NCBI GenBank assembly: GCA_001871195.1
Contig: MNXA01000038.1
Coordinates: 1-64,000, forward strand
DNA from: Zetaproteobacteria bacterium CG1_02_55_237
Lineage (GTDB): Bacteria > Pseudomonadota > Zetaproteobacteria > Mariprofundales > Mariprofundaceae
Reading direction: 5' to 3'
Length of the DNA stretch: 64,000 bases
Under the pieces are notes generated by a model, which was not told where the DNA came from, did no database searches, and saw only the letters and a program-made list of their open reading frames with translations. A program made the translations under genes and the position numbers. Positions 1 through 64,000 of this stretch are shown in pieces. How positions within the stretch are numbered: the stretch's first letter is position 1; every line of letters starts with the position of its first letter.

Positions 1-121
1 AGAACATGTCCGCTCCGGTCTCACCAAGCGTGGTTGATGCAATCTTGATTATCCAATAGAGCAGGACGATGTGGGGAACGCGATTGACAAGTGCTGTTGC
101 CATTGAATCGCTACTATTCAT
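1..121 (-). CDS. DUF347/COG4705-type membrane protein, N-terminal fragment
   Basis: The reverse strand from 121 reads an open frame to the window edge, beginning MNSSDSMATALVNRVPH and continuing with a hydrophobic stretch and the motif KIASTTLGETGADMF. A strong AGGAGG lies four bases before the ATG. The pattern 'KVP-hydrophobic-WIIKI-TTLGET' recalls the first repeat of the COG4705 (DUF347) multi-pass membrane proteins, which have no firmly established role. Only about 40 codons are visible; the rest lies left of the window. The family call rests on recall of the motif, not on an alignment. Confidence 0.65.
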   Translation of the reverse strand, partial: MNSSDSMATALVNRVPHIVLLYWIIKIASTTLGETGADMF

Positions 122-295
122 GATGCCTCCTTTCCGGCAGGAAAGCAGCATATTCAATCTGGATCAAGGGACCAGAGAAAAATGCTCAACGTATGGAGAG
201 TAAATGCAAGTTGATTGTTCTGAGGGTCCGATTTTGGCCGGGATAAGCCTGTCAGTCACCGCCGGTTTATTTTTTATCCATTCCGGGCAAAAGAA

Positions 296-323
296 AGCCC
301 CGGTTTTTTGCAAAACCGGGGCT
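296..323 (-). terminator. Rho-independent terminator after glgB
   Basis: A perfect 12-bp stem (agccccggtttt / aaaaccggggct) with loop ttgc lies 27 bases past the glgB stop. On the minus strand it is followed by a T-rich run. It closes the pgm-glgB unit. The rest of the 228-base gap between 121 and 350 shows no other gene. Confidence 0.8.
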
Positions 324-349
324 GAGGTCGTACTGGGATTAGCGCTTTA

Positions 350-2527
350 TCAGGACTCGCGACGCAGCACCAGAGCGGAGAGCGGCGGCAGCACAATGCG
401 TATTGAGTGCGGCTGCCCCATCCAGGCCAGACTTGCCGAGGAAACCCCTCCGGCATTGCCCATATTGGAACCGTCATACATCTGGGCATCGGTATTCATG
501 ATTTCCTTGTAAAAGCCTTCTTCAGGCACTCCAAGGCGATAATCATAACGCGGCACAGGGGTCAGATTGAGAATCACCACGATAGCTCCGCCATTCTTGT
601 CGCGACGCACATAGCTGAGTGTGGACTGCGGCGCATCGTTGCAATCGATCCACTGGAAACCAGCGTGCTCAAAATCCACCTCATGCAGTGCCGGAATATC
701 GCACACCAGCTTGTTTAGATCGCGCACCAGCAACTGCAGGCCGCGATGCGGATTGAACTGGGCCTGATCCCAATCAAGGCTGGCCGAGTCCTTCCACTCA
801 CTCCATTGCCCGAACTCCAGGCCCTGGAACATAAGTTTCTTACCCGGATGGGTATACATATAGGCATACAGGGTGCGCAGGTTGGCAAACTTCTGCCAAT
901 CGTCACCCGGCATTTTCTGCGGCATGGAACCCTTCCCGTGCACCACTTCATCATGCGAGAACGGCAGGATAAAGTTCTCGGTGTAGGCATAAATCTGCGA
1001 GAAGGTCACCTCGCCGTGGTGATAGCTGCGATGCACCGGGTTCTGTTCCATGTAGCTCAGGGTGTCGTTCATCCAGCCCATATTCCACTTCATGGTAAAG
1101 CCAAGACCGCCGAGATAGGTCGGTCGGGAGACCATCGGGAATGAGGTCGATTCCTCGGCCATGGTTACGGCACCGGGGAAACGCTCATGTATCAGATAGT
1201 TAAACTGCTTGAGGAATTCAATTGCCTCCAGATTCTCACGCCCGCCGAATTTATTCGGCATCCATTCACCCTCTTCACGCGAATAATCCAGATATAGCAT
1301 GGAAGCCACTGCATCGACGCGCAGGCCATCAAGATGGAATTGATCCAGCCAGAACAGGGCCGAGGCAATCAGGAAGTTACGCACCTCATTGCGCCCGAAA
1401 TTGAAGATGTAGGTACCCCAATCCTTGTGTTCGCCAAGACGCGGATCTTCATGCTCATACAGCGGCGTACCGTCGAAACGAGCCAGACCGTGCGAATCCT
1501 TGGGAAAGTGTGCCGGCACCCAATCTAGCAGCACACCAAGGCCATTGGCATGACAGTGATCGACGAAATAGCGGAATTCATCCGGCTTGCCAAAGCGGCT
1601 GGTTGGTGCGAAATAACCAATTGTCTGATAGCCCCACGATCCATCGAAGGGATGTTCGGTAATCGGCATCAGCTCGATATGCGTAAAGCCCATCCAGGTG
1701 CAGTATTCGACCAGTTGATGTGCCAGATCGCGGTAACCCATGTAATGGCCGTCCGCCTTGCGCCATGAGCCGAGATGCACCTCGTAGATATTCATCGGCT
1801 TGTCCATCGGCGGGCCGTAAGCGCGACGGGCAGTCATCCATTCGTCATCGCCCCATTGATACTGCTTGGGATCATGCACCACACAGGCCGTGGCCGGACG
1901 CACCTCCATCTGCTGGGCATACGGATCCACCTTGAGCAGAATATCGCCGTTCTGAGCACGAATCTCGAATTTGTACAGCTCGCCCTCGCACAGGGAGGGG
2001 ATGAATACCTCCCAGACACCGGAGCCGCCACGCGCACGCATCGGATGCTCGCGCCCGTCCCAATGATTGAAGTTGCCGACCACCGAGACGCGGCTGGCAT
2101 TCGGCGCCCAAACGGCAAACGACACACCCGATACGCCTTCAATCTCGCGTACATGTGCACCGAGCAGGCGATATTTCTCGAAATGCTGTCCCTCACCGAT
2201 CAGGTGCAGGTCCATATCGCCAAGCACCGGCGGGAAGCGATAGGGATCGTCAAGCTCCCAACTATGCCCCTCATAATTCTCGTAGCGCAGGCGATAGGGC
2301 TCGTCAAAGCTCATCTTCGCCAGCTTCGCCTCGAACAGGCCGTCCTGATGAATACGCTTCATCGCTGTGGCCTTGCCCGCCCCATTCAGCACCCAGACCT
2401 TTTCAACACGCGGCGCAATGCAGCGTATCACCACACCGCTCTTGCCAGCCGGATGCCGGCCAAGATAGGCAAACGGATCGTGGCTCCTCGCCTCGATAAT
2501 TTGGTACATCAGTTCTTGATCGCTCAT
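350..2527 (-). CDS. glgB: 1,4-alpha-glucan branching enzyme
   Basis: GlgB moves a 1,4-linked glucan segment to an O-6 position, making the branches of glycogen (cytoplasm, family GH13/CBM48). The 725 residues match the usual length of about 730. An N-terminal CBM48-like region ([22 protein letters not shown]) precedes the (beta/alpha)8 barrel. Barrel motifs visible are [10 protein letters not shown], the nucleophile region [16 protein letters not shown], the acid/base region AEEST and [11 protein letters not shown]. It starts 11 bases after pgm ends, so the two are probably one transcript; glgC is divergent. No glgA is present in the window, so the synthase must lie elsewhere. Confidence 0.97.
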
Positions 2528-2538
2528 GGTTTCAGTCC

Positions 2539-4170
<1,632 letters not shown>

Positions 4171-4283
4171 TCAATTCCCCTCGAAAATGTGGATGATAGC
4201 AGATGCACAGGATAGCAACCAGAGCGGACAAAACAAACTGCCTAAATTAAAAAAACCGGACGGTGGTTATTGCCCCCTCATGT

Positions 4284-4292
4284 TGCTATGAT
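4284..4292 (+). promoter_or_regulatory. Possible extended -10 promoter element for glgC
   Basis: TGCTATGAT (TGn followed by TATGAT) lies 43 bases upstream of the glgC ATG in the divergent pgm/glgC region. The matching -35 is poor (about TGGTTA at 17 bp), which is tolerated for extended -10 promoters. This is a sequence match only; nothing else shows that it is used. Confidence 0.4.
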
Positions 4293-4335
4293 GCGACTCG
4301 CAATTTCATAAAAACAGGACGAGAGGGAAGGGATA

Positions 4336-5601
4336 ATGTCTGAAATTACTATGCAACGTCATATCAGCAAACTGACCAGTGAAACGCTGGCGATCGTACT
4401 CGCGGGGGGCCGCGGTTCACGCCTGAAAGCGCTCACCGACTGGCGCGCCAAGCCCGCTGTTCCATTCGGCGGCAAGTTCCGCATTATCGATTTCCCCTTA
4501 TCCAACTGCATCAATGCCGGCATCCGGCACATCTCGGTTCTCACGCAGTACAAATCCCACTCTCTGCAGCGCCATCTACAACGCGGCTGGGGCTTCCTTT
4601 CCGGCCAGTTCGGTGAATTTGTCGAAGTGCTCCCCGCGCAGCAGCGCACTGGTGAAGGTTGGTATGAGGGCACTGCTGACGCGATCTACCAGAATCTGGA
4701 CATCATGCGGCATTACAACTTCGGCTATGTACTGGTGCTGGCCGGCGACCACATCTACAAGATGGACTACGGCAAAATGATTGCTGCGCACGCCGCCACC
4801 GGGGCTGATATCACCGTCGGTTGTATCCCGGTTACCCTGAAGGAAGCTACGGATTTCGGTGTGATGGATATTGATGCGGACAATCGCGTCACCGAATTCG
4901 CCGAAAAACCAGCCAACCCGAAAGCGATGGTAGACGATCCAAGCAAGGCCCTGGCCTCCATGGGCATCTACGTATTCAGCGCCGAATACCTGCGCAACCG
5001 CCTCATTGATGATGCCAAGGATAAAAGCTCCAGCCACGATTTCGGCAAGGACATTATTCCGGATGCCATCAAGAACGCGAACATCTTTGCCTTCCCGTTC
5101 ATCAACGGCAATACCGGCGGCCCCGGCTACTGGCGCGATGTCGGCACCATCGATGCCTATTGGGACGCCAACATCAATCTGGCCGAAATCCAGCCGGATC
5201 TCGATATGTACGACCAGAACTGGCCAATCTGGACGCATCAGGAACAACTGCCGCCTGCTAAATTCGCCTTTGATGATGAAGAACGTCGCGGTATGGCCGT
5301 GGATACAATGGTTTCAGGCGGCTGCCTGATAACCGGCTCCACCGTGCGCCATTCAGTCCTGTTCTCCAATGTGCGCATCCATTCCTTCTCCGAGGTGACC
5401 GACAGTGTGATTCTGCCGGATGTGGAAATCCGCCGCGGCTGCCGTATCACTCGCTGTGTGATTGATAAGGGTGCAGTGATTCCCGAAGGCACTGTCATTG
5501 GCGAGGATCCAGTCGAAGATGCCAAGCGCTTTTACGTCAGTGAAGGCGGTATCGTTCTGGTAACGCCTGACATGCTGGGACAAAGCCTGCACGCGGTCTA
5601 G
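4336..5601 (+). CDS. glgC: Glucose-1-phosphate adenylyltransferase
   Basis: Makes ADP-glucose from ATP and glucose 1-phosphate, the committed and normally allosterically controlled step of bacterial glycogen synthesis. The 421 residues open with the nucleotidyltransferase signature VLAGGRGSRLKALTDWRAKP, followed by FPLSNCINAGIR and later the sugar-phosphate region FAEKP. The C-terminal quarter has the left-handed beta-helix hexapeptide-like repeats typical of GlgC. GAGAGGGAAGGG precedes the ATG. Divergent from pgm-glgB, so precursor supply and polymer branching sit back to back around one regulatory region. Confidence 0.96.
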   Translation: MSEITMQRHISKLTSETLAIVLAGGRGSRLKALTDWRAKPAVPFGGKFRIIDFPLSNCINAGIRHISVLTQYKSHSLQRHLQRGWGFLSGQFGEFVEVLPAQQRTGEGWYEGTADAIYQNLDIMRHYNFGYVLVLAGDHIYKMDYGKMIAAHAATGADITVGCIPVTLKEATDFGVMDIDADNRVTEFAEKPANPKAMVDDPSKALASMGIYVFSAEYLRNRLIDDAKDKSSSHDFGKDIIPDAIKNANIFAFPFINGNTGGPGYWRDVGTIDAYWDANINLAEIQPDLDMYDQNWPIWTHQEQLPPAKFAFDDEERRGMAVDTMVSGGCLITGSTVRHSVLFSNVRIHSFSEVTDSVILPDVEIRRGCRITRCVIDKGAVIPEGTVIGEDPVEDAKRFYVSEGGIVLVTPDMLGQSLHAV

Positions 5602-5622
5602 GCCAACAAAAATGAAGGGCTT

Positions 5623-5661
5623 GTTGACGCTGATTCGTTTTCGTTCAGAATCAGCGTCAAC
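5623..5661 (+). terminator. Terminator between glgC and the GH57 gene
   Basis: A perfect 14-bp stem (gttgacgctgattc / gaatcagcgtcaac) with an 11-base loop is followed by TTCGTTTTTG. It lies 22 bases after the glgC stop and ends 27 bases before the next start, so the GH57-malQ pair may be transcribed separately or by read-through. Confidence 0.75.
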
Positions 5662-5688
5662 TTCGTTTTTGTACAGGGATTCTATCCA

Positions 5689-7389
5689 ATGAAAAAAACA
5701 GCACCCCATAAGCTGTCAGTTGTATTCTGCTGGCATATGCACCAGCCCTTCTATCGCGATGCTGAGTCCGGCAGCTATGCCCTGCCATGGGTTTATCTGC
5801 ATGCCATGAAGGACTACACCGACATGGCAGCGATTCTGGAGCAGGTGCCGGGCGCCCGCGCTGTTGTCAATTTTGTTCCATCACTGACGGCCCAGATCGA
5901 TGATTATGCCGAGCGCATCCGCGTCTGGCTGGATCATGGAGGTGAGTTACCCGACCCGCTGCTTGCTGCCCTGGCCCACACGGACGGTTGCTTCAGTAAC
6001 GATACGCGTCACTGGCTGCTGGAAACCTGTTTCCGTCTCAACCATGCTCGCAACCTGCACCGCTATCCGGCCTACAGCCGCCTGTGGAATCTGGCCGAAC
6101 AATGCCGGCATCATGATGGCCTGGATTATCTGGGCGACAACTACTTTACCGATCTGGTCACCTGGTATCATCTGGCCTGGCTTGGCGAAACGGTGCGCAA
6201 CACGCATTTTATCGCCCGCCGGCTGATCGAAAAGGCGCGTAACTTCACCAGTCAGGACCGGCGCGACCTGATCACCCTGATTGCCAGCCTGATGGCAGAT
6301 ATCCCGCCGCGCTACCGCAAGCTCGCAGATATGGGCAAGATCGAGGTTTCCACCACGCCCTATGCGCATCCGATTATACCGCTGCAACTGGACTTTAAGG
6401 CTGCTTTGGAAACTGTTCCGGATGCAATGCTTCCCTCCACCCCCTATCCCGGCGGAAAGGAGCGGGCGCAGGAGCATATCGATCTGGCAAAACGTGCGCA
6501 TGCGATCAGCTTCGGTCATCCGGCACGCGGCTGCTGGCCGGCTGAGGGGGCTGTATCGCAGGCGACTGTGGATATGCTCGGACAATCGGGCTTTGACTGG
6601 TGCGCCACCGGCGAGGGCGTGCTGCACCATTCCCTGGGCTACAATGTGCGCGAACACCAGGGCGGCAGTGGTCTGTATCATCCATGGCGCACGGGCAAAG
6701 ACGGCAAGATTGCCTGTTTCTTCCGCGACGACCGCCTTTCCGACCATATCGGCTTCGAATACCAGAGCTGGGACACCAAGGATGCAGTCGCCAACTTCAT
6801 CCACGAACTGAGCGGCATTCACAAGCGCACCCTGGCGGAAAAAGCACCTGTGGTGTCCATCATCATGGACGGCGAAAATGCCTGGGAGCATTTTCATGAG
6901 AATGGCCTGCCTTTTCTCACCTCACTCTATCAGGCTATTTCCGAGCACAATGAATTCGATTTGACTACTTTTTCCGAATATCTTTCGCAGCATCCCGAAC
7001 AGCCTCGTCTCAAACGCATGTCAGCCGGCTCATGGGTGTACGGCAATCTCTCCACATGGATCGGCGATGCCGCCAAAACACGCGGCTGGGAGCTGTTGAT
7101 CGCGGCCAAGCTGGCCTACGACAAGGTGAAGGAAGATGGACAGCTGAGCGACGAAAAACTTGCTGCCGCTACCGAACAATTACGCATCTGTGAAGGCTCC
7201 GACTGGTGCTGGTGGTTCGGAGATTACAATCCGGGCCCCGCAGTGCGCGACTTTGACCGCCTGTACCGCACCCATCTGCGCAAGCTTTATCAACTGATTG
7301 GCGCGACTGCTCCGACAGCGCTTGATGCACCGATTTCCGAAGGTGGCGGCGGTGCCGAAGGCGGCGGAACCATGCGCCGCGGCAACTGA
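5689..7389 (+). CDS. Glycoside hydrolase family 57 (alpha-amylase/glucanotransferase type)
   Basis: A 566-residue retaining alpha-glucan enzyme. The GH57 signatures are the start WHMHQPFYRD, the nucleophile motif GCWPAEGAVS (Glu) and DGENAWEHF. No signal peptide is seen, so it should act in the cytoplasm, presumably on glycogen or maltodextrins. The exact specificity (amylase, 4-alpha-glucanotransferase or branching) cannot be read from the motifs. The last ~20 residues are a Gly-rich tail. It sits between glgC and malQ, which points to glycogen turnover. Confidence 0.9.
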   Translation: MKKTAPHKLSVVFCWHMHQPFYRDAESGSYALPWVYLHAMKDYTDMAAILEQVPGARAVVNFVPSLTAQIDDYAERIRVWLDHGGELPDPLLAALAHTDGCFSNDTRHWLLETCFRLNHARNLHRYPAYSRLWNLAEQCRHHDGLDYLGDNYFTDLVTWYHLAWLGETVRNTHFIARRLIEKARNFTSQDRRDLITLIASLMADIPPRYRKLADMGKIEVSTTPYAHPIIPLQLDFKAALETVPDAMLPSTPYPGGKERAQEHIDLAKRAHAISFGHPARGCWPAEGAVSQATVDMLGQSGFDWCATGEGVLHHSLGYNVREHQGGSGLYHPWRTGKDGKIACFFRDDRLSDHIGFEYQSWDTKDAVANFIHELSGIHKRTLAEKAPVVSIIMDGENAWEHFHENGLPFLTSLYQAISEHNEFDLTTFSEYLSQHPEQPRLKRMSAGSWVYGNLSTWIGDAAKTRGWELLIAAKLAYDKVKEDGQLSDEKLAAATEQLRICEGSDWCWWFGDYNPGPAVRDFDRLYRTHLRKLYQLIGATAPTALDAPISEGGGGAEGGGTMRRGN

Positions 7390-7423
7390 CCTCCCCGCTC
7401 GGCGAAGGGAAAGGCAATTTGAT

Positions 7424-8881
7424 ATGAACACATGGCTGGATCGTCGGCGTGCCGGCGTGCTCTTGCACATCACCTCCCTTCCCGGACCGCAAAAAAACGG
7501 CACCTTGGGGCGGGAAGCGCATGCCTTCGTCGACAGCATCTGCAAGGGCGGCTTTTCCGTCTGGCAATTCCTGCCTTTAGGACCGACGCATGGTCATGGC
7601 TCACCCTACGAGTCGCTGTCCACCTTTGCCGGCAACCCTGATCTGATTGACCTTCGGGCCCTCGTCGCAGAAGGCTGGCTGAGCTCCACCGATGTCGATC
7701 ATCCGCTTACCCATGCCGGCCACGCCTTCTGGCATGCTGTTGCCCGCGATGCTGCGCTTGCCCTGGAGGTGAGTGATTTCCGTCAGGCCAATGCCAATTG
7801 GCTTGATGATTTCGCGCTGTTTACGGCACTGAAACAACGTGGCAACGGAAGCCCATGGTGGCAATGGGGCAGGCTTCTCGCCAAACGCAATGCCAAGGCC
7901 CTGGAAACCGCTGCTGAGGAATGCGCTGCAGCCATGCAGCAGGTGGTCTTCGAGCAATTTACCTTTGCCCGCCAGTGGCATGCACTAAAACAGCATGCCG
8001 AATCACGCGGCGTTACCTTATTCGGCGACCTGCCCATCTATGTGGCACACGACTCCGCCGATGTATGGGCCAACCAGTCCCTGTTCACCGTGAACAAACA
8101 AGGCCTGTGCGACGAAGTAGCTGGTGTTCCACCCGACTATTTTGCCGAAAACGGCCAACGTTGGGGCAATCCCTTGTATCACTGGGATGCCCTTGAAAAA
8201 ACCGGTTTCGACTGGTGGATTCGACGCATTGATGCACAAATGCAACGCATGCACCTGCTGCGCATCGATCATTTCCGCGGCCTTGAAGCCTACTGGTCTA
8301 TTCCGGGCCATCTGAATGATGGCAAAGTTGGCGAGTGGATCAAGGCTCCCGGCGATAAGCTGCTAAGCGCTCTGCAGAACAAACTTGGCAACCTGCCGAT
8401 TGCTGCCGAGGATCTCGGCCTGATCACCCCGGAGGTCACTGAATTACTCAATGCCTTTGGTCTGCCGGGTATGAAGGTGCTGCAATTCGCCTTTGACGGC
8501 TCCGAGGATAACCCTTACCTGCCGGGCAACTTCGGCGCCAACAGCGTCATCTATACCGGCACGCACGACAACGATACAACGCTCGGCTGGTTTGCCGAAC
8601 GTTCCGAACACGAGCTTGAATGCCTTGCGGCACACGCCGATTTAAGCGGTGATGATATGCCATGGCCCCTGATTCGCCTGGCCATTGAATCGGATGCCCG
8701 GCTGGCCGTCATACCGATGCAGGACTTGTTGTCGCTCGGCTCGGAGGCCCGCTTCAACACGCCTGGAACCATCGATCTCAACTGGCAGTGGCGTATGACA
8801 GGTGATGAAACGCTTGATGATGTCTGGTCGCACGTCTACGAACTAAACCTGCGCTCCTGCCGCGTTCTCAAAGCGGCGTAA
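7424..8881 (+). CDS. malQ: 4-alpha-glucanotransferase (amylomaltase, GH77)
   Basis: Transfers glucan segments between maltodextrins during glycogen/maltodextrin turnover. The 485 residues have the GH77 landmarks: LLHITSLPGP near the start, GDLPIYVAHDSADVWAN, the nucleophile region LRIDHFRGLEAYW, the acid/base AAEDLGLI and the third acid GTHDNDTT. I chose the ATG at 7424: GAAGGGAAAGG precedes it and the family normally starts just before 'RRAGVLLH'. The frame is open further upstream to 7298, but that would overlap the GH57 gene with unrelated sequence. The 3' end overlaps the convergent gene at 8868 by 14 bases. Confidence 0.94.
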   Translation: MNTWLDRRRAGVLLHITSLPGPQKNGTLGREAHAFVDSICKGGFSVWQFLPLGPTHGHGSPYESLSTFAGNPDLIDLRALVAEGWLSSTDVDHPLTHAGHAFWHAVARDAALALEVSDFRQANANWLDDFALFTALKQRGNGSPWWQWGRLLAKRNAKALETAAEECAAAMQQVVFEQFTFARQWHALKQHAESRGVTLFGDLPIYVAHDSADVWANQSLFTVNKQGLCDEVAGVPPDYFAENGQRWGNPLYHWDALEKTGFDWWIRRIDAQMQRMHLLRIDHFRGLEAYWSIPGHLNDGKVGEWIKAPGDKLLSALQNKLGNLPIAAEDLGLITPEVTELLNAFGLPGMKVLQFAFDGSEDNPYLPGNFGANSVIYTGTHDNDTTLGWFAERSEHELECLAAHADLSGDDMPWPLIRLAIESDARLAVIPMQDLLSLGSEARFNTPGTIDLNWQWRMTGDETLDDVWSHVYELNLRSCRVLKAA

Positions 8882-9137
8882 CGCTCACCCGGCCAGCACT
8901 CGAGACATCAATCCGATAGCGCTTGCCGTTCGGGCAGGTTGCCATGATTACAGTGTTACCGGCCGCATCCTTCTGCTCGGAAATATCCGTCACGGCATTG
9001 CCGCCGCAAGGCTGGCCGCGCAGCATGATGGTGGTGGCAATATCCTCCGCCTTGGTCACTGCAAAAGCGCCTGCGGGAACAAGGGTCATCGCCAGCGCTA
9101 CTGCCCCTCCCCGAATTGCCAAACTCAATGTGTTCAT
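8868..9137 (-). CDS. Small exported protein of unknown function
   Basis: Codes for 89 residues with an N-terminal signal peptide (hydrophobic stretch GGAVALAMTLVPAGAFA, probable cut after AFA near residue 26). The mature part of about 63 residues has two cysteines (GQPCGG and ATCPNG) that could form a disulfide in the periplasm. No family recognised. Its ATG overlaps the stop of the preceding gene in an ATGA, so the two are probably translated together. The end overlaps malQ by 14 bases in the convergent direction. Confidence 0.7.
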   Translation of the reverse strand: MNTLSLAIRGGAVALAMTLVPAGAFAVTKAEDIATTIMLRGQPCGGNAVTDISEQKDAAGNTVIMATCPNGKRYRIDVSSAGRVSVTPL

Positions 9138-9697
9138 GCCTTCACCTCCAACAGACTATTCCAGATACCCTCGCGGGCCATACTGATATCGCAGGACAGG
9201 GCGGGATCGTCATCCAGCAAGGCCAGCGCTTTGAGCAGCAACCCATCGAAACGGGCACGCAACTCGTGCAGCGTTATATGATTTGCATTTTGTCGATAGG
9301 CCTTGAACAGGTCGATCAAATCAAGCGCATCCGAGCGCAGCGCCAGCTTGGTAAATACACCAATGGCATGGCTCTCCTTGATCCGCTCAATGAGCGCATT
9401 CATATTGAAAGGCCTTTCCGTACTCGCAGTTCCGGCAGCCCCTTCATGATCGGCCTCGGCCTCCCCTTTCTGCTGCGCAGCGTCAACGCTTGCCTGCATG
9501 GCCGCATCCCCACCCTTCACTGTCTCCGGCTTCGCCTTGTCAGGAGTCGCCACCGCAGTCTTGTCGGCCATGGCAGGCGTCGCAGCATCAGCCGTACCCC
9601 AGGTGCTGTCAGTGCCGCTATTGCAGGCCGCCAGCGTCTGCATGGCAGGCATCAGGAAAAACGCACCCAAACAAGCGATAGAGATCAGTCGCATCAT
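9134..9697 (-). CDS. Putative lipoprotein with low-complexity linker
   Basis: 187 residues from the ATG at 9697, which follows GGAGTGG. The N-terminus MMRLISIACLGAFFLM runs to a lipobox-like LAAC (Cys25), so it is probably a lipoprotein. Residues ~26-95 are rich in Ala, Lys, Glu and Asp with no clear fold. The C-terminal ~90 residues look helical (IERIKESHAIGVFTKLALRSDALDLIDLFKAYR). That part resembles proteins of unknown role; I do not recognise a domain. Overlaps the small exported protein at 8868 by ATGA. The longer open frame to 9859 runs back into recG and is rejected as the start. Confidence 0.7.
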   Translation of the reverse strand: MMRLISIACLGAFFLMPAMQTLAACNSGTDSTWGTADAATPAMADKTAVATPDKAKPETVKGGDAAMQASVDAAQQKGEAEADHEGAAGTASTERPFNMNALIERIKESHAIGVFTKLALRSDALDLIDLFKAYRQNANHITLHELRARFDGLLLKALALLDDDPALSCDISMAREGIWNSLLEVKA

Positions 9698-9800
9698 TTT
9701 ATTGGCCACTCCGTCATCATTTTGTAAGCAAGTATAGCAAAGATTGGCCCCATCAAGAGAGCAGTTCTTGCGCAACAGGGGGCATATCCCCCACCCCTGC

Positions 9801-11801
9801 TCAATCCACGCTCTCGGCCATCGGGCGCCAGAAACGCAGCATGGCCTCACTCGGTTCACAGACAGGAAGATGTGCGTGCCAGTGGCGGATCAGTCCCGCA
9901 TCACGGCTAACATCAAGCAGCCGGAAGCCCATATCACCACTCTGCCGCGCCCCCACTGCATCACCGGCACCGCGCAGCTTGAGGTCCAGCTCGGCCAGCT
10001 CCAGACCATCGTGGCAGGTCGCCATATGGCGCAGACGTTCCAGCGCAGATTTGGATGCCTCGGCTGTCGGCAACAGCACGCAATAGCCCTGTGCTGAGTC
10101 GCGCCCCACCCGGCCGCGCAACTGATGCAGTTGTGCCAATCCGTAGTTCTCCGCCTGCTCAATCACCATCAATCGTGCCTCGGGTACATTCACCCCGACC
10201 TCTACCACCGTGGTTGATACCAGCAGACGGCAGGTGCCGCCGGCAAACGCCGCCAGTACCTGCTCCTTGTCGGCAGACTTCATGCGTCCATGCAGGGCGT
10301 TCACGCCGGCATCGGGAAACTTCTCCTTCAGCGCGGCTACGCGCTGCTCCACAGACACCCCATCCTCATCCTCATCAATGCGCGGCACGATCCAGTAAAT
10401 ACGCCCGCCCTCATCGAGCACACGCTGCATACCGTCGGCCAATTTGGCCCGACTGCTTATCACGCGCGTATCCACCGGTTTGCGCCCCGGCGGCATACCG
10501 CGCATCAGGCTCAGATCCATATCACCATACAACGACAAGGCCAGCGAGCGCGGAATCGGTGTGGCCGTCATGGCCAGCAGGTGCACCCCCTGCCCGCGTT
10601 CGGTCAGTTCCCAGCGCTGGCGCACGCCGAAGCGATGCTGCTCATCGACTATTGCCACACCCAGCCGATGGTAGCTGACATCCGCGGAAATCAGGGCATG
10701 CGTGCCGACCACCATAGCGATGCTGCCGTCGGCAAGGCCGGCCAATATTTTCTTGCGCTGCGCCGCCTTCACGCCACCTGTCAGCAGCTCCACCCTGCGC
10801 TGCAGCGGTGCGAATAATGCATTGAGGGTGGCTGCGTGCTGGGCGGCCAGCACACTGGTTGGCGCCATCAGGGCAGCCTGCCTGCCCTGTTGCACGGCCA
10901 TCAGCATGAGCAACGCCGCAACCCATGTTTTGCCCGCCCCGACGTCGCCCTGCAACAGCCTATGCATGCGCTGGCCGCGCAACACATCGGCACATATCTC
11001 CTGCCACACCGTCTGTTGAGCCTCAGTTAAGGGAAACGGCAGGGTCTCCAGCAACGCCTGACTCAGGGAAGCATCACTGAACACCGCAGCATCAACCCTG
11101 GCCAGCCTGCGCATGCGCTGCATCAGGTGCAGATAGGTCAAAAGCTCCTCGATCTGCAAGCGCTCGAAGGCCTGCCGCATGGCCACACCCTCCGGTCCTT
11201 CATCATCCGGCCTGTGTACGCGCTTAAGGGCCTGTGTCAGACCCGGACGGGGGGAAAGCAAGGCATCGAAACGACTTTTCTCTTCCATCCCAAGCAGGCC
11301 AAGGGCCGCATGCACCAATTTTTCCACGCGCATGCTTCCAAGACCCGCCACAGAGGCATAGACCGGCCGCCATCCAGCATGAAAGGCTTCCTCGGGCATC
11401 CATTCGGGATGCAGCATCTGGCACTGACCACGCCACCACTCAGGCTTGCCGCGAATACTCAGCCAGCGTCCCGGCGATAAGCGCGCATCGCGCAAGAGAA
11501 AGGGTGAATGGAAGAAACGCAGATACAGCAAGGCCCCGTCCTCATCGCCGACAATCACCGTCACCTGTCGATGCGGACCGCGCCCATGACCGTCAACGCT
11601 CATGACCTTCCCGCGGGTGCGTGCTTCTTCGCCTTCGCGCAGCTCATGCATGGCAATGCTGTTGCGATCATCGATATAGCGCTTGGGAAGATGTAATAGC
11701 AAATCTCCCACACAGCTTATGCCACTTTTGCGCAGACGCCCGGCAATAGCCGGACCGATGCCGCCCAGTATGCCAATGTCCTGCTCCAGTATGCTGTACA
11801 C
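9801..11801 (-). CDS. recG: ATP-dependent DNA helicase RecG
   Basis: A superfamily 2 helicase that reverses stalled forks and branch-migrates junctions. An N-terminal wedge/OB domain begins at [17 protein letters not shown] and is followed by LLLHLPKRY. Helicase motifs: GDVGAGKT (Walker A), DEQHRFG (motif II), TATPIPRS (III), [13 protein letters not shown] and [12 protein letters not shown] (VI). I chose the GTG at 11801 (666 residues) because homologues start about ten residues before the LxGIG motif. The frame stays open to an ATG at 11927 preceded by AGGGGATGA, but those 42 extra residues look unlike the family. Divergent from rpmB. Confidence 0.93.
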
Positions 11802-11975
11802 AGGGTAAGCTTGGCGCAGACGAAGGGCGTGGACAAGGCATGGAAAGTCTGTGCAGCGGGCATTACGGCACAAGCGGGAGGCGAATACCGGAAAAAAAAG
11901 CGAAACGAGGGCTTGTCTGCAAGGCATTCATCCCCTAAAGTGCGCCACCTTTTACCGATTTGCAGGAGATATATT

Positions 11976-12170
11976 ATGGCCAAACGTTGCGACATTTGTG
12001 GCAAAGGACCGATGAGCGGAAACAATGTCAGTCATGCACATAACACGACTCGCCGTCGTTTTCTGCCCAACCTTCACCGTATGCGCGCTGTGGTGAACAG
12101 CGGCGTCAAACAGGTGCGCGTGTGCTCAAGCTGCCTGCGTTCCGGCAAGGTCACCAAAGCAGCCTCCTGA
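11976..12170 (+). CDS. rpmB: 50S ribosomal protein L28
   Basis: 64 residues, beginning [20 protein letters not shown], then the basic RRRFLPNLH core. It keeps two CxxC pairs (CDIC and CSSC), so it is the zinc-binding (C+) form of L28. AGGAG sits nine bases before the ATG at 11976. The frame is open upstream but the family start is clear. Unlike in many bacteria it is not followed by rpmG (L33); a terminator follows directly. Confidence 0.96.
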
Positions 12171-12212
12171 GCTGTTATTAAGTCTGACCGACTAAACCCG
12201 ATCATATGAATC

Positions 12213-12241
12213 AAAAAAGGGCGCAATGAGCGCCCTTTTTT
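12213..12241 (+). terminator. Terminator of rpmB, probably bidirectional with ridA
   Basis: aaaaaagggcgc - aatga - gcgcccttttttt: a GC stem flanked by an A-run on the left and a T-run on the right, so it can act in both directions between the convergent rpmB (plus) and ridA (minus). Confidence 0.85.
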
Positions 12242-12267
12242 ATTGTCTGTAACACGGCCCCTGCCAG

Positions 12268-12663
12268 CTAGCCGGCACCGCCGCTGCAGCGGGCAATCAC
12301 ATCCATCTCCACGCGGGCGCCCAGAGGCAAGGCGGCCACGGCCACTGTGGCGCGCGCAGGACGGTGCTCACCCAGCCAGCCGGCATAGAGTTTGTTCAAC
12401 TCCGGAAAATCGGCCATATCGGTCAAATAGATATTCACCTTGATGATATCCGTCAAAGCACAACCGCCGGCCGCAAGCACTGCCGCAAGATTGCGCATTA
12501 CCTGCCCGGCCTGTCCGGCCAGCGTATCGTCGATCAGCCGCCCTTCTGCCGGCAGAAGACCAATCTGACCGGAGAGGTATAACACACCCTGATGGCGCAC
12601 AGCCTGAGAATAAGGCCCGACAGCTGCCGGGGCTGCATCGCTATGAATGGTTGCAAGCATCAT
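12268..12663 (-). CDS. ridA: RidA family enamine/imine deaminase
   Basis: Hydrolyses reactive 2-aminoacrylate-type enamines released by PLP enzymes. The 131 residues show PAAVGPYSQAV, LYLSGQIGL and the substrate-binding arginine region HRPARATVAVAALPLGARVEMDVIA. I start at the ATG at 12663, one base after the rel stop and with AAGGAG upstream; an adjacent ATG at 12660 is also possible. The upstream in-frame ATG at 12696 lies inside rel and is rejected. Downstream of rel in the same direction, so probably the last gene of the gmk-rpoZ-rel unit. Confidence 0.9.
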   Translation of the reverse strand: MMLATIHSDAAPAAVGPYSQAVRHQGVLYLSGQIGLLPAEGRLIDDTLAGQAGQVMRNLAAVLAAGGCALTDIIKVNIYLTDMADFPELNKLYAGWLGEHRPARATVAVAALPLGARVEMDVIARCSGGAG

Positions 12664-12664
12664 C

Positions 12665-14812
12665 TCACTCCTTTTCCCTGTTTTTCTCATCATCATCCTT
12701 CCTGCTACCTATCAAGGTACGCAATGAGCGCCCGATGCGCTGGCTTATATTCTCGGAGGTACGCAGCTGGATATTGCGCCGCACCCGAACTACATCCGCA
12801 ACCGCGCGCAAACCACGCATCAGCTTGGCCATATGCACGCGATCCTTCACCTCTATCAGCACATTCAGGGTGGTCATATCGCCAGCCAGCTGGTGAATGC
12901 GCAAATCGTCAATGCTTGCGCCAAGCTCGGCAATCGCTCCCGAAACTGAGGCCAGCATACCGCGTCGGTTGAGGGTCTTTATTTCCAGCGAAGTCCGATA
13001 CAGCTTGCCTTCCTCAGGTCTCCAATCAACACCCATCCATGCCTCGCCCTCTTCGGCAGCGGCCACGGCGCACTCCTGATGATGCACGAGGATTCCCTTA
13101 CCATGCTCGAAACGACCCAGGACCTTATCCCCCGGAAGCGGCAGACAGCACTTGGCGGGACGGATCAGGCCCTGTTCCGTGCCTGTCAGATGCAGACGGC
13201 GCGGCGCATTACGCTTTGATGCGGCCATCAATTGATCCAGCGGTATCTCGCCGCGACCGAGTCTGGTGCGCAACTCATCGATATCGGCACAATGCAACGC
13301 ACGCAAGGCCTCCTTGCTGACCTTCGACTCGCTGCCAAATACCTCCAGCATGATTTCATCGCCGACCCGCACGCTGGCATCGCGCTCCTCACGGCGAAAC
13401 CACTGCCGGATGGCCTGACGGGCGCGCGGCGTACGCACATGCTGCTCCCAGTGCCGGCTTGGCGTTTGCTCTGGGGTGGTGATGACCTCGATCTGATCGC
13501 CATTGCGCAACCTGGTGGTGAAATCGGCAGGCTGCCCGTTGATGCGCACCCCGAGGCAATGGTGCCCGATATCGGTATGCACGGCATAAGCAAAATCCAG
13601 CGGCAAGGCCCCGCGTGGCAGGGCGAATAAATCGCCGTCTCGGCTGAACACATAGACCTCTTTGACAAACAGATCGAGCCGAACATTCTCCAGAAATTCG
13701 CCCGGCTGATCGCTTTCCTGCAACAATTCAGTGAGCTGTTTGAGCCACTGGAAATTCTTCTCATCGCGGGCATCAAGACCGTCGCTTTTGTACAGCCAGT
13801 GGGCCGCCACGCCATCCTCGGCATAGTGATGCATGGCCTCGGTACGAATCTGCACCTCCAGCCGGAAATTATCGGGCCCGATAATCGAGGTATGCAGCGA
13901 CTGGTAGCCGTTCGGCTTGGGCAGGGCGATATAATCCTTGAAGCGTCCCGGCACAGGCCGGTACATGCTATGGATGATGCCCAGCGTCTGGTAGCAGGCC
14001 GGGGTATCATCGACAATCACCCGGAAGGCAACAAGATCGTAGATGTCGTCAAAATCCACCTGTTTGCGCTGCATCTTGAGGAACAGGCTGTACATATGCT
14101 TCATGCGACCCTGCACCCGGGCGCGGCATCCCATGCGGTTTACCGCCTCCTGCATGATGGCCTCAAGGCGTTCACGGGTACGATTCAGGCTATCGAGATG
14201 ATCCGCCAGTTTCGTGGAAAGCTCGAAGTAGGCTTCCGGCTCCAGATGGGAAAAGGACAGATCCTCAAGTTCCTGCGTCAGCCAGTGAATGCCGAGCCGG
14301 TGGGCCAGCGGCGCATAAAGCTCCATGGTTTCGCGGGCAATAAGCTGGCGTTTGCGATCAGGCAGGAAACCAAGGGTGCGCATATTGTGCAGGCGGTCAG
14401 CCAGTTTAACGAGCAGCACGCGCAGATCCTTGGCCGTGGCCAGGATCATCTTGCGGAAATTCTCGGCCTGCTTGTGCTCACTGGAAACGAAGCGGATCTG
14501 ACCGATCTTGGTCACACCATCAACGAGATAAGCCACCTCGCTGCCGAAGCGCCTTTCGATATCTTCAAGGGTAACCGCCGTGTCCTCAACGGTATCGTGC
14601 AACAGACCGGTAACGATGCTTTTATCGTCCAGCCGCAGGCTGGCCAGAATATTTGCCACAGCAACGGGGTGCCCCATATAGGGCTCCCCTGAACTGCGTT
14701 TCTGATTGGCATGGGCATTGGCCGCGAACACATAGGCTCGATTGATCATATCAATATCGGCCCGCGGATCATGCGTGCGAACCTTATCGGTGACCTCAAA
14801 AATCCGACTCAA
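12665..14812 (-). CDS. relA/spoT: (p)ppGpp synthetase/hydrolase, Rel/SpoT type
   Basis: Bifunctional stringent-response enzyme (715 residues). The HD hydrolase domain is intact (LLHDTVEDT, residues 71-79). The synthetase domain has RFKDYIALPKPNGYQSLHT; the RxKD form is that of Mg-dependent bifunctional Rel/SpoT rather than the EFDD form of hydrolase-dead RelA. TGS (DFAYAVHTDIGHHC), a zinc-finger/helical region and a C-terminal ACT domain follow. It begins at TTG (14812) with only a weak upstream AGGCAGGG; an ATG at 14749 would be the next choice. Third gene of gmk-rpoZ-rel, as in E. coli. Confidence 0.94.
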   Translation of the reverse strand: MSRIFEVTDKVRTHDPRADIDMINRAYVFAANAHANQKRSSGEPYMGHPVAVANILASLRLDDKSIVTGLLHDTVEDTAVTLEDIERRFGSEVAYLVDGVTKIGQIRFVSSEHKQAENFRKMILATAKDLRVLLVKLADRLHNMRTLGFLPDRKRQLIARETMELYAPLAHRLGIHWLTQELEDLSFSHLEPEAYFELSTKLADHLDSLNRTRERLEAIMQEAVNRMGCRARVQGRMKHMYSLFLKMQRKQVDFDDIYDLVAFRVIVDDTPACYQTLGIIHSMYRPVPGRFKDYIALPKPNGYQSLHTSIIGPDNFRLEVQIRTEAMHHYAEDGVAAHWLYKSDGLDARDEKNFQWLKQLTELLQESDQPGEFLENVRLDLFVKEVYVFSRDGDLFALPRGALPLDFAYAVHTDIGHHCLGVRINGQPADFTTRLRNGDQIEVITTPEQTPSRHWEQHVRTPRARQAIRQWFRREERDASVRVGDEIMLEVFGSESKVSKEALRALHCADIDELRTRLGRGEIPLDQLMAASKRNAPRRLHLTGTEQGLIRPAKCCLPLPGDKVLGRFEHGKGILVHHQECAVAAAEEGEAWMGVDWRPEEGKLYRTSLEIKTLNRRGMLASVSGAIAELGASIDDLRIHQLAGDMTTLNVLIEVKDRVHMAKLMRGLRAVADVVRVRRNIQLRTSENISQRIGRSLRTLIGSRKDDDEKNREKE

Positions 14813-14984
14813 GAGGTAACCCTGCCTTCGTTAGCGAACGGTGCCGGAATAGGCATCATGCCCAGCGGCATGGAAACCCGTACAAAGCAGGCAGCCATGG
14901 AGATGGAATGAGGCTCAGCTGGCCTGAGCTGGCAGAAATCGGGAGGTGAAGGGGAATACTCCCCGGTGACACCCCCAAGGCAAA

Positions 14985-15245
14985 TCAGACGTCGTTTGCA
15001 CTCTCGCCCGAGGATGCTGCCATCAAACGGCGGCGCTCCTGTTCTTCGGCTTCAAAAACGCACTCCCAGGTAACATGACCATCGCCCAATTCTCTGAGCG
15101 ACTGCACCACAGGCTTATGCTCCTCTTCTTCAAGAAAAGCCGGCATACCGCGCAGCAGCTGGCGAGCACGGCGCGAAGCCAGCAACACCATCTCGAAACG
15201 GTTGGGATAATAGCGAATACAATCTTCAACGGTCACACGAGCCAT
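14985..15245 (-). CDS. rpoZ: RNA polymerase omega subunit
   Basis: 86 residues starting MARVTVEDCIRYYPNRFEMV, then LLASRRARQLLRG, the conserved N-terminal core of omega, which helps assemble the beta' subunit. The C-terminal half is acidic and variable, as usual. GGAGG lies upstream of the ATG. Position between gmk and rel is the standard one. The 172 bases between this gene and rel carry small hairpins (gctcag/ctgagc at about 14913-14929; gggg/cccc near 14951) but no clear terminator. Confidence 0.95.
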   Translation of the reverse strand: MARVTVEDCIRYYPNRFEMVLLASRRARQLLRGMPAFLEEEEHKPVVQSLRELGDGHVTWECVFEAEEQERRRLMAASSGESANDV

Positions 15246-15360
15246 TGTTTGTCTTACCTCCGAAAAAAAGAACGCCGAGCATAGAATTTGCAGGCGCGAA
15301 TAGCAAACGGAAATAGCCTAAAATCCGGAAATGGCCGCCTGCAACAAGCCTCACCGAGCG

Positions 15361-16216
<856 letters not shown>

Positions 16217-16316
16217 TCAACAGCAATTAGATGGCGAAGCATACACGCTCGAAACCAGCGGGAAAGCCGGCATACTTGTACTCAGGACCGCATGCAGCAC
16301 AGTAGTGTTTTGACGT

Positions 16317-17843
16317 TCACCTACCCGAGTCGCGCTCGAATTCACCGCTCTTCAGCCTGCCCATATACTCATTCAGCGCCGTCGCCACCTTGCCCTGCAG
16401 AAGATACAGCGCAATCAAATTCGGGAAGGCCATGGAGAGAATCAGCAGGTCGCTAAAATCAAGGATATTGCTGGCGCTGGTGATCGAGGCCAGCACCACG
16501 AAGATCACAAAGATAATACGGAAGACCATGGAGTAGCGCTCGCCGAACACATAGGTCCAGCTGCGTTCGCCGTAATAGGACCATGAAATCATGGTCGAGT
16601 AGGCAAACAGCACCACGGATACGGAGAGAACCATCGGAAACCAGGAAATCACCGAACCGAAGGCCATCGCCGTCAACGCCGCCCCCTTATTGGCCTCAAT
16701 CAGACCGGCATACTCCGGCGCGTTGTAGACGCCGGTAATGACAATCACCATAGCCGTCATCGTGCAGATCACGATGGTATCAATAAACGGCTCATACAGG
16801 GCCACAAAGCCCTGGCGTATAGGGTATTTCACCGATGCCGCCGAGTGGGCAATGGCGGCTGAACCGATACCCGCCTCGCTGGAGAAGGCGGCGCGTTTGA
16901 AGCCCTGAATAATCACGCCGATCATGCCGCCGGCCACGGCTGTGGGCGAAAAGGCTTCATGTACAATCAGGCTGAGGACTGCCGGCAATTCGGAGAAATG
17001 GGAGAGAATAATCCACAGGCAGGCGCTCAGATAGATGAACACCATGGTAGGCACAATCGCCTCGGCGGCATGGGCAATACGGCGGATGCCGCCGATAATT
17101 ACGATGCCGACGGCAAAGGCCATGAGAAAGCCGAAAGCCAGGGGGAATTCCTTGAAGAAAGGCACTTCGGTCTGCACAGCGCCCATCGACTGACTGACCT
17201 GAAACAGGTTGCCAGCACCGAGGGATCCGCCAATGGTCAACATGGCAAACAGGATGGCCAACCCCTTGCCCAACCTCGGCATACCCTTCTCCTTGAAGCC
17301 CTTGGAGAGATACTCCATGCCGCCGCCCATAATATGGCCGTCCGGGCGGTATTCGCGGTACATCTGGCCCAGCGTCACCTCGGTGAACTTGGTGGTCATG
17401 CCGAAGAAGCCGGCAACAATCATCCAGAAGGTTGCCCCGGGACCGCCGATGCTCACGGCAATCGCCACGCCGGCGATATTGCCCAGGCCAACGGTGGCGG
17501 AGAGTGCCGTGGTCAGGGCCTGAAACGGGCTGACCTCACCCTTGTCGTCGGCCGATTTGTAGCGCCCGCAGATAACCTTAAATGCGTGGCCCATCATGCG
17601 CAGATTGATAAAGCCGAAACGGAAGGTGAGATAGACAGCGCCGATAATCAGCCAGGCGACAATAAATGGCATATTGCCCTCGCCGGGCAGTACATCGAAG
17701 AACAGCACCGAGGCCAGCACACCGTTGATACTGCCGAAAAAGTCGTTGATCGCACTCGCCCCCGGCGGCTGGGCATAGGCCGTTGGCACAACAGCAAGCA
17801 ACAGCAGCAGGCCAAGCCCCGTCATGCGCATGGATTTCATCAT
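16317..17843 (-). CDS. Alanine/glycine:cation (sodium) symporter, AGCS family
   Basis: About 508 residues with roughly ten or eleven membrane segments after a leader-like N-terminus (GLGLLLLLAVVPTAYA). AGCS signatures include FGFINLRMMGHAFKVI, LSATVGLGNIAGVA, GGPGATFWM and the glycine-rich GTIGGSLGAGNLF-like region; sodium-coupled uptake of alanine or glycine is the family role. Start chosen at the ATG at 17843 preceded by GGGAAG; the frame extends to 17921 but overlaps the tautomerase gene there. Stands between the ferredoxin and tautomerase genes, with no tight link to either. Confidence 0.9.
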   Translation of the reverse strand: MMKSMRMTGLGLLLLLAVVPTAYAQPPGASAINDFFGSINGVLASVLFFDVLPGEGNMPFIVAWLIIGAVYLTFRFGFINLRMMGHAFKVICGRYKSADDKGEVSPFQALTTALSATVGLGNIAGVAIAVSIGGPGATFWMIVAGFFGMTTKFTEVTLGQMYREYRPDGHIMGGGMEYLSKGFKEKGMPRLGKGLAILFAMLTIGGSLGAGNLFQVSQSMGAVQTEVPFFKEFPLAFGFLMAFAVGIVIIGGIRRIAHAAEAIVPTMVFIYLSACLWIILSHFSELPAVLSLIVHEAFSPTAVAGGMIGVIIQGFKRAAFSSEAGIGSAAIAHSAASVKYPIRQGFVALYEPFIDTIVICTMTAMVIVITGVYNAPEYAGLIEANKGAALTAMAFGSVISWFPMVLSVSVVLFAYSTMISWSYYGERSWTYVFGERYSMVFRIIFVIFVVLASITSASNILDFSDLLILSMAFPNLIALYLLQGKVATALNEYMGRLKSGEFERDSGR

Positions 17844-17893
17844 CGCTGTTCTTCCCGACACCCTCTCTCCTTCCTCAAACAATTGTTTTGAAC

Positions 17894-18232
17894 CTAGAAG
17901 GTTGCGCCATTCCAGCCCCACATATGTCGTTCGGGACCGGAAAATTCGATATAGATACGCTCGGCATCAATGCCGAGCTCATCCTGCAACAGACTGCAAA
18001 GACCGGCGGAAAAGGCTGTCGTGTCACCCTCGGGCAGGCCAAGGCTTTTCAGCTCCACATAGGCCAGTGGCTCGGCACTGCCGGCAAACAGCATGGCCGC
18101 ATCCGCATCAATATGCACCATGACATAGGACTCCGGCTTACCCAGCATGCGGGCCGCCTGCTTTGAAATCCGGCTCAAAAACCCCGCCTCATCGGCAACG
18201 CTTACATTGGTCTGCACACTCAGATACGGCAT
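17894..18232 (-). CDS. MIF-like tautomerase
   Basis: 112 residues of the macrophage-migration-inhibitory-factor/phenylpyruvate tautomerase fold. Pro2 (MPYLSVQTNV) is the catalytic proline after Met removal; GKPESYVMVHID and the conserved SLG, RIYIEF and WGWNG motifs of the MIF family are visible. The physiological substrate in bacteria is not known. No tight operon partner: it ends 50 bases before the symporter start. Confidence 0.88.
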   Translation of the reverse strand: MPYLSVQTNVSVADEAGFLSRISKQAARMLGKPESYVMVHIDADAAMLFAGSAEPLAYVELKSLGLPEGDTTAFSAGLCSLLQDELGIDAERIYIEFSGPERHMWGWNGATF

Positions 18233-18354
18233 CTATTTCTCCCTGTGCACGGTGGTCAAAAATTGCATCGCACAGGGTACGCAAAGTTTTGCAAAGGAAA
18301 AGTCTTAATGGCTTGATGAGACGTAGCGCTGCCGGATGCCTGTGCTGCTAAAAC

Positions 18355-18386
18355 AAAGAGGGAAGCAACAATAGCTTCCCTCTTTT
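18355..18386 (-). terminator. Terminator of the HhH/histone-like gene
   Basis: aaagagggaagc - aacaata - gcttccctcttt. Read on the minus strand it follows the gene ending at 18403 and is itself followed by TTTGTTTT. Clear Rho-independent structure. Confidence 0.85.
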
Positions 18387-18402
18387 ACGTTTAAGCTTGG
18401 GA

Positions 18403-18939
18403 TTATTTCTTTTTGGCTTTGTCCTTGATGGCCTTGGCAGCCTTTTTGGCTTCTTTGGCTGCCGCTTTGGCGACCTTTTTCCCTTTTCGTTCAGCAGCTT
18501 TGGCCAACTTTTTGGCTTCCGCCTCGGCTTTCTTCAGTGTCTTCTCAGCGGCCTTGGCCAGTTTCTTGGCTTCCTTCTCAGCCTGCTTTTCCGCCTTCAC
18601 AGCGCCCCTGGCCAGCTTCTTTGCCTCTTTCGCAGCCTGCCTGACCGCCTTTTCAGCACCCTTCTTGACCTGAGCGGCTGCCTTTCCAGTTGCCATGACC
18701 GCCTTTTGGGCACCCGCCTTGACCTGTCTGCTCACCTTCTGCGCAGTCGACTCGCCCTTACTCAAGGCCTCGGCTGCATCCAGTGTCTTCGCTATCCGCG
18801 CTGCACCAAAACCCGGCACTGTAGCAAGCTTCTTCTCGCCGCCCTTGAGCAGCGCCGTGACCGAATCGATGCCGTACTCACCCAGCTTTGTTGCCGTGCT
18901 CTCGCCGATTCCCGGAATATCTGTCAGTAAATGTTTCAT
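18403..18939 (-). CDS. Helix-hairpin-helix protein with lysine/alanine-rich histone H1-like tail
   Basis: 178 residues from the ATG at 18939 (GGAGGG upstream). Residues 1-60 hold two helix-hairpin-helix-like DNA-binding motifs (LLTDIPGIGESTATKLGEYG and VPGFGAARIAKTLD), as in RuvA or DUF4332-type proteins. Residues ~70-178 are almost only Ala, Lys, Glu, Gln and Arg with repeated AKKLAKAAEK-like blocks, ending KDKAKKK: a long basic tail like histone H1, HctB or AlgP. Likely a nucleoid protein binding DNA through both parts (inference). It is followed by its own terminator. The frame open up to 19020 lacks a ribosome site and is not used. Confidence 0.8.
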   Translation of the reverse strand: MKHLLTDIPGIGESTATKLGEYGIDSVTALLKGGEKKLATVPGFGAARIAKTLDAAEALSKGESTAQKVSRQVKAGAQKAVMATGKAAAQVKKGAEKAVRQAAKEAKKLARGAVKAEKQAEKEAKKLAKAAEKTLKKAEAEAKKLAKAAERKGKKVAKAAAKEAKKAAKAIKDKAKKK

Positions 18940-19069
18940 CGTTCCCTCCACGGCCACCGGATGTTTGCATGCAAACCCAGTCCATAGCCGGACACAGCAA
19001 TATGTTCCCCTAGCCCCCACAACTCAAGAGACACGTGATTTCCACCCCACCCACCCCTTTGTCACAGTG

Positions 19070-19100
19070 TGGGAGAAAAGGTGTCAGGAATTTTCTCCCA
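19070..19100. repeat. 10-bp perfect inverted repeat
   Basis: tgggagaaaa and ttttctccca separated by 11 bases, in the intergenic stretch 18940-19166. The right arm ends in TTTTC but lacks a free T-run, so a terminator is doubtful; it could be an operator for the downstream small gene. Nothing else was seen in this gap. Confidence 0.5.
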
Positions 19101-19166
19101 TGGCTATTGATAGGGTCTGCTACTTCGGGAAAAGCCGATGTATGATTGCGGCATGAGGCTAAAATC

Positions 19167-19352
19167 ATGAGCGGCAGCTGGGGTTGCCCGCACGAAGAAA
19201 AAGGTAAATGCAATCATGTGCTGGGGCGGGACTGCGATCCGGGCATGAAGGGCTGCGTGCTGTCCGGGCGCTTTGTTTTCAGCAATGATGAAAAGAATCG
19301 CACGGCGCGCCAGAAAGAGAAGCTGCACAAGAAGCAAGACCCGGAAAAATAA
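19167..19352 (+). CDS. Small cysteine-rich conserved protein
   Basis: 61 residues from the ATG at 19167 (GAGG nine bases upstream). The N-terminal half has four cysteines in the pattern WGCPHEEKGKCNHV ... DCDPGMKGCVL, which could hold a metal or Fe-S cluster. The C-terminal third is highly charged (KNRTARQKEKLHKKQDPEK). I recall similar short proteins with 'CDPGMKGCVL' in other proteobacteria but know of no assigned function. It stands alone between the HhH protein and ilvB. Confidence 0.65.
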   Translation: MSGSWGCPHEEKGKCNHVLGRDCDPGMKGCVLSGRFVFSNDEKNRTARQKEKLHKKQDPEK

Positions 19353-19409
19353 TCCGGCTAAAAACCCTTTGCGGCAGTGTGCCAAAAAGCCTTGAAATCA
19401 TTGCTTAGC

Positions 19410-19438
19410 TTGACACTTTTAGCGCCTGTCCTTATGTT
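19410..19438 (+). promoter_or_regulatory. Sigma-70 type promoter of ilvB-ilvN
   Basis: TTGACA (19410-19415), an exact 17-bp spacer, then TATGTT (19433-19438). This predicts a leader of only about 30 bases before the ATG at 19473 and argues against the in-frame start at 19377, which would lie upstream of the promoter. Confidence 0.75.
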
Positions 19439-19472
19439 CCCCAGCCAATCAAAAAAGGTGGCATACCACTCC

Positions 19473-21173
19473 ATGAAAATGACCGGCGCTGAAATCCTTG
19501 TTGAATGTCTGAAACGTGAAAACGTTGATACCATTTTCGGGTATCCGGGCGGCTCGGTACTGCATATCTATGATGCGATCTTCAGGCAGAGCCACATCAA
19601 ACACTATCTGGTACGCCATGAGCAGGCCGCATTGCATTCGGCCAACGGCTATGCGCGCATCTCCGGCAAATGCGGCGTGGCACTGGTGACCTCCGGCCCC
19701 GGTGCAACCAATGCAGTCACTGGATTAGCAGACTCGCTGGCCGATTCGATTCCGACCGTGTGCATTTCCGGTCAGGTGCCATCCAGCCTGATCGGTAACG
19801 ATGCCTTTCAGGAAGCCGATGTGGTGGGTATTACCCGCTCAGCCACCAAGCACAATTTTCTGGTCAAGCGCGTTGAAGACATTGCCCTGATTATCCGTCA
19901 GGCCTTCCATATCGCCACAACCGGACGGCCCGGCCCTGTGTTGGTTGATATCCCCAAGGACATCAGCGGCGAAACCTGCGAATTCATCTGGCCTGAAACA
20001 GTGGACATGCGCTCCTACAAGCCGGTGACCCATGGTCATCCGGGGCAGATCAAACGCGCAGTCAAACAGATGCTGGCGGCCAAGCGCCCCATGCTTTACA
20101 CCGGCGGCGGCATCCTCAACTCTGTCGGCAGCGCTTCCCTGCTCAGGGAGCTCTCGCATGCCCTGAATGCACCGGTAACCAACACCCTGATGGGCTTGGG
20201 TGGTATCCCGCACGATGATAAACATTTCCTCGGCATGCTCGGTATGCACGGCACCTATGAAGCCAATATGGCGGTTTCGCATTGCGACCTGCTGATTGCC
20301 ATCGGCGCACGCTTTGACGACCGGGTGACCGGCCGCCTCGACGCCTTTGCGCCCGATGCCAAGGTGATCCATATCGACATCGATCCCTCGTCCATCTCCA
20401 AGAATGTGCATGCGCACCTGCCCATCGTTGGCGATGTCGGCGAGGTACTCAAACAACTGCTCGAAGAGATTGCCCGCCGCGATGGCAAGCCGAATGAAGA
20501 AGCGCTACTGCTTTGGTGGGAACAGATCAACGAGTGGCGCGCCAAGGATTCGCTGGCTTTTGAGCAGACTCTCGATGGCCCGATCAAGCCGCAGACCGTG
20601 GTTCGCATGATCCATGAAAAGACCGCAGGTGGCGCCATTGTCTCAACCGACGTTGGACAACATCAGATGTGGGTGGCTCAACATTACGGATTCAACCGGC
20701 CGCACCGCTGGTTGACCTCGGGCGGCCTGGGCACCATGGGTTACGGCCTGCCGGCCGGTATTGGCGCGCAGGTGGCAATGCCCGATGAAAAGGTGATTAT
20801 CTTTACCGGTGACTCATCGATTCAGATGTGCAGCCAGGAGTTCTCCACGGCCTTCCAGTACAATCTGCCGGTGATCGTGGTGATCCTGAACAACGGCTAT
20901 ATGGGCATGGTTCGCCAGTGGCAGGAGATGTTCTACGAATCCCGCTACTCGCAATCCTATTTTGATTCCCTGCCCGACTTCGTGAAGCTGGCCGAGGCCT
21001 ACGGCGGCACCGGCATTCGTGTGGACAGGTTGGAAGAGCTGAGTCCAGCCCTAGATAAGGCGCTCGGTCTGAATGATCAATTTGTCATTGTTGATGTGGC
21101 GGTTTCCAAGGAGGAGAACGTGTTCCCTATGGTTCCGGCAGGTGCAGCTTTGGATGAGATGGTGCTGGCATGA
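19473..21173 (+). CDS. ilvB: Acetolactate synthase, large (catalytic) subunit
   Basis: First common step of Val/Leu/Ile synthesis (also called acetohydroxyacid synthase), thiamine-diphosphate dependent. 566 residues with TGAEILVECLKRENV, the FGYPGG and VRHEQAA (catalytic Glu) motifs of the PYR domain, a central FAD-binding domain, and the ThDP/Mg motif from GDSSIQMCSQEF to ILNN. The start at 19473 lies just after the promoter seen at 19410-19438 and fits the family. It overlaps ilvN by ATGA. No ilvC follows here. Confidence 0.95.
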   Translation: MKMTGAEILVECLKRENVDTIFGYPGGSVLHIYDAIFRQSHIKHYLVRHEQAALHSANGYARISGKCGVALVTSGPGATNAVTGLADSLADSIPTVCISGQVPSSLIGNDAFQEADVVGITRSATKHNFLVKRVEDIALIIRQAFHIATTGRPGPVLVDIPKDISGETCEFIWPETVDMRSYKPVTHGHPGQIKRAVKQMLAAKRPMLYTGGGILNSVGSASLLRELSHALNAPVTNTLMGLGGIPHDDKHFLGMLGMHGTYEANMAVSHCDLLIAIGARFDDRVTGRLDAFAPDAKVIHIDIDPSSISKNVHAHLPIVGDVGEVLKQLLEEIARRDGKPNEEALLLWWEQINEWRAKDSLAFEQTLDGPIKPQTVVRMIHEKTAGGAIVSTDVGQHQMWVAQHYGFNRPHRWLTSGGLGTMGYGLPAGIGAQVAMPDEKVIIFTGDSSIQMCSQEFSTAFQYNLPVIVVILNNGYMGMVRQWQEMFYESRYSQSYFDSLPDFVKLAEAYGGTGIRVDRLEELSPALDKALGLNDQFVIVDVAVSKEENVFPMVPAGAALDEMVLA

Positions 21174-21670
21174 GGCATACAATCACGATTCTTGTTGAAA
21201 ATGAATTCGGTGTTCTTACCCGTGTGGCAGGTCTTTTCTCGGCACGCGGCTACAACATTGAAAGCCTGAATGTGGCCCCTACCCTGGATGAAACGGTCAG
21301 CCGCATGACGCTGGTCACGCGTGGCGACGAGAAGGTCATTGAGCAGATCAAGAAGCAGCTGAACAAGCTGATTCCTGTCATCAAGGTGGAAGACATCTCA
21401 CATCTGGTGCACATCGAACGAGAGATGCTACTGGTCAAGGTGGCGAGCAATGCGGACAACCGATCGGCATTGGTGCAACTTGCCGAAGACACGCGCTGCA
21501 AGATCGTTGATAACGTCGAGATCAGTTATCTGTCGCTTGAAACGACAGGCTCGGCTCAGGAGCTGGATGACTTTATCAAGGCCCTTGAGCCATACGGCAT
21601 CATCGAAATAACCCGCACGGGTTCGCTGGGCATGCGCCGCGGCATCAAAGGCTTCACCATCGAGGACTAG
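21170..21670 (+). CDS. ilvN: Acetolactate synthase, small (regulatory) subunit
   Basis: 166 residues; N-terminal ACT domain (MRHTITILVENEFGVLTRVA and FSARGYNIESLNVAPT) that binds valine for feedback inhibition, then the C-terminal ALS_ss domain ending in GSLGMRRGIKGF. Length and layout match E. coli IlvH. Translationally coupled to ilvB by a four-base overlap and followed by a strong terminator. Confidence 0.95.
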   Translation: MRHTITILVENEFGVLTRVAGLFSARGYNIESLNVAPTLDETVSRMTLVTRGDEKVIEQIKKQLNKLIPVIKVEDISHLVHIEREMLLVKVASNADNRSALVQLAEDTRCKIVDNVEISYLSLETTGSAQELDDFIKALEPYGIIEITRTGSLGMRRGIKGFTIED

Positions 21671-21703
21671 ACCCAAGGTTTAACCGATAAGCAACTCATT
21701 CAT

Positions 21704-21733
21704 CATGCCCGCCTGTGCGGGCATGATTTTTTT
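21704..21733 (+). terminator. Terminator of ilvB-ilvN
   Basis: catgcccgc - ctgt - gcgggcatg followed by A then seven T. Lies 34 bases past the ilvN stop and 28 bases from the convergent folC stop. Confidence 0.9.
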
Positions 21734-21760
21734 CAGGCATCTGCGAATATTAAATCGAGA

Positions 21761-22921
21761 CTATTCTGTTCGGGCGGTGAGCCAATCTTCGGCGGCAGAC
21801 ACGGTAATGAACGAGCCGAGCACGAGAAACCGCCCTGCCCCGTCACCCGCTTCTTTATCCAGCGCATCCGCAACAGATCCATAGCAGATATCGGCGACAT
21901 CGCTCGGCCTACCGCTGATCAGTCGTTTTGTCAGGTCGCGCAGCAGCGGAAGGGTATCCGTTAAATCCCGATCCTCACGCGTGAACACGAAGATCGCGTC
22001 GAATGACCCGATACCCTGCAGGGTGGGTAGTAAAGCCTCGATGGCATGCCGGTTGTGCCCCGCATCCAGCCAGAATGTCTGTTCGCCAAGCTGAACCTGT
22101 TGCAATCGTCCCGGCACCTGCACCTTGGCAATAGCCTGCCGGATAGCATCTATAGTCTGCTCACCCTTATCAACCAGGCCTGCCGACTGCAGGGTGTTGA
22201 TGGCTGAGAGAACAAGCGCTGCATTATCCTGCTGATGCGCACCCTGCATGCTCAAGACCATGTCAGCCGCTTGGCTGATGTAGCGCACACCAGGGGCAAT
22301 ACCATCCACCACCTGCCGTACGGCATCGGATTGCACAGCACTCAGGCACAAACGACAGCCGGCAAAAACATGCGCTTTCTCGAAAGCAATGTCAGCCAGC
22401 GTATCGCCCAGCCACGCCTGATGATCCAGCGCCACCGGAGTGAGCAGCGCCATATCGGCCGGCACGGCCGTGGTCGCATCCAGCCTGGCGCCGACACCGG
22501 CCTCCAGAATCTCGACATCCATCTGCGCATCGGAAAAGCATTGCAGGGCAAGCGCCGTGGCTACCTCGAAATAGGAGGCCCCGATGTGCATGGCACGCTC
22601 GACGATGGGAGGCAACAGGGCCAGCAGCCCGGCATCACTGACAGGTGTACCATCAATACGGATGCGCTCGTTAAAACTATGGATATGCGGCGAGGTGTAC
22701 AGGCCAACCCTAAGGCCTGTGGCGGCAAGTGCTGCAGCCAGCATATGGGCTGTTGAACCTTTGCCGTTGGTGCCGGTGATCCGGATGCGCAGGCGCGGAC
22801 GGCGCAACTGCATGGTGGAAAGCAGATCATGCATGCGTGCATGCCCCGGCTTGTAATCACGATCAGCCGCAGGTGCGCCCAGGCCGCTCAGCCAGGACTC
22901 GACACTGCTCTTTTCAGTCAC
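21761..22921 (-). CDS. folC: Dihydrofolate synthase / folylpolyglutamate synthase
   Basis: Adds glutamate to dihydropteroate and to folates. 386 residues with the P-loop RITGTNGKGSTAHM, the TSPHIHSFNERIRIDG motif, the metal-binding EAGVGARLDATT and the C-terminal AGHNRHA. Shorter than E. coli FolC (422) but all Mur-ligase motifs are there. The start is a GTG at 22921 with no strong ribosome site. Follows accD by 37 bases, the usual proteobacterial order. Confidence 0.93.
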   Translation of the reverse strand: MTEKSSVESWLSGLGAPAADRDYKPGHARMHDLLSTMQLRRPRLRIRITGTNGKGSTAHMLAAALAATGLRVGLYTSPHIHSFNERIRIDGTPVSDAGLLALLPPIVERAMHIGASYFEVATALALQCFSDAQMDVEILEAGVGARLDATTAVPADMALLTPVALDHQAWLGDTLADIAFEKAHVFAGCRLCLSAVQSDAVRQVVDGIAPGVRYISQAADMVLSMQGAHQQDNAALVLSAINTLQSAGLVDKGEQTIDAIRQAIAKVQVPGRLQQVQLGEQTFWLDAGHNRHAIEALLPTLQGIGSFDAIFVFTREDRDLTDTLPLLRDLTKRLISGRPSDVADICYGSVADALDKEAGDGAGRFLVLGSFITVSAAEDWLTARTE

Positions 22922-22958
22922 GGATTTTCAGACCGCGGGAAACGGCAGGAGTCAGATC

Positions 22959-23828
22959 CTAGCCGACCTGCCGGTACGGACGCTCGGTCAACTTATCCAG
23001 CGTATTCTTCAGATAGGCGGGCAACTCGCGGCGATCCACCACATCATCAATCAGGCCATGCTCAACCAGAAATTCTGCCGACTGGAAGCCCTTGGGTAAT
23101 TCCTGATTCACCGTCTCGCGGATCACGCGCGGGCCGGCAAAGCCGATCAACGCGCCGGGCTCGGCCAGCACCACATCACCCAGCCAGGCCATCGAAGCAG
23201 ATACGCCGCCCATGGTCGGATGGGTCAACAGACAGATAAAAGGAAGCCCAGCCTGCTGCAGCTTCTTGGCTGCGGCCGATGTCTTGGCCATCTGCATCAG
23301 GGAAAGGATACCCTCCTGCATACGTGCACCGCCGGAAGCGGCAACCAGAAGGTAAGGGCAACCACGCTCAAGGGAGCGTTCCATGCCGCGCACGATCTTC
23401 TCGCCGACAACTGAACCCATACTGCCGCCCATATAGGAAAACTCGAACAGGGAAGCGGAAACGGTATGTCCACCGATATCGCCGAGATAGTTATGCACAG
23501 CATCCTCGGAACCGGCCTTTTTGTCAGCATCGCGGATACGATCACGGTATTTTTTCTTGTCGCGGAATTCGAGCGGATCCTGCGAGCGCAGGCCGGCATC
23601 CATCACCTCGAAGGTGCCTGCATCAAACAGGGACGCGGCACGCAGCTCGGCGGAAATGCGATGGTGATGGCCGCACTTGGGACAAACCATCAGGCTGCGC
23701 TCCATCTCCTTGGTGTAGATGGCCACCGAGCAATCGGGGCACTTGATCCACAGCCCCTCAGGGGTGTTTTTTCCTGCACCGCCGAGGATACTCTTCGGAC
23801 TTTCAATCAAACGGGTAATCCAGTTCAT
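22959..23828 (-). CDS. accD: Acetyl-CoA carboxylase carboxyltransferase, beta subunit
   Basis: Part of the AccAD carboxyltransferase that makes malonyl-CoA for fatty acid synthesis. 289 residues: an N-terminal zinc ribbon (CPDC, then CPKC 15 residues on) and the crotonase-fold body with VVASGGARMQEGILSLMQMAK and the oxyanion region GFAGPRVI. GGGAGC precedes the ATG. Sits between the MBL-fold gene and folC. Confidence 0.96.
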   Translation of the reverse strand: MNWITRLIESPKSILGGAGKNTPEGLWIKCPDCSVAIYTKEMERSLMVCPKCGHHHRISAELRAASLFDAGTFEVMDAGLRSQDPLEFRDKKKYRDRIRDADKKAGSEDAVHNYLGDIGGHTVSASLFEFSYMGGSMGSVVGEKIVRGMERSLERGCPYLLVAASGGARMQEGILSLMQMAKTSAAAKKLQQAGLPFICLLTHPTMGGVSASMAWLGDVVLAEPGALIGFAGPRVIRETVNQELPKGFQSAEFLVEHGLIDDVVDRRELPAYLKNTLDKLTERPYRQVG

Positions 23829-23845
23829 AAAAAAGCTCCCAGCTC

Positions 23846-24631
23846 TTAGAGCAGCAATTCGTCCACCTGCGTCAGCATACGCAGATGGGGCAGAAATAGT
23901 GAACCCACTTCAGAAGTCAGCACGTTCAGTGTTTCCGGCTTCATATGATACAGATAAACCGGCACCTTGCCGAGCTGCTTGAATTTAGCCAGCTCGGCAG
24001 CCATGCCATTGGGCGTTAAATGGCCACTGATCTCGGCAAGTTTTTCATAGGCATTCGGGAAGGAGCAATCGACAACGATGCCCTTCAGATTGGGTTGTGC
24101 ATTAGCCACTTCCCAGATGCGGTCCGTGCTGCCGGTATCGGCGGTGTAGATAAACTGCTTGTCATCCTGATCAATAAGAAAGCCTGTGCACGGCACCGGA
24201 TGATTCACTGCAATGGCGGTCACCTTCACACCATCAACCTCAACCGTCTGCTCAGCCTCAATCGGCTCGAAAACCAGAATCGGGTCGCTGACCGAAGGAA
24301 TGCGGGTAAAATCCGGCCACACACGATTGTTAAAGAAATCCTTGCGCATCACCTCAATGTTTTCCGGCAGGCTGTGCACCACAATCTGACGATTGCCATT
24401 GGCTCCACCCAGGCGTTTGAGCGAACGGTTGTCGGCCAGAAAGGCGATATCCTTGATATGATCGAGATGGGTGTGCGAGATGAAGATATGACGAATAGCG
24501 AACTGATCCTCAAGATCAAGGGCCTCGGTGGGCGAACCGGCATCCAGAAGAATCGAATCGTTGACCAGAAATGAGGTCAGGTGGAAGCCAAGCAATTGCC
24601 CCCCGTAACAACCCAATACCTTGATTCTCAT
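23846..24631 (-). CDS. Metallo-beta-lactamase-fold hydrolase, cyclic-nucleotide phosphodiesterase-like
   Basis: 261 residues with the MBL metal motif SHTHLDH, further ligands NHPVPCTG and TADTG, and a final His near HLTPNG. The start [10 protein letters not shown] and the overall layout resemble class II 3',5'-cyclic-nucleotide phosphodiesterases (PDE1/CpdP group), so the substrate could be cAMP or a related nucleotide, but the fold is shared by many hydrolases. Its ATG overlaps the trpA stop (ATGA) and it is followed by accD after 17 bases, so it is embedded in the trp-acc-fol unit. Confidence 0.8.
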   Translation of the reverse strand: MRIKVLGCYGGQLLGFHLTSFLVNDSILLDAGSPTEALDLEDQFAIRHIFISHTHLDHIKDIAFLADNRSLKRLGGANGNRQIVVHSLPENIEVMRKDFFNNRVWPDFTRIPSVSDPILVFEPIEAEQTVEVDGVKVTAIAVNHPVPCTGFLIDQDDKQFIYTADTGSTDRIWEVANAQPNLKGIVVDCSFPNAYEKLAEISGHLTPNGMAAELAKFKQLGKVPVYLYHMKPETLNVLTSEVGSLFLPHLRMLTQVDELLL

Positions 24632-25446
24632 GGCTTACTCCCGTTGCCCATGGCCGCGCGCATGGCAGCACAGGTTTTATCCAGTGCGGCGAGCATAGCA
24701 GATTCATTCCCGGCGTGCTCTGCGATACAGCTCACAAAATGACTGCCGATCACCACACCATCAGCAAAGGCTGCCACCGACCGCGCCTGCTCGACAGTCT
24801 TGATACCGAAGCCGACACATATCGGCAGCCCCGATTGATTATGTAGAGAATCGACCTGAGTGCGGATATCACTCACTGCACCCATTTCGGCACCGGTGAT
24901 CCCGGTTAGGGATACATAATAGATGAAGCCGCTGGCTGTCTTTGCCGCCAGTTCGCGGCGCTGCACGGATGAGGTTGGCGCCACAAGCCGGATGCTGTGC
25001 AGGGCATGTGCCTTCAGTGCTGCATCGAAATCCCCCGACTCTTCCGGCGGAATATCCACAATCAGCACGCCATCGGCTCCGGCCAACGCCGCCTGTTCGG
25101 CAAAATGTTCATAACCCATGGCATAGGCCACATTGGCATAACCCATCAGCACAATGCCAGCCTCAGGACGCGCCTTGCGCACGCTCAAACACAGATGGAA
25201 AACATCGTGCATCTTGGTGCCCGCCGCTAGTGAGCGCTCACTGGCCGCCTGAATACTCGGTCCATCGGCCATCGGATCGGAAAACGGCATGCCGATTTCG
25301 ATGATGTCGGCAGATTTAGCCAGCACATGCAGCAGCTTCTCCGATGTTGCCGGATTGGGATCGCCGGCGGTCAGATACCCGACCAGTGCGGCGCGGCTCT
25401 CGGCTTTACAACGCTCAAAACAGCTTTGCAGACGGTCCAGACTCAT
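24628..25446 (-). CDS. trpA: Tryptophan synthase alpha subunit
   Basis: Cleaves indole-3-glycerol phosphate to indole and glyceraldehyde 3-phosphate; indole passes through a tunnel to TrpB. 272-residue TIM barrel with the catalytic Glu ([14 protein letters not shown]) and Asp ([10 protein letters not shown]), plus the phosphate-binding GFGIKT and DGVVIGS. Overlaps trpB and the MBL gene by four bases each, giving coupled translation. Confidence 0.96.
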
Positions 25447-26690
25447 GCTGCACCCCCGGCTGCAGCCTTGGCATCTTTGCCGAACACCTGCATCACCGTA
25501 TCCAGATCTTTATCGCCGCGGCCGGACAGATTTACCAGAATCATTTCATCCGGGCTCATGTCAGCAGCCATACGCATGGCCGCAGCCAAAGCATGGCTCG
25601 ACTCCAGCGCCGGCAGGATGCCTTCGGTATGCGCCAGCCTGGAAAAGGCCTCCAGCGCCTGATCATCGGTGGCTGAGTCCAGCTCAAGCCGACCCGCCTC
25701 ATACATGGCGGCAAGCTCAGGACCGACACCGGGATAATCCAGCCCTGCCGAAATACTGTGCGTGCCCTTGATCTGGCCTTCGGCATCCTCCAAAAGATAG
25801 GTGAGATTGCCGTGCAGAATGCCCGGGCGACCGGCAAGCATTGAGGCCGCATGCTCGTCACCATCCAAACCGTGACCGGCAGCCTCCACCGCCACCAGGC
25901 GGATGTCGTCGTCGCGCAGCGGGTGCAGCAGGCCCATGGCATTGGAACCACCGCCCACACAGGCCATAGCCACATCCGGCAGCCGGCCGAACTGTTCCAG
26001 ACACTGGGCGCGCGCTTCCTGCCCGATGACCGCATGATACTGGCGCACCATCAATGGATAGGGATGCGGACCGGCCACCGTGCCGATGATATAAAAGGTT
26101 GTTTCGCAGCTGGCCACCCAGTCGCGTAAGGCTTCGTTGAGGGCATCCTTCAGGGTTCCGGAACCGCAATCGACCGGAATTACGCGTGCGCCGAGAAGCT
26201 CCATGCGGAACACATTCGGTGCCTGACGGCGCATATCCTCGCGGCCCATATAGACATCGCACTGCATATCGAACATCGCCGCCACCGTGGCCGTGGCCAC
26301 GCCATGCTGGCCGGCACCGGTTTCCGCAATCACGCGCTTCTTGCCCATGCGTTGGGCCAGCAGGCCCTGCCCGATGGTATTGTTAATTTTGTGCGCTCCG
26401 GTATGCGTCAGGTCCTCGCGCTTGAGGATAATCTGCGCCCCGCCGATAGCACGCGACAGGTGCTCGGCGTGATACAGCGGTGTTGGTCTGCCGACATACT
26501 GCTGCAGCAGGCGCAGGCGCTCGGCCTGAAAGGATTCATCCTCCCAGGATGCATAGAAAGCAGCTTCCAGCTCGGCCAGCGGCCCCATCAGCGTTTCCGC
26601 CGCATACTTGCCGCCAAAACGGTCGAAATGCCCGCCCGCATCCGGGGCATGGCGAATCTCCATATCGTACATCCGGAAGTCCTTGTTCAA
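25443..26690 (-). CDS. trpB: Tryptophan synthase beta subunit
   Basis: PLP-dependent condensation of indole with serine. 415 residues with the PLP lysine motif [14 protein letters not shown], the phosphate loop VGGGSNAMG, and the N-terminal [14 protein letters not shown] TrpB1-type sequence. The start I use is TTG at 26690, overlapping the trpF stop as TTGA with GGAG seven bases before. An ATG at 26672 with AAGGA upstream is nearly as good and would remove six residues. Confidence 0.95.
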
Positions 26691-27364
26691 TCCATCACTC
26701 CATCGCTGGCTGTTGCTGTCACGGCTTCAATTGCGGCCATAAATTGCCGTAATTTTCCGTCATCCTTGATGCCGGGCGAAATTTCAACGCCGGAGGATAC
26801 ATCCAGTGCATCCCATTGGCGAACAGCCAAAGCTCGCGACACATTGTCGGCATCCAGGCCCCCGGCCAGCAACAGTGGATGGGCATGCTGCAGGCCCTCT
26901 ACCAGCGCCCAGTCAAAGACTTGACCTGTACCGCCGTACACCCCCGGAGGAGCCTTGGCATCGAGCAATACGGCACAGTCGAAATCGGCGATGCGCAGGA
27001 TATCGGCCGCCTCGCGCACTGCAACCGCCTTAATCACCCGGCGGCTCTGGGCAGCACAGAAAGCAGGTGTTTCATCGCCATGCATCTGCAACACATCCAG
27101 CGGACACACATCCAGCACCGCATCAATCTCCTGCTGAGTGGCGTTGACGAACAGACCCACGGCAGAAACAAACGGCGGCAGGCCGCGAATAATGGCAGCA
27201 GCGGCAAGCGGGGTGATATAACGGGGCGAAGCGGAAAAAAACACGAAGCCCAGTGCATCCACACCAAGCCCGGCGGCGCAAAGGGCATCTTCAGCGCGCG
27301 TTATGCCGCACACCTTGACCCGCGTGCGACTCTGCCGTCTTCCCTCACATGGCATATGATTCAT
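26687..27364 (-). CDS. trpF: Phosphoribosylanthranilate isomerase
   Basis: Third-to-last step of tryptophan synthesis. 225 residues with the TrpF signatures [33 protein letters not shown] and [11 protein letters not shown], and the C-terminal DVSSGVE. The start is uncertain: ATG at 27364 has no clear ribosome site and a second ATG lies at 27355; the conserved part begins ~15 residues in. First gene of trpF-trpB-trpA. The 157 bases before argD hold nothing recognisable apart from this presumed promoter region. Confidence 0.93.
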
Positions 27365-27521
27365 CGCTTTACACTAAGCGACTGCCTATGGCTTGAAAAG
27401 CGCCATTCGAGGCGCCAATTAAGACAAGCTCACGACCTGCTTACCCGTTCTCCGAGCGTGGCAGACCCTGGCGACAAGCAGAATCGTGCCTTTTTGCCTG
27501 TAAGCCTTTAAGATTGCGGCG

Positions 27522-28727
27522 ATGAACGACAAAGCCATACAAACAGATACTGCTCAATCAGTGATGACAACCTATGCCCGCTACCCACTCACCCTGGTAA
27601 GCGGTAAGGGTTGCCGGGTGCGCGATGATAGCGGCCACGAGTATCTCGATTTCATCTCGGGCATCGCCGTCAACACACTGGGCCACGCCCACCCGCGTCT
27701 GGCCAAGGCATTATGCCAGCAGGCCGGCAGCATGCTGCATTGCTCCAATCTGTTTCATATTCCGCAGCAGCAAAAGCTGGCAGCACGACTGTGCTCGCTT
27801 TCCGGCCTGCACAAAGCCTTCTTCTGCAACTCGGGAGCCGAGGCCAATGAGGCCGCCATCAAGCTGGCGCGCAAGTACTTCTACGACCGGAATTCGTCGC
27901 GTCGCCACATCATTACCGCCACGCAATCCTTTCACGGCCGCACCATCAACACCCTGACCGCCACCGGGCAGGACAAGGTGAAGATCGGCTTCGATCCGCT
28001 GCCGCCCGGCTTCTCACATGTGCCGCTCAACGACATCGCAGCACTTTCGGCAGCCGTCAACAATCATACTGCAGCCATCCTGCTTGAGCCCTTGCAGGGC
28101 GAAGGTGGCGTGAATACAGCGCATGCCGCTTACCTCAAGCTGGTGCGCGAACTGTGCAATGAACACGGCATCCTGCTACTGCTCGATGAAGTGCAAACCG
28201 GCATCGGCCGCTGCGGCACGATGTTTGCATATGAGCAGGCCGACATCCGGCCGGATATCCTGACCCTGGCCAAGGGCCTGGGTGGTGGCGTGCCGATTGG
28301 CGCCATGCTGGCCGAAGAGAGCGTAGCCGCCTCTTTCGGACCGGGTACGCACGGCTCCACCTTCGGCGGCAACCCGTTGTCCTGTACTGCTGCTCTGACG
28401 GTGCTTGATGTCATCGCAGAGGAGGGCCTGCTGGCCAATTGCCGCGAGCGCGGCGCGCAACTTTCCGCAGGCCTTGAGCTGCTTCGTAAAACCTACCCGA
28501 TCATCCGCGAGGTGCGCGGTGCCGGTCTGTTGATCGGTGCAGCTCTGGATGAATCATCCGCAACCATGGCCGCCGACATCATCACAGCCTGCCGCACTGC
28601 AGGCCTGCTTATCCTGCCGGCCGGCCCCAAGGTGCTGCGCTTCCTGCCGCCATTGAATGTTTCGGCCGCCGAAGTCGATGAGGCGCTGGCGATACTTGCC
28701 ACCGCCCTCAAAGGAGTTCCCGCATGA
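27522..28727 (+). CDS. argD: Acetylornithine aminotransferase
   Basis: PLP-dependent transaminase of arginine synthesis (class III aminotransferase), possibly also serving lysine synthesis with dapA, as ArgD does in E. coli. 401 residues with [35 protein letters not shown] and the PLP lysine in [14 protein letters not shown]. The ribosome site is weak. Overlaps argF by ATGA. First gene of argD-argF-argB-argG. Confidence 0.94.
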
Positions 28728-29629
28728 GACATTTTATCACTCTGCTGGACATCACAGCCGAGGAAGCACGTCATATCCTGAATCGTGCCGCCATCATCAA
28801 ACGCATGCTGCGCGAAGGTAAGGAGCATAAGCCGCTGGCCGGAAAAACCCTGGGCATGATTTTCGACAAGGCCTCGACGCGCACCCGCGTGTCCTTCGAG
28901 GTCGGCATGTTCCAGTTGGGCGGACATGCATTATTTTTGCATTCCAGCGATACACAACTGGGCCGCGGCGAACCCATTGAAGATGCGGCACGCGTGCTCT
29001 CCCGCATGCTCGACGGCATAGTCATCCGCACCTACGGCCACGACATGGTGCAGCGCTTTGCCGCACACTCTCTGGTGCCGGTGATCAATGCACTTACCGA
29101 TCTGACCCATCCCTGCCAGATTCTGGCCGATGTATTCACCTTCGAGGAGCATCGCGGCTCGATTCAGGGTAAAACTGTGGCCTGGATTGGCGATGGCAAC
29201 AATATGGCCCATTCATGGATCAACGGCTCGGTCAGTTTCGGTTACAAGCTGAACATTGCCTGCCCTGAGGGATACAGCCCTGATTTAAAACTGCTTGCTG
29301 CCGCCCGCGAATTGGGCGCTGATGTGACGCTGAGCGATGATCCACTGCTGGCAGCCCGCGATGCCGATCTGGTCACCACCGATGTGTGGGCTTCGATGGG
29401 ACAGGAAGAAGAGCAGAGGATTCGCGAAAAAGCCTTTGCCGGCTATCAGGTGGACAAAAATGTCATGCTGCAGGCCCAGCCCGATGCTCTGTTCATGCAC
29501 TGTCTGCCAGCACATCGTGACCAAGAGGTGGCAGCTGATGTCATCGACGGCGCCCAGTCGGTGGTCTGGGATGAGGCGGAGAATCGCCTGCATGCGCAGA
29601 AGGCACTGCTTGAATTTCTACTTGCCTGA
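28724..29629 (+). CDS. argF: Ornithine carbamoyltransferase
   Basis: Makes citrulline from ornithine and carbamoyl phosphate. 301 residues with the carbamoyl-phosphate loop STRTR, the HPCQILAD motif, and the ornithine-binding HCLPAHRD loop. Length is normal. Coupled to argD by a four-base overlap; 78 bases separate it from argB. Confidence 0.96.
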
Positions 29630-29707
29630 GCATTTCCGGCCACTGAAGAAAAATTCCCTGAAAACGATTAAGCTACCGCCGCAGGCGCGAACAAAGGAGC
29701 CGATATA

Positions 29708-30595
29708 ATGGAATATGGTCAAGCCCGGGCGAAGACACTGCTTGAAGCCCTCCCCTACCTGCAACACTACGCGGGGCAGTGCATTGTCATTAAATACGGC
29801 GGCAATGCGATGGTGGACGAGGACCTGAAAAAAGGCTTCGCGCGCGATATCGTATTGCTCAAGCAGGTCGGCATCCATCCGGTGGTGGTGCATGGTGGCG
29901 GTCCGCAGATCGGCCAGCTGTTGAAGAAAATCGGCAAGCAGAGCGAGTTCATTCAGGGCATGCGGGTCACCGATAAGGAGACCATGGATGTTGTCGAGAT
30001 GGTTCTGGCAGGCCTGGTGAATAAGGAAATTGTCGCCAATATCAATGCCAGCGGCGGCCGCGCTGTCGGCCTGTCGGGAAAAGACGGCGGCCTGATCTGT
30101 GCGCGCAAGATGCTTTTTGAGAAGGATGCGCCGGAGCTCAATGTTCCGGAGATTATCGATCTCGGCCATGTCGGCAGCGTGCACCACATCAACCCGGAAA
30201 TCCTGCATATGCTGGAGAAGGACCGCTTTATTCCGGTTATCGCCCCGGTCGGCTACCACAAGGACGAGAATCAGAGCTACAATATCAACGCCGATCTGGT
30301 GGCTGGCGCCATTGCTCAGGCCATTGGTGCAGCCAAACTAATTCTGCTCACCGATGTGGCTGGCGTACTGGATGAAAACAAACAACTTCAATCCACGCTC
30401 ACACAGGAACAGGTAGCGGACTGGTTGAAGCGCGGTATCATCAACGGCGGCATGATCCCCAAGGTGAATTGCTGCATGGAAGCCATCAGCCACGGTGTCG
30501 GTAAGGCGCACATCATCGATGGGCGGATTCCGCACTCCCTGCTGCTGGAAATACTCACCGACGAAGGCGTGGGTACAGCCTTCGGGCCGGAATAG
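29708..30595 (+). CDS. argB: Acetylglutamate kinase
   Basis: Phosphorylates N-acetylglutamate. 295 residues with [18 protein letters not shown], the [10 protein letters not shown] nucleotide region and the late GGMIPKV motif. The N-terminal helix ([18 protein letters not shown]) is the type found in arginine-inhibited hexameric enzymes, so feedback inhibition by arginine is likely. AAAGGAG is eight bases before the ATG. Confidence 0.96.
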
Positions 30596-30677
30596 ATTTC
30601 CTGTAAATCCCGGCTATCATCGCCCGTCCTAAAACAGCGCGCCGAGACATCGGACGCAACACCATCAAGGAGCTCGC

Positions 30678-31904
30678 ATGTCTTCATCCTCCATTTCCAA
30701 GGTAGTTCTGGCCTATTCCGGTGGCCTCGACACCTCCATCATCCTGAAGTGGCTTCAGGAAACCTACGACTGCGAGGTGGTCACCTTTACCGCCGATATC
30801 GGTCAGGGTGAAGAGGTTGAGGATGCTCGCATCAAGGCCAAGGCCGGCCATGCATCGGCTATCTATATCGAGGACCTGACCGAGGAATTCGTGCGCGATT
30901 ATGTCTTCCCGATGTTCCGCGCCAATGCCATCTACGAGGGTGAATACCTGCTGGGCACCTCGATTGCCCGCCCGCTGATTGCCAAGCGCATGATAGAAAT
31001 CGCCAATATCGAGGGGGCCGATGCCGTTTCCCACGGTGCCACCGGTAAGGGCAACGATCAGGTGCGTTTTGAACTGGGTTTTTACGCCCTCAAGCCGAAC
31101 GTGAAGGTCATCGCCCCGTGGCGCGAATGGGGCATGGTCAGCCGCGAGGATATGCTGCGCTTTGCCGAGGCCCACAATATTCCGGTTGAGCGCAAGCGCG
31201 AGGGTTCCAAGTCGCCCTACTCCATGGATGCCAACCTGCTGCACATTTCCTACGAGGGCTACGACCTGGAAGATCCGTGGTGCGAGCCCGGCAATGATAT
31301 GTGGCGTTGGAGTGTGTCCCCTGAAAATGCCCCGGATCAGGCGGAGTATCTTGAACTTTCCTACCGCGGCGGCGATATCGTAGCCATCAACGGCAAGCCA
31401 ATGACCCCTGCCAAGGTGCTGGCTGAGCTCAACCGCATCGGCGGCAAGCACGGCATCGGACGCATCGACATCGTGGAGAATCGCTTTGTCGGCATGAAGT
31501 CACGCGGCTGCTACGAAACGCCGGGCGGCACCATCATGCTCAAGGCGCACCGTGCCATCGAATCCCTGACCGTGGACCGTGAAGTCGCTCACATGAAGGA
31601 CGAACTGATGCCGCGCTATGCCAAGATGGTCTACAACGGCTTCTGGTTTGCCCCCGAGCGCATCATGCTGCAAAAGCTGATTGATGCCTCGCAGGCCACC
31701 GTGAACGGCGATGTGCGCCTGAAGCTGTACAAGGGCAATGTATTCGTTGTCGGGCGTCGCTCCGACGAGTCACTGTTCGATGAACGCCTGTGCACCTTTG
31801 AGGATGATCAGGGCGCTTACGACCAGAAGGATGCAGGCGGCTTTATCAAGCTCAACGCCTTGCGCCTGCGCATGGAGGCCTACGCCGGCCGCAAGTTCGA
31901 TTGA
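30678..31904 (+). CDS. argG: Argininosuccinate synthase
   Basis: Joins citrulline and aspartate with ATP. 408 residues; N-terminal PP-loop [14 protein letters not shown], then [16 protein letters not shown] and [24 protein letters not shown] precedes the ATG. End of the biosynthetic run; the next gene starts only 28 bases on, so the b561-like gene may be carried on the same message. Confidence 0.97.
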
Positions 31905-31932
31905 TTTTCTTAAACAGATAAAAGGAGAAACG

Positions 31933-32508
31933 ATGAGTTATTATGACACCCCCACCAAACTGCTGCACAAGGGCATGGCCCTGACCGTCAGCGTGCAGGT
32001 GTTGCTCAGCTTTTTCATGGAGCCTCCGGAGCTCGGCAAGGTTCATGAACAACTTGAATTGCAGTTGTTCGAAGCGCATGAATGGGTCGGCATTGCCGCC
32101 GCCTTGATTGTGATTGCACATGTGGCCTACAGTCTGATCAGCAGCGGTAATGCTTCCTGGCGTACCCTGTTCCCATGGCTGACCGGCGAGGGCTGCTGCA
32201 AGCTGCTTGGCGAGCTCAAGCAGGTGGGCAGCTGGTTCAAGCAGGGCCTGCCGCATCCGGACAAATCCCACACCCTCGCCTCTGCCGTCCATGGTGCCGG
32301 TGTGCTGCTTGTACTGTTCCAGGGCCTGACCGGCGGCTGCCTGTTCTTAGGCATCGCCGAGAGCGGTGCGATGAGCAAAGGCATCGAAGAGGTGAAAGAG
32401 ATGCACGAGGTATTCGGCATGCTGATCATCGCCTACCTGGTGCTGCATATCGTCGCTGCCATCTGGCATCAGCGTCTGGGCCACGACGTCATCAGCCGTA
32501 TCAAGTAG
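31933..32508 (+). CDS. Cytochrome b561-type membrane protein
   Basis: 191 residues from the ATG at 31933 (AAAGGAGAAACG). Four hydrophobic segments carry conserved histidines: LLHKGMAL, EAHEWVG and IAHVAYS, SAVHGAG, MHEVFGM, and LHIVAAIWHQ. This is the four-helix di-haem pattern of bacterial b561/Ni-Fe hydrogenase b-type subunits, so it likely passes electrons across the inner membrane. A partner protein is not evident. A related gene follows at 32644 behind a terminator. Confidence 0.82.
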   Translation: MSYYDTPTKLLHKGMALTVSVQVLLSFFMEPPELGKVHEQLELQLFEAHEWVGIAAALIVIAHVAYSLISSGNASWRTLFPWLTGEGCCKLLGELKQVGSWFKQGLPHPDKSHTLASAVHGAGVLLVLFQGLTGGCLFLGIAESGAMSKGIEEVKEMHEVFGMLIIAYLVLHIVAAIWHQRLGHDVISRIK

Positions 32509-32548
32509 GTCGTTCCGAGCCCCTCTGCTGAGGGTATTTCCTGTCACC

Positions 32549-32580
32549 AAGCCCCGGCCAAAAGCCGGGGCTTTTGATTT
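32549..32580 (+). terminator. Terminator after the first b561-like gene
   Basis: agccccggc - caaaa - gccggggct followed by TTTGATTTT. Separates the arg/b561 transcript from the second b561-like gene and arsR. Confidence 0.85.
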
Positions 32581-32643
32581 TAATCTTCCGGACATACAGC
32601 TAGACTGGCGCTGATGCCATCATCCGGCACCGGGGAGCCCATC

Positions 32644-33303
32644 ATGATTTACCCGCAAGCCATTCGTATCCTGCATTCCCTTCTGGCGCTGGCCATGCTG
32701 GCCCAGCTGGCTGTCGGTGAACTGATGGATGTCCCCGGCGCACAAGAGTCACCGGAACAGACCTCACTGCAAATAATCACACCCGCCTTTGCACACGGTG
32801 GTCAACATGCCGGTAATGCTGTTGTCATTGTCGAAGAGACCCTTGGATTCGAGGTCCATGAATTTCTTGGCCTCTTTATTGCCGGTCTCTTGCTGATTCG
32901 CCTGCTGCTGGCCTTTTCATCATTTCCCGAGGCCGGCTGGCGCAATCTTTTTCCCTGGTTATCGAGCAAGGGACGCACTGCACTTGTAGCTGAAGCAAAG
33001 ACGCAGGCCAGCGGCTGGATGAAGGGAAAACTGGCGCCGCCCGAGGAAGGCGAAACCGTAGCCAGATCGGTGCACGGGCTGATGCTGCTCACCGCACTCG
33101 GTATCGCTGTAGCCGGCGTGTTCCTGTTCTTCGGCTGGAATGAGCACGGCAAACAAACAGAGCTGATTGAGCTGATCGGAGAGGTCCACGAAACACTGGT
33201 CGGCCTGTTCGAAGCCTTGCTTGGCGCACATGTACTGGCCGTGATACTGCACCAGATGCAGGGGCACAATATTCTGGCGCGCATTCGCCCCGGCAGGTCA
33301 TGA
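32644..33303 (+). CDS. Cytochrome b561-type membrane protein, second copy
   Basis: 219 residues from the ATG at 32644 (GGGGAG upstream). Shares with the gene at 31933 the layout of four membrane segments and histidines at matching places (ILHSLLA, FEVHEFLG, RSVHGLML, EVHETLVG, GAHVLAVILHQ). It also shares the WRNLFPW loop, so the two look like diverged duplicates. An extra hydrophilic insert lies after helix 1 (~residues 25-60). Its stop overlaps the arsR start by four bases, so it is probably controlled together with that regulator. Confidence 0.8.
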   Translation: MIYPQAIRILHSLLALAMLAQLAVGELMDVPGAQESPEQTSLQIITPAFAHGGQHAGNAVVIVEETLGFEVHEFLGLFIAGLLLIRLLLAFSSFPEAGWRNLFPWLSSKGRTALVAEAKTQASGWMKGKLAPPEEGETVARSVHGLMLLTALGIAVAGVFLFFGWNEHGKQTELIELIGEVHETLVGLFEALLGAHVLAVILHQMQGHNILARIRPGRS

Positions 33304-33617
33304 GTAAACCATCCGAGGCATTCAAGGCACTGGGCGACCCGGTTCGCCTGCGCCTGTTCTACCTGCTCTGCCGCCAGGATGAGCTATGCGTCTGTCACCT
33401 CACCGATGCGCTTAAACTGCCGCAGAGCACCGTATCACGTCACCTGGGCGTGTTGCGTCATGCAAGCCTTGTCGCCACACGTCGCGATGGAAAATGGATG
33501 TATTACCGGTTGAGCGGTGAGATAGCGCAAGCACTTGCCGGGATAGTCGGGGGAAGCCCCGATACTGCGATGCAGGCCGATGCGCTGCATCTGGCGAATA
33601 TCCTGCAGGACTGCTAA
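33300..33617 (+). CDS. arsR: ArsR/SmtB-family regulator with Cys-x-Cys metal site
   Basis: 105-residue winged helix with FKALGDPVRLRLFYLL, the metal motif ELCVCHL (Cys30, Cys32) at the start of the recognition region, and LPQSTVSRHLGVLRHASLV as the DNA-reading helix-turn-helix. CVC is the As(III)/Sb(III) site of ArsR proteins, so it is probably an arsenite-released repressor. Targets could be the acr3-arsC unit (from 37.6 kb) as well as its own operon. Coupled (ATGA) to a b561-like gene, an unusual partner. Confidence 0.88.
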   Translation: MSKPSEAFKALGDPVRLRLFYLLCRQDELCVCHLTDALKLPQSTVSRHLGVLRHASLVATRRDGKWMYYRLSGEIAQALAGIVGGSPDTAMQADALHLANILQDC

Positions 33618-33645
33618 GCCTGCAAGTCAGGTGTACAGGCTTAGC
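33613..33645. terminator. Hairpin between convergent arsR and YIP1-like genes
   Basis: gctaagcctg and caggcttagc (10 bp, perfect) around a 13-base loop, overlapping both stop codons. No T-run follows in either direction, so it is a possible bidirectional terminator only. Confidence 0.45.
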
Positions 33646-34201
33646 TAATCTTCAGATGCCCCAGCGCAAACATCATGGCGCCACCAATCATGGCAACGAT
33701 AAGCACAGGCACGACCAGCACCAGCACAGCACGGGCACCGGCAATACGGCAGTGCGCCGTAAGCCCAAGCCACAGCAGATACATGCTGTACAGAAAGGCA
33801 GCGAGACCGGCCCATGAAAGGCCGACAAACATCATCGGTGCAAAGGCATAGGCTGAAAGCTGGAAGGCATTGGCCGGTGTCAGACGCACCCCGGTAAAGG
33901 CTTTTACACCCCAGCTCATATAAGCAGCCAGCATATACATGCCGATCAGTATGCTTCCCCAAGTGACGGGCAGCATGAACAGCATGCCCAGACTGTAAGA
34001 GGGTACAGCGAGAAAGGTCAGGATGAAAATAATGATGGAAGCAAAAAACAGGCTGTTGCCGTAAAACACGGCAAAAGGCGCGCCGGCAAAGAATTCGCGA
34101 GGCTGTGTAGCCAGCGACTTCAACGCAGCAAGAAACGTCTGTGCCGGACGATTGTTATGGAAATAGGTGATCGCATTGCTCGCTGTTGCAGTATCGTTCA
34201 T
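33641..34201 (-). CDS. YIP1-like multi-pass membrane protein
   Basis: 186 residues from the ATG at 34201 (GGAGG eight bases upstream). A short polar N-terminus precedes about five membrane segments (e.g. SLFFASIIIFILTFLAV and VLVLVVPVLIVAMIGGAMMF). The pattern FLAALKSLATQPREFFAG ahead of the first helix is common in bacterial Yip1-domain proteins, which have no clear role. Convergent with arsR. An upstream repeat (34223-34253) is shared with the next gene. Confidence 0.7.
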   Translation of the reverse strand: MNDTATASNAITYFHNNRPAQTFLAALKSLATQPREFFAGAPFAVFYGNSLFFASIIIFILTFLAVPSYSLGMLFMLPVTWGSILIGMYMLAAYMSWGVKAFTGVRLTPANAFQLSAYAFAPMMFVGLSWAGLAAFLYSMYLLWLGLTAHCRIAGARAVLVLVVPVLIVAMIGGAMMFALGHLKIS

Positions 34202-34222
34202 CGTATTGCCTCCGTGGGCTCC

Positions 34223-34253
34223 GAAGCATGGCGGCATCTACCCCGGATGCAAG
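34223..34253. repeat. Imperfect direct repeat, copy 1
   Basis: 31 bases matching the copy at 34771-34801 at 26 positions by eye: identical outer blocks gaagcatggc and ggatgcaag with a variable middle that also contains a gcatc/gatgc dyad. It lies 22 bases upstream of the YIP1-like start. Confidence 0.6.
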
Positions 34254-34340
34254 AGGGTGTTTCCCGTATCACAGCTTGCTGTAAATTACGCCGCAATGCC
34301 CCTCAATCCATTCCAAAAGGAAAGTCGGTTCAGTTGTTTA

Positions 34341-34763
34341 TTATCCATGCGTTGGATATTTCCTGGCCAGCCTCAATCGAGCAATGGCCATTTCCAGTTC
34401 AAGCAGTGCCTTGTCGGCTTCAGTGGGCGCGGCAAGCCTGAACGTCTCGCGAGCCTGATCCACGATCCGCTTCGCTTTCGCAGCATCTATATCCCCAATG
34501 CGCTCAAAGGCGTCCGCAAGCACTGTAACGGAACCCGGTTGCACCTCCAGATACCCACCGCTAATGAGCATCATATCCTGCCTGCCTTTGGGGTATTTAT
34601 GATCAGCAGGGCAATAAATACGCAGAAGACCGGGGCGAAGAACCGCCAGCAGGGGCGCATGGCCGGGAAAAATCTTCAACTCCCCATCCGCGGTTTCAGT
34701 AACCACGGAAAGGGCAAAACCACGGTACAGCTCCGTTTCAACGGATGCGACAAGAACCTTCAT
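34341..34763 (-). CDS. atpC: F1 ATP synthase epsilon-like subunit, isolated
   Basis: 140 residues. Residues 1-85 form the beta-sandwich of F1 epsilon (KVLVASVETELYRG, IFPGHAPLL, LISGGYLEVQPGSVTVLADAF); the C-terminal helical hairpin follows (IDAAKAKRIVDQA ... LLELEMAIARLRLARK). All recognisable epsilon features are present, but no other ATP synthase gene is in the window. It may be a second epsilon gene or one displaced from the atp operon. No clear ribosome site precedes the ATG at 34763. It lies between two direct repeats. About 140 bases either side contain no other gene. Confidence 0.8.
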   Translation of the reverse strand: MKVLVASVETELYRGFALSVVTETADGELKIFPGHAPLLAVLRPGLLRIYCPADHKYPKGRQDMMLISGGYLEVQPGSVTVLADAFERIGDIDAAKAKRIVDQARETFRLAAPTEADKALLELEMAIARLRLARKYPTHG

Positions 34764-34770
34764 GGGTCAG

Positions 34771-34801
34771 GAAGCATGGCTACATCCATCACGGATGCAA
34801 G
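34771..34801. repeat. Imperfect direct repeat, copy 2
   Basis: Partner of the copy at 34223-34253, 548 bases apart. It starts eight bases upstream of the atpC-like start and includes a catcc/ggatg dyad. The two copies bracket the atpC-like gene. Confidence 0.6.
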
Positions 34802-34903
34802 GCCGAAATAGCCCGGAATTTCCACTCCACGTCTGCCGAACGGTAATACCGCACATCATCACCCATGCTGCAACACAAGCCGGAGAGCCTCTCTGGCAAC
34901 ACG

Positions 34904-35434
34904 CTATTGCCGGTACGTGCTGTGGCAGGAGGTGCAGTATTGCATGGTGACATGTAGGGCCTGTAGTGAAGCGGACGTATCGTGCGTTTTTAATGCCTTG
35001 GCCAGATCATCGGCGCTTGCATGAAAGGCCAGAGCCAGATTGCGGAAGTCTTCGTTCTGAAATCCGTTGCACATCCTTTTCATTTGCGGCGTCATGCCCA
35101 GCTTCACTTGAGCAGTCTGTGCCGCGCTATCAAATTCTCCGCGCGCCAGGGCATCCACGATATCGCTGACTGCCTCAAGGTGGGAGCGCATCATGGCCAA
35201 CTGATGCTGCTTTCTCGGCCCCTGCATACCCAGTGAGATTCTTTCATCCGGTTGCATACCTGCCTGCATGCCCATACCACCCATACCACCCATACCACCC
35301 ATACCACCCATACCACGTTGCATGCCCATACCACCCATGCCACCTTGCATACTCGGCCCGCTCATGTCCGCGGCAACCGCCGTCGTCCCAACCACGCATA
35401 GCGCAGCAGCTGCAAACCAAATCATTTTTTTCAT
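34904..35434 (-). CDS. Exported c-type cytochrome with Met/Gly-rich region
   Basis: 176 residues. A signal peptide (MKKMIWFAAAALCVVGTTAVAA) is followed by a Gly-Gly-Met repeat region (~residues 25-62), then a helical domain ending in a C-terminal haem site CTSCH (residues ~170). A single CxxCH near the C-terminus of a four-helix bundle is the cytochrome c' arrangement. The Met-rich part could bind Cu(I) or Ag(I), but this is inference. It lies upstream of the thioredoxin-like gene, which points the same way but ends 30 bases before its start. Confidence 0.8.
   Translation of the reverse strand: MKKMIWFAAAALCVVGTTAVAADMSGPSMQGGMGGMGMQRGMGGMGGMGGMGGMGMQAGMQPDERISLGMQGPRKQHQLAMMRSHLEAVSDIVDALARGEFDSAAQTAQVKLGMTPQMKRMCNGFQNEDFRNLALAFHASADDLAKALKTHDTSASLQALHVTMQYCTSCHSTYRQ
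35272..35316. repeat. Tandem repeat of 9 bp
   Basis: Five perfect copies of ccataccac, with degenerate copies on both sides, inside the cytochrome gene. It encodes the Met-Gly-Gly run. In-frame units of nine bases mean that slippage would change the length of the Met-rich region without breaking the gene. Confidence 0.85.
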
Positions 35435-35464
35435 CTGATACTCCTTTTCCTTATTTGTGCTTTC

Positions 35465-35704
35465 TCAATCCGTGTTCAGCCATCCGGCGATCTTGTCCCT
35501 GCCCGGCACGCCACCTGCGTGCACAAGCTCACCATTCACCAGCACAGCCGGTGTCGCCAATGCACCGGATTGAATGATTTCCTGCATGTCCTCTATCTTT
35601 TTCAACTCAATCGGCACGCCTTTTTCCCTGGCAATTTTCTCTATCATCGCCATGGTTTTTTTGCAGCTGGCACAGCCGGAACCAAGCACCTTTATTTGCT
35701 TCAT
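35465..35704 (-). CDS. Small thioredoxin-like protein (redox-active disulfide protein 2)
   Basis: 79 residues from the ATG at 35704, directly after AAAGGAGGAGAA. KVLGSGCASCKKTM contains the CxxC redox pair and ATPAVLVNGELV the cis-proline loop. This is the Thioredoxin_3 (TIGR00412-like) family, often found beside ArsP/DUF318 permeases. Stop of the permease is 11 bases upstream, so the two are one operon. Confidence 0.9.
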   Translation of the reverse strand: MKQIKVLGSGCASCKKTMAMIEKIAREKGVPIELKKIEDMQEIIQSGALATPAVLVNGELVHAGGVPGRDKIAGWLNTD

Positions 35705-35715
35705 TTCTCCTCCTT

Positions 35716-36792
35716 TCATAAAACCGCATTGAACACATAGCCGACCAGCAAAATGCCGCTGGCGACCACGCCGGCGAACACAACAATCAGCCTGAGTTTG
35801 AGCACCTTGCGCAGAATCACCATTTCAGGAAGGGACAGGGCAATCATGCTCATCATGAAGGCCAGCACCGTGCCCAGAGCCGCACCCTTGGCAAGCAGGG
35901 CTTCGACAATCGGTATCATGCCGGCGGCATTGGAATACATCGGCACACCGATCAGAACAGCGGCCGGAACCGACCACCATGAAGACTCCGGCCCCATCAG
36001 ATCAGCCATGAAATCCTGCGGCACGTAGCCGTGAATCCCTGCACCGACAGCTACGCCGACCACCACATACAACCAGACGCGCCCGACGATCTCCCGCACC
36101 GAATGAAATCCGGCATTCAGGCGATCTGCCATGTTCATATCTTCCGCCCTGACCTGCGCATCGACTCTGGCCATATCACGCACCCAGTCTTCGAGATGCG
36201 CCTCCATGTGCAGTCGTCCAATCACCCAACCAGCCGTGATGGCCACAGACAAGCCAAGCACCAGATACAGCAAGGCAATTTTCCATCCGAGCAAGGCAAA
36301 CAGCAGGACCAGCGCCACTTCATTGACCATCGGAGCAGCAATCAGGAAAGAAAAGGTGATACCCAACGGCACACCAGCCTGCACAAAACCGATAAACAGC
36401 GGCACGGCAGAACAGGAACAAAATGGCGTCACAATCCCCAACATGGCCGCCATAATATTGCCGATGCCCTCATGCTTTCCGGCCAGCATGGCGCGGGTAC
36501 GTTCCGGTGTGAACCATGTGTTGATCACACCCATGACCAACACCACAGCGGTAAGCAGCATCAACACCTTGGGTGCTTCATAAAACAGAAAACGCAGTGC
36601 AGCAGCAGGATGACTTCCCTGCTCCAGCGGCAGGGCTGCGACCAGGGCAGTTGCCGCCCCTGAGAGGCTGGAATAGATCGCCACCCACAACAGGGCTGCT
36701 GTCAGAAGGAACCACAAGGGATGCCGCTCCGGTAGTCTGCTTAAAGCAGACATACCGACCGGATCAGGCTTTTTGGGTGCTACATTCAACAT
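35716..36792 (-). CDS. ArsP/DUF318-family permease
   Basis: 358 residues with about eight membrane segments in two halves and a hydrophilic central loop (residues ~195-225). The family signature TPFCSCSAVPLF with its closely spaced cysteines is present, as is the second-half GVPMYSNAAGMIP. ArsP members export trivalent organoarsenicals; other DUF318 proteins have no proven substrate. Operon with the thioredoxin-like gene, and next to arsenite genes, which supports a metalloid role (inference). Confidence 0.87.
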   Translation of the reverse strand: MLNVAPKKPDPVGMSALSRLPERHPLWFLLTAALLWVAIYSSLSGAATALVAALPLEQGSHPAAALRFLFYEAPKVLMLLTAVVLVMGVINTWFTPERTRAMLAGKHEGIGNIMAAMLGIVTPFCSCSAVPLFIGFVQAGVPLGITFSFLIAAPMVNEVALVLLFALLGWKIALLYLVLGLSVAITAGWVIGRLHMEAHLEDWVRDMARVDAQVRAEDMNMADRLNAGFHSVREIVGRVWLYVVVGVAVGAGIHGYVPQDFMADLMGPESSWWSVPAAVLIGVPMYSNAAGMIPIVEALLAKGAALGTVLAFMMSMIALSLPEMVILRKVLKLRLIVVFAGVVASGILLVGYVFNAVL

Positions 36793-36859
36793 CTTTTATC
36801 CCTGTTTCTATTCGTGCTGTAAAGAAGACGAATGAGAAGGCAAAAGGGTGCAGGCTGAC

Positions 36860-37393
36860 TTACTTCAGTGGCGGCCTCGGTACAAAACAGCAGACCTTGC
36901 CCGCTGCATCCAGCCGAACCTGACAGGCCGTTTCAAGCTGCGTTCGCATGCGCTTGCGTGCCCGCTGCACCCGCGATTTCGCTGCGGCCAATGTGATGCC
37001 TTTAAGTTCGGCATATTGCTGCTGGCTCATACCATCCAGATCGCAGCAAGTAATGGCTTCCCGATCCTCCCCGGACAGTTCGCTCAGAACCCGCGGCAGA
37101 CATTCGGAAAGCCTTTCCACCGTGTCGCTGACTTGTTCGTCCGCCTGCAGATCGTCAGGCAACTCACAATGCTCACGCTTGAGCTTGTATCGGTCTATCA
37201 GCGTATTTCTTGTGACCTCAAACAACCATGCGCGGGCATTGCCGATGGCGCAGAAGCGCTCGCCCTGCAACATGGCCTTCAAAAAAACATCCTGCAGCAG
37301 ATCATCCGCATCCGCTGTGTTGCCAAGTCTCGAATTCAACCAGGCACGCAGTGACTGTTCATGCTGATCCCATGCATGCATCAAGCATTTCAT
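36860..37393 (-). CDS. ECF-type RNA polymerase sigma factor, SigZ-like
   Basis: 177 residues from the ATG at 37393. Region 2 (LRAWLNSRLGNTADADDLLQ, then DVFLKAML) and region 4 (DGMSQQQYAELKGITLAAAKSRVQRARKR) are clear. The C-terminal extension (CQVRLDAAGKVCCFVPR), with three cysteines, resembles SigZ. No anti-sigma gene is beside it. It stands upstream of the permease/thioredoxin pair on the same strand (67-base gap), so it may control them; this is inference. The start is not certain (ATG at 37381 is also possible). Confidence 0.85.
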   Translation of the reverse strand: MKCLMHAWDQHEQSLRAWLNSRLGNTADADDLLQDVFLKAMLQGERFCAIGNARAWLFEVTRNTLIDRYKLKREHCELPDDLQADEQVSDTVERLSECLPRVLSELSGEDREAITCCDLDGMSQQQYAELKGITLAAAKSRVQRARKRMRTQLETACQVRLDAAGKVCCFVPRPPLK

Positions 37394-37552
37394 GGATGCA
37401 CACCTGAATGCATCGAGGCTTTTACGGACATAGTGCACAGCATCCGCTCACTATGCTTTCGCCCTGGATATCAAACAAGCGTAACCATTCCATCCTGGAT
37501 ATTTTAAGCCTCTCAATCATTGGTTTATCTTCGATTCACCCCCACACCTCGA

Positions 37553-37580
37553 TTGACGAATCCGCATTGGCGGATACGAT
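37553..37580 (+). promoter_or_regulatory. acr3-arsC promoter with palindrome in the spacer
   Basis: TTGACG (37553-37558) and TACGAT (37575-37580) with 16 bp between them. The spacer is almost wholly a perfect inverted repeat, atccgc-attg-gcggat (37560-37575). An operator placed there would block RNA polymerase, suiting a repressor such as ArsR; which protein binds is not shown by the sequence. The rest of the 208-base gap back to the sigma gene holds nothing else clear. Confidence 0.65.
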
Positions 37581-37601
37581 GGTGACCTCTAGGAGATAGC
37601 G

Positions 37602-38669
37602 ATGCACAAGTCCGTTCCAGCAAACAAATCAATCGGCCTGTTCGCCCGTTATTTAACGCTCTGGGTATTTCTCTGCATTGTCGCCGGCATCGCTCTGGGC
37701 GCTATCATGCCGGGAGTTTTTCAGACACTTGGCGGCATGGAACTGGCGCACATCAATCTGCCGGTGGCCGTACTGATCTGGGCAATGATTCTGCCCATGC
37801 TGCTCAAGATCGATTATTCAGCCCTGCATGAGGTGTGGGATCACCGGCGCGGCGTTGCTGTAACGCTGGGCATCAACTGGCTGGTCAAACCATTCTCGAT
37901 GGCACTGCTGGGTTTTGTTTTCCTGCGCGTTTTATTTGCCGACTGGCTCGACCCCACCCAGATCGATGCCTACATCGCAGGCCTCATCCTGCTGGCTGCA
38001 GCCCCCTGCACTGCCATGGTTTTTGTCTGGTCGCGCCTGGTGGATGGACATCCCCAGTTTACGCTTTCTCAGGTGGCACTGAACGATGTGATTATGATCT
38101 TCGCCTTTGCCCCCATCGTCGGGCTGCTGCTCGGCGTGGCCTCGATCACCGTACCCTGGGACACACTGTTCCTCTCCGTACTGCTATATATCGTCATCCC
38201 TGTGATTCTGGCCTATATCGGACGCAGGATATTGCTTGCCTCAGGCCGGTTGGATGATGTGCTGCATGCCATGGACCCGCTTTCGATGGGCGCACTGTTG
38301 CTGACCGTGGTGCTTCTATTCGGCTTTCAGGGCGAACAGATTCTGGCCCAGCCGCTGGTGATTCTGTTGCTTGCCATTCCCATCACAATCCAGGTTTATT
38401 TCAATTCAATGCTGGCCTACTGGCTGAATCGCAAGCTCGGCGTGGCACATTCCGTAGCCGGTCCATCGGCCTTAATCGGCGCCTCCAACTTCTTCGAGCT
38501 GGCCGTGGCCGCTGCCATCGCCCTGTTCGGCTTTGAGTCGGGTGCTGCGCTGGCTACCGTGGTCGGCGTGCTGGTTGAGGTGCCGGTCATGCTGTCGGTG
38601 GTGAGTATCGTCAATCGCTCGAAACACTGGTATGAGTCGGGGCTAACAAACGTGAGGATTGAATCATGA
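37602..38669 (+). CDS. acr3: Arsenite efflux transporter, Acr3 type
   Basis: Exports As(III) through the inner membrane using the proton gradient. 355 residues, ten membrane segments, with the conserved cysteine in [17 protein letters not shown] and the [17 protein letters not shown] signature near the C-terminus. TAGGAGATAGCG precedes the ATG. Overlaps arsC by ATGA, so arsenate reduction and arsenite export are coupled. Confidence 0.95.
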
Positions 38670-39079
38670 AGAAAAGGATTTTGTTTCTTTGCACCGGCAA
38701 CTCCTGTCGCTCTCAGATGGCCGAGGGATGGCTGAAGACACTGGGCGGAGATCGTTTTGCAGCATACTCCGCCGGTATTGAGGCACATGGCAAAAATCCC
38801 CGTGCCATCGCCGTGATGCGCGAGGCGGGTGTTGATATCTCGGGTCAGGAATCTGAAGTTCTCGACCCCAAGCTACTTGATTCGCTTGATCTGCTGGTCA
38901 CGGTCTGCGGCCATGCCGATGACCATTGCCCCACCGTTCCGGTGAGTTGCGAAAAGGCACACTGGCCTTTCGATGATCCAGCCAAGGCAAAGGGAACAGA
39001 AGAGGAAATCATGGCTGAATTCCGCCGCGTGCGCGATCAGATCAAGGCCAAAATTACAGCCTTCCTCGCCTCAGCCTGA
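38666..39079 (+). CDS. arsC: Arsenate reductase, thioredoxin-coupled (low-molecular-weight phosphatase fold)
   Basis: Reduces arsenate to arsenite. 137 residues with the P-loop LCTGNSCRS (nucleophile Cys9) and the resolving pair Cys81 and Cys88 ([12 protein letters not shown]), as in the S. aureus enzyme. Regenerated by thioredoxin in that family. It follows acr3 with a four-base overlap; its last nine bases overlap the convergent GlpD-like gene. Confidence 0.95.
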
Positions 39080-40243
39080 GGCTTTCCCGGAGTCCCCGAG
39101 AGGGATGCTGCGCGTATCGGCATGTTGCGGCTCAGGAAAATGACGGGCGATAAGGGCAAGCGCCTTTTGCGCCTCGCTGCGGTAGGTGGTCAGCTTGCCG
39201 CCGTACACCCCAAGATAGGCTGGGAGTCTCTCATCGTCGGCCAACATCAGCGCTTCACGGCTGGCGGCAAAAGCACCGCTGCCCGCAGGCAGCATGCGCA
39301 CACCGCAAAAGGTGTCGAGAATATCGGCTTCGCTGCATGGAGAACCCGGGAAATATAGATTGTGGGTAGCAAGGATAGTCGACACTTCGTTCTTCGTCGG
39401 AAACGGCTTTAGCGGCATTTCAGCCAGCTCCACTTCCGTCGTACCGACCAGCATCTTGCCCTTCCATGGGCGAAAAAACATCACCCGTCCATCCACCGAC
39501 TCGGTATAAATATAACTCCGGCATGGGCGGTCGAGCAGCAGATGAGTTCCCTGAATTAGTCGCACAGCTACCTCTGGCGGAGCGGGTATAATCCGCGAGC
39601 AAACCTCATGCATCCAAGGTCCGCTGGCATTGACCAAAAGGCGCGCTCTCATCTCCCTGCCATCATCCAACCTTACCAGCCAGAAATTCCCATCATATGA
39701 AGCACTCGCCAACCCGCTATCCTCAAAAATACGACAACCGTATGCTTTGGCAGAGGCTGCTACCGCTCGGGTCAGCGCTGCATCGTCGGTCGCGGCATCT
39801 TCATAGGCCAGCACGGCACACAACCCTTCGGTTTTCAGACCGGGCAACACCGTCTGCCACTCGCCTTCATGCAGCCGGCGAAAGCGAGAACGACCGCCTG
39901 AGAGCAACCAATACAACAGCAGCCCGCAAGCAACAAACCACCACGGCCTGCGACTATCGGCATAAATCGGAATAAAGAACCATTCGCGCTGCACAAGTTC
40001 CGGAGCGATTTTCAGCAACATCTCGCGCTCGCGTAATGCCTCGAATACCAGCCTGACCTTTACCTGCTCCAGATAACGCAGCCCACCGTGAATCAGTTTG
40101 GTGGATTGACTGCTGGCACCCGAAGCAATGTTATTCTTTTCAATGAGCGTGACCGAGTAGCCACTAGCTGCTGCTGCCTGCGCGATCCCACAGCCGTAGA
40201 TTCCACCACCAACAATCAGCAGATCGCGATCAGGCTCAACCAA
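39071..40243 (-). CDS. glpD: GlpD-like FAD-dependent glycerol-3-phosphate dehydrogenase
   Basis: About 390 residues. The FAD-binding Rossmann motif [18 protein letters not shown] is followed by [13 protein letters not shown], typical of GlpD, plus GTTEVELAE and YGGKLTTYR. It lacks the ~100-residue C-terminal domain of E. coli GlpD (501 aa), so it is a short form. Start unclear: TTG at 40243 (used; AGGAG is only one base away) or TTG at 40279; the ATG at 40348 overlaps the phosphodiesterase by 113 bases and is unlikely. Overlaps that gene in the same direction, pointing to glycerophosphodiester and glycerol-phosphate use. Confidence 0.78.
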
Positions 40244-40928
40244 TCTCCTGTACCATGCGCGAGAAGAAATTTGTTTCAACCAGATCCGCCCCCGCCTGCC
40301 TGAGCGAGATGGCTTGAGCCGCATCATTGACTGTGTAAAACCCGACACGCACGCCTTGCATCTGCCATCGCCCCATATCGTCGGCGCGCTTCCACGGCAT
40401 AAAAATATACTTTATCGGGCTATCCGGCTCTCTCGTCCCTTCGGCGACCCAGCCGACGGAACAAGCAATTTCCCCGGCACAGGCATCAAGCAGTCGCGCC
40501 GATTGGCTAATGATGACCAGTTGCGACAACAACTCCGTTGGAAGCAATTGCTTGATTCGGCGGACAATCGAGCGATCGGTAAGACGGCGGCGGATGGGCG
40601 GCTTGATTTCGATAAACAGGGTGACGCCCGGCTCCGTTTTGAGCCATTCGAGCAGTTCCGGCAGGCTGGAAAGCAGGAAGTGAGGTTCACAAATTTTCCG
40701 CAAATCATCCGCCAATGTTTCCGTCACCTTGATGTCGGGCCTGCTGCACAGACGCTTCAGATTATTGTCATGCACCACCATCGGCACAAGATCGCGGCTG
40801 AATTGGATGTCGCACTCGGCAAAACGCGCTCCGGCTGCAGTTGCGGCAGCAAAGCCGGCCAAGGTGTTCTCAACGCCACCAGCTCGATCACCGCGATGCG
40901 CCACAAGATATTTTGTTGGCTTTTGCAT
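40236..40928 (-). CDS. ugpQ: Glycerophosphodiester phosphodiesterase family protein
   Basis: 230 residues from the ATG at 40928. GDPD motifs: LVAHRGDRAGGVENTLAGF, FAECDIQFSRDLVPMVVHD and LFIEIKP; the C-terminal VGFYTVND and GADLVETNFF also fit. Cytoplasmic (no signal peptide), like UgpQ. Produces glycerol 3-phosphate, the substrate of the overlapping dehydrogenase gene. The symbol is tentative. Confidence 0.85.
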   Translation of the reverse strand: MQKPTKYLVAHRGDRAGGVENTLAGFAAATAAGARFAECDIQFSRDLVPMVVHDNNLKRLCSRPDIKVTETLADDLRKICEPHFLLSSLPELLEWLKTEPGVTLFIEIKPPIRRRLTDRSIVRRIKQLLPTELLSQLVIISQSARLLDACAGEIACSVGWVAEGTREPDSPIKYIFMPWKRADDMGRWQMQGVRVGFYTVNDAAQAISLRQAGADLVETNFFSRMVQEIG

Positions 40929-40984
40929 GCTTTTCACTCTGCGACGAGACTGCACGGGATGCAATGCTGCAGAGGTTTGAATAA

Positions 40985-41428
40985 TTAGCGTGTTTTGTAG
41001 TTACGGGCCAGATCGCGCTTGATATCGCGTTCCTTCATGTCATGGCGCTTATCATAAAGTTTTTTGCCACGGGCCAGTCCGAGCTGCAATTTGGCCAGGC
41101 CGCGTTCGTTGAAATACAGCTTCAGCGGAATCAGCGTCAGGCCCTTCTCATGCAGCTTGCCGACAAGTTTGCTCAACTCCTGCCTGTGCAGCAGCAGAGT
41201 GCGGGTGCGCCGGGGATCATCCGGGTTGTTTGCTGCCGCAGGCCTGTAGGGCTGGATATGGCAGCCGATAAGCAGGGCGCGATTGCCACGCACAATGCAA
41301 TGAGCCTCGGCCAGGCTGGCCTGCCCGGCACGCAGTGATTTCACCTCGGGACCGGTAAGCATGATGCCGGCTTCGAAGGTTTCAAGAATGTGGTAATCGT
41401 GCCGCGCCTTGCGGTTCAACATGGACAT
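40985..41428 (-). CDS. smpB: SsrA-binding protein SmpB
   Basis: Binds tmRNA for rescue of stalled ribosomes. 147 residues from the ATG at 41428, with NRKARHDYHILETFEAGIML, TGPEVKSLR, and the basic C-terminal tail LYDKRHDMKERDIKRDLAR that is needed on the ribosome. A GTG at 41437 is an alternative start. No ssrA gene is seen in the flanking sequence. Confidence 0.95.
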   Translation of the reverse strand: MSMLNRKARHDYHILETFEAGIMLTGPEVKSLRAGQASLAEAHCIVRGNRALLIGCHIQPYRPAAANNPDDPRRTRTLLLHRQELSKLVGKLHEKGLTLIPLKLYFNERGLAKLQLGLARGKKLYDKRHDMKERDIKRDLARNYKTR

Positions 41429-41510
41429 GCGCCGCACCCTAACTGCTTTCCCGCTGCATGCATAAGCAAAGCTTTATCCTTCTGTTTCCAACCCGCTCAT
41501 TTCATACCTA

Positions 41511-41540
41511 AGAAAAAGGCGGCCCGTTAAGGGCCGCCTT
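41511..41540 (-). terminator. Terminator of cytochrome c copy 1
   Basis: aaggcggccc - gttaa - gggccgcctt; on the minus strand it is followed by TTTTCT. It lies 35 bases past the cytochrome stop, between it and smpB. Confidence 0.9.
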
Positions 41541-41574
41541 GTTGTATCACAGAACCTTTCGGTTCAGTACTTTA

Positions 41575-41898
41575 TTACTTCAGCTCAGCTTCGAAGAACT
41601 CACGCACTTCTGCCTTCTTTTCAGCAGACAGCTTGCGATACTTCTTCACCTGCGAAGCCATGGTGCTCTTCTTGCTTGCAAAGGCTGCAACCTTTGGCTC
41701 CAGTTCGGCATCCGAATCCAGGAAGGCAAACACGGCATCAACCGAGCCATATGCCTTTACAACGGTTGCAAACGCAGGGCCTACCTTATCCTTGTGACCA
41801 GCATGGCAAGCAGCACAGAAAGCCTTTGCCGAAGCTGGGGTGGCAATGCCACCAACCATAAATGCAGCCACAGCTGCGATCATCAACATTTTCTTCAT
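41575..41898 (-). CDS. Small periplasmic cytochrome c, copy 1
   Basis: 107 residues from the ATG at 41898 (GAGGAGG upstream). Signal peptide to ASA, then KAFCAACHAG (haem site CAACH), a Met in STMASQVKKYR as the likely sixth ligand, and a C-terminal helix typical of class I c5/c551-like proteins. The mature part differs from the copy at 42166 at 18 of 83 residues. Likely a soluble electron carrier. Confidence 0.88.
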   Translation of the reverse strand: MKKMLMIAAVAAFMVGGIATPASAKAFCAACHAGHKDKVGPAFATVVKAYGSVDAVFAFLDSDAELEPKVAAFASKKSTMASQVKKYRKLSAEKKAEVREFFEAELK

Positions 41899-42100
41899 AT
41901 TTCTCAATCCTCCTCTCGTGGTTTGGAACCTCGGTTGCTATCGCAATTCGGGGTATGGCGCAACCTTGAATCATGGTTGCTTTGTGCACCAGTCGTAAAA
42001 ATTACACCCCCGGCGCAAATTGCCTCAACCATGCATCGCCAGCCTCCCCGATATTTGCCGCCAACACACCCGGATTTCCAATCATACCAAAACGCCCAAC

Positions 42101-42131
42101 AAGAAAAAGGCGGCCCGTAAGGAACCGCCTT
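42101..42131 (-). terminator. Terminator of cytochrome c copy 2
   Basis: aaggcgg...ccgcctt stem with an imperfect inner part; on the minus strand TTTTTCTT follows. It resembles the terminator of copy 1 in sequence, so the duplication probably included it. The 200 bases between this and copy 1 show no gene. Confidence 0.75.
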
Positions 42132-42165
42132 TTCGTAACAGGCAAGGCGCGATTGCTGTCGACTA

Positions 42166-42489
42166 TTACTTCAGCTCTGCCTCGAAGAAGGCACGAACTT
42201 CAGCCTTCTTTTCATCAGACAGACCACGATACTTCTTCACCTGCGACGCCATGGTGCTTGCCTTGCTTTCAAAGCCCGCCACCTTCGCTTTCAGATCTGC
42301 ATCCGAGTTCAGGAATGCAAACACCTTATCAACCGAGCCATAAGCAGCCACGATCTTTTCAAAGGAAGGACCTACCTTGTCAGCCTTGCCGGCATGGCAT
42401 GCAGCACAGAAAGCCTTGGCCGAAGCTGTGCCTGCAAAGCCTCCCACCATCAACATGGCAGCAGCCGCAATTATCATCGTCTTTTTCAT
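42166..42489 (-). CDS. Small periplasmic cytochrome c, copy 2
   Basis: 107 residues from the ATG at 42489. Signal peptide to ASA, then KAFCAACHAGKADKVGP and the same STMASQVKKYR motif as copy 1; all haem ligands are kept. GAGGAGG lies 13 bases before this ATG; an ATG at 42501 is too close to it. Each copy has its own promoter region and terminator, so they may be differently expressed. Confidence 0.88.
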   Translation of the reverse strand: MKKTMIIAAAAMLMVGGFAGTASAKAFCAACHAGKADKVGPSFEKIVAAYGSVDKVFAFLNSDADLKAKVAGFESKASTMASQVKKYRGLSDEKKAEVRAFFEAELK

Positions 42490-42623
42490 ATATATCTTCA
42501 TTCCTCCTCGCGGAAAGTCCGACACCCTCATCAAGGTGTTCGGTTACACGCATATATAATAAGGTAATTTCATGCGGTTGGCGAGATGCAAAATATGCAC
42601 TTTTTTTCGCTAAAAGCCCGCTG

Positions 42624-45209
<2,586 letters not shown>

Positions 45210-45240
45210 GCGCGATCTCCTTTTCGTGTGATCACTATGT

Positions 45241-45269
45241 TTATGGGGTTTTTCCCCTGCCGATACAAG
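45241..45269 (-). promoter_or_regulatory. Heat-shock (sigma-32 type) promoter of clpB
   Basis: On the minus strand CTTGTAT (45269-45263), 14 bp, then CCCCATAA (45248-45241), close to CTTGAAA-N13..15-CCCCATnT. It sits 32 bases upstream of the clpB ATG, which fits the known control of clpB by sigma-32. Confidence 0.75.
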
Positions 45270-45289
45270 TCCGGGGAACTACTTGTATC
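45262..45289. repeat. 9-bp perfect inverted repeat over the clpB -35 region
   Basis: gatacaagt and acttgtatc, 10 bases apart. One arm is the -35 element of the clpB promoter; the other overlaps the stop of the gene at 45288. It is not the CIRCE sequence. It could be an operator or just the weak terminator of that gene. Confidence 0.6.
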
Positions 45290-45680
45290 AGGGAAGCTCA
45301 ACCACATACACCGTGACACGCGCCTTGGCTGCCGGGTTTGAGTTGGAGATTTCGACCATCAGATCGTCTTCGCCTTTCGTGTTATCGAAGCGATGCTGGA
45401 AGTCATGTGCGCCTACCCGGTAACTTCGTTTGCTACCCAGCGTACTTTCATGCTCTCCACGCACACGGATCACGCGGAAGGTTAATGGACCGATCGCATC
45501 GGAAAGCAGCGTCACCTCATAGTTTCCAGGTCTGTTCGGCATATCAAAGAACTCGCGCAGCGTCTGGTAGGCAGGCACCGAGATGTCGCGCTGGTAGAGA
45601 TAATCCTGGGTTGCACCGGCCATGGCGGGCAGACATAGCAGGAAAGGCAGCAAGGCAAGCCTGAAAAGGAAAGCCTTCAT
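45288..45680 (-). CDS. Exported protein of unknown function, in two-component operon
   Basis: 130 residues with a signal peptide (LALLPFLLCLPAMAGA). The mature part of ~107 residues, mostly predicted beta (ISVPAYQTLREFFDMPNRPG, then VTLLSDAIGPLTFRVIRVRG), has no cysteine and no domain I recognise. It overlaps the response-regulator gene by ATGA and is the last gene of a kinase-regulator-exported protein unit. It could be an envelope target or accessory of that system (inference). Confidence 0.72.
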   Translation of the reverse strand: MKAFLFRLALLPFLLCLPAMAGATQDYLYQRDISVPAYQTLREFFDMPNRPGNYEVTLLSDAIGPLTFRVIRVRGEHESTLGSKRSYRVGAHDFQHRFDNTKGEDDLMVEISNSNPAAKARVTVYVVELP

Positions 45681-47095
45681 CCCTCATCCCCTCCCAGCAG
45701 GATGCCATGCTTATCACACAGGTAGCGCATCTTGTCCTTGGCCCGCTCGCCAAAGCCCAACCAGCGGCCGGCACGCGCCTTGATCTGGCTGCTGCGCAAG
45801 AGTGCGGTTTCCACCAGACGCCGCTCCATTTCGTCCATGAGCTGCTCGGCGTTGACGCCATCCTCAGGCAGCCGATCCAGCCACGATGCAATCAGATCTT
45901 CGCGCTCCTGACGGATGCGCGGCCCTTCCAGTGAAGGAATGGCTTCGATAACGGGAGAGGCTGCCAACACCACGGCACGCTCGATCACATTCTCCAGTTC
46001 GCGCACATTGCCCGGCCAGGTGTAGTTACACAGCTGCTGCATGGCGGCAGGAGAAAAACGCTGCACTGTCTTGTTGCACAACAGGGCCTTGCGCTCAAGA
46101 AAATGCTCGGCCAGATGCTCAATATCTTCAGTATGTTCACGCAGCGGCGGAACATTGATATTCACCACATTGATACGGTAATAAAGATCGTCGCGGAATG
46201 CACCCGACTCAACCATTTTCTCCAATGGCTCGCGGGTCGAACAGATCAGGCGTACATCCGAGCGCAACACGGCCTCACTGCCCAGTCGCGAAAACTCGCC
46301 GCTTTCGAGCACGCGCAACAGCTTGCCCTGCACACCGGCCGGCAGACCTGACACCTCATCGAGAAACAGTGTTCCACCACTGGCACGTTCAAACCAGCCG
46401 AGATGGCGCGTGCCAGCGGCTGCATAAGCGCCCTTTTCATGGCCGAAGAGTTCCGATTCGAGAAGGCCCGCATCCATCGCCGCACAGTTGACGGCAATAA
46501 ACGGTCCTGCGCTGCGTGTGCTGCGGGCATGCAACAAGCGGGCAACAAGCTCCTTGCCGCTTCCGGTTTCGCCGCGCACCAGAACCGAGGATGGGGCCAT
46601 TGCCACCTGTCCTATCATATCGCGCAGGGCTTTCATCTGCGCAGAATCGCCGAGCAATTCCTGGCCCATCCGATGATCCAGCAGACGTTCCATTTCCTGC
46701 TCGCGCAATTGCTGCTGACGCGCCTGCATGGCCGCATCGATGGTGCCGCGCACCTCATCGGGATCGAATGGTTTGGCAAAGAAATCCAGAGCCCCGGCCT
46801 TGCGCGCCCGAGTTGCCAACTTGCGCTCGTCATGCCCGGTAATCACCACCACCGGGATATCGGTGCCTTCTTTGCGCAGGTCTTCCAGATAACGCATACC
46901 GATTTCCGGATTGTCCGGCTCCGGCGGCAGGGCCAGATCAAGCACAATCAGGTCAACGCGATGTCCGAGCAAAGCATCGTCAGCCTGTTCCGTATCCCCG
47001 GCCTCGACCACCTGATAATCGTCCTTGAGCAACAGGCGGAGATTGAGGCGATTGATGTCGTTATCATCAACGATAAGAATTACACGCTGCATCAT
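45677..47095 (-). CDS. NtrC-family response regulator lacking the GAFTGA motif
   Basis: 472 residues: receiver domain (phospho-acceptor Asp53 in VLDLALP, Lys108), AAA+ domain (GETGSGKE Walker A at residues 175-182, GGTLFLDEV Walker B), and a C-terminal helix-turn-helix-like part. The loop that normally reads GAFTGA, which contacts sigma-54, is GAYAAA here (residues 222-227). By family knowledge such a protein would hardly activate sigma-54; it may act another way. Overlaps the sensor kinase and the exported-protein gene by four bases each. Confidence 0.88.
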   Translation of the reverse strand: MMQRVILIVDDNDINRLNLRLLLKDDYQVVEAGDTEQADDALLGHRVDLIVLDLALPPEPDNPEIGMRYLEDLRKEGTDIPVVVITGHDERKLATRARKAGALDFFAKPFDPDEVRGTIDAAMQARQQQLREQEMERLLDHRMGQELLGDSAQMKALRDMIGQVAMAPSSVLVRGETGSGKELVARLLHARSTRSAGPFIAVNCAAMDAGLLESELFGHEKGAYAAAGTRHLGWFERASGGTLFLDEVSGLPAGVQGKLLRVLESGEFSRLGSEAVLRSDVRLICSTREPLEKMVESGAFRDDLYYRINVVNINVPPLREHTEDIEHLAEHFLERKALLCNKTVQRFSPAAMQQLCNYTWPGNVRELENVIERAVVLAASPVIEAIPSLEGPRIRQEREDLIASWLDRLPEDGVNAEQLMDEMERRLVETALLRSSQIKARAGRWLGFGERAKDKMRYLCDKHGILLGGDEG

Positions 47096-48417
47096 GACTC
47101 CCTTTCAGCCCGAGCATGCCATAGGGGTAGTCGCACATGAAAGGTGCAACCTTTCCCCTCCCCTTCACTTTCCGCCCAAATCTTCCCTTGATGGGCCTCG
47201 ACGATGCGCTTGCTCAGATACAACCCGATACCGAGACCACTCTGCTTGCTGGTCGAAAACAAGCGAAAGGCGCGCTCCCTGAGAAATGACTCCGACATAC
47301 CGCAGCCGTCATCGCGCACCAGCACTTCCACGCAGACATCGTCGATAGTCGTTGAAATATGCAACTCTCCCTTGCGCTGCATGGCCTGCACGGCGTTGTC
47401 GAACAGGTTTTCGAACACCCCTGAGAGCATGACCTCATCGCCGCTAACCGGCGGCAGTTCTGGGATTTCCTGCACCACCTGCACCCCTTCCGGCCATAGC
47501 CGCTCGTCAACGGCGCGGGCCAGCATCTGACGCAGATCGATCGGGGCGAGCTTCGGATGCAACGGTGCCTGCGGGTCGGCCAGCCGCTGCATCACTGTTT
47601 GCATGCGCCCGACCACCTTGCGGATCGACGCCATCAGGCGCCCCACATCCTCGGCATCAAGCTTGCCCGAGCCGATATGATGGGCCAGAAAAGACAGGTC
47701 ATTGAGCCTGTTTTTCAGATCGTGCGAATGCAATTGCCCGGCCACACGGGAGAGGGAATCAAGCCGTGCACTTTCAGCCTGCTTCCGGGTCAGGCGGGCG
47801 TGCTCCAGACTCATCGCCGCAAACCTTGATAGGCCGCGCAAGGCCTCGATTTCATCCTCATCGGTCGACATACCGTTGTCATGCATGCCCAGATACAGCC
47901 ATGCCCGCCCCTGCCTGGAAGGTATCTCAAGGCATAATTCAAAGGGGTTCCCTTCAGCAAGGCGTAGCGGCGGCTCAGGAGTCGGTGTGAATCCTGTGGC
48001 ATAACCCTCCGGATAAACCCTGATACGCAAATCCTCCCCGCCCTGCTCAACCAGCGCTGCTGCGGGGCGGTGACTGACCATGCAGATGCGTGCCAACAGG
48101 GCCTGCTCGATGCCCTCGGCTGGGAGTTCGGCCAGATCGCCTGCGCCAAGGTGGCGAATGGCCTGCAAGGCATCGACATACTGCCGGAAGAATACGCGGT
48201 CCAAGCCGTGCTGCATGGTGTGCACCAGCGGAAGAAAGGTCAGCGCCGCCACGAGGGCTGCAAGGACAAGCGCGGCCATCGAAACCGGATGTCCGCTGAC
48301 AGCATAGAAAATCGCCTCGATGAGCAGCAGGGATACAAAGAAAACTCCCAGCGAAAGAAACACCGCCAGCAGATAGGCCGCGGCATGCAACAGTCGCCGG
48401 CGGGAAAACCTTAACAT
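47092..48417 (-). CDS. Membrane sensor histidine kinase
   Basis: 441 residues. Two N-terminal membrane helices (residues ~14-38 and 45-66) are followed by a ~130-residue GAF-like region (110-205). The H-box GQLHSHDLKNRLNDLSFL contains His232, and the ATPase domain has FENLFDNAVQAM (N), DDGCGMS (G1) and GLGIGLYLS (G2). The HDLKN H-box is that of PrsK-like kinases. The sensed signal is unknown; there is no large periplasmic loop. Partner of the regulator at 45677 (ATGA overlap). The dapA gene ends 22 bases upstream. Confidence 0.88.
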   Translation of the reverse strand: MLRFSRRRLLHAAAYLLAVFLSLGVFFVSLLLIEAIFYAVSGHPVSMAALVLAALVAALTFLPLVHTMQHGLDRVFFRQYVDALQAIRHLGAGDLAELPAEGIEQALLARICMVSHRPAAALVEQGGEDLRIRVYPEGYATGFTPTPEPPLRLAEGNPFELCLEIPSRQGRAWLYLGMHDNGMSTDEDEIEALRGLSRFAAMSLEHARLTRKQAESARLDSLSRVAGQLHSHDLKNRLNDLSFLAHHIGSGKLDAEDVGRLMASIRKVVGRMQTVMQRLADPQAPLHPKLAPIDLRQMLARAVDERLWPEGVQVVQEIPELPPVSGDEVMLSGVFENLFDNAVQAMQRKGELHISTTIDDVCVEVLVRDDGCGMSESFLRERAFRLFSTSKQSGLGIGLYLSKRIVEAHQGKIWAESEGEGKGCTFHVRLPLWHARAERES

Positions 48418-48439
48418 CGGGCGACCATACAGTGCGGCG

Positions 48440-49330
48440 TCAGGGACGCGTGCGCTCCGGCTTCAGACCGAACTCCGACAAGGTCGCATGCAACTGATCG
48501 CACGACTCATCAGGAAGAAGGGTCAGCGGCAGACGGATATCGCGCTGCATCCAGCCAAGCATGGCACAGGCCGCCTTGACCGGAATCGGATTGCTCTGCA
48601 CGAACATCATGCGATTGAGTTCGCGCAGCTCCATCTGTGCCCGACGTGCCTCGTCCCAATCGCCTGCTGCTGCAGCATTTGTCAGACGCAACATGGCCTG
48701 AGGAGCCACATTCGCCACCACAGAGATCACACCGGCACCACCCAATGCCATGAAGGGCAACACCGTAGCATCATCACCGGAGAAGAAATCGATACGCCCG
48801 GCACAGGCATCAATGGTGGCATTAAGCTGCTCCATATTCGCCGTGGCATCCTTGATGCCGACGATATTGCTGATCTCCGACAGGCGACCAACTGTTTCCG
48901 GCAGAATGTTGGAATTGGTGCGTCCCGGCACGTTGTACACAATCTGCGGCAGGTGCACGGCATCGGCCACAGCCTTGTAGTGCTGATAGATACCTTCCTG
49001 TGTCGGCTTGTTGTAATACGGGGAGATGAGCAGGGCCGCATCCGCGCCAAGCGACTTGGCCGACTGGGTCAGCTCAATGGATTCGGCCGTGTTGTTGCTT
49101 CCGGTTCCTGCGATGACAGGCACGCGCCCGGCAACATGACGCACGGCGATTTCAATCAGCTTCTTGTGTTCGCCATGGGAAAGGGTGGCTGCCTCGCCGG
49201 TCGTGCCTGCCGGCACAACGGCCTGGACCCCGGCCTCAATCTGGCGATCCAGATGGGCGCGGAATGCGTCCTCGTCAATGCGGCCGTTCCTGAAAGGGGT
49301 GACCAGTGCGGTGATGGTGCCGTGAAACAT
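48440..49330 (-). CDS. dapA: 4-hydroxy-tetrahydrodipicolinate synthase
   Basis: Condenses pyruvate and aspartate semialdehyde for lysine and peptidoglycan. 296 residues with TALVTPF, GTTGEAATLSHGEH, the Tyr of YNVPGRTNSN and the Schiff-base lysine in VGIKDATAN. Upstream of the kinase gene in the same direction, which may only reflect proximity. Confidence 0.95.
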   Translation of the reverse strand: MFHGTITALVTPFRNGRIDEDAFRAHLDRQIEAGVQAVVPAGTTGEAATLSHGEHKKLIEIAVRHVAGRVPVIAGTGSNNTAESIELTQSAKSLGADAALLISPYYNKPTQEGIYQHYKAVADAVHLPQIVYNVPGRTNSNILPETVGRLSEISNIVGIKDATANMEQLNATIDACAGRIDFFSGDDATVLPFMALGGAGVISVVANVAPQAMLRLTNAAAAGDWDEARRAQMELRELNRMMFVQSNPIPVKAACAMLGWMQRDIRLPLTLLPDESCDQLHATLSEFGLKPERTRP

Positions 49331-49413
49331 CGAAACCTCCGTTGTGTCCGAACTATAACCGCTTCACAGCATGGCGAAAGGGCGCGAAATCAATTGTTGT
49401 GGACAGGTTCTGA

Positions 49414-49695
49414 CTACAGTTCGTAGTCCACCACGCTGCGGGAAAGCGCAGCCTCCCTGATTAGTGGCACCACAGCCTGATGCTCGGGATGCGTTTGATA
49501 ATGATCCAGCGCCGCGCGGCTTTCCAGATCAGCGACCAGCACCAGATCAGCAGACTGCTCCGAGGCCAGAAAATCGATCCCGACATCAAGACTGATCAGT
49601 CCGGGAATGGCGCCGTTGAGTGCCTCAAGCCGAGCCTTGATCTGCCCTGCATCGGCCTTGTTGCGCAACTTCCACATCACAATATGCCTGACCAT
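49414..49695 (-). CDS. Dabb (stress-responsive alpha/beta barrel) domain protein
   Basis: 93 residues: MVRHIVMWKLRNKAD and ALNGAIPGLISLDVG, with the C-terminal DHYQTHPEHQAVVP of the dimeric alpha/beta barrel family. Family members include plant stress proteins and olivetolic acid cyclase-like enzymes; no function can be given. AGGAG precedes the ATG. Divergent from the PfkB kinase across 134 bases. Confidence 0.88.
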   Translation of the reverse strand: MVRHIVMWKLRNKADAGQIKARLEALNGAIPGLISLDVGIDFLASEQSADLVLVADLESRAALDHYQTHPEHQAVVPLIREAALSRSVVDYEL

Positions 49696-49829
49696 GTGTT
49701 ATCTCCTGAACCTGAGTTGGATGCCGCAGACTAGCCGATTCAGCGCACTCACAACAACCGCGATCCCAGCGAAAAAACATCCTTTCTTTGGGTATACTAG
49801 GCCCTCCAGGCTTCTGTTAAGCTAGCCCC

Positions 49830-50726
49830 ATGCTTGATGTTCTTTGTGTGGGTCATGCCTCTTTCGATATCACCATGTCGGCAAGTCATCATCCCGGCAG
49901 TGATGAAAAGATGCTGGCCGATGCACTCATGCTGGGAGGCGGCGGACCTGCCGCCAATGCTGCTGTGCAGGTGACCCGACTGGGTGGCAGTGCCGGTTTC
50001 TGCGGCTATCTGGGGCACGATATCTTCGGTGAAGAGCATGTCGATGAGCTTACGCATGAAGGGGTCGACACCGGCCTTGTCGTGCGCGGCGGGCATACAA
50101 GCCCTGTTTCGCAGATTCTTGCCAAGCCGGACGGCAGTCGCAGCGTGGTTAACTTCAAGGGCGATACCCCGTGGCTGCCGGCCGATGCTGTGGAGCTGCG
50201 CCGTATCGAAGCGCTTGCGCCAAGCGTTATCCTGTTTGATGGCCATGAACCACTGCTCTCGGAAGTGATATGCAATTGGGCAAGAGAAAACAATATTGCC
50301 ACCGTACTGGATGCAGGCTCCCTGCATCGCGGCACGCGCGAACTTGCAGCGCAGGTGGATTTCCTTGTTGCCTCGGAAAAATTCGCCCGCCAATACTGCG
50401 ACTTGGATGATCCGGAGGCGTGTCTGGTACCGCTGGCTGCCATGGCTGCAACCGTGGTTATCACGCTCGGTGAACGCGGCCTGATCTGGAACGGTGAAGG
50501 GAAGACAGGACACCTACCCGCCTACCCGGTTGAGCCTGTGGACTCGACCGGTGCCGGCGATTCCTTTCACGGCGCCTTTGCCCTTGCCGTGGCCAGAGAC
50601 ATGACCTGGGATGACACCCTGCGATTTGCTTCGGCGGCCGGAGCGCTAACCTGCTCGCGACTGGGCGCACGCGCCGCTCTGCCGGACGGAGAACAGGTCC
50701 GGAATCTGATCGGCAGCGCCAGCTGA
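49830..50726 (+). CDS. PfkB-family carbohydrate/nucleoside kinase
   Basis: 298 residues. N-terminal GHASFDIT and GGGGPAANAAVQVTRLGG, and C-terminal anion-hole motif DSTGAGDSFHGAFA with its catalytic Asp. Sugar, nucleoside or phosphosugar substrate cannot be told from sequence. Stop overlaps the next start as TGATG. Confidence 0.88.
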   Translation: MLDVLCVGHASFDITMSASHHPGSDEKMLADALMLGGGGPAANAAVQVTRLGGSAGFCGYLGHDIFGEEHVDELTHEGVDTGLVVRGGHTSPVSQILAKPDGSRSVVNFKGDTPWLPADAVELRRIEALAPSVILFDGHEPLLSEVICNWARENNIATVLDAGSLHRGTRELAAQVDFLVASEKFARQYCDLDDPEACLVPLAAMAATVVITLGERGLIWNGEGKTGHLPAYPVEPVDSTGAGDSFHGAFALAVARDMTWDDTLRFASAAGALTCSRLGARAALPDGEQVRNLIGSAS

Positions 50727-51409
50727 TGCGCATCTGGGATGCAAATCCCGGTTATCTGGATCGCAAACGACTGCTTGGCGAACATCGGGAATTACACGGC
50801 CTGTTCAATATCCTTTCCCTTAACAAAAAGGGCTATTCCCGTCATCCGGAAACCCTGCGCTGGGTTGGTCGGCTACCGGCCCTTTGCCTACGTCACCAAC
50901 TGCTGTTGGCAGAGATGGAACTGCGCGGCTATCAACATCATTCACCGCTACCCGTAATAGAGGATAATCCGGTCTGGCCTGATACCTGGATTAATACCGC
51001 CGTGGAGCAATTCGACCTGCTTGCAGACAAACAACGCGATGAGACCTCCGCACGCATCCCGCTGCCAGTCAACACGCAACAGCTATGGGCCCAGCACAAA
51101 TATTCCGTGATGGCGCACGATCCCGCGCTGTATTCGCAACTCGGGCCCGAAGTGGCGCACGGCATATACCGTCATGACATGGAGGGTCTCGCCGAAAAGC
51201 TGGTCACCACCCTGCGCCAGCGTCCCTCGCCCGGGCATCTGCACAACGCCCTGCAGCATATGTGGGGTTATATTTCCGATGCCGGCACACCTGTGCCGCA
51301 GAATGATGCCGCACTGCTGCAATCGATCGGGAAGCTGGCCATGCAAGAACAGAAATCCTATCTGCTCAACAGTACGGCTTTATCCGAACTGCAAGCATGG
51401 TTACCCTAG
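50726..51409 (+). CDS. Pyrimidine-dimer glycosylase-like/DUF1722 protein
   Basis: 227 residues. The first ~75 resemble the Pyr_excise/T4 endonuclease V-type domain (MRIWDANPGYLDRKRLLGEH, RELHGLFNIL, GYSRHPETLRW). The rest resembles DUF1722/YbgA (HKYSVMAHDPALYSQLGPEV, HLHNALQHMWGYI). Such joining is unusual; DUF1722 is more often fused to DUF523, which here is the next gene four bases on. A repair-related job on modified pyrimidines is possible but inferred. Start overlaps the PfkB stop (TGATG). Confidence 0.72.
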   Translation: MRIWDANPGYLDRKRLLGEHRELHGLFNILSLNKKGYSRHPETLRWVGRLPALCLRHQLLLAEMELRGYQHHSPLPVIEDNPVWPDTWINTAVEQFDLLADKQRDETSARIPLPVNTQQLWAQHKYSVMAHDPALYSQLGPEVAHGIYRHDMEGLAEKLVTTLRQRPSPGHLHNALQHMWGYISDAGTPVPQNDAALLQSIGKLAMQEQKSYLLNSTALSELQAWLP

Positions 51410-51413
51410 CGGC

Positions 51414-51905
51414 ATGCAAAAGATTCTGGTCAGTGCCTGCCTGCTGGGTGAAAAGGTCCGCTACGATGGTGGCGATTCCGCCGTGCAAGGCCTGCTCGAC
51501 ACCTGGAATAAACAGGGACGCATTATCTCCCTGTGTCCGGAAGTGGCTGGCGGCCTGTGCGTGCCGCGTGAACCGGCGGAGATTGTTGCTATCGATGCCA
51601 ATAATGTCCTGCGCGGTATGGGCCGGGTGCAAAAACGGGATGGTGGCGATGTCACCGATGCCTTCCTGGATGGTGCGGAGCGAGCGCTGGCTCAGTGCTG
51701 GGAGCATAAAATCAAGATTGCCATTCTCAAGGAAGGTAGTCCGTCCTGCGGCAGCAGCCGGATCAACGATGGCAAGTTCAGCGGCAACAAGATCAGCGGG
51801 CAGGGAATAACCACCGCCCTGCTCACCGGGCACGGTATTTCGGTATTCAGTGAAGATCAGCTGGACGATGCGGCACGCCGACTTGCCGAACTGGAATCCA
51901 AGTGA
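51414..51905 (+). CDS. TudS-like DUF523 protein (thiouracil desulfidase family)
   Basis: 163 residues from the ATG at 51414. The three cysteines of the TudS [4Fe-4S] site are present: SACLLGEKVRYDG (Cys9), SLCPEVAGG (about Cys41) and KEGSPSCGSS (about Cys103). TudS enzymes remove sulfur from thiouracil. No fused DUF1722 domain here: that domain is in the preceding gene. The biological substrate in this organism is not known; thiI, which makes thiouridine in tRNA, lies 2.7 kb downstream. Confidence 0.82.
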   Translation: MQKILVSACLLGEKVRYDGGDSAVQGLLDTWNKQGRIISLCPEVAGGLCVPREPAEIVAIDANNVLRGMGRVQKRDGGDVTDAFLDGAERALAQCWEHKIKIAILKEGSPSCGSSRINDGKFSGNKISGQGITTALLTGHGISVFSEDQLDDAARRLAELESK

Positions 51906-51926
51906 TGCAAATAAAGCATACCCCAC

Positions 51927-52595
51927 ATGGCTAACCAGACCCTCGACCTCAACGACGAACTGTATCGCTACCTGCTGCATGTCGGCGTGCGCGAACCACA
52001 AGTGCTTATGGAATTACGCGAGGCAACTGAAGCCGAAGAAATGTCGGAGATGCGCTCAGCCCCCGAGCAGGGGCAATTCATGGCCCTGCTGCTCAAGCTG
52101 ATGGGGGCAAGCCGCGTGCTGGAAATAGGCACCTTTACCGGCTACGCCACACTGTGGATGGCACTGGCCCTGCCGCGCGACGGGGAGATCGTCACCTGCG
52201 ACGTTTCCGAACGCTGGACCTTTATCGCCCATCGTTTCTGGGAACAGGCCGGCGTGCAGGAGCGTATCCATCTGCATCTGCGTCCGGCCCTTGAAACCCT
52301 CGATGAGCTTCTGGAAAACGGGGCGGCCGCCTCCTTTGATTTCGCTTTTATTGATGCCGATAAGGAAAACTACAACGACTATTTCGAAGCCTGTCTGCAA
52401 CTGGTACGGCCGGGTGGCCTTATTGCCGTGGATAATACCCTGTGGGGCGGCAGCGTGGTGGATGAGAGCAATCATAAAGCCAGCACCGAGGCTATCCGCG
52501 CCTTCAATGAAAAAATGCGCGACGACCCGAGATTTGAGCTGTCCATGCTCCCCATCGCCGACGGCCTGACCCTGGCCATGAAAAATCACGTATGA
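51927..52595 (+). CDS. Class I SAM-dependent O-methyltransferase
   Basis: 222 residues. VLEIGTFTGYATLWMALALP is the SAM-binding loop, DFAFIDADKENY the Asp/metal site and GGLIAVDNTLWGG the third strand. This is the caffeoyl-CoA/catechol O-methyltransferase subfamily, which needs a divalent metal. The substrate is not evident. Lies 21 bases after the TudS-like gene and 20 bases before ubiA, so it may share their transcript. Confidence 0.88.
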   Translation: MANQTLDLNDELYRYLLHVGVREPQVLMELREATEAEEMSEMRSAPEQGQFMALLLKLMGASRVLEIGTFTGYATLWMALALPRDGEIVTCDVSERWTFIAHRFWEQAGVQERIHLHLRPALETLDELLENGAAASFDFAFIDADKENYNDYFEACLQLVRPGGLIAVDNTLWGGSVVDESNHKASTEAIRAFNEKMRDDPRFELSMLPIADGLTLAMKNHV

Positions 52596-52615
52596 TTTTG
52601 AAGATAGTCTGAACA

Positions 52616-53500
52616 ATGATGCCGGCTAGCCTGGAAGCTGTGTTAAAAGAACGGCTGAACATCTACGGTCGCCTGATGCGCGTGGACAAGCCCATCGGCA
52701 CCTATCTGGTTGCATGGCCGATGCTGTGGGCACTGTGGATGGCCGGCGCAGGACATCCCGATGCAGCCAATGTGCTCATCTTTCTGGCTGGCGCCTTCCT
52801 GATGCGCTCGGCAGGCTGTGTGATCAACGATTTTGCGGACAGGAAAATCGATCCACATGTCCAGCGCACCAGGGCGCGACCGCTGGCCGCCGGTGAAATA
52901 TCCTCGAAAGAAGCTCTGGCCCTGTTTGTTGCCCTCTGCCTGATCGCTTTCGCACTAGTACTGACCACCAACAGGCTGACCGTTCTCCTCTCCTTCGGCG
53001 CACTGGGCCTGGCCGCCCTTTACCCCTTCATGAAACGCTATACGCACTGGCCGCAGGTCTTCCTCGGTGCCGCCTTCGGCTGGTCCGTACCGATGGCCTT
53101 TGCCGCCCAGACAGGCGAAGTACCTATGGCCGCATGGCTGATCTTCGCCGCCAATATCTGCTGGGTGGTGGCCTACGATACGATGTATGCCATGGTGGAT
53201 CGCGACGACGACACGCGTATCGGGGTTAAATCCACGGCTATCCTGTTCGGTCGCTGGGATCGCCACATCATTGGCCTGTTTCAGTTGGGTTTTCTGGCGC
53301 TGATGCTTGTCACAGGATTAGCATTCGATCTTTCGATTGTGTATTACTTAGGACTGGGGGTAGCCACTGTCTTCGCCATCCACCATCAGCGCATGATTTA
53401 CCTGCGCCAGCGCGATGCCTGCTTCAAGGCCTTCCTCAACAACAATCTTCTGGGCGCCGCCGTTTTCATCGGACTGGTACTGAGCTACCTTATTTCATAG
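52616..53500 (+). CDS. ubiA: 4-hydroxybenzoate polyprenyltransferase
   Basis: Attaches the polyprenyl chain to 4-hydroxybenzoate in ubiquinone synthesis, in the inner membrane. 294 residues, eight or nine membrane segments; first Asp motif NDFADRKIDPHVQRTRARPL and second DTMYAMVDRDDDTRIG. A second in-frame ATG at 52619 is the alternative start. Confidence 0.93.
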   Translation: MMPASLEAVLKERLNIYGRLMRVDKPIGTYLVAWPMLWALWMAGAGHPDAANVLIFLAGAFLMRSAGCVINDFADRKIDPHVQRTRARPLAAGEISSKEALALFVALCLIAFALVLTTNRLTVLLSFGALGLAALYPFMKRYTHWPQVFLGAAFGWSVPMAFAAQTGEVPMAAWLIFAANICWVVAYDTMYAMVDRDDDTRIGVKSTAILFGRWDRHIIGLFQLGFLALMLVTGLAFDLSIVYYLGLGVATVFAIHHQRMIYLRQRDACFKAFLNNNLLGAAVFIGLVLSYLIS

Positions 53501-53524
53501 ACATTAAGCGCATTTATTTCGAAA

Positions 53525-53647
53525 AGTTCCAAGTGTGGCTGGATACAGAAGCGTGGAACTGTAAATATCTCCGAGGGAGACGACTCCTTTTCACATTATT
53601 CCCCAAGGACCTGCCTGATGCTGAGGCTTGCCACGAATCAAGCCTCA
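53525..53647. other. Structured intergenic region after ubiA
   Basis: Two stem-loops: agttcca / tggaact (53525-53531 with 53554-53560) and tgaggcttg / caagcctca (53622-53630 with 53639-53647). No T-run follows either. Could be an untranslated leader of the small gene at 53743 or a small RNA; no known riboswitch consensus was recognised. No other coding frame is convincing in 53501-53742. Confidence 0.35.
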
Positions 53648-53742
53648 TCTCTTCCAGGGTAAAATAAACAGGTGCAGTCGCCCAACCAAGATGCTATTTT
53701 TTTCATCAACAGAGTCGCCAACCTGGAATTCCGAGGCTGGGC

Positions 53743-53955
53743 ATGGGGATAACGCGCATGAACGAAAAGCGGAGAAGCGAAGAACGGAGAATCGGAGAGC
53801 GCAGGAGTGGACTTCGCAGCGAAGAAGGGCGCAGGAGAGAACTTCGCAGGAAAGAAGATAAGATTTACTGGGGCCAGCGAAAGGAAAGAAACCCCCATTT
53901 AGCCTTAATAGCACTCATACTTTTTGTTGTTCTGTCCTCTATATTCTTCTTTTAA
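53743..53955 (+). CDS. Small Arg-rich protein with C-terminal membrane anchor
   Basis: 70 residues (or 65 from the ATG at 53758). The N-terminal two thirds is arginine/glutamate-rich in a repeated RRSEERRIGERRSG-like pattern, then a single hydrophobic segment HLALIALILFVVLSSIFFF at the very end. The repeat pattern resembles the RRSGxDRR small proteins common in deltaproteobacteria. GAGG lies before the ATG. Function unknown, and the coding call rests on composition plus a membrane tail. Confidence 0.45.
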   Translation: MGITRMNEKRRSEERRIGERRSGLRSEEGRRRELRRKEDKIYWGQRKERNPHLALIALILFVVLSSIFFF

Positions 53956-54054
53956 ACCAACAATCGGGATACCTACTCTCCCCCCCACCTGACCTTGCTT
54001 ACATTATCAACTTCCAAAACCTGACTTCATTCCTTTGACTTAGATACCCTTGGC

Positions 54055-54474
54055 TTATTTATAAGCTCCCGTCAGGCGAAGAATCAGACCGGTGCCAACT
54101 CCCCACGCTCCGTTAATCAGAAATGCCGTAAGCAACAGGGGTGCATGCCAGCCGCCACCCATAGGCAGACCCTTCATGGGCATCACCACAATCAGGGCGA
54201 CCAGCGAGGGGGCAATGGCACCGAACAGGAAGGCTGCCAACCAGTAGCCGCCACCAGCCGGAAACGCCTTGTGGATGAATGCAAACAGAATACCCCAGAT
54301 TCCGCCCCAGAATGCCAGTGACAACACCGCCGGTATCCCGAATGGCTGGGTCGGATGCATATTAAAAGCCCCGAACGGTGCGATATGCGCCTGCCACAGC
54401 CCGAACACCGCAGCCTGATGGAACAGCAGCGTGGCAAAGAATCCTGCAGTAAATCCGAACAGTATCCGGCGCAT
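54055..54474 (-). CDS. Small multi-pass membrane protein of unknown function
   Basis: 139 residues from the ATG at 54474 (GGGGG eight bases upstream; ATG at 54480 is too close). Four membrane segments: FGFTAGFFATLLFHQAAVF, then VLSLAFWGGIWGILFAFIH, LAAFLFGAIAPSLVALIVV and LLLTAFLINGAWGVGTGLI. Residue pattern FHQ in helix 1 is conserved in similar proteins I have seen. Divergent from thiI across 136 bases. The open frame to 54612 runs into thiI and is not used. Confidence 0.72.
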   Translation of the reverse strand: MRRILFGFTAGFFATLLFHQAAVFGLWQAHIAPFGAFNMHPTQPFGIPAVLSLAFWGGIWGILFAFIHKAFPAGGGYWLAAFLFGAIAPSLVALIVVMPMKGLPMGGGWHAPLLLTAFLINGAWGVGTGLILRLTGAYK

Positions 54475-54610
54475 ATGCATATCCCCCTGATCGTTGGCAG
54501 CATGGCCGGAAAAAGGCTGTCGCCCGCCATTGGTGAAGTGAAAAATGCGCTTGTGATAGGGTGAAGTCAAACCGCTGCAAGGGAGAGGGGAAACGGATAG
54601 GGTGCCGCGC

Positions 54611-55783
54611 ATGGCAAAGATACTGTTTCATTTCGGCGAGATGTCGCTCAAGGGTAAGAACCGACGGCTGTTTGAAAAGCGCATGGCGCGCAATATCCGC
54701 GGGGCACTGAAAGGTGTGCTGCTGCCCGATGGTTTGCATCGCGAGTACGGGCGCATGGTGGCAGAGGTGACGGAGGTTTCCGACGCGCTGCTGGAACATA
54801 TCGCGCTGCTGCCCGGCGTACGCAATTTTTCTCTGGTGCATGAATCGGGACTGTCGCTTGAAGAAATGCAGGAAGCCGCCAGACAGGCGGTGCTGGCCGA
54901 CTACGGCGATAATGTGGCCGGCATCCCCTTCCGCGTCAGCGCAAAACGCAGTGACAAACGTTTTCCGCTCAAATCCATGGAAATCAATTACGAGGTCGGC
55001 GGCTTTCTGAAAACGCAGCTTGGCCTGAGTGTGAATCTGAAGCATCCGCAGATGGAAGTGCGCGTCGAGGTCGGTCTTGATGCTGCCTATATCTATACAC
55101 GCAAGATTGCCGGCATCGGCGGCCTGCCTGTCGGCACGTCGGGCAAGGGTGTTGTGCTTTTTTCCGGCGGCATCGATTCCCCGGTAGCGGCATATTCGAT
55201 GATGAAACGTGGCATGAGCGCCACCTTGGTGCACTGCTACAACAGCACTATCAACCGCGACTTTGCCAAGATCAAGGATCTGGCGCGCCAACTGTCGCGT
55301 TATCAGGGGCATGTGAAACTGTATCTGGTTGATCTGGAGGAATTCCAGCGTCATGCCATTGCCATGGTGCCACCTGAATACCGCATGATTATCTACAAGC
55401 GGCAGATGATTCGCGAAGGTGCGAAAATCGCAGAGAAAATCCATGCGCAGGCCCTGATCACCGGCGATTCGCTGGGTCAGGTAGCCAGTCAGACACTAGC
55501 CAATATTCAGGCGATTTACGATGCCAGCCCGATTCCCCTGCTCTCGCCGCTGATCGCCTCCGATAAGGAAGAAATCATCGCCCTTGCCCGGCGTATCGGG
55601 ACATTTGATATATCGACCGAGGAATACTGCGACATCTGCTCCTTCCTGATTGCCAAGCATCCGGAAACCCACGGCCGGCGATCGAGGGTGGCGCAACTGG
55701 AAGCGCACCTGCCCATCGACAGCATCGATAGCCCGGTGAAGATGCACATCTTTGACGACGGCGAGGAAGCAGCGCAGGTTTGA
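54611..55783 (+). CDS. thiI: tRNA 4-thiouridine synthase ThiI
   Basis: 390 residues: NFLD/THUMP domain (residues ~1-165) then the PP-loop ATPase SGGIDSPVAAYSMMKRG. It makes s4U8 in tRNA and can supply sulfur for thiamine. It lacks the C-terminal rhodanese domain of E. coli ThiI (482 aa), so the sulfur must come by another route, as in other short ThiI proteins; two cysteines in YCDICSF (near residue 340) remain. Start at ATG 54611; the in-frame GTG at 54602 is possible. Confidence 0.92.
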   Translation: MAKILFHFGEMSLKGKNRRLFEKRMARNIRGALKGVLLPDGLHREYGRMVAEVTEVSDALLEHIALLPGVRNFSLVHESGLSLEEMQEAARQAVLADYGDNVAGIPFRVSAKRSDKRFPLKSMEINYEVGGFLKTQLGLSVNLKHPQMEVRVEVGLDAAYIYTRKIAGIGGLPVGTSGKGVVLFSGGIDSPVAAYSMMKRGMSATLVHCYNSTINRDFAKIKDLARQLSRYQGHVKLYLVDLEEFQRHAIAMVPPEYRMIIYKRQMIREGAKIAEKIHAQALITGDSLGQVASQTLANIQAIYDASPIPLLSPLIASDKEEIIALARRIGTFDISTEEYCDICSFLIAKHPETHGRRSRVAQLEAHLPIDSIDSPVKMHIFDDGEEAAQV

Positions 55784-55829
55784 GCTTAGCCATAACGCAC
55801 TGCATTCCCGATCAGGGAAAGGGGGCATC

Positions 55830-56720
55830 ATGATCCGTCTTGTTTATGTCAGCCTTGCCACCAAGCCTTTGGAAGAAAAGGAACTGTTGCAACTGCTGGG
55901 GACATGCCGGAGCAATAACACCGAGCAGGGCATCACAGGCCAGATGATTTATACCGAAGGCACCTTCATGCAGGTGCTGGAAGGGCCACAGGCCGCAGTC
56001 GACGCAACCTTTGCGCGCATCAAAAAGGATACCCGCCACCACAACATCACCCTGATCGAACGCGTCAATATCGACGAAAGGCAGTTCAGCGAATGGAGCA
56101 TGGGATTTAAATCCCTCACCCGCGAACAGATGCAGGATATCGAAGGCTTCAACTACCATTTAGAAGATGATGTAAAAGGCAAGGCCGGCCCCTATGCCAA
56201 TCAGCTATTTGTCAGCGAACTAATGAAGTTTGTGAAGAACCAGTATGTCTCCGAAATGTCGCGCGAAGTCCTCACCCTGAAACGGAATGACAAATCCCTG
56301 ATGGGCTACCTGAACAATATGGTGCGCTATATCGTCATGGCCCTTGCCGTGCTGATGGCATTTGTCGTGCTATGCGGTGTGGTACTGATAGCCATCGAAC
56401 TGTACGCAACCCTCAGGGATTCTCCGCAAACCCTGCTAAGCATTAGTGGCATCACCTCGACCTTCGCCTCCTTCCTGGCCGTGCTTATTGCCATCGATAT
56501 CTTTATCAATATCTCACTGTATGTCCGACAGCATGTGATTGCCGTGCGTCTGGTCGTTGCCACGGCGCTGATGGCTGTTGCGCGAAAGATCATCGTGCTG
56601 GACTTTGCCGGTATCGAGCCGATTCAGGTGCTCGCCATGGCCGCCATCGTGGCAGCTCTCGGCTTCAGTTATTACTTCCTGTCGCGACTGAAATCCGATC
56701 AGGTGGTAGAACATGACTGA
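55830..56720 (+). CDS. BLUF photoreceptor fused to a PsiE-like membrane domain
   Basis: 296 residues. Residues 1-95 are a BLUF blue-light (FAD) domain: Tyr6 (RLVYVS), Asn30 and ITGQMIY, Gln48 (FMQVLEG), and Trp89 in FSEWSMGF; the residues that form the flavin H-bond network are all there. After a charged linker (110-165) come about four membrane helices, whose end ([18 protein letters not shown]) matches the PsiE family. PsiE-type proteins are phosphate-starvation-inducible and of unknown job. GGGGG precedes the ATG. Overlaps the msrB remnant by eight bases. Confidence 0.85.
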
Positions 56721-57108
56721 ACATATCCATAAAACAGAACATGAATGGAAGACGGAGCTTAGTGAAGAGCAGTTCCGCGTCTGCCGCAAGAAGGGAACGG
56801 AACGCGCCTTCACCGGAGCTTACTGGGATAAGCACCAAGAGGGGATTTACTGCTGCGCCTGCTGCGACACGGAGCTTTTTGCCAGCGGCGACAAATTCGA
56901 TTCCGGCACCGGTTGGCCGAGTTACGTATGACCGGTGAACGACACAGCCATCGCTTACCATGAGGATCGCAGCCTGTTCAGCAAAAGAACCGAGGTGGTC
57001 TGCGCTGCATGCGAGGCACATCTTGGGCACGTGTTCGACGATGGCCCGGCCCCGACCGGCAAACGCTACTGCATCAACTCAGCTTCCCTGAGCTTTAAAC
57101 CTGAATAA
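56713..57108 (+). pseudogene. msrB: Peptide methionine-R-sulfoxide reductase interrupted by in-frame TGA
   Basis: Reading through, the 132 codons form a full MsrB: CCACC (zinc CxxC), [10 protein letters not shown], then [12 protein letters not shown] (second CxxC), [16 protein letters not shown] with the catalytic Cys. Codon 73 (56929-56931) is TGA, right after GWPSYV, where homologues have a polar residue (Gln/Glu/Lys type). TGA is not at the catalytic site, so selenocysteine is unlikely though not excluded. The first part ends at 56931. A CGA-to-TGA mutation or a sequencing error would explain it. Overlaps the BLUF gene. Confidence 0.8.
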
Positions 57109-57143
57109 GCAGGCCAGAACACAAAGCATTCCTGAACCAAAAA

Positions 57144-57926
57144 CTACTGGAAATTAAGCTTGAGCATCTTGCCGCCGGTTTGTTCGGCGATGGTTTTATA
57201 GGCAAAAATCGTTTCGGAATCGTTGATGCCCAGCGGCAGGGTGAACACCGGTGCTGGAATTTCATGATACCCGACGCTATCGGTCGGGGGTTCATCGCCG
57301 ATCAGCATATAGGCACTGGGTATCGGCGCATTCTTGGCAATGTCGCGAAAGGCATGCCCGACGGTCTCCTCAGAACCGACAAACGGGGCACTCTGCATCA
57401 GGTTGTCGAACATCGCGCCCATGGAGCCGGTAAAAGTGCCGGTTTTCAAATCGGCATACCAGCTGACACCTGACAGGTGCTTGCCGGAACGAATAGCTAT
57501 CACACGCAGCACCGGGATCAGAAAGGTGGTTACCCCGTGCATGGAGCCTGTGGCATCAACCACCAGATGCAGCTCATTGCCCGGCAGGTCTTTCAGGCCC
57601 TGGATGAACATATCGAAATCGCGCTTACCCTTCCCGTCTGACAAGCCGGCACTGGCCAGGACCTTGTCCATCTGCTCCTTCACATCCTTGCCGGCAAGCT
57701 CGTTCATCTCCTCCTGCAACTGTTTGTTGCGCTGCTCGGTCTGGGCCAGCTTCTCGCGTAACTGCTCCACTTCCTGCCTGTCCAACTCCGATTCGCCGCC
57801 ACCCTGCAATTGGGCATTCACCAGAATCAGCGCGAAGAGAAAGATGAACGCTGCCAGCATGAGCAGCGCCATATCAGAGAATATCTCATAGAAGTTATCC
57901 GGTGAGGGGTCGCGACGTCTGCGCAT
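57144..57926 (-). CDS. MotB-like membrane protein with vWA domain
   Basis: 260 residues. One membrane helix near the N-terminus (residues ~18-37) preceded by DNFYEIFSDM, where Asp18 corresponds to the proton-carrying Asp of MotB/ExbD. A coiled coil (~48-90) follows. Then a von Willebrand A domain begins at LHLVVDATGSM (MIDAS residues Asp124, Thr126, Ser128) and runs to the end. No OmpA/peptidoglycan-binding domain is present, unlike MotB or ZorB. Its stop is the last feature of the operon. Gene order gpmI - MotA-like - this gene, 15 bases apart from the MotA-like gene. Confidence 0.82.
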   Translation of the reverse strand: MRRRRDPSPDNFYEIFSDMALLMLAAFIFLFALILVNAQLQGGGESELDRQEVEQLREKLAQTEQRNKQLQEEMNELAGKDVKEQMDKVLASAGLSDGKGKRDFDMFIQGLKDLPGNELHLVVDATGSMHGVTTFLIPVLRVIAIRSGKHLSGVSWYADLKTGTFTGSMGAMFDNLMQSAPFVGSEETVGHAFRDIAKNAPIPSAYMLIGDEPPTDSVGYHEIPAPVFTLPLGINDSETIFAYKTIAEQTGGKMLKLNFQ

Positions 57927-57941
57927 GCCAGAGCCCCTGAA

Positions 57942-58931
57942 CTAATTCCGGAAGCGGGCAAACACGCGATTGAGAAAACCTGGGCGAACGCTTAATGCAT
58001 AACGGGCATGCCCGACGGCCAACTGGCGAATCGGGTCATCCTCAGCAAGTTCTTTCAACTCGTGGTACATAAGCCCGGCCTCTTCCCTCAGACCAATCAT
58101 CTCCTTGCGACTGGCCTGCATGGCAAGGTGAAGCAATTCCATACGCTGGCTCAGTTGCCCCACGCTGGCATCCAAAGCGCGAAGATCACGATCATCACTG
58201 GGTTCCAGGTCGGCCGCTGCATACACCAGATAGGTTCGTATCATCAGATCCTGCAGACCATTGACCGATGCATCGGTAATCCATGAGAACACACGCAGCA
58301 GCACACCGCCAAGTACCGAGCCCATCAGGGTGGTATAAAAGGCTACGCCCATGCCATTCATGGCAGTACGCAGACCATCCACCAGCAGACTCTGATCAAT
58401 GCCCAGCGCGCCCAGCGCGCCGTGCAGGCCATTCATGGTGATGGTCATGCCGAGCACTGTGCCGATCAAACCGAGGGTAATCATCAGATTGCCCAGCAGA
58501 CCGACAAACTGGCTTGTGCGATGTTGGGCTGAAAATTCCACATCGACCAGCGACTCGACATCGACGCGTCCATTGCGTTCGGCAATCGTGCGCAAGGCAT
58601 CAGTGAACCGGTCCACGATATGGCGACCACCGCGCAGGGTCACACCGGCAAGGCCTTTCTTCATCACCATCGCCTCGATCTTGTAGGCACGGAACCATTC
58701 CGCCGTCATCCGCATGGCCTGCATGAAACTGACCGCCACACCGAGCACGAACATGCCGAGAATAATCCAGGTGATGCGCGTGGAATCATTCTGAACAAAC
58801 CCAATCACATTGGCCTTGCTGTACAACATGGCGAACACAGTCAGGGATGAAATGCACCAACCCATCCACAGCGCAAAGGTTCTGAGTGCCCGTTGATCGG
58901 CGGCCCGTTGGACGGTGTTTTTCGATGACAT
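57942..58931 (-). CDS. MotA/TolQ/ExbB-type proton channel protein
   Basis: 329 residues, about four membrane segments (residues ~20-38, 53-72, 140-165, 185-210), with the channel motif MITLGLIGTVLGMTITMN as in TolQ/ExbB/MotA. The cytoplasmic region between helices 2 and 3 (~75-135) is basic. It starts directly at the end of the gpmI stop (TGAATG). With the vWA/MotB-like partner it should form an ion-driven stator-like complex. Job unknown; the soluble partner recognised by the vWA domain is not in view. Confidence 0.85.
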   Translation of the reverse strand: MSSKNTVQRAADQRALRTFALWMGWCISSLTVFAMLYSKANVIGFVQNDSTRITWIILGMFVLGVAVSFMQAMRMTAEWFRAYKIEAMVMKKGLAGVTLRGGRHIVDRFTDALRTIAERNGRVDVESLVDVEFSAQHRTSQFVGLLGNLMITLGLIGTVLGMTITMNGLHGALGALGIDQSLLVDGLRTAMNGMGVAFYTTLMGSVLGGVLLRVFSWITDASVNGLQDLMIRTYLVYAAADLEPSDDRDLRALDASVGQLSQRMELLHLAMQASRKEMIGLREEAGLMYHELKELAEDDPIRQLAVGHARYALSVRPGFLNRVFARFRN

Positions 58932-60596
58932 TCAGATATCTCCCTTCGGCTCGATCAAGGATGGCTGCAATTCGCCCGGCGCAATGTGACCGAGCATATT
59001 CAGCATCGTCGCTGCAATATGCGACAGCCCGGGGGTGGTATAAACATTACCATCCACTGGCTGACGCAGGGTATAGCTGCCGTCAAATTCGGCATCAAAA
59101 AGAATGCAGGGCACCGGATTAAGCGAATGCCGGGTGGAAGGCTCGTCACCATGGCCGTTAGATACGCGCATCTCCTCGGCATTGCCATGATCGGCCGTAA
59201 TCAGGGCGCAGCCACCAACTGCCTGCAAGGCATCAACGATGCGGCCAACGGCAGCATCCACAACTTCAATGGCAGCTATCGCCGGCTCCAAGTGACCACA
59301 GTGGCCGACCATATCGGCATTGGCGAAATTAATCAGGCCGAAACCATGCTTGCCTGCTGCTATCAGTTCTACTGCCTTATCGGCAATCTCTTTCGCCTTC
59401 ATGGCGGGGGCATCCGCAAAGGTCACGCCCTTGTCGGACGGAATCAGGATGTAGTCTTCCATGCTCTTATCGAGAGGTTCACGGTAACCGCCGTTAAAGA
59501 AAAAGGTAACGTGCGGATATTTCTGCGTCTCGGTCAAACGGAACTGTCTGATGCCAAGCTCAAGCAGGCGTCTGCCCAATGGATTCGCAACCTTGGTCGG
59601 GCCCATCAACTGCCGTGTCGGAAGATCGCGATCTTCATCATAGACCATCATGCCGGCATAAAGGACATCCGGGCCGCGCCCCTCTTTCCCGCCCCGATCA
59701 AAACCATCGAAATCATCCAACTCAAAGGCCTCGGTAATTTCAATAGCGCGATCGCCACGGAAATTCATCATCACCACAGCATCGCCATCGCTCACCGTTC
59801 CTACTGGCTTGTCTGCCGCATCGACAATAACAAACCCGGGAAGATCCTGATCCACAATGCCGGGGGTTTCAGCCCTGAAGTGATCAAGCGCTGCCTGCAT
59901 CGAGGCAAAGCGATGTTCTCCCTGGCCATACACCATCAGCTTCCAACCAGCCCCTACCTTCAACCAGTCATGGTCACGATCCATAATGATACGCTCGCGT
60001 CCACCACCGGAGGCAAATGCATAGTCAAAACCATCATGGCCGTTGATGCAGGCGAACAACTTTTCCAGCATCGCAATATACTTCTGGGCGCTCTGGATAC
60101 CGACATCCCGGCCATCAAGCAGGGCATGCACACGCAAGCGCTGCACACCGGATTCGAATGCGTGATTGATCACGGCACGGAAATGTTCGATATGGGAATG
60201 GATATTGCCATCGGAGAGTAGGCCGAACAGGTGTACACAAGCGCCTGTCAAACCACGCTCGATCACTGCCTTCAGGGCCTCCGACTCGAAAAATGAGCCA
60301 TCATCAATAGCCTTGTTGATACGTGTCGGACCCTGATCAAGAATCTGACCTGCGCCCATGGTCAGGTGGCCAACCTCGGAACCGCCAAGATCTTTGCTCG
60401 ACGTCAGGCCGACAAAGGCACCGTGGGTCATCAGCCGGGTATGCGGATAATCTTTCCACAGGCGATCAAAAACAGGTGTATGCGCTCTGGCAATGGCATC
60501 TTCAGGCCCGCCCGAACCTATTCCCCATCCGTCCATGATGATAAGCAGTGCCGGGGAGCGTCCGGCAAAATGTTGTTCTATAGGCTTACTCGACAT
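58932..60596 (-). CDS. gpmI: 2,3-bisphosphoglycerate-independent phosphoglycerate mutase
   Basis: Interconverts 3- and 2-phosphoglycerate, metal dependent (Mn). 554 residues, longer than the usual ~510, of the alkaline phosphatase superfamily: IIMDGWGIG, DLGGSEVGHLTMGAG with the catalytic Ser, HSHIEH, LLDGRDVG, GGGRERIIMDRDHDW, NFRGDRAIEI, NFANADMVGHCG, LITADHGNAEEM. The extra length is in the middle (~225-320). Head of the operon with the MotA-like and vWA genes; whether expression is shared is unknown. Confidence 0.94.
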   Translation of the reverse strand: MSSKPIEQHFAGRSPALLIIMDGWGIGSGGPEDAIARAHTPVFDRLWKDYPHTRLMTHGAFVGLTSSKDLGGSEVGHLTMGAGQILDQGPTRINKAIDDGSFFESEALKAVIERGLTGACVHLFGLLSDGNIHSHIEHFRAVINHAFESGVQRLRVHALLDGRDVGIQSAQKYIAMLEKLFACINGHDGFDYAFASGGGRERIIMDRDHDWLKVGAGWKLMVYGQGEHRFASMQAALDHFRAETPGIVDQDLPGFVIVDAADKPVGTVSDGDAVVMMNFRGDRAIEITEAFELDDFDGFDRGGKEGRGPDVLYAGMMVYDEDRDLPTRQLMGPTKVANPLGRRLLELGIRQFRLTETQKYPHVTFFFNGGYREPLDKSMEDYILIPSDKGVTFADAPAMKAKEIADKAVELIAAGKHGFGLINFANADMVGHCGHLEPAIAAIEVVDAAVGRIVDALQAVGGCALITADHGNAEEMRVSNGHGDEPSTRHSLNPVPCILFDAEFDGSYTLRQPVDGNVYTTPGLSHIAATMLNMLGHIAPGELQPSLIEPKGDI

Positions 60597-60671
60597 TATT
60601 ACTCCACTCTTGGTACCTGAAAAACTTTGCGATTATACGGAAAATCCAGTCAATGCCTACAGATTTTCAGG

Positions 60672-60704
60672 AAAAAAAAAGCCCGGACAGTTTCCCGCCG
60701 GGCT
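60672..60704 (-). terminator. Strong terminator of the small membrane gene at 60728
   Basis: On the minus strand agcccgg - 11-base loop - ccgggct followed by nine T. It is 23 bases past the stop of the 36-residue gene, which supports that gene being real. The 75 bases between this and gpmI hold only the gpmI promoter region. Confidence 0.88.
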
Positions 60705-60727
60705 GAATTTTGTCTGGCTTGAATGAC

Positions 60728-60838
60728 TCAGGTGTTTGTGGTTCGGCCTGCCATCGCAACGTTGGACAAGATTACCGGCAGAATCAATCCAAGTACCGTG
60801 AACATCAGAAAAGCAGGAATAAAGGTCTCAAAATGCAT
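60728..60838 (-). CDS. 36-residue single-span membrane protein, twin of the globin anchor
   Basis: MHFETFIPAFLMFTVLGLIL and then PVILSNVAMAGRTTNT, preceded by GGGAGG seven bases before the ATG and followed by a strong terminator. It is too short to be found by a long-ORF search. Residues 1-32 match the N-terminal anchor of the globin at 62037 at 25 of 32 positions. So it is probably a membrane partner made alone: perhaps a subunit with the globin, or with the reductase next door. No known family was recognised. Confidence 0.75.
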   Translation of the reverse strand: MHFETFIPAFLMFTVLGLILPVILSNVAMAGRTTNT

Positions 60839-60958
60839 TTGTCAGCCTCCCGTAAATTAGCAGCGGCCCACGCTATCGCCCCAATCGACACGATGCAAGC
60901 AGTGATAACAAAACACTTACCCGGCTGATCGTTGCCTTTCTTGCCGGCTGGCTAATCG

Positions 60959-61930
60959 TTAATCGTGTGGTGAAAACACAAATGGGTCGGAATAGATATC
61001 CTGCATCGAAGCACCGGCCAGAAAACACTTCTGCCGCAGCGCGTTAACAATAGCGGGGTCACCGCAAATAAAAACACGGTAGCCAGACAGTGAGCCCAAT
61101 ACATGCGAGGGAATATCGACAAGATTGCCTTGCAACCCTCCCTCCGGTGGCTCCCCATGCAGCACAACGGGGGTATAGGTAAGATTTGCATGCTCCGCAT
61201 GTAAATCGCGCAAGGTCTGTTCAAGATACAGGCCTGCGGTGGCAAGGCTGGCATGAAAAAGATGTATCGGGCCGGTATGCCTATGACTAAAAACATCGCG
61301 CAAAATACCGTACAACGGTGCAAGACCTGTACCCGTGCCAACCAAGAGTAACGGTTGCTCGATCCTGCCAGAGATATAGAAACAATCGCCGGCAGGCCCA
61401 AAAAACACCACATCATCGCCAAGCTGCAGCTCATCGAACACCCAATTGCTCATTTTACCTTCGGGAACCCGTTTGATATGCAACTCGAGAAAATCGTCGC
61501 TCTCTATACTGGCCAGAGAATAGCTGCGCGTAAGCTCGTCGGAGGGGCGTAGAAGATTAATGAACTGTCCTGCCCGATAGGAAAAACCCGATGGCCGCTC
61601 CAGACGAAGGCGAACCACACTTTCGTTAAGAAGCTCCTTCTCTGTCACCTTCACCGTTTTGCGCGGTGAAACCGAAGACAGCCCGATACTCATATCACCG
61701 GTCGGCTTGCAAATACAGGCAAGAAAGAAATTCTGCTGCTTCAGCGTATCCTTAAGGCCGCTCTGCGATTCAGGCGGAGGCGTCCCCTCCAGCGCACGAA
61801 TCATGCAGCTCTGGCAGGCGCCGCTCTGACACGATGAAGGAAGCAACACTCCATGACGCGTCATGCACTCAAGGATGGTTTCATCCCCGGCGCAAAAGTA
61901 TTCCTGACCTTCAAACGTAATGGTGGGCAT
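60959..61930 (-). CDS. Ferredoxin-type flavin reductase (2Fe-2S/FAD/NAD)
   Basis: 323 residues. An N-terminal plant-type [2Fe-2S] domain (CQSGACQSCM and later ACIC), an FAD-binding barrel with RSYSLASIE, and an NAD-binding part with LVGTGTGLAP and CGDP. Same order as CDP-6-deoxyglucoseen reductase or phenol hydroxylase reductase. Next to globins it is well placed to keep them reduced for NO dioxygenation, a split version of flavohaemoglobin (inference). GGGAGC precedes the ATG. Confidence 0.88.
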   Translation of the reverse strand: MPTITFEGQEYFCAGDETILECMTRHGVLLPSSCQSGACQSCMIRALEGTPPPESQSGLKDTLKQQNFFLACICKPTGDMSIGLSSVSPRKTVKVTEKELLNESVVRLRLERPSGFSYRAGQFINLLRPSDELTRSYSLASIESDDFLELHIKRVPEGKMSNWVFDELQLGDDVVFFGPAGDCFYISGRIEQPLLLVGTGTGLAPLYGILRDVFSHRHTGPIHLFHASLATAGLYLEQTLRDLHAEHANLTYTPVVLHGEPPEGGLQGNLVDIPSHVLGSLSGYRVFICGDPAIVNALRQKCFLAGASMQDIYSDPFVFSPHD

Positions 61931-61987
61931 AGCCTGCTCCCGAATGAAATCTTTCTTTCAACGATCCATAGCAATAACCAATAATAG

Positions 61988-62006
61988 AAAGGGCCCAGAT
62001 GGGCCC
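61988..62006 (-). terminator. Possible terminator after the globin operon
   Basis: gggccc - agat - gggccc, followed on the minus strand by TTTCTATT. Modest T-run. Lies 30 bases past the anchored-globin stop and before the reductase start, so reductase expression may partly depend on read-through. Confidence 0.55.
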
Positions 62007-62036
62007 CTCCATGACACTCGCTATCTAATAATGCCT

Positions 62037-62537
62037 TCAGCGATCCAGCACATCATCGCGCGTGCTTTCAGCCACGCCGATAATCGTCTGAATCAGATTC
62101 TCCGGAACCCCGAGTTCAGCAAGGGTAGCACGCAAATGCATCAGGATATGATCGAAATGGGAATCGTTCAAACCCATCTTAACCAAATGCCTGTGGCCCT
62201 CGCGCATGTCCTTGCCGGTATAGTTATGAGGTCCACCCATGACCATGGTCAGAAAGGCTTTCTGCTTGGCTGCCTGTTTGCTCATATCCACGCCAGCAAA
62301 AAACCGATTCACATAGGCATCGGCCAGCACGCGGCGATAAAACACATCCACGGCAGCATCCACAGCGGCAGCACCGCCAATCTGGTCGTACACACTGGCT
62401 GCTGCAGCAGGCGCTTTGGCCTTATCCTCCGTGGGCATCAGGCGACCACCCATGGCAATATTGGAAAGAAGGACCGGAACGATCAAGCCCAGCACGGCGA
62501 ACATGATAAATGCGGGGATAAATGTTTCGAGATGCAT
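62037..62537 (-). CDS. Membrane-anchored group 1 truncated haemoglobin
   Basis: 166 residues from the ATG at 62537, one base after the stop of the globin at 62539. Residues 1-32 are a membrane helix (LETFIPAFIMFAVLGLIVP, followed by VLLSNIAMGGR). A 20-residue Ala/Lys-rich linker follows. The globin (from YDQIGGAAAVD) is closely similar to the soluble one and keeps GKDMREGHRHL with the expected proximal His and the Tyr-rich distal start (VFYRRVL). An anchor on such a globin is unusual. Likely faces the cytoplasm or the periplasm; topology cannot be fixed from sequence. Confidence 0.85.
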   Translation of the reverse strand: MHLETFIPAFIMFAVLGLIVPVLLSNIAMGGRLMPTEDKAKAPAAAASVYDQIGGAAAVDAAVDVFYRRVLADAYVNRFFAGVDMSKQAAKQKAFLTMVMGGPHNYTGKDMREGHRHLVKMGLNDSHFDHILMHLRATLAELGVPENLIQTIIGVAESTRDDVLDR

Positions 62538-62538
62538 A

Positions 62539-62904
62539 TCAGCGATCCAGCACGTCTTCGCGTGTGCTCTCGGCAACGCTTATGACGGTATCAATCAGCT
62601 CCTGAGCAACGCCCAGTTCGGCCAGTGTAGAACGCAGATGGCAAAGAATATGATCGAAGTGGGCATCGTTGAGACCCATCTTGACCAGATGCCTGTGGCC
62701 TTCACGCATGTCCTTGCCCGTATAGTTATTCGGCCCGCCGGTAACCATGGTCAGGAAGCCCTTCTGTTTGGCAGCCTGTTTGGTCATGTCCACGCCGGCA
62801 AAAAAGCGGTTCACATAATGATCGCCCAGCACCTTGCGGTAGAACACATCCACAGCGGCATTGATGGCAGCTTCACCGCCCAGTTGTTCGTAAACAGTAC
62901 TCAT
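62539..62904 (-). CDS. glbN: Group 1 truncated haemoglobin, soluble
   Basis: 121 residues from the ATG at 62904 (GAGGAGG nine bases upstream). YEQLGGEAAINAAVDVFY, RFFAGVDMTKQ, GGPNNYTGKDM and REGHRHLVKMGLNDAHFD fit trHbI. TrHbI in mycobacteria and cyanobacteria protect against NO by turning it to nitrate; that role is likely here given the NsrR-like gene next door. Overlaps nothing; the operator palindrome lies just before its ribosome site. The frame open to 62928 is not used. Confidence 0.92.
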   Translation of the reverse strand: MSTVYEQLGGEAAINAAVDVFYRKVLGDHYVNRFFAGVDMTKQAAKQKGFLTMVTGGPNNYTGKDMREGHRHLVKMGLNDAHFDHILCHLRSTLAELGVAQELIDTVISVAESTREDVLDR

Positions 62905-62920
62905 ATATACCCTCCTCAAT

Positions 62921-62939
62921 TGATGCATTTTGCATGATT
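62921..62939. promoter_or_regulatory. NsrR-like operator upstream of the globins
   Basis: TGATGCATTTTGCATGATT, with the perfect palindrome ATGCA-TTT-TGCAT (62923-62935). One half matches the known NsrR half-site (AAGATGCATTT) at nine of 11 bases. It is between the divergent nsrR and globin genes and abuts the globin ribosome site, so bound protein would block the globin operon. The spacing (GATGCA-N3-TGCATG) is tighter than the classic 11-1-11 site, so NsrR binding is an inference. Confidence 0.65.
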
Positions 62940-63006
62940 GTTAACCACACATCCGGCAGCATAACCAAGCTGGACAAAACATGTCAACCCAATCTATCAT
63001 TACCCA

Positions 63007-63468
63007 ATGCAGCTGACCCAATACACTGATTATTCCTTACGTGTTCTCATTTATCTGGGCATCCATCAGGATCGGCGGGTTACCATCAGCGAGATTTCCA
63101 CAGCCTACGACATCTCACGCAATCACCTGGTGAAGGTGGTACATCAGCTTTCGAATAATGGCTGGATCACCACCATCCGGGGCAAGAGCGGCGGCATGCA
63201 CCTGGCCTTTCCGCCGGAGCAAATCAATATCGGTACCATCATTCGCCAAACCGAACCGCATATGAATTTATTGGAATGCTTCGACCAAGAAAATGATAAA
63301 TGCATCATCAGCCCGTCCTGCAGCCTGAAGCGGACGCTCTATCAGGCTCGCAAGGCCTTTATGGAAGTCCTTGATCAGCATACCCTGGCTGACTCTCTCG
63401 GTCCGAAATCAGCTGAAATCATCCGCATCTTTCAAGACATGACCGAACAGAAAAAAACCGCTGCTTAG
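63007..63468 (+). CDS. nsrR: NsrR-like Rrf2-family NO-sensing regulator
   Basis: 153 residues. MQLTQYTDYSLRVLIYLG opens like NsrR of E. coli, then the winged helix with SRNHLVKVVHQLSNNGW and RGKSGG. Three cysteines (Cys91, Cys99, Cys105; ECFDQENDKCIISPSC) are spaced like those that bind the [4Fe-4S] cluster in NsrR (91/96/102 in E. coli). Cluster loss on NO would free the operator. Divergent from the globins; no strong ribosome site. Confidence 0.87.
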   Translation: MQLTQYTDYSLRVLIYLGIHQDRRVTISEISTAYDISRNHLVKVVHQLSNNGWITTIRGKSGGMHLAFPPEQINIGTIIRQTEPHMNLLECFDQENDKCIISPSCSLKRTLYQARKAFMEVLDQHTLADSLGPKSAEIIRIFQDMTEQKKTAA

Positions 63469-63555
63469 GTATTCTTTATACTCCGTTCAACGCCCCATCT
63501 GTCATTCCCTGCCATCGTCCCTGATTCAACCTGATGAGCTTTTTCGCTTAAAATG

Positions 63556-63590
63556 AAAAAAACCCCCTTCCGATAAAAGAAGGAGGCCTT
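63556..63590 (-). terminator. Terminator of the cytochrome at the right edge
   Basis: On the minus strand cctccttc - ttttatcg - gaaggggg (one mismatch) followed by TTTTTTT. Lies 37 bases past the stop at 63628. Convergent with nsrR; nothing else in 63469-63627. Confidence 0.8.
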
Positions 63591-63627
63591 TTCATTCTCC
63601 GGTATGCGACACAAGGTCGCTGCCTGA

Positions 63628-64000
63628 CTATTTGAAATTCACACCGCGAATAATTTCCCTCTCGCAGCACAGTGTGCGGATATGACCAACCATCTGGGTA
63701 ATCTCTTCGTCTGTAAATGTATCAGCCCAAGCAGGCATTTTGACCGACTTGTTCACCGCAGGGCCACCGAATTTGATGGCTTTGAATATCTCAGTATTGG
63801 TGCGCGTCATCATGTATTTGTTATCACTGTGATCACGCGGACGCACGTTCATCGCCGGTACATTCACGCCATCACCCTTACCATGCATACCATGACATTG
63901 CATGCAATAACTCTTGTAATTAAGGAATGCTTCCTCCGCATTTGCGACAGGGGCCGCAATAAACATCAGGGCTGCTACTGCAAAAAGAAGATTAATTGGC
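63628..64000 (-). CDS. Exported cytochrome c, N-terminus outside window
   Basis: At least 124 residues. The frame stays open to the window edge (PINLLFAVAALMFIAAPVAN), a signal peptide core that must begin right of 64000; the ATG at 63966 is internal to it. The mature part has YCMQCHGMHGKGDG (haem CxxCH), a likely Met ligand in VKMPAWADTF, and the pattern of class I cytochrome c (PF13442-type). Ends with a Cys pair (TLCCERE) that is uncommon. Partner not visible. Confidence 0.85.
   Translation of the reverse strand, partial: PINLLFAVAALMFIAAPVANAEEAFLNYKSYCMQCHGMHGKGDGVNVPAMNVRPRDHSDNKYMMTRTNTEIFKAIKFGGPAVNKSVKMPAWADTFTDEEITQMVGHIRTLCCEREIIRGVNFK

Follow-up and report, generated by a model that had tools for sequence, protein, structure and literature searches.

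The window analysed here, a 64,000-nucleotide stretch of the genome of Zetaproteobacteria bacterium CG1_02_55_237 (2.33 Mb, essentially complete), carries a locus of five genes in which nsrR stands divergent from glb1-glb2-reductase-mini. An initial annotation had listed here an NsrR-like regulator, two globins, a reductase and a 36-residue protein, and both the open reading frames and our family searches bear out this set, with the five genes lying about where they had been placed. The cluster is conserved in many Zetaproteobacteria, and the same locus is found in Mariprofundus ferrooxydans PV-1, M. erugo P3, Mariprofundus sp. EBB-1 and many metagenome bins, all of them members of the class. 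Among 78 genomes of the class, close relatives of Glb1 occur in 44, the reductase in 57 (any close paralogue counted), NsrR in 51 and the mini or anchor helix in 43, and most of the 44 globin genomes retain the order nsrR < > glb1-glb2-reductase; with close globin relatives this widespread and for the most part arranged alike, chance is far from accounting for the gene set. Globin-reductase pairs are also seen outside the class, where the anchors observed are unrelated and the three loci examined for mini had no copy of it, and no relatives of the cluster were found on viral contigs. Just 3' of mini the sequence has a terminator-like hairpin core followed by a T run (60686..60699, - strand).

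The NsrR regulator and its operator

The nsrR gene (63007..63468, + strand) encodes a 153-residue Rrf2-family repressor with cysteines at positions 91, 99 and 105. It matches Pfam Rrf2 at 5e-37, and of the Rrf2-family models in NCBIfam it is NsrR that scores best (1.7e-40; 138 bits, which is below the curated cut-off of 182 bits), ahead of RirA (113 bits) and IscR (51 bits). The closest solved chain is Streptomyces NsrR, with which two of the cysteines align, and the spacing C-7-C-5-C recurs in 33 of 35 NsrR orthologues, in agreement with the earlier description of an NsrR-like regulator bearing three suitable cysteines.

We found that the nsrR-glb1 intergenic regions have in common a 23-bp dyad, AAGATATATTnnnTTGACATCTT, which we predict to be the main NsrR operator (62978..63000, - strand). 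It lies over the glb1 -35 box (62982-62987), which is part of its right half, and over a candidate nsrR -10 box (62995-63000), the glb1 -10 box being at 62958-62963. The published 7-5-7 layout, gATGyAT-N5-ATrCATc, is kept in this dyad as a class variant, with the window copy fitting 9/14 consensus positions. Scored with a matrix built from 34 intergenic copies, the window copy reaches 29.4 and the next site in the window 8.0. Moreover, the operator is present, at scores of 19-34, in the NsrR intergenic regions of all eight relatives without globins, which formed no part of the training set of the matrix. When its IUPAC form was searched with at most two mismatches in four genomes of the genus, exactly one match was found in each, always at the nsrR-glb1 locus, and none was found with the reversed form that served as control, so that NsrR appears to be dedicated to the globin operon and its own gene. 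Near unlinked mini genes no operator was found.

In four of the eight globin-less relatives NsrR lies opposite hcp and a reductase-type gene (hcp-hcr; hcp was confirmed by model in one of them), and hcp is in fact a published NsrR target (PMC1274295). In another arrangement, seen in two of the eight (L141 and L145), the gene divergent from NsrR across the same operator encodes a haem-copper oxidase and is accompanied by genes for a CoxB-like subunit and an apparent SCO protein, neighbours which seem to resemble the norSY-senC NO reductase of Nitrosomonas. At the level of sequence, the conserved operator together with hcp-hcr as an alternative neighbour in sister genomes strongly supports NsrR control of the globin operon, as had been proposed for this cluster.

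The operator is not the palindrome that the initial annotation had singled out beside the globin ribosome site. That leader dyad (62922..62940, - strand) is indeed present, with ATGCA-TTT-TGCAT at 62923-62935, and one of its halves is an exact published NsrR half-site (GATGYAT, or ATRCATC on the other strand); the full dyad fits 11/14 consensus positions, but the conserved operator is 62978-63000. Because its half-site is exact, and because such half-sites are enriched in the leaders of relatives (8/35, versus 1.4 in shuffles), the leader palindrome may be at most a secondary NsrR site. The signal for a conserved RNA hairpin in the leader is weak (mean z -0.84; -0.04 for the window's own leader). 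On the other strand, nsrR seemingly has no ribosome site and its candidate -10 box ends 6 bases before the ATG (window 62995-63007), a spacing that looks conserved in relatives, which suggests that the nsrR mRNA may be leaderless.

Soluble and membrane-anchored globins and their reductase

The first globin gene, glb1 (62539..62904, - strand), encodes a soluble group 1 truncated globin (trHbN; Bac_globin 7e-20, solved trHbs 2e-30). Its likely start is the ATG at 62904, which lies behind GAGGAGGG and is conserved in relatives, with an alternative start at 62928. The second, glb2 (62037..62537, - strand; Bac_globin 5e-22), encodes a membrane-anchored trHbN in which codons 1-32 (62442-62537) form the anchor, followed by a linker and a globin domain from about residue 48. 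In the structure model of Glb2, a helix (residues 3-30) is connected to a confidently modelled globin fold by a linker (32-43) of low confidence; combined with the Bac_globin matches of both proteins, this supports the tandem of a soluble and a membrane-anchored truncated globin that had been annotated. Across genomes the N-terminal flank of the anchor is without Lys or Arg and the C-terminal flank has about two such residues, from which we predict an N-out/C-in topology that would put the globin domain in the cytoplasm, on the reductase's side.

Both globins have the Bac_globin domain, Tyr B10 and proximal His F8 of a trHbN, and an alignment of 26 sequences shows no variation at Tyr B10, Gln E7, Lys E10, Gln E11 or His F8 (named by alignment to solved chains, the closest of which are the trHbs of Tetrahymena, cyanobacteria and Chlamydomonas THB1). 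The B10-E7-E11 network of the Tetrahymena protein is reported, in work cited by title in PMC3820574, to be critical for NO detoxification. With group 1 truncated globins such as Tetrahymena trHb, Chlamydomonas THB1 and Mycobacterium HbN, the two globins share the family and the residues of the haem pocket; however, the N-terminal membrane helix of Glb2 and the NsrR operon are found only on the Zetaproteobacteria side of this comparison. Two genomes carry two tandem globin domains on a single anchor helix (G009, L057 3762-4628; G090, L107). Outside the class, unrelated hydrophobic N-terminal helices are present on other truncated globins (L204 3662-4741, L223 3950-4465 and L230 3977-4453), which suggests that trHbN became membrane-anchored on more than one occasion.

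The reductase gene (60959..61930, - strand) encodes a 323-residue Fer2-FAD-NAD(P)H oxidoreductase with Fer2, FAD_binding_6 and NAD_binding_1 domains, and lies behind the globins in relatives as well. Between glb2 and this gene is a terminator-like GC-rich hairpin (61987..62010, - strand), a strong form of which is found at the same place in most relatives, and which may lower the reductase relative to the globin. The domain searches and the Glb2 anchor uphold the earlier view that the parts of a flavohaemoglobin, globin and reductase, are here divided between separate proteins and accompanied by a membrane tether. Similar to the flavohaemoglobin Hmp under NsrR, the cluster combines globin and FAD/NAD reductase functions; however, whereas a flavohaemoglobin is one fused chain with a 3/3 globin, the genes here are separate, the globins are of the 2/2 truncated kind, and there is an extra 2Fe-2S reductase domain in addition to the tether.

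A second known system is glbN-lpg2536 of Legionella pneumophila, an operon that was predicted in 2005 to be the sole NsrR target (Rodionov 2005, PMC1274295; also PMC3820574). There, a truncated cyanoglobin-type globin and a ferredoxin reductase make up a soluble version of the same core as an NsrR target, whereas the Zetaproteobacteria have two globins, one of them with a membrane helix, a co-evolving mini and a class-specific operator variant. The core idea of NsrR with glbN and a ferredoxin reductase is already known as this Legionella prediction (PMC1274295), and the presence of several trHbN in PV-1 was noted in 2013 (PMC3770913). In the open-licence literature and libraries searched, outside which subscription journals largely fall, we found no earlier report of the anchored form, of mini, of mini-anchor co-evolution or of this NsrR regulon in Zetaproteobacteria, and what appears to be new is a small-protein component and an anchored variant of a known globin-reductase NsrR system.

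The mini protein

The last gene of the cluster, mini (60728..60838, - strand), encodes a 36-residue membrane protein with a single helix, a copy of the Glb2 anchor that stands as a protein of its own. A membrane protein of this length had been annotated 3' of the reductase on the same strand and is indeed present, but its kinship with the anchor had been overlooked: in a search of relatives with Glb2, mini and the Glb2 anchor are 72% identical over 36 residues. In 18 aligned loci mini is 35-38 residues long and has a good ribosome site. Its invariant residues (M1, H2, F6, F10, F13, G17 and P21) include what may be a stripe with a spacing of 3-4 residues, as in helix packing. No family or structure match above chance level was found for mini in Pfam, NCBIfam or the PDB. 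The small oxidase subunits CydX, CcoQ and CcoM are like mini in size and in their one-helix layout, and have no sequence match to it. Cytochrome bd oxidase, considered as a docking partner, was rejected on finding it in only 23 of the 78 genomes and absent from the host and from many other mini genomes. The N-terminus of NuoA was likewise set aside as a source of the anchor, as the genome's own NuoA was found and, on visual comparison, spaces its conserved residues differently.

A stand-alone mini is present in 37/44 globin genomes versus 3/34 others (Fisher p 1e-11, a value inflated by relatedness). In two of these three mini genomes without globins (G034 and G065) the assembly is interrupted at NsrR, and the apparent absence of the globins may simply reflect these contig ends. 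Some genomes have mini directly 3' of the reductase (e.g. G000-G003, G012, G080, G081 and G083), and in other globin genomes it lies elsewhere, in many cases with PGM, a MotA/ExbB-like gene or both downstream of it. The latter placement, kept in many genomes whose globins are at a different site, would fit an explanation in which mini belongs with these downstream envelope genes and is a chance neighbour of the globins. We consider this very unlikely, considering that mini is nearly absent where the globin cluster is absent, that it is separated from PGM and MotA/ExbB-like genes in L050-L052, three genomes belonging to a different family, and that its residues follow those of the globin anchor position by position, as described below. 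PGM, MotA/ExbB-like and OmpA/MotB-like genes accompany mini in many genomes (57942-60596 in the window; L045, L046, L048 and L053).

Co-evolution of mini and the Glb2 anchor

The anchors fall into types A (MHxETFIPAF), B (MEQQLTAFIYPL) and C (MGFLEIILP), the last only in G089 and G091, where the Glb2 anchor helix is unrelated to the other anchors and where we found no stand-alone mini of either kind (L105 and L108). In all 30 genomes that have mini together with an A or B anchor, the type of mini is that of the anchor. The protein identity between mini and anchor is 82% within a genome (30 genomes), whereas across genomes of the same type the identity is 62% for mini-anchor, 63% for mini-mini and 62% for anchor-anchor comparisons. 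Codon identity at matching residues is by comparison 46% within and 43% between genomes, the latter being the background, and in the extreme case of G092 mini and anchor are identical at 31/32 residues with only 8/28 codons in common. The control pair Glb1/Glb2 (type A) shows 79% within versus 76% between genomes and behaves as ordinary old paralogues. Permutation inside genus and family groups gave p ~2e-5, which is the floor for the number of shuffles, and when mini-anchor pairs are matched for codon divergence, those from one genome remain closer than those from different genomes by about 20 points. Changes common to both members include Pro8 to Leu (G021 and G090) and Pro21 to Ser (G013).

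Similarity within genomes is a classic sign of concerted evolution, and gene conversion or repeated copying by fusion could in principle produce it with no common partner for the two helices; in fact a few pairs do have many codons in common (G061 with 18/24, G096 with 19/26). However, with codon identity overall at background, as G092 illustrates, recent gene conversion is ruled out, and the higher likeness of same-genome pairs at equal codon divergence also goes against this explanation, which we regard as quite unlikely. An old gene conversion followed by strict selection may nevertheless lie behind the likeness. On the sequences compared, the mini-anchor match is one of protein-level co-evolution, in which the residues were kept though the synonymous sites were randomised. 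Because lipid alone would hardly enforce identity at the level of residues, we infer that both helices contact the same surface, be it of a third protein or of each other. Their pairing is not obligatory, since five genomes (G018, G025, G031, G037 and G094) have mini with unanchored globins only, and two have an anchored Glb2 of another type and no mini; as mini is kept beside unanchored globins, its role is wider than pairing with Glb2.

Discussion

Our analysis suggests that the cluster probably encodes an NsrR-repressed two-component NO dioxygenase whose globin comes in a soluble and a membrane-docked form, with mini on the same specific membrane site. NsrR bound at 62978-63000 would cover the glb1 -35 box, and NO, by destroying the Fe-S cluster of the regulator as its family membership suggests, would release glb1-glb2-reductase-mini. 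Judging by their families and by the predicted Legionella operon, the globins would bind O2 and turn NO into nitrate, and the neighbouring NAD(P)H reductase would re-reduce them. Through its helix, Glb2 would dock at a specific protein site within the membrane, with one globin domain kept on the cytoplasmic side. Mini, as a globin-free copy of that helix, could use the same site, either forming an oligomer alongside Glb2 or substituting for it, as the residue-by-residue co-evolution suggests. We favour NO chemistry because of the invariant Tyr B10, Gln E7, Gln E11 and His F8, the trHbs among the solved relatives and the adjacent reductase gene, and it is from the pocket residues, the reductase gene and the NsrR control that NO dioxygenase activity is deduced.

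An earlier paper on trHbN in iron oxidisers was inclined to link them to the terminal oxidase or to oxygen (PMC3770913). Considering that the host organisms live at low O2 and that one of the globins is membrane-bound, the globins of these microaerophiles might instead supply or store oxygen for a terminal oxidase, to which the anchored form would deliver O2, NO being secondary. However, the globins are controlled by an NsrR whose operator otherwise adjoins hcp-hcr, they have a dedicated reductase gene, and the host genome is without a bd oxidase, and we therefore think an oxygen role unlikely. The multiple truncated globins of iron-oxidising bacteria have been unexplained, and the regulator, the operator and the exchange with hcp-hcr in sister genomes all point to NO.

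Building on the NO dioxygenase reading, we can speculate, as a tentative and rather doubtful extension, that mini serves as the resident small subunit, free of any globin, of a membrane complex, and that Glb2, when induced by NO, joins mini there or takes over its position through its matching helix. If true, this would be an exchangeable-subunit NO shield, with an NO-destroying enzyme placed directly onto a membrane complex. Protein-level co-evolution between paralogous helices, as seen here for a globin membrane helix and a separate mini-protein, is unusual and leads us to predict a physical site for docking, and mini represents a conserved small-protein family unrecognised by the libraries searched.

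In some Mariprofundus (EBB-1 type; L101, L103, L111 and L112) extra genes are found between the reductase and mini, coding for a two-domain multicopper oxidase, a multihaem cytochrome c and an uncharacterised 257-residue protein. The 351-residue copper protein beside mini in some Mariprofundus at first looked NirK-like and proved to be a multicopper oxidase with two domains, its closest structures being 2zwn and 3g5w; that of the EBB-1-type clusters resembles the Nitrosomonas blue copper oxidase. Adjoining nsrR in the window (63628-63966) is a gene for a small c-type cytochrome with a weak similarity, far under the model cut-off, to cytochrome 579 of acidophilic iron oxidisers.
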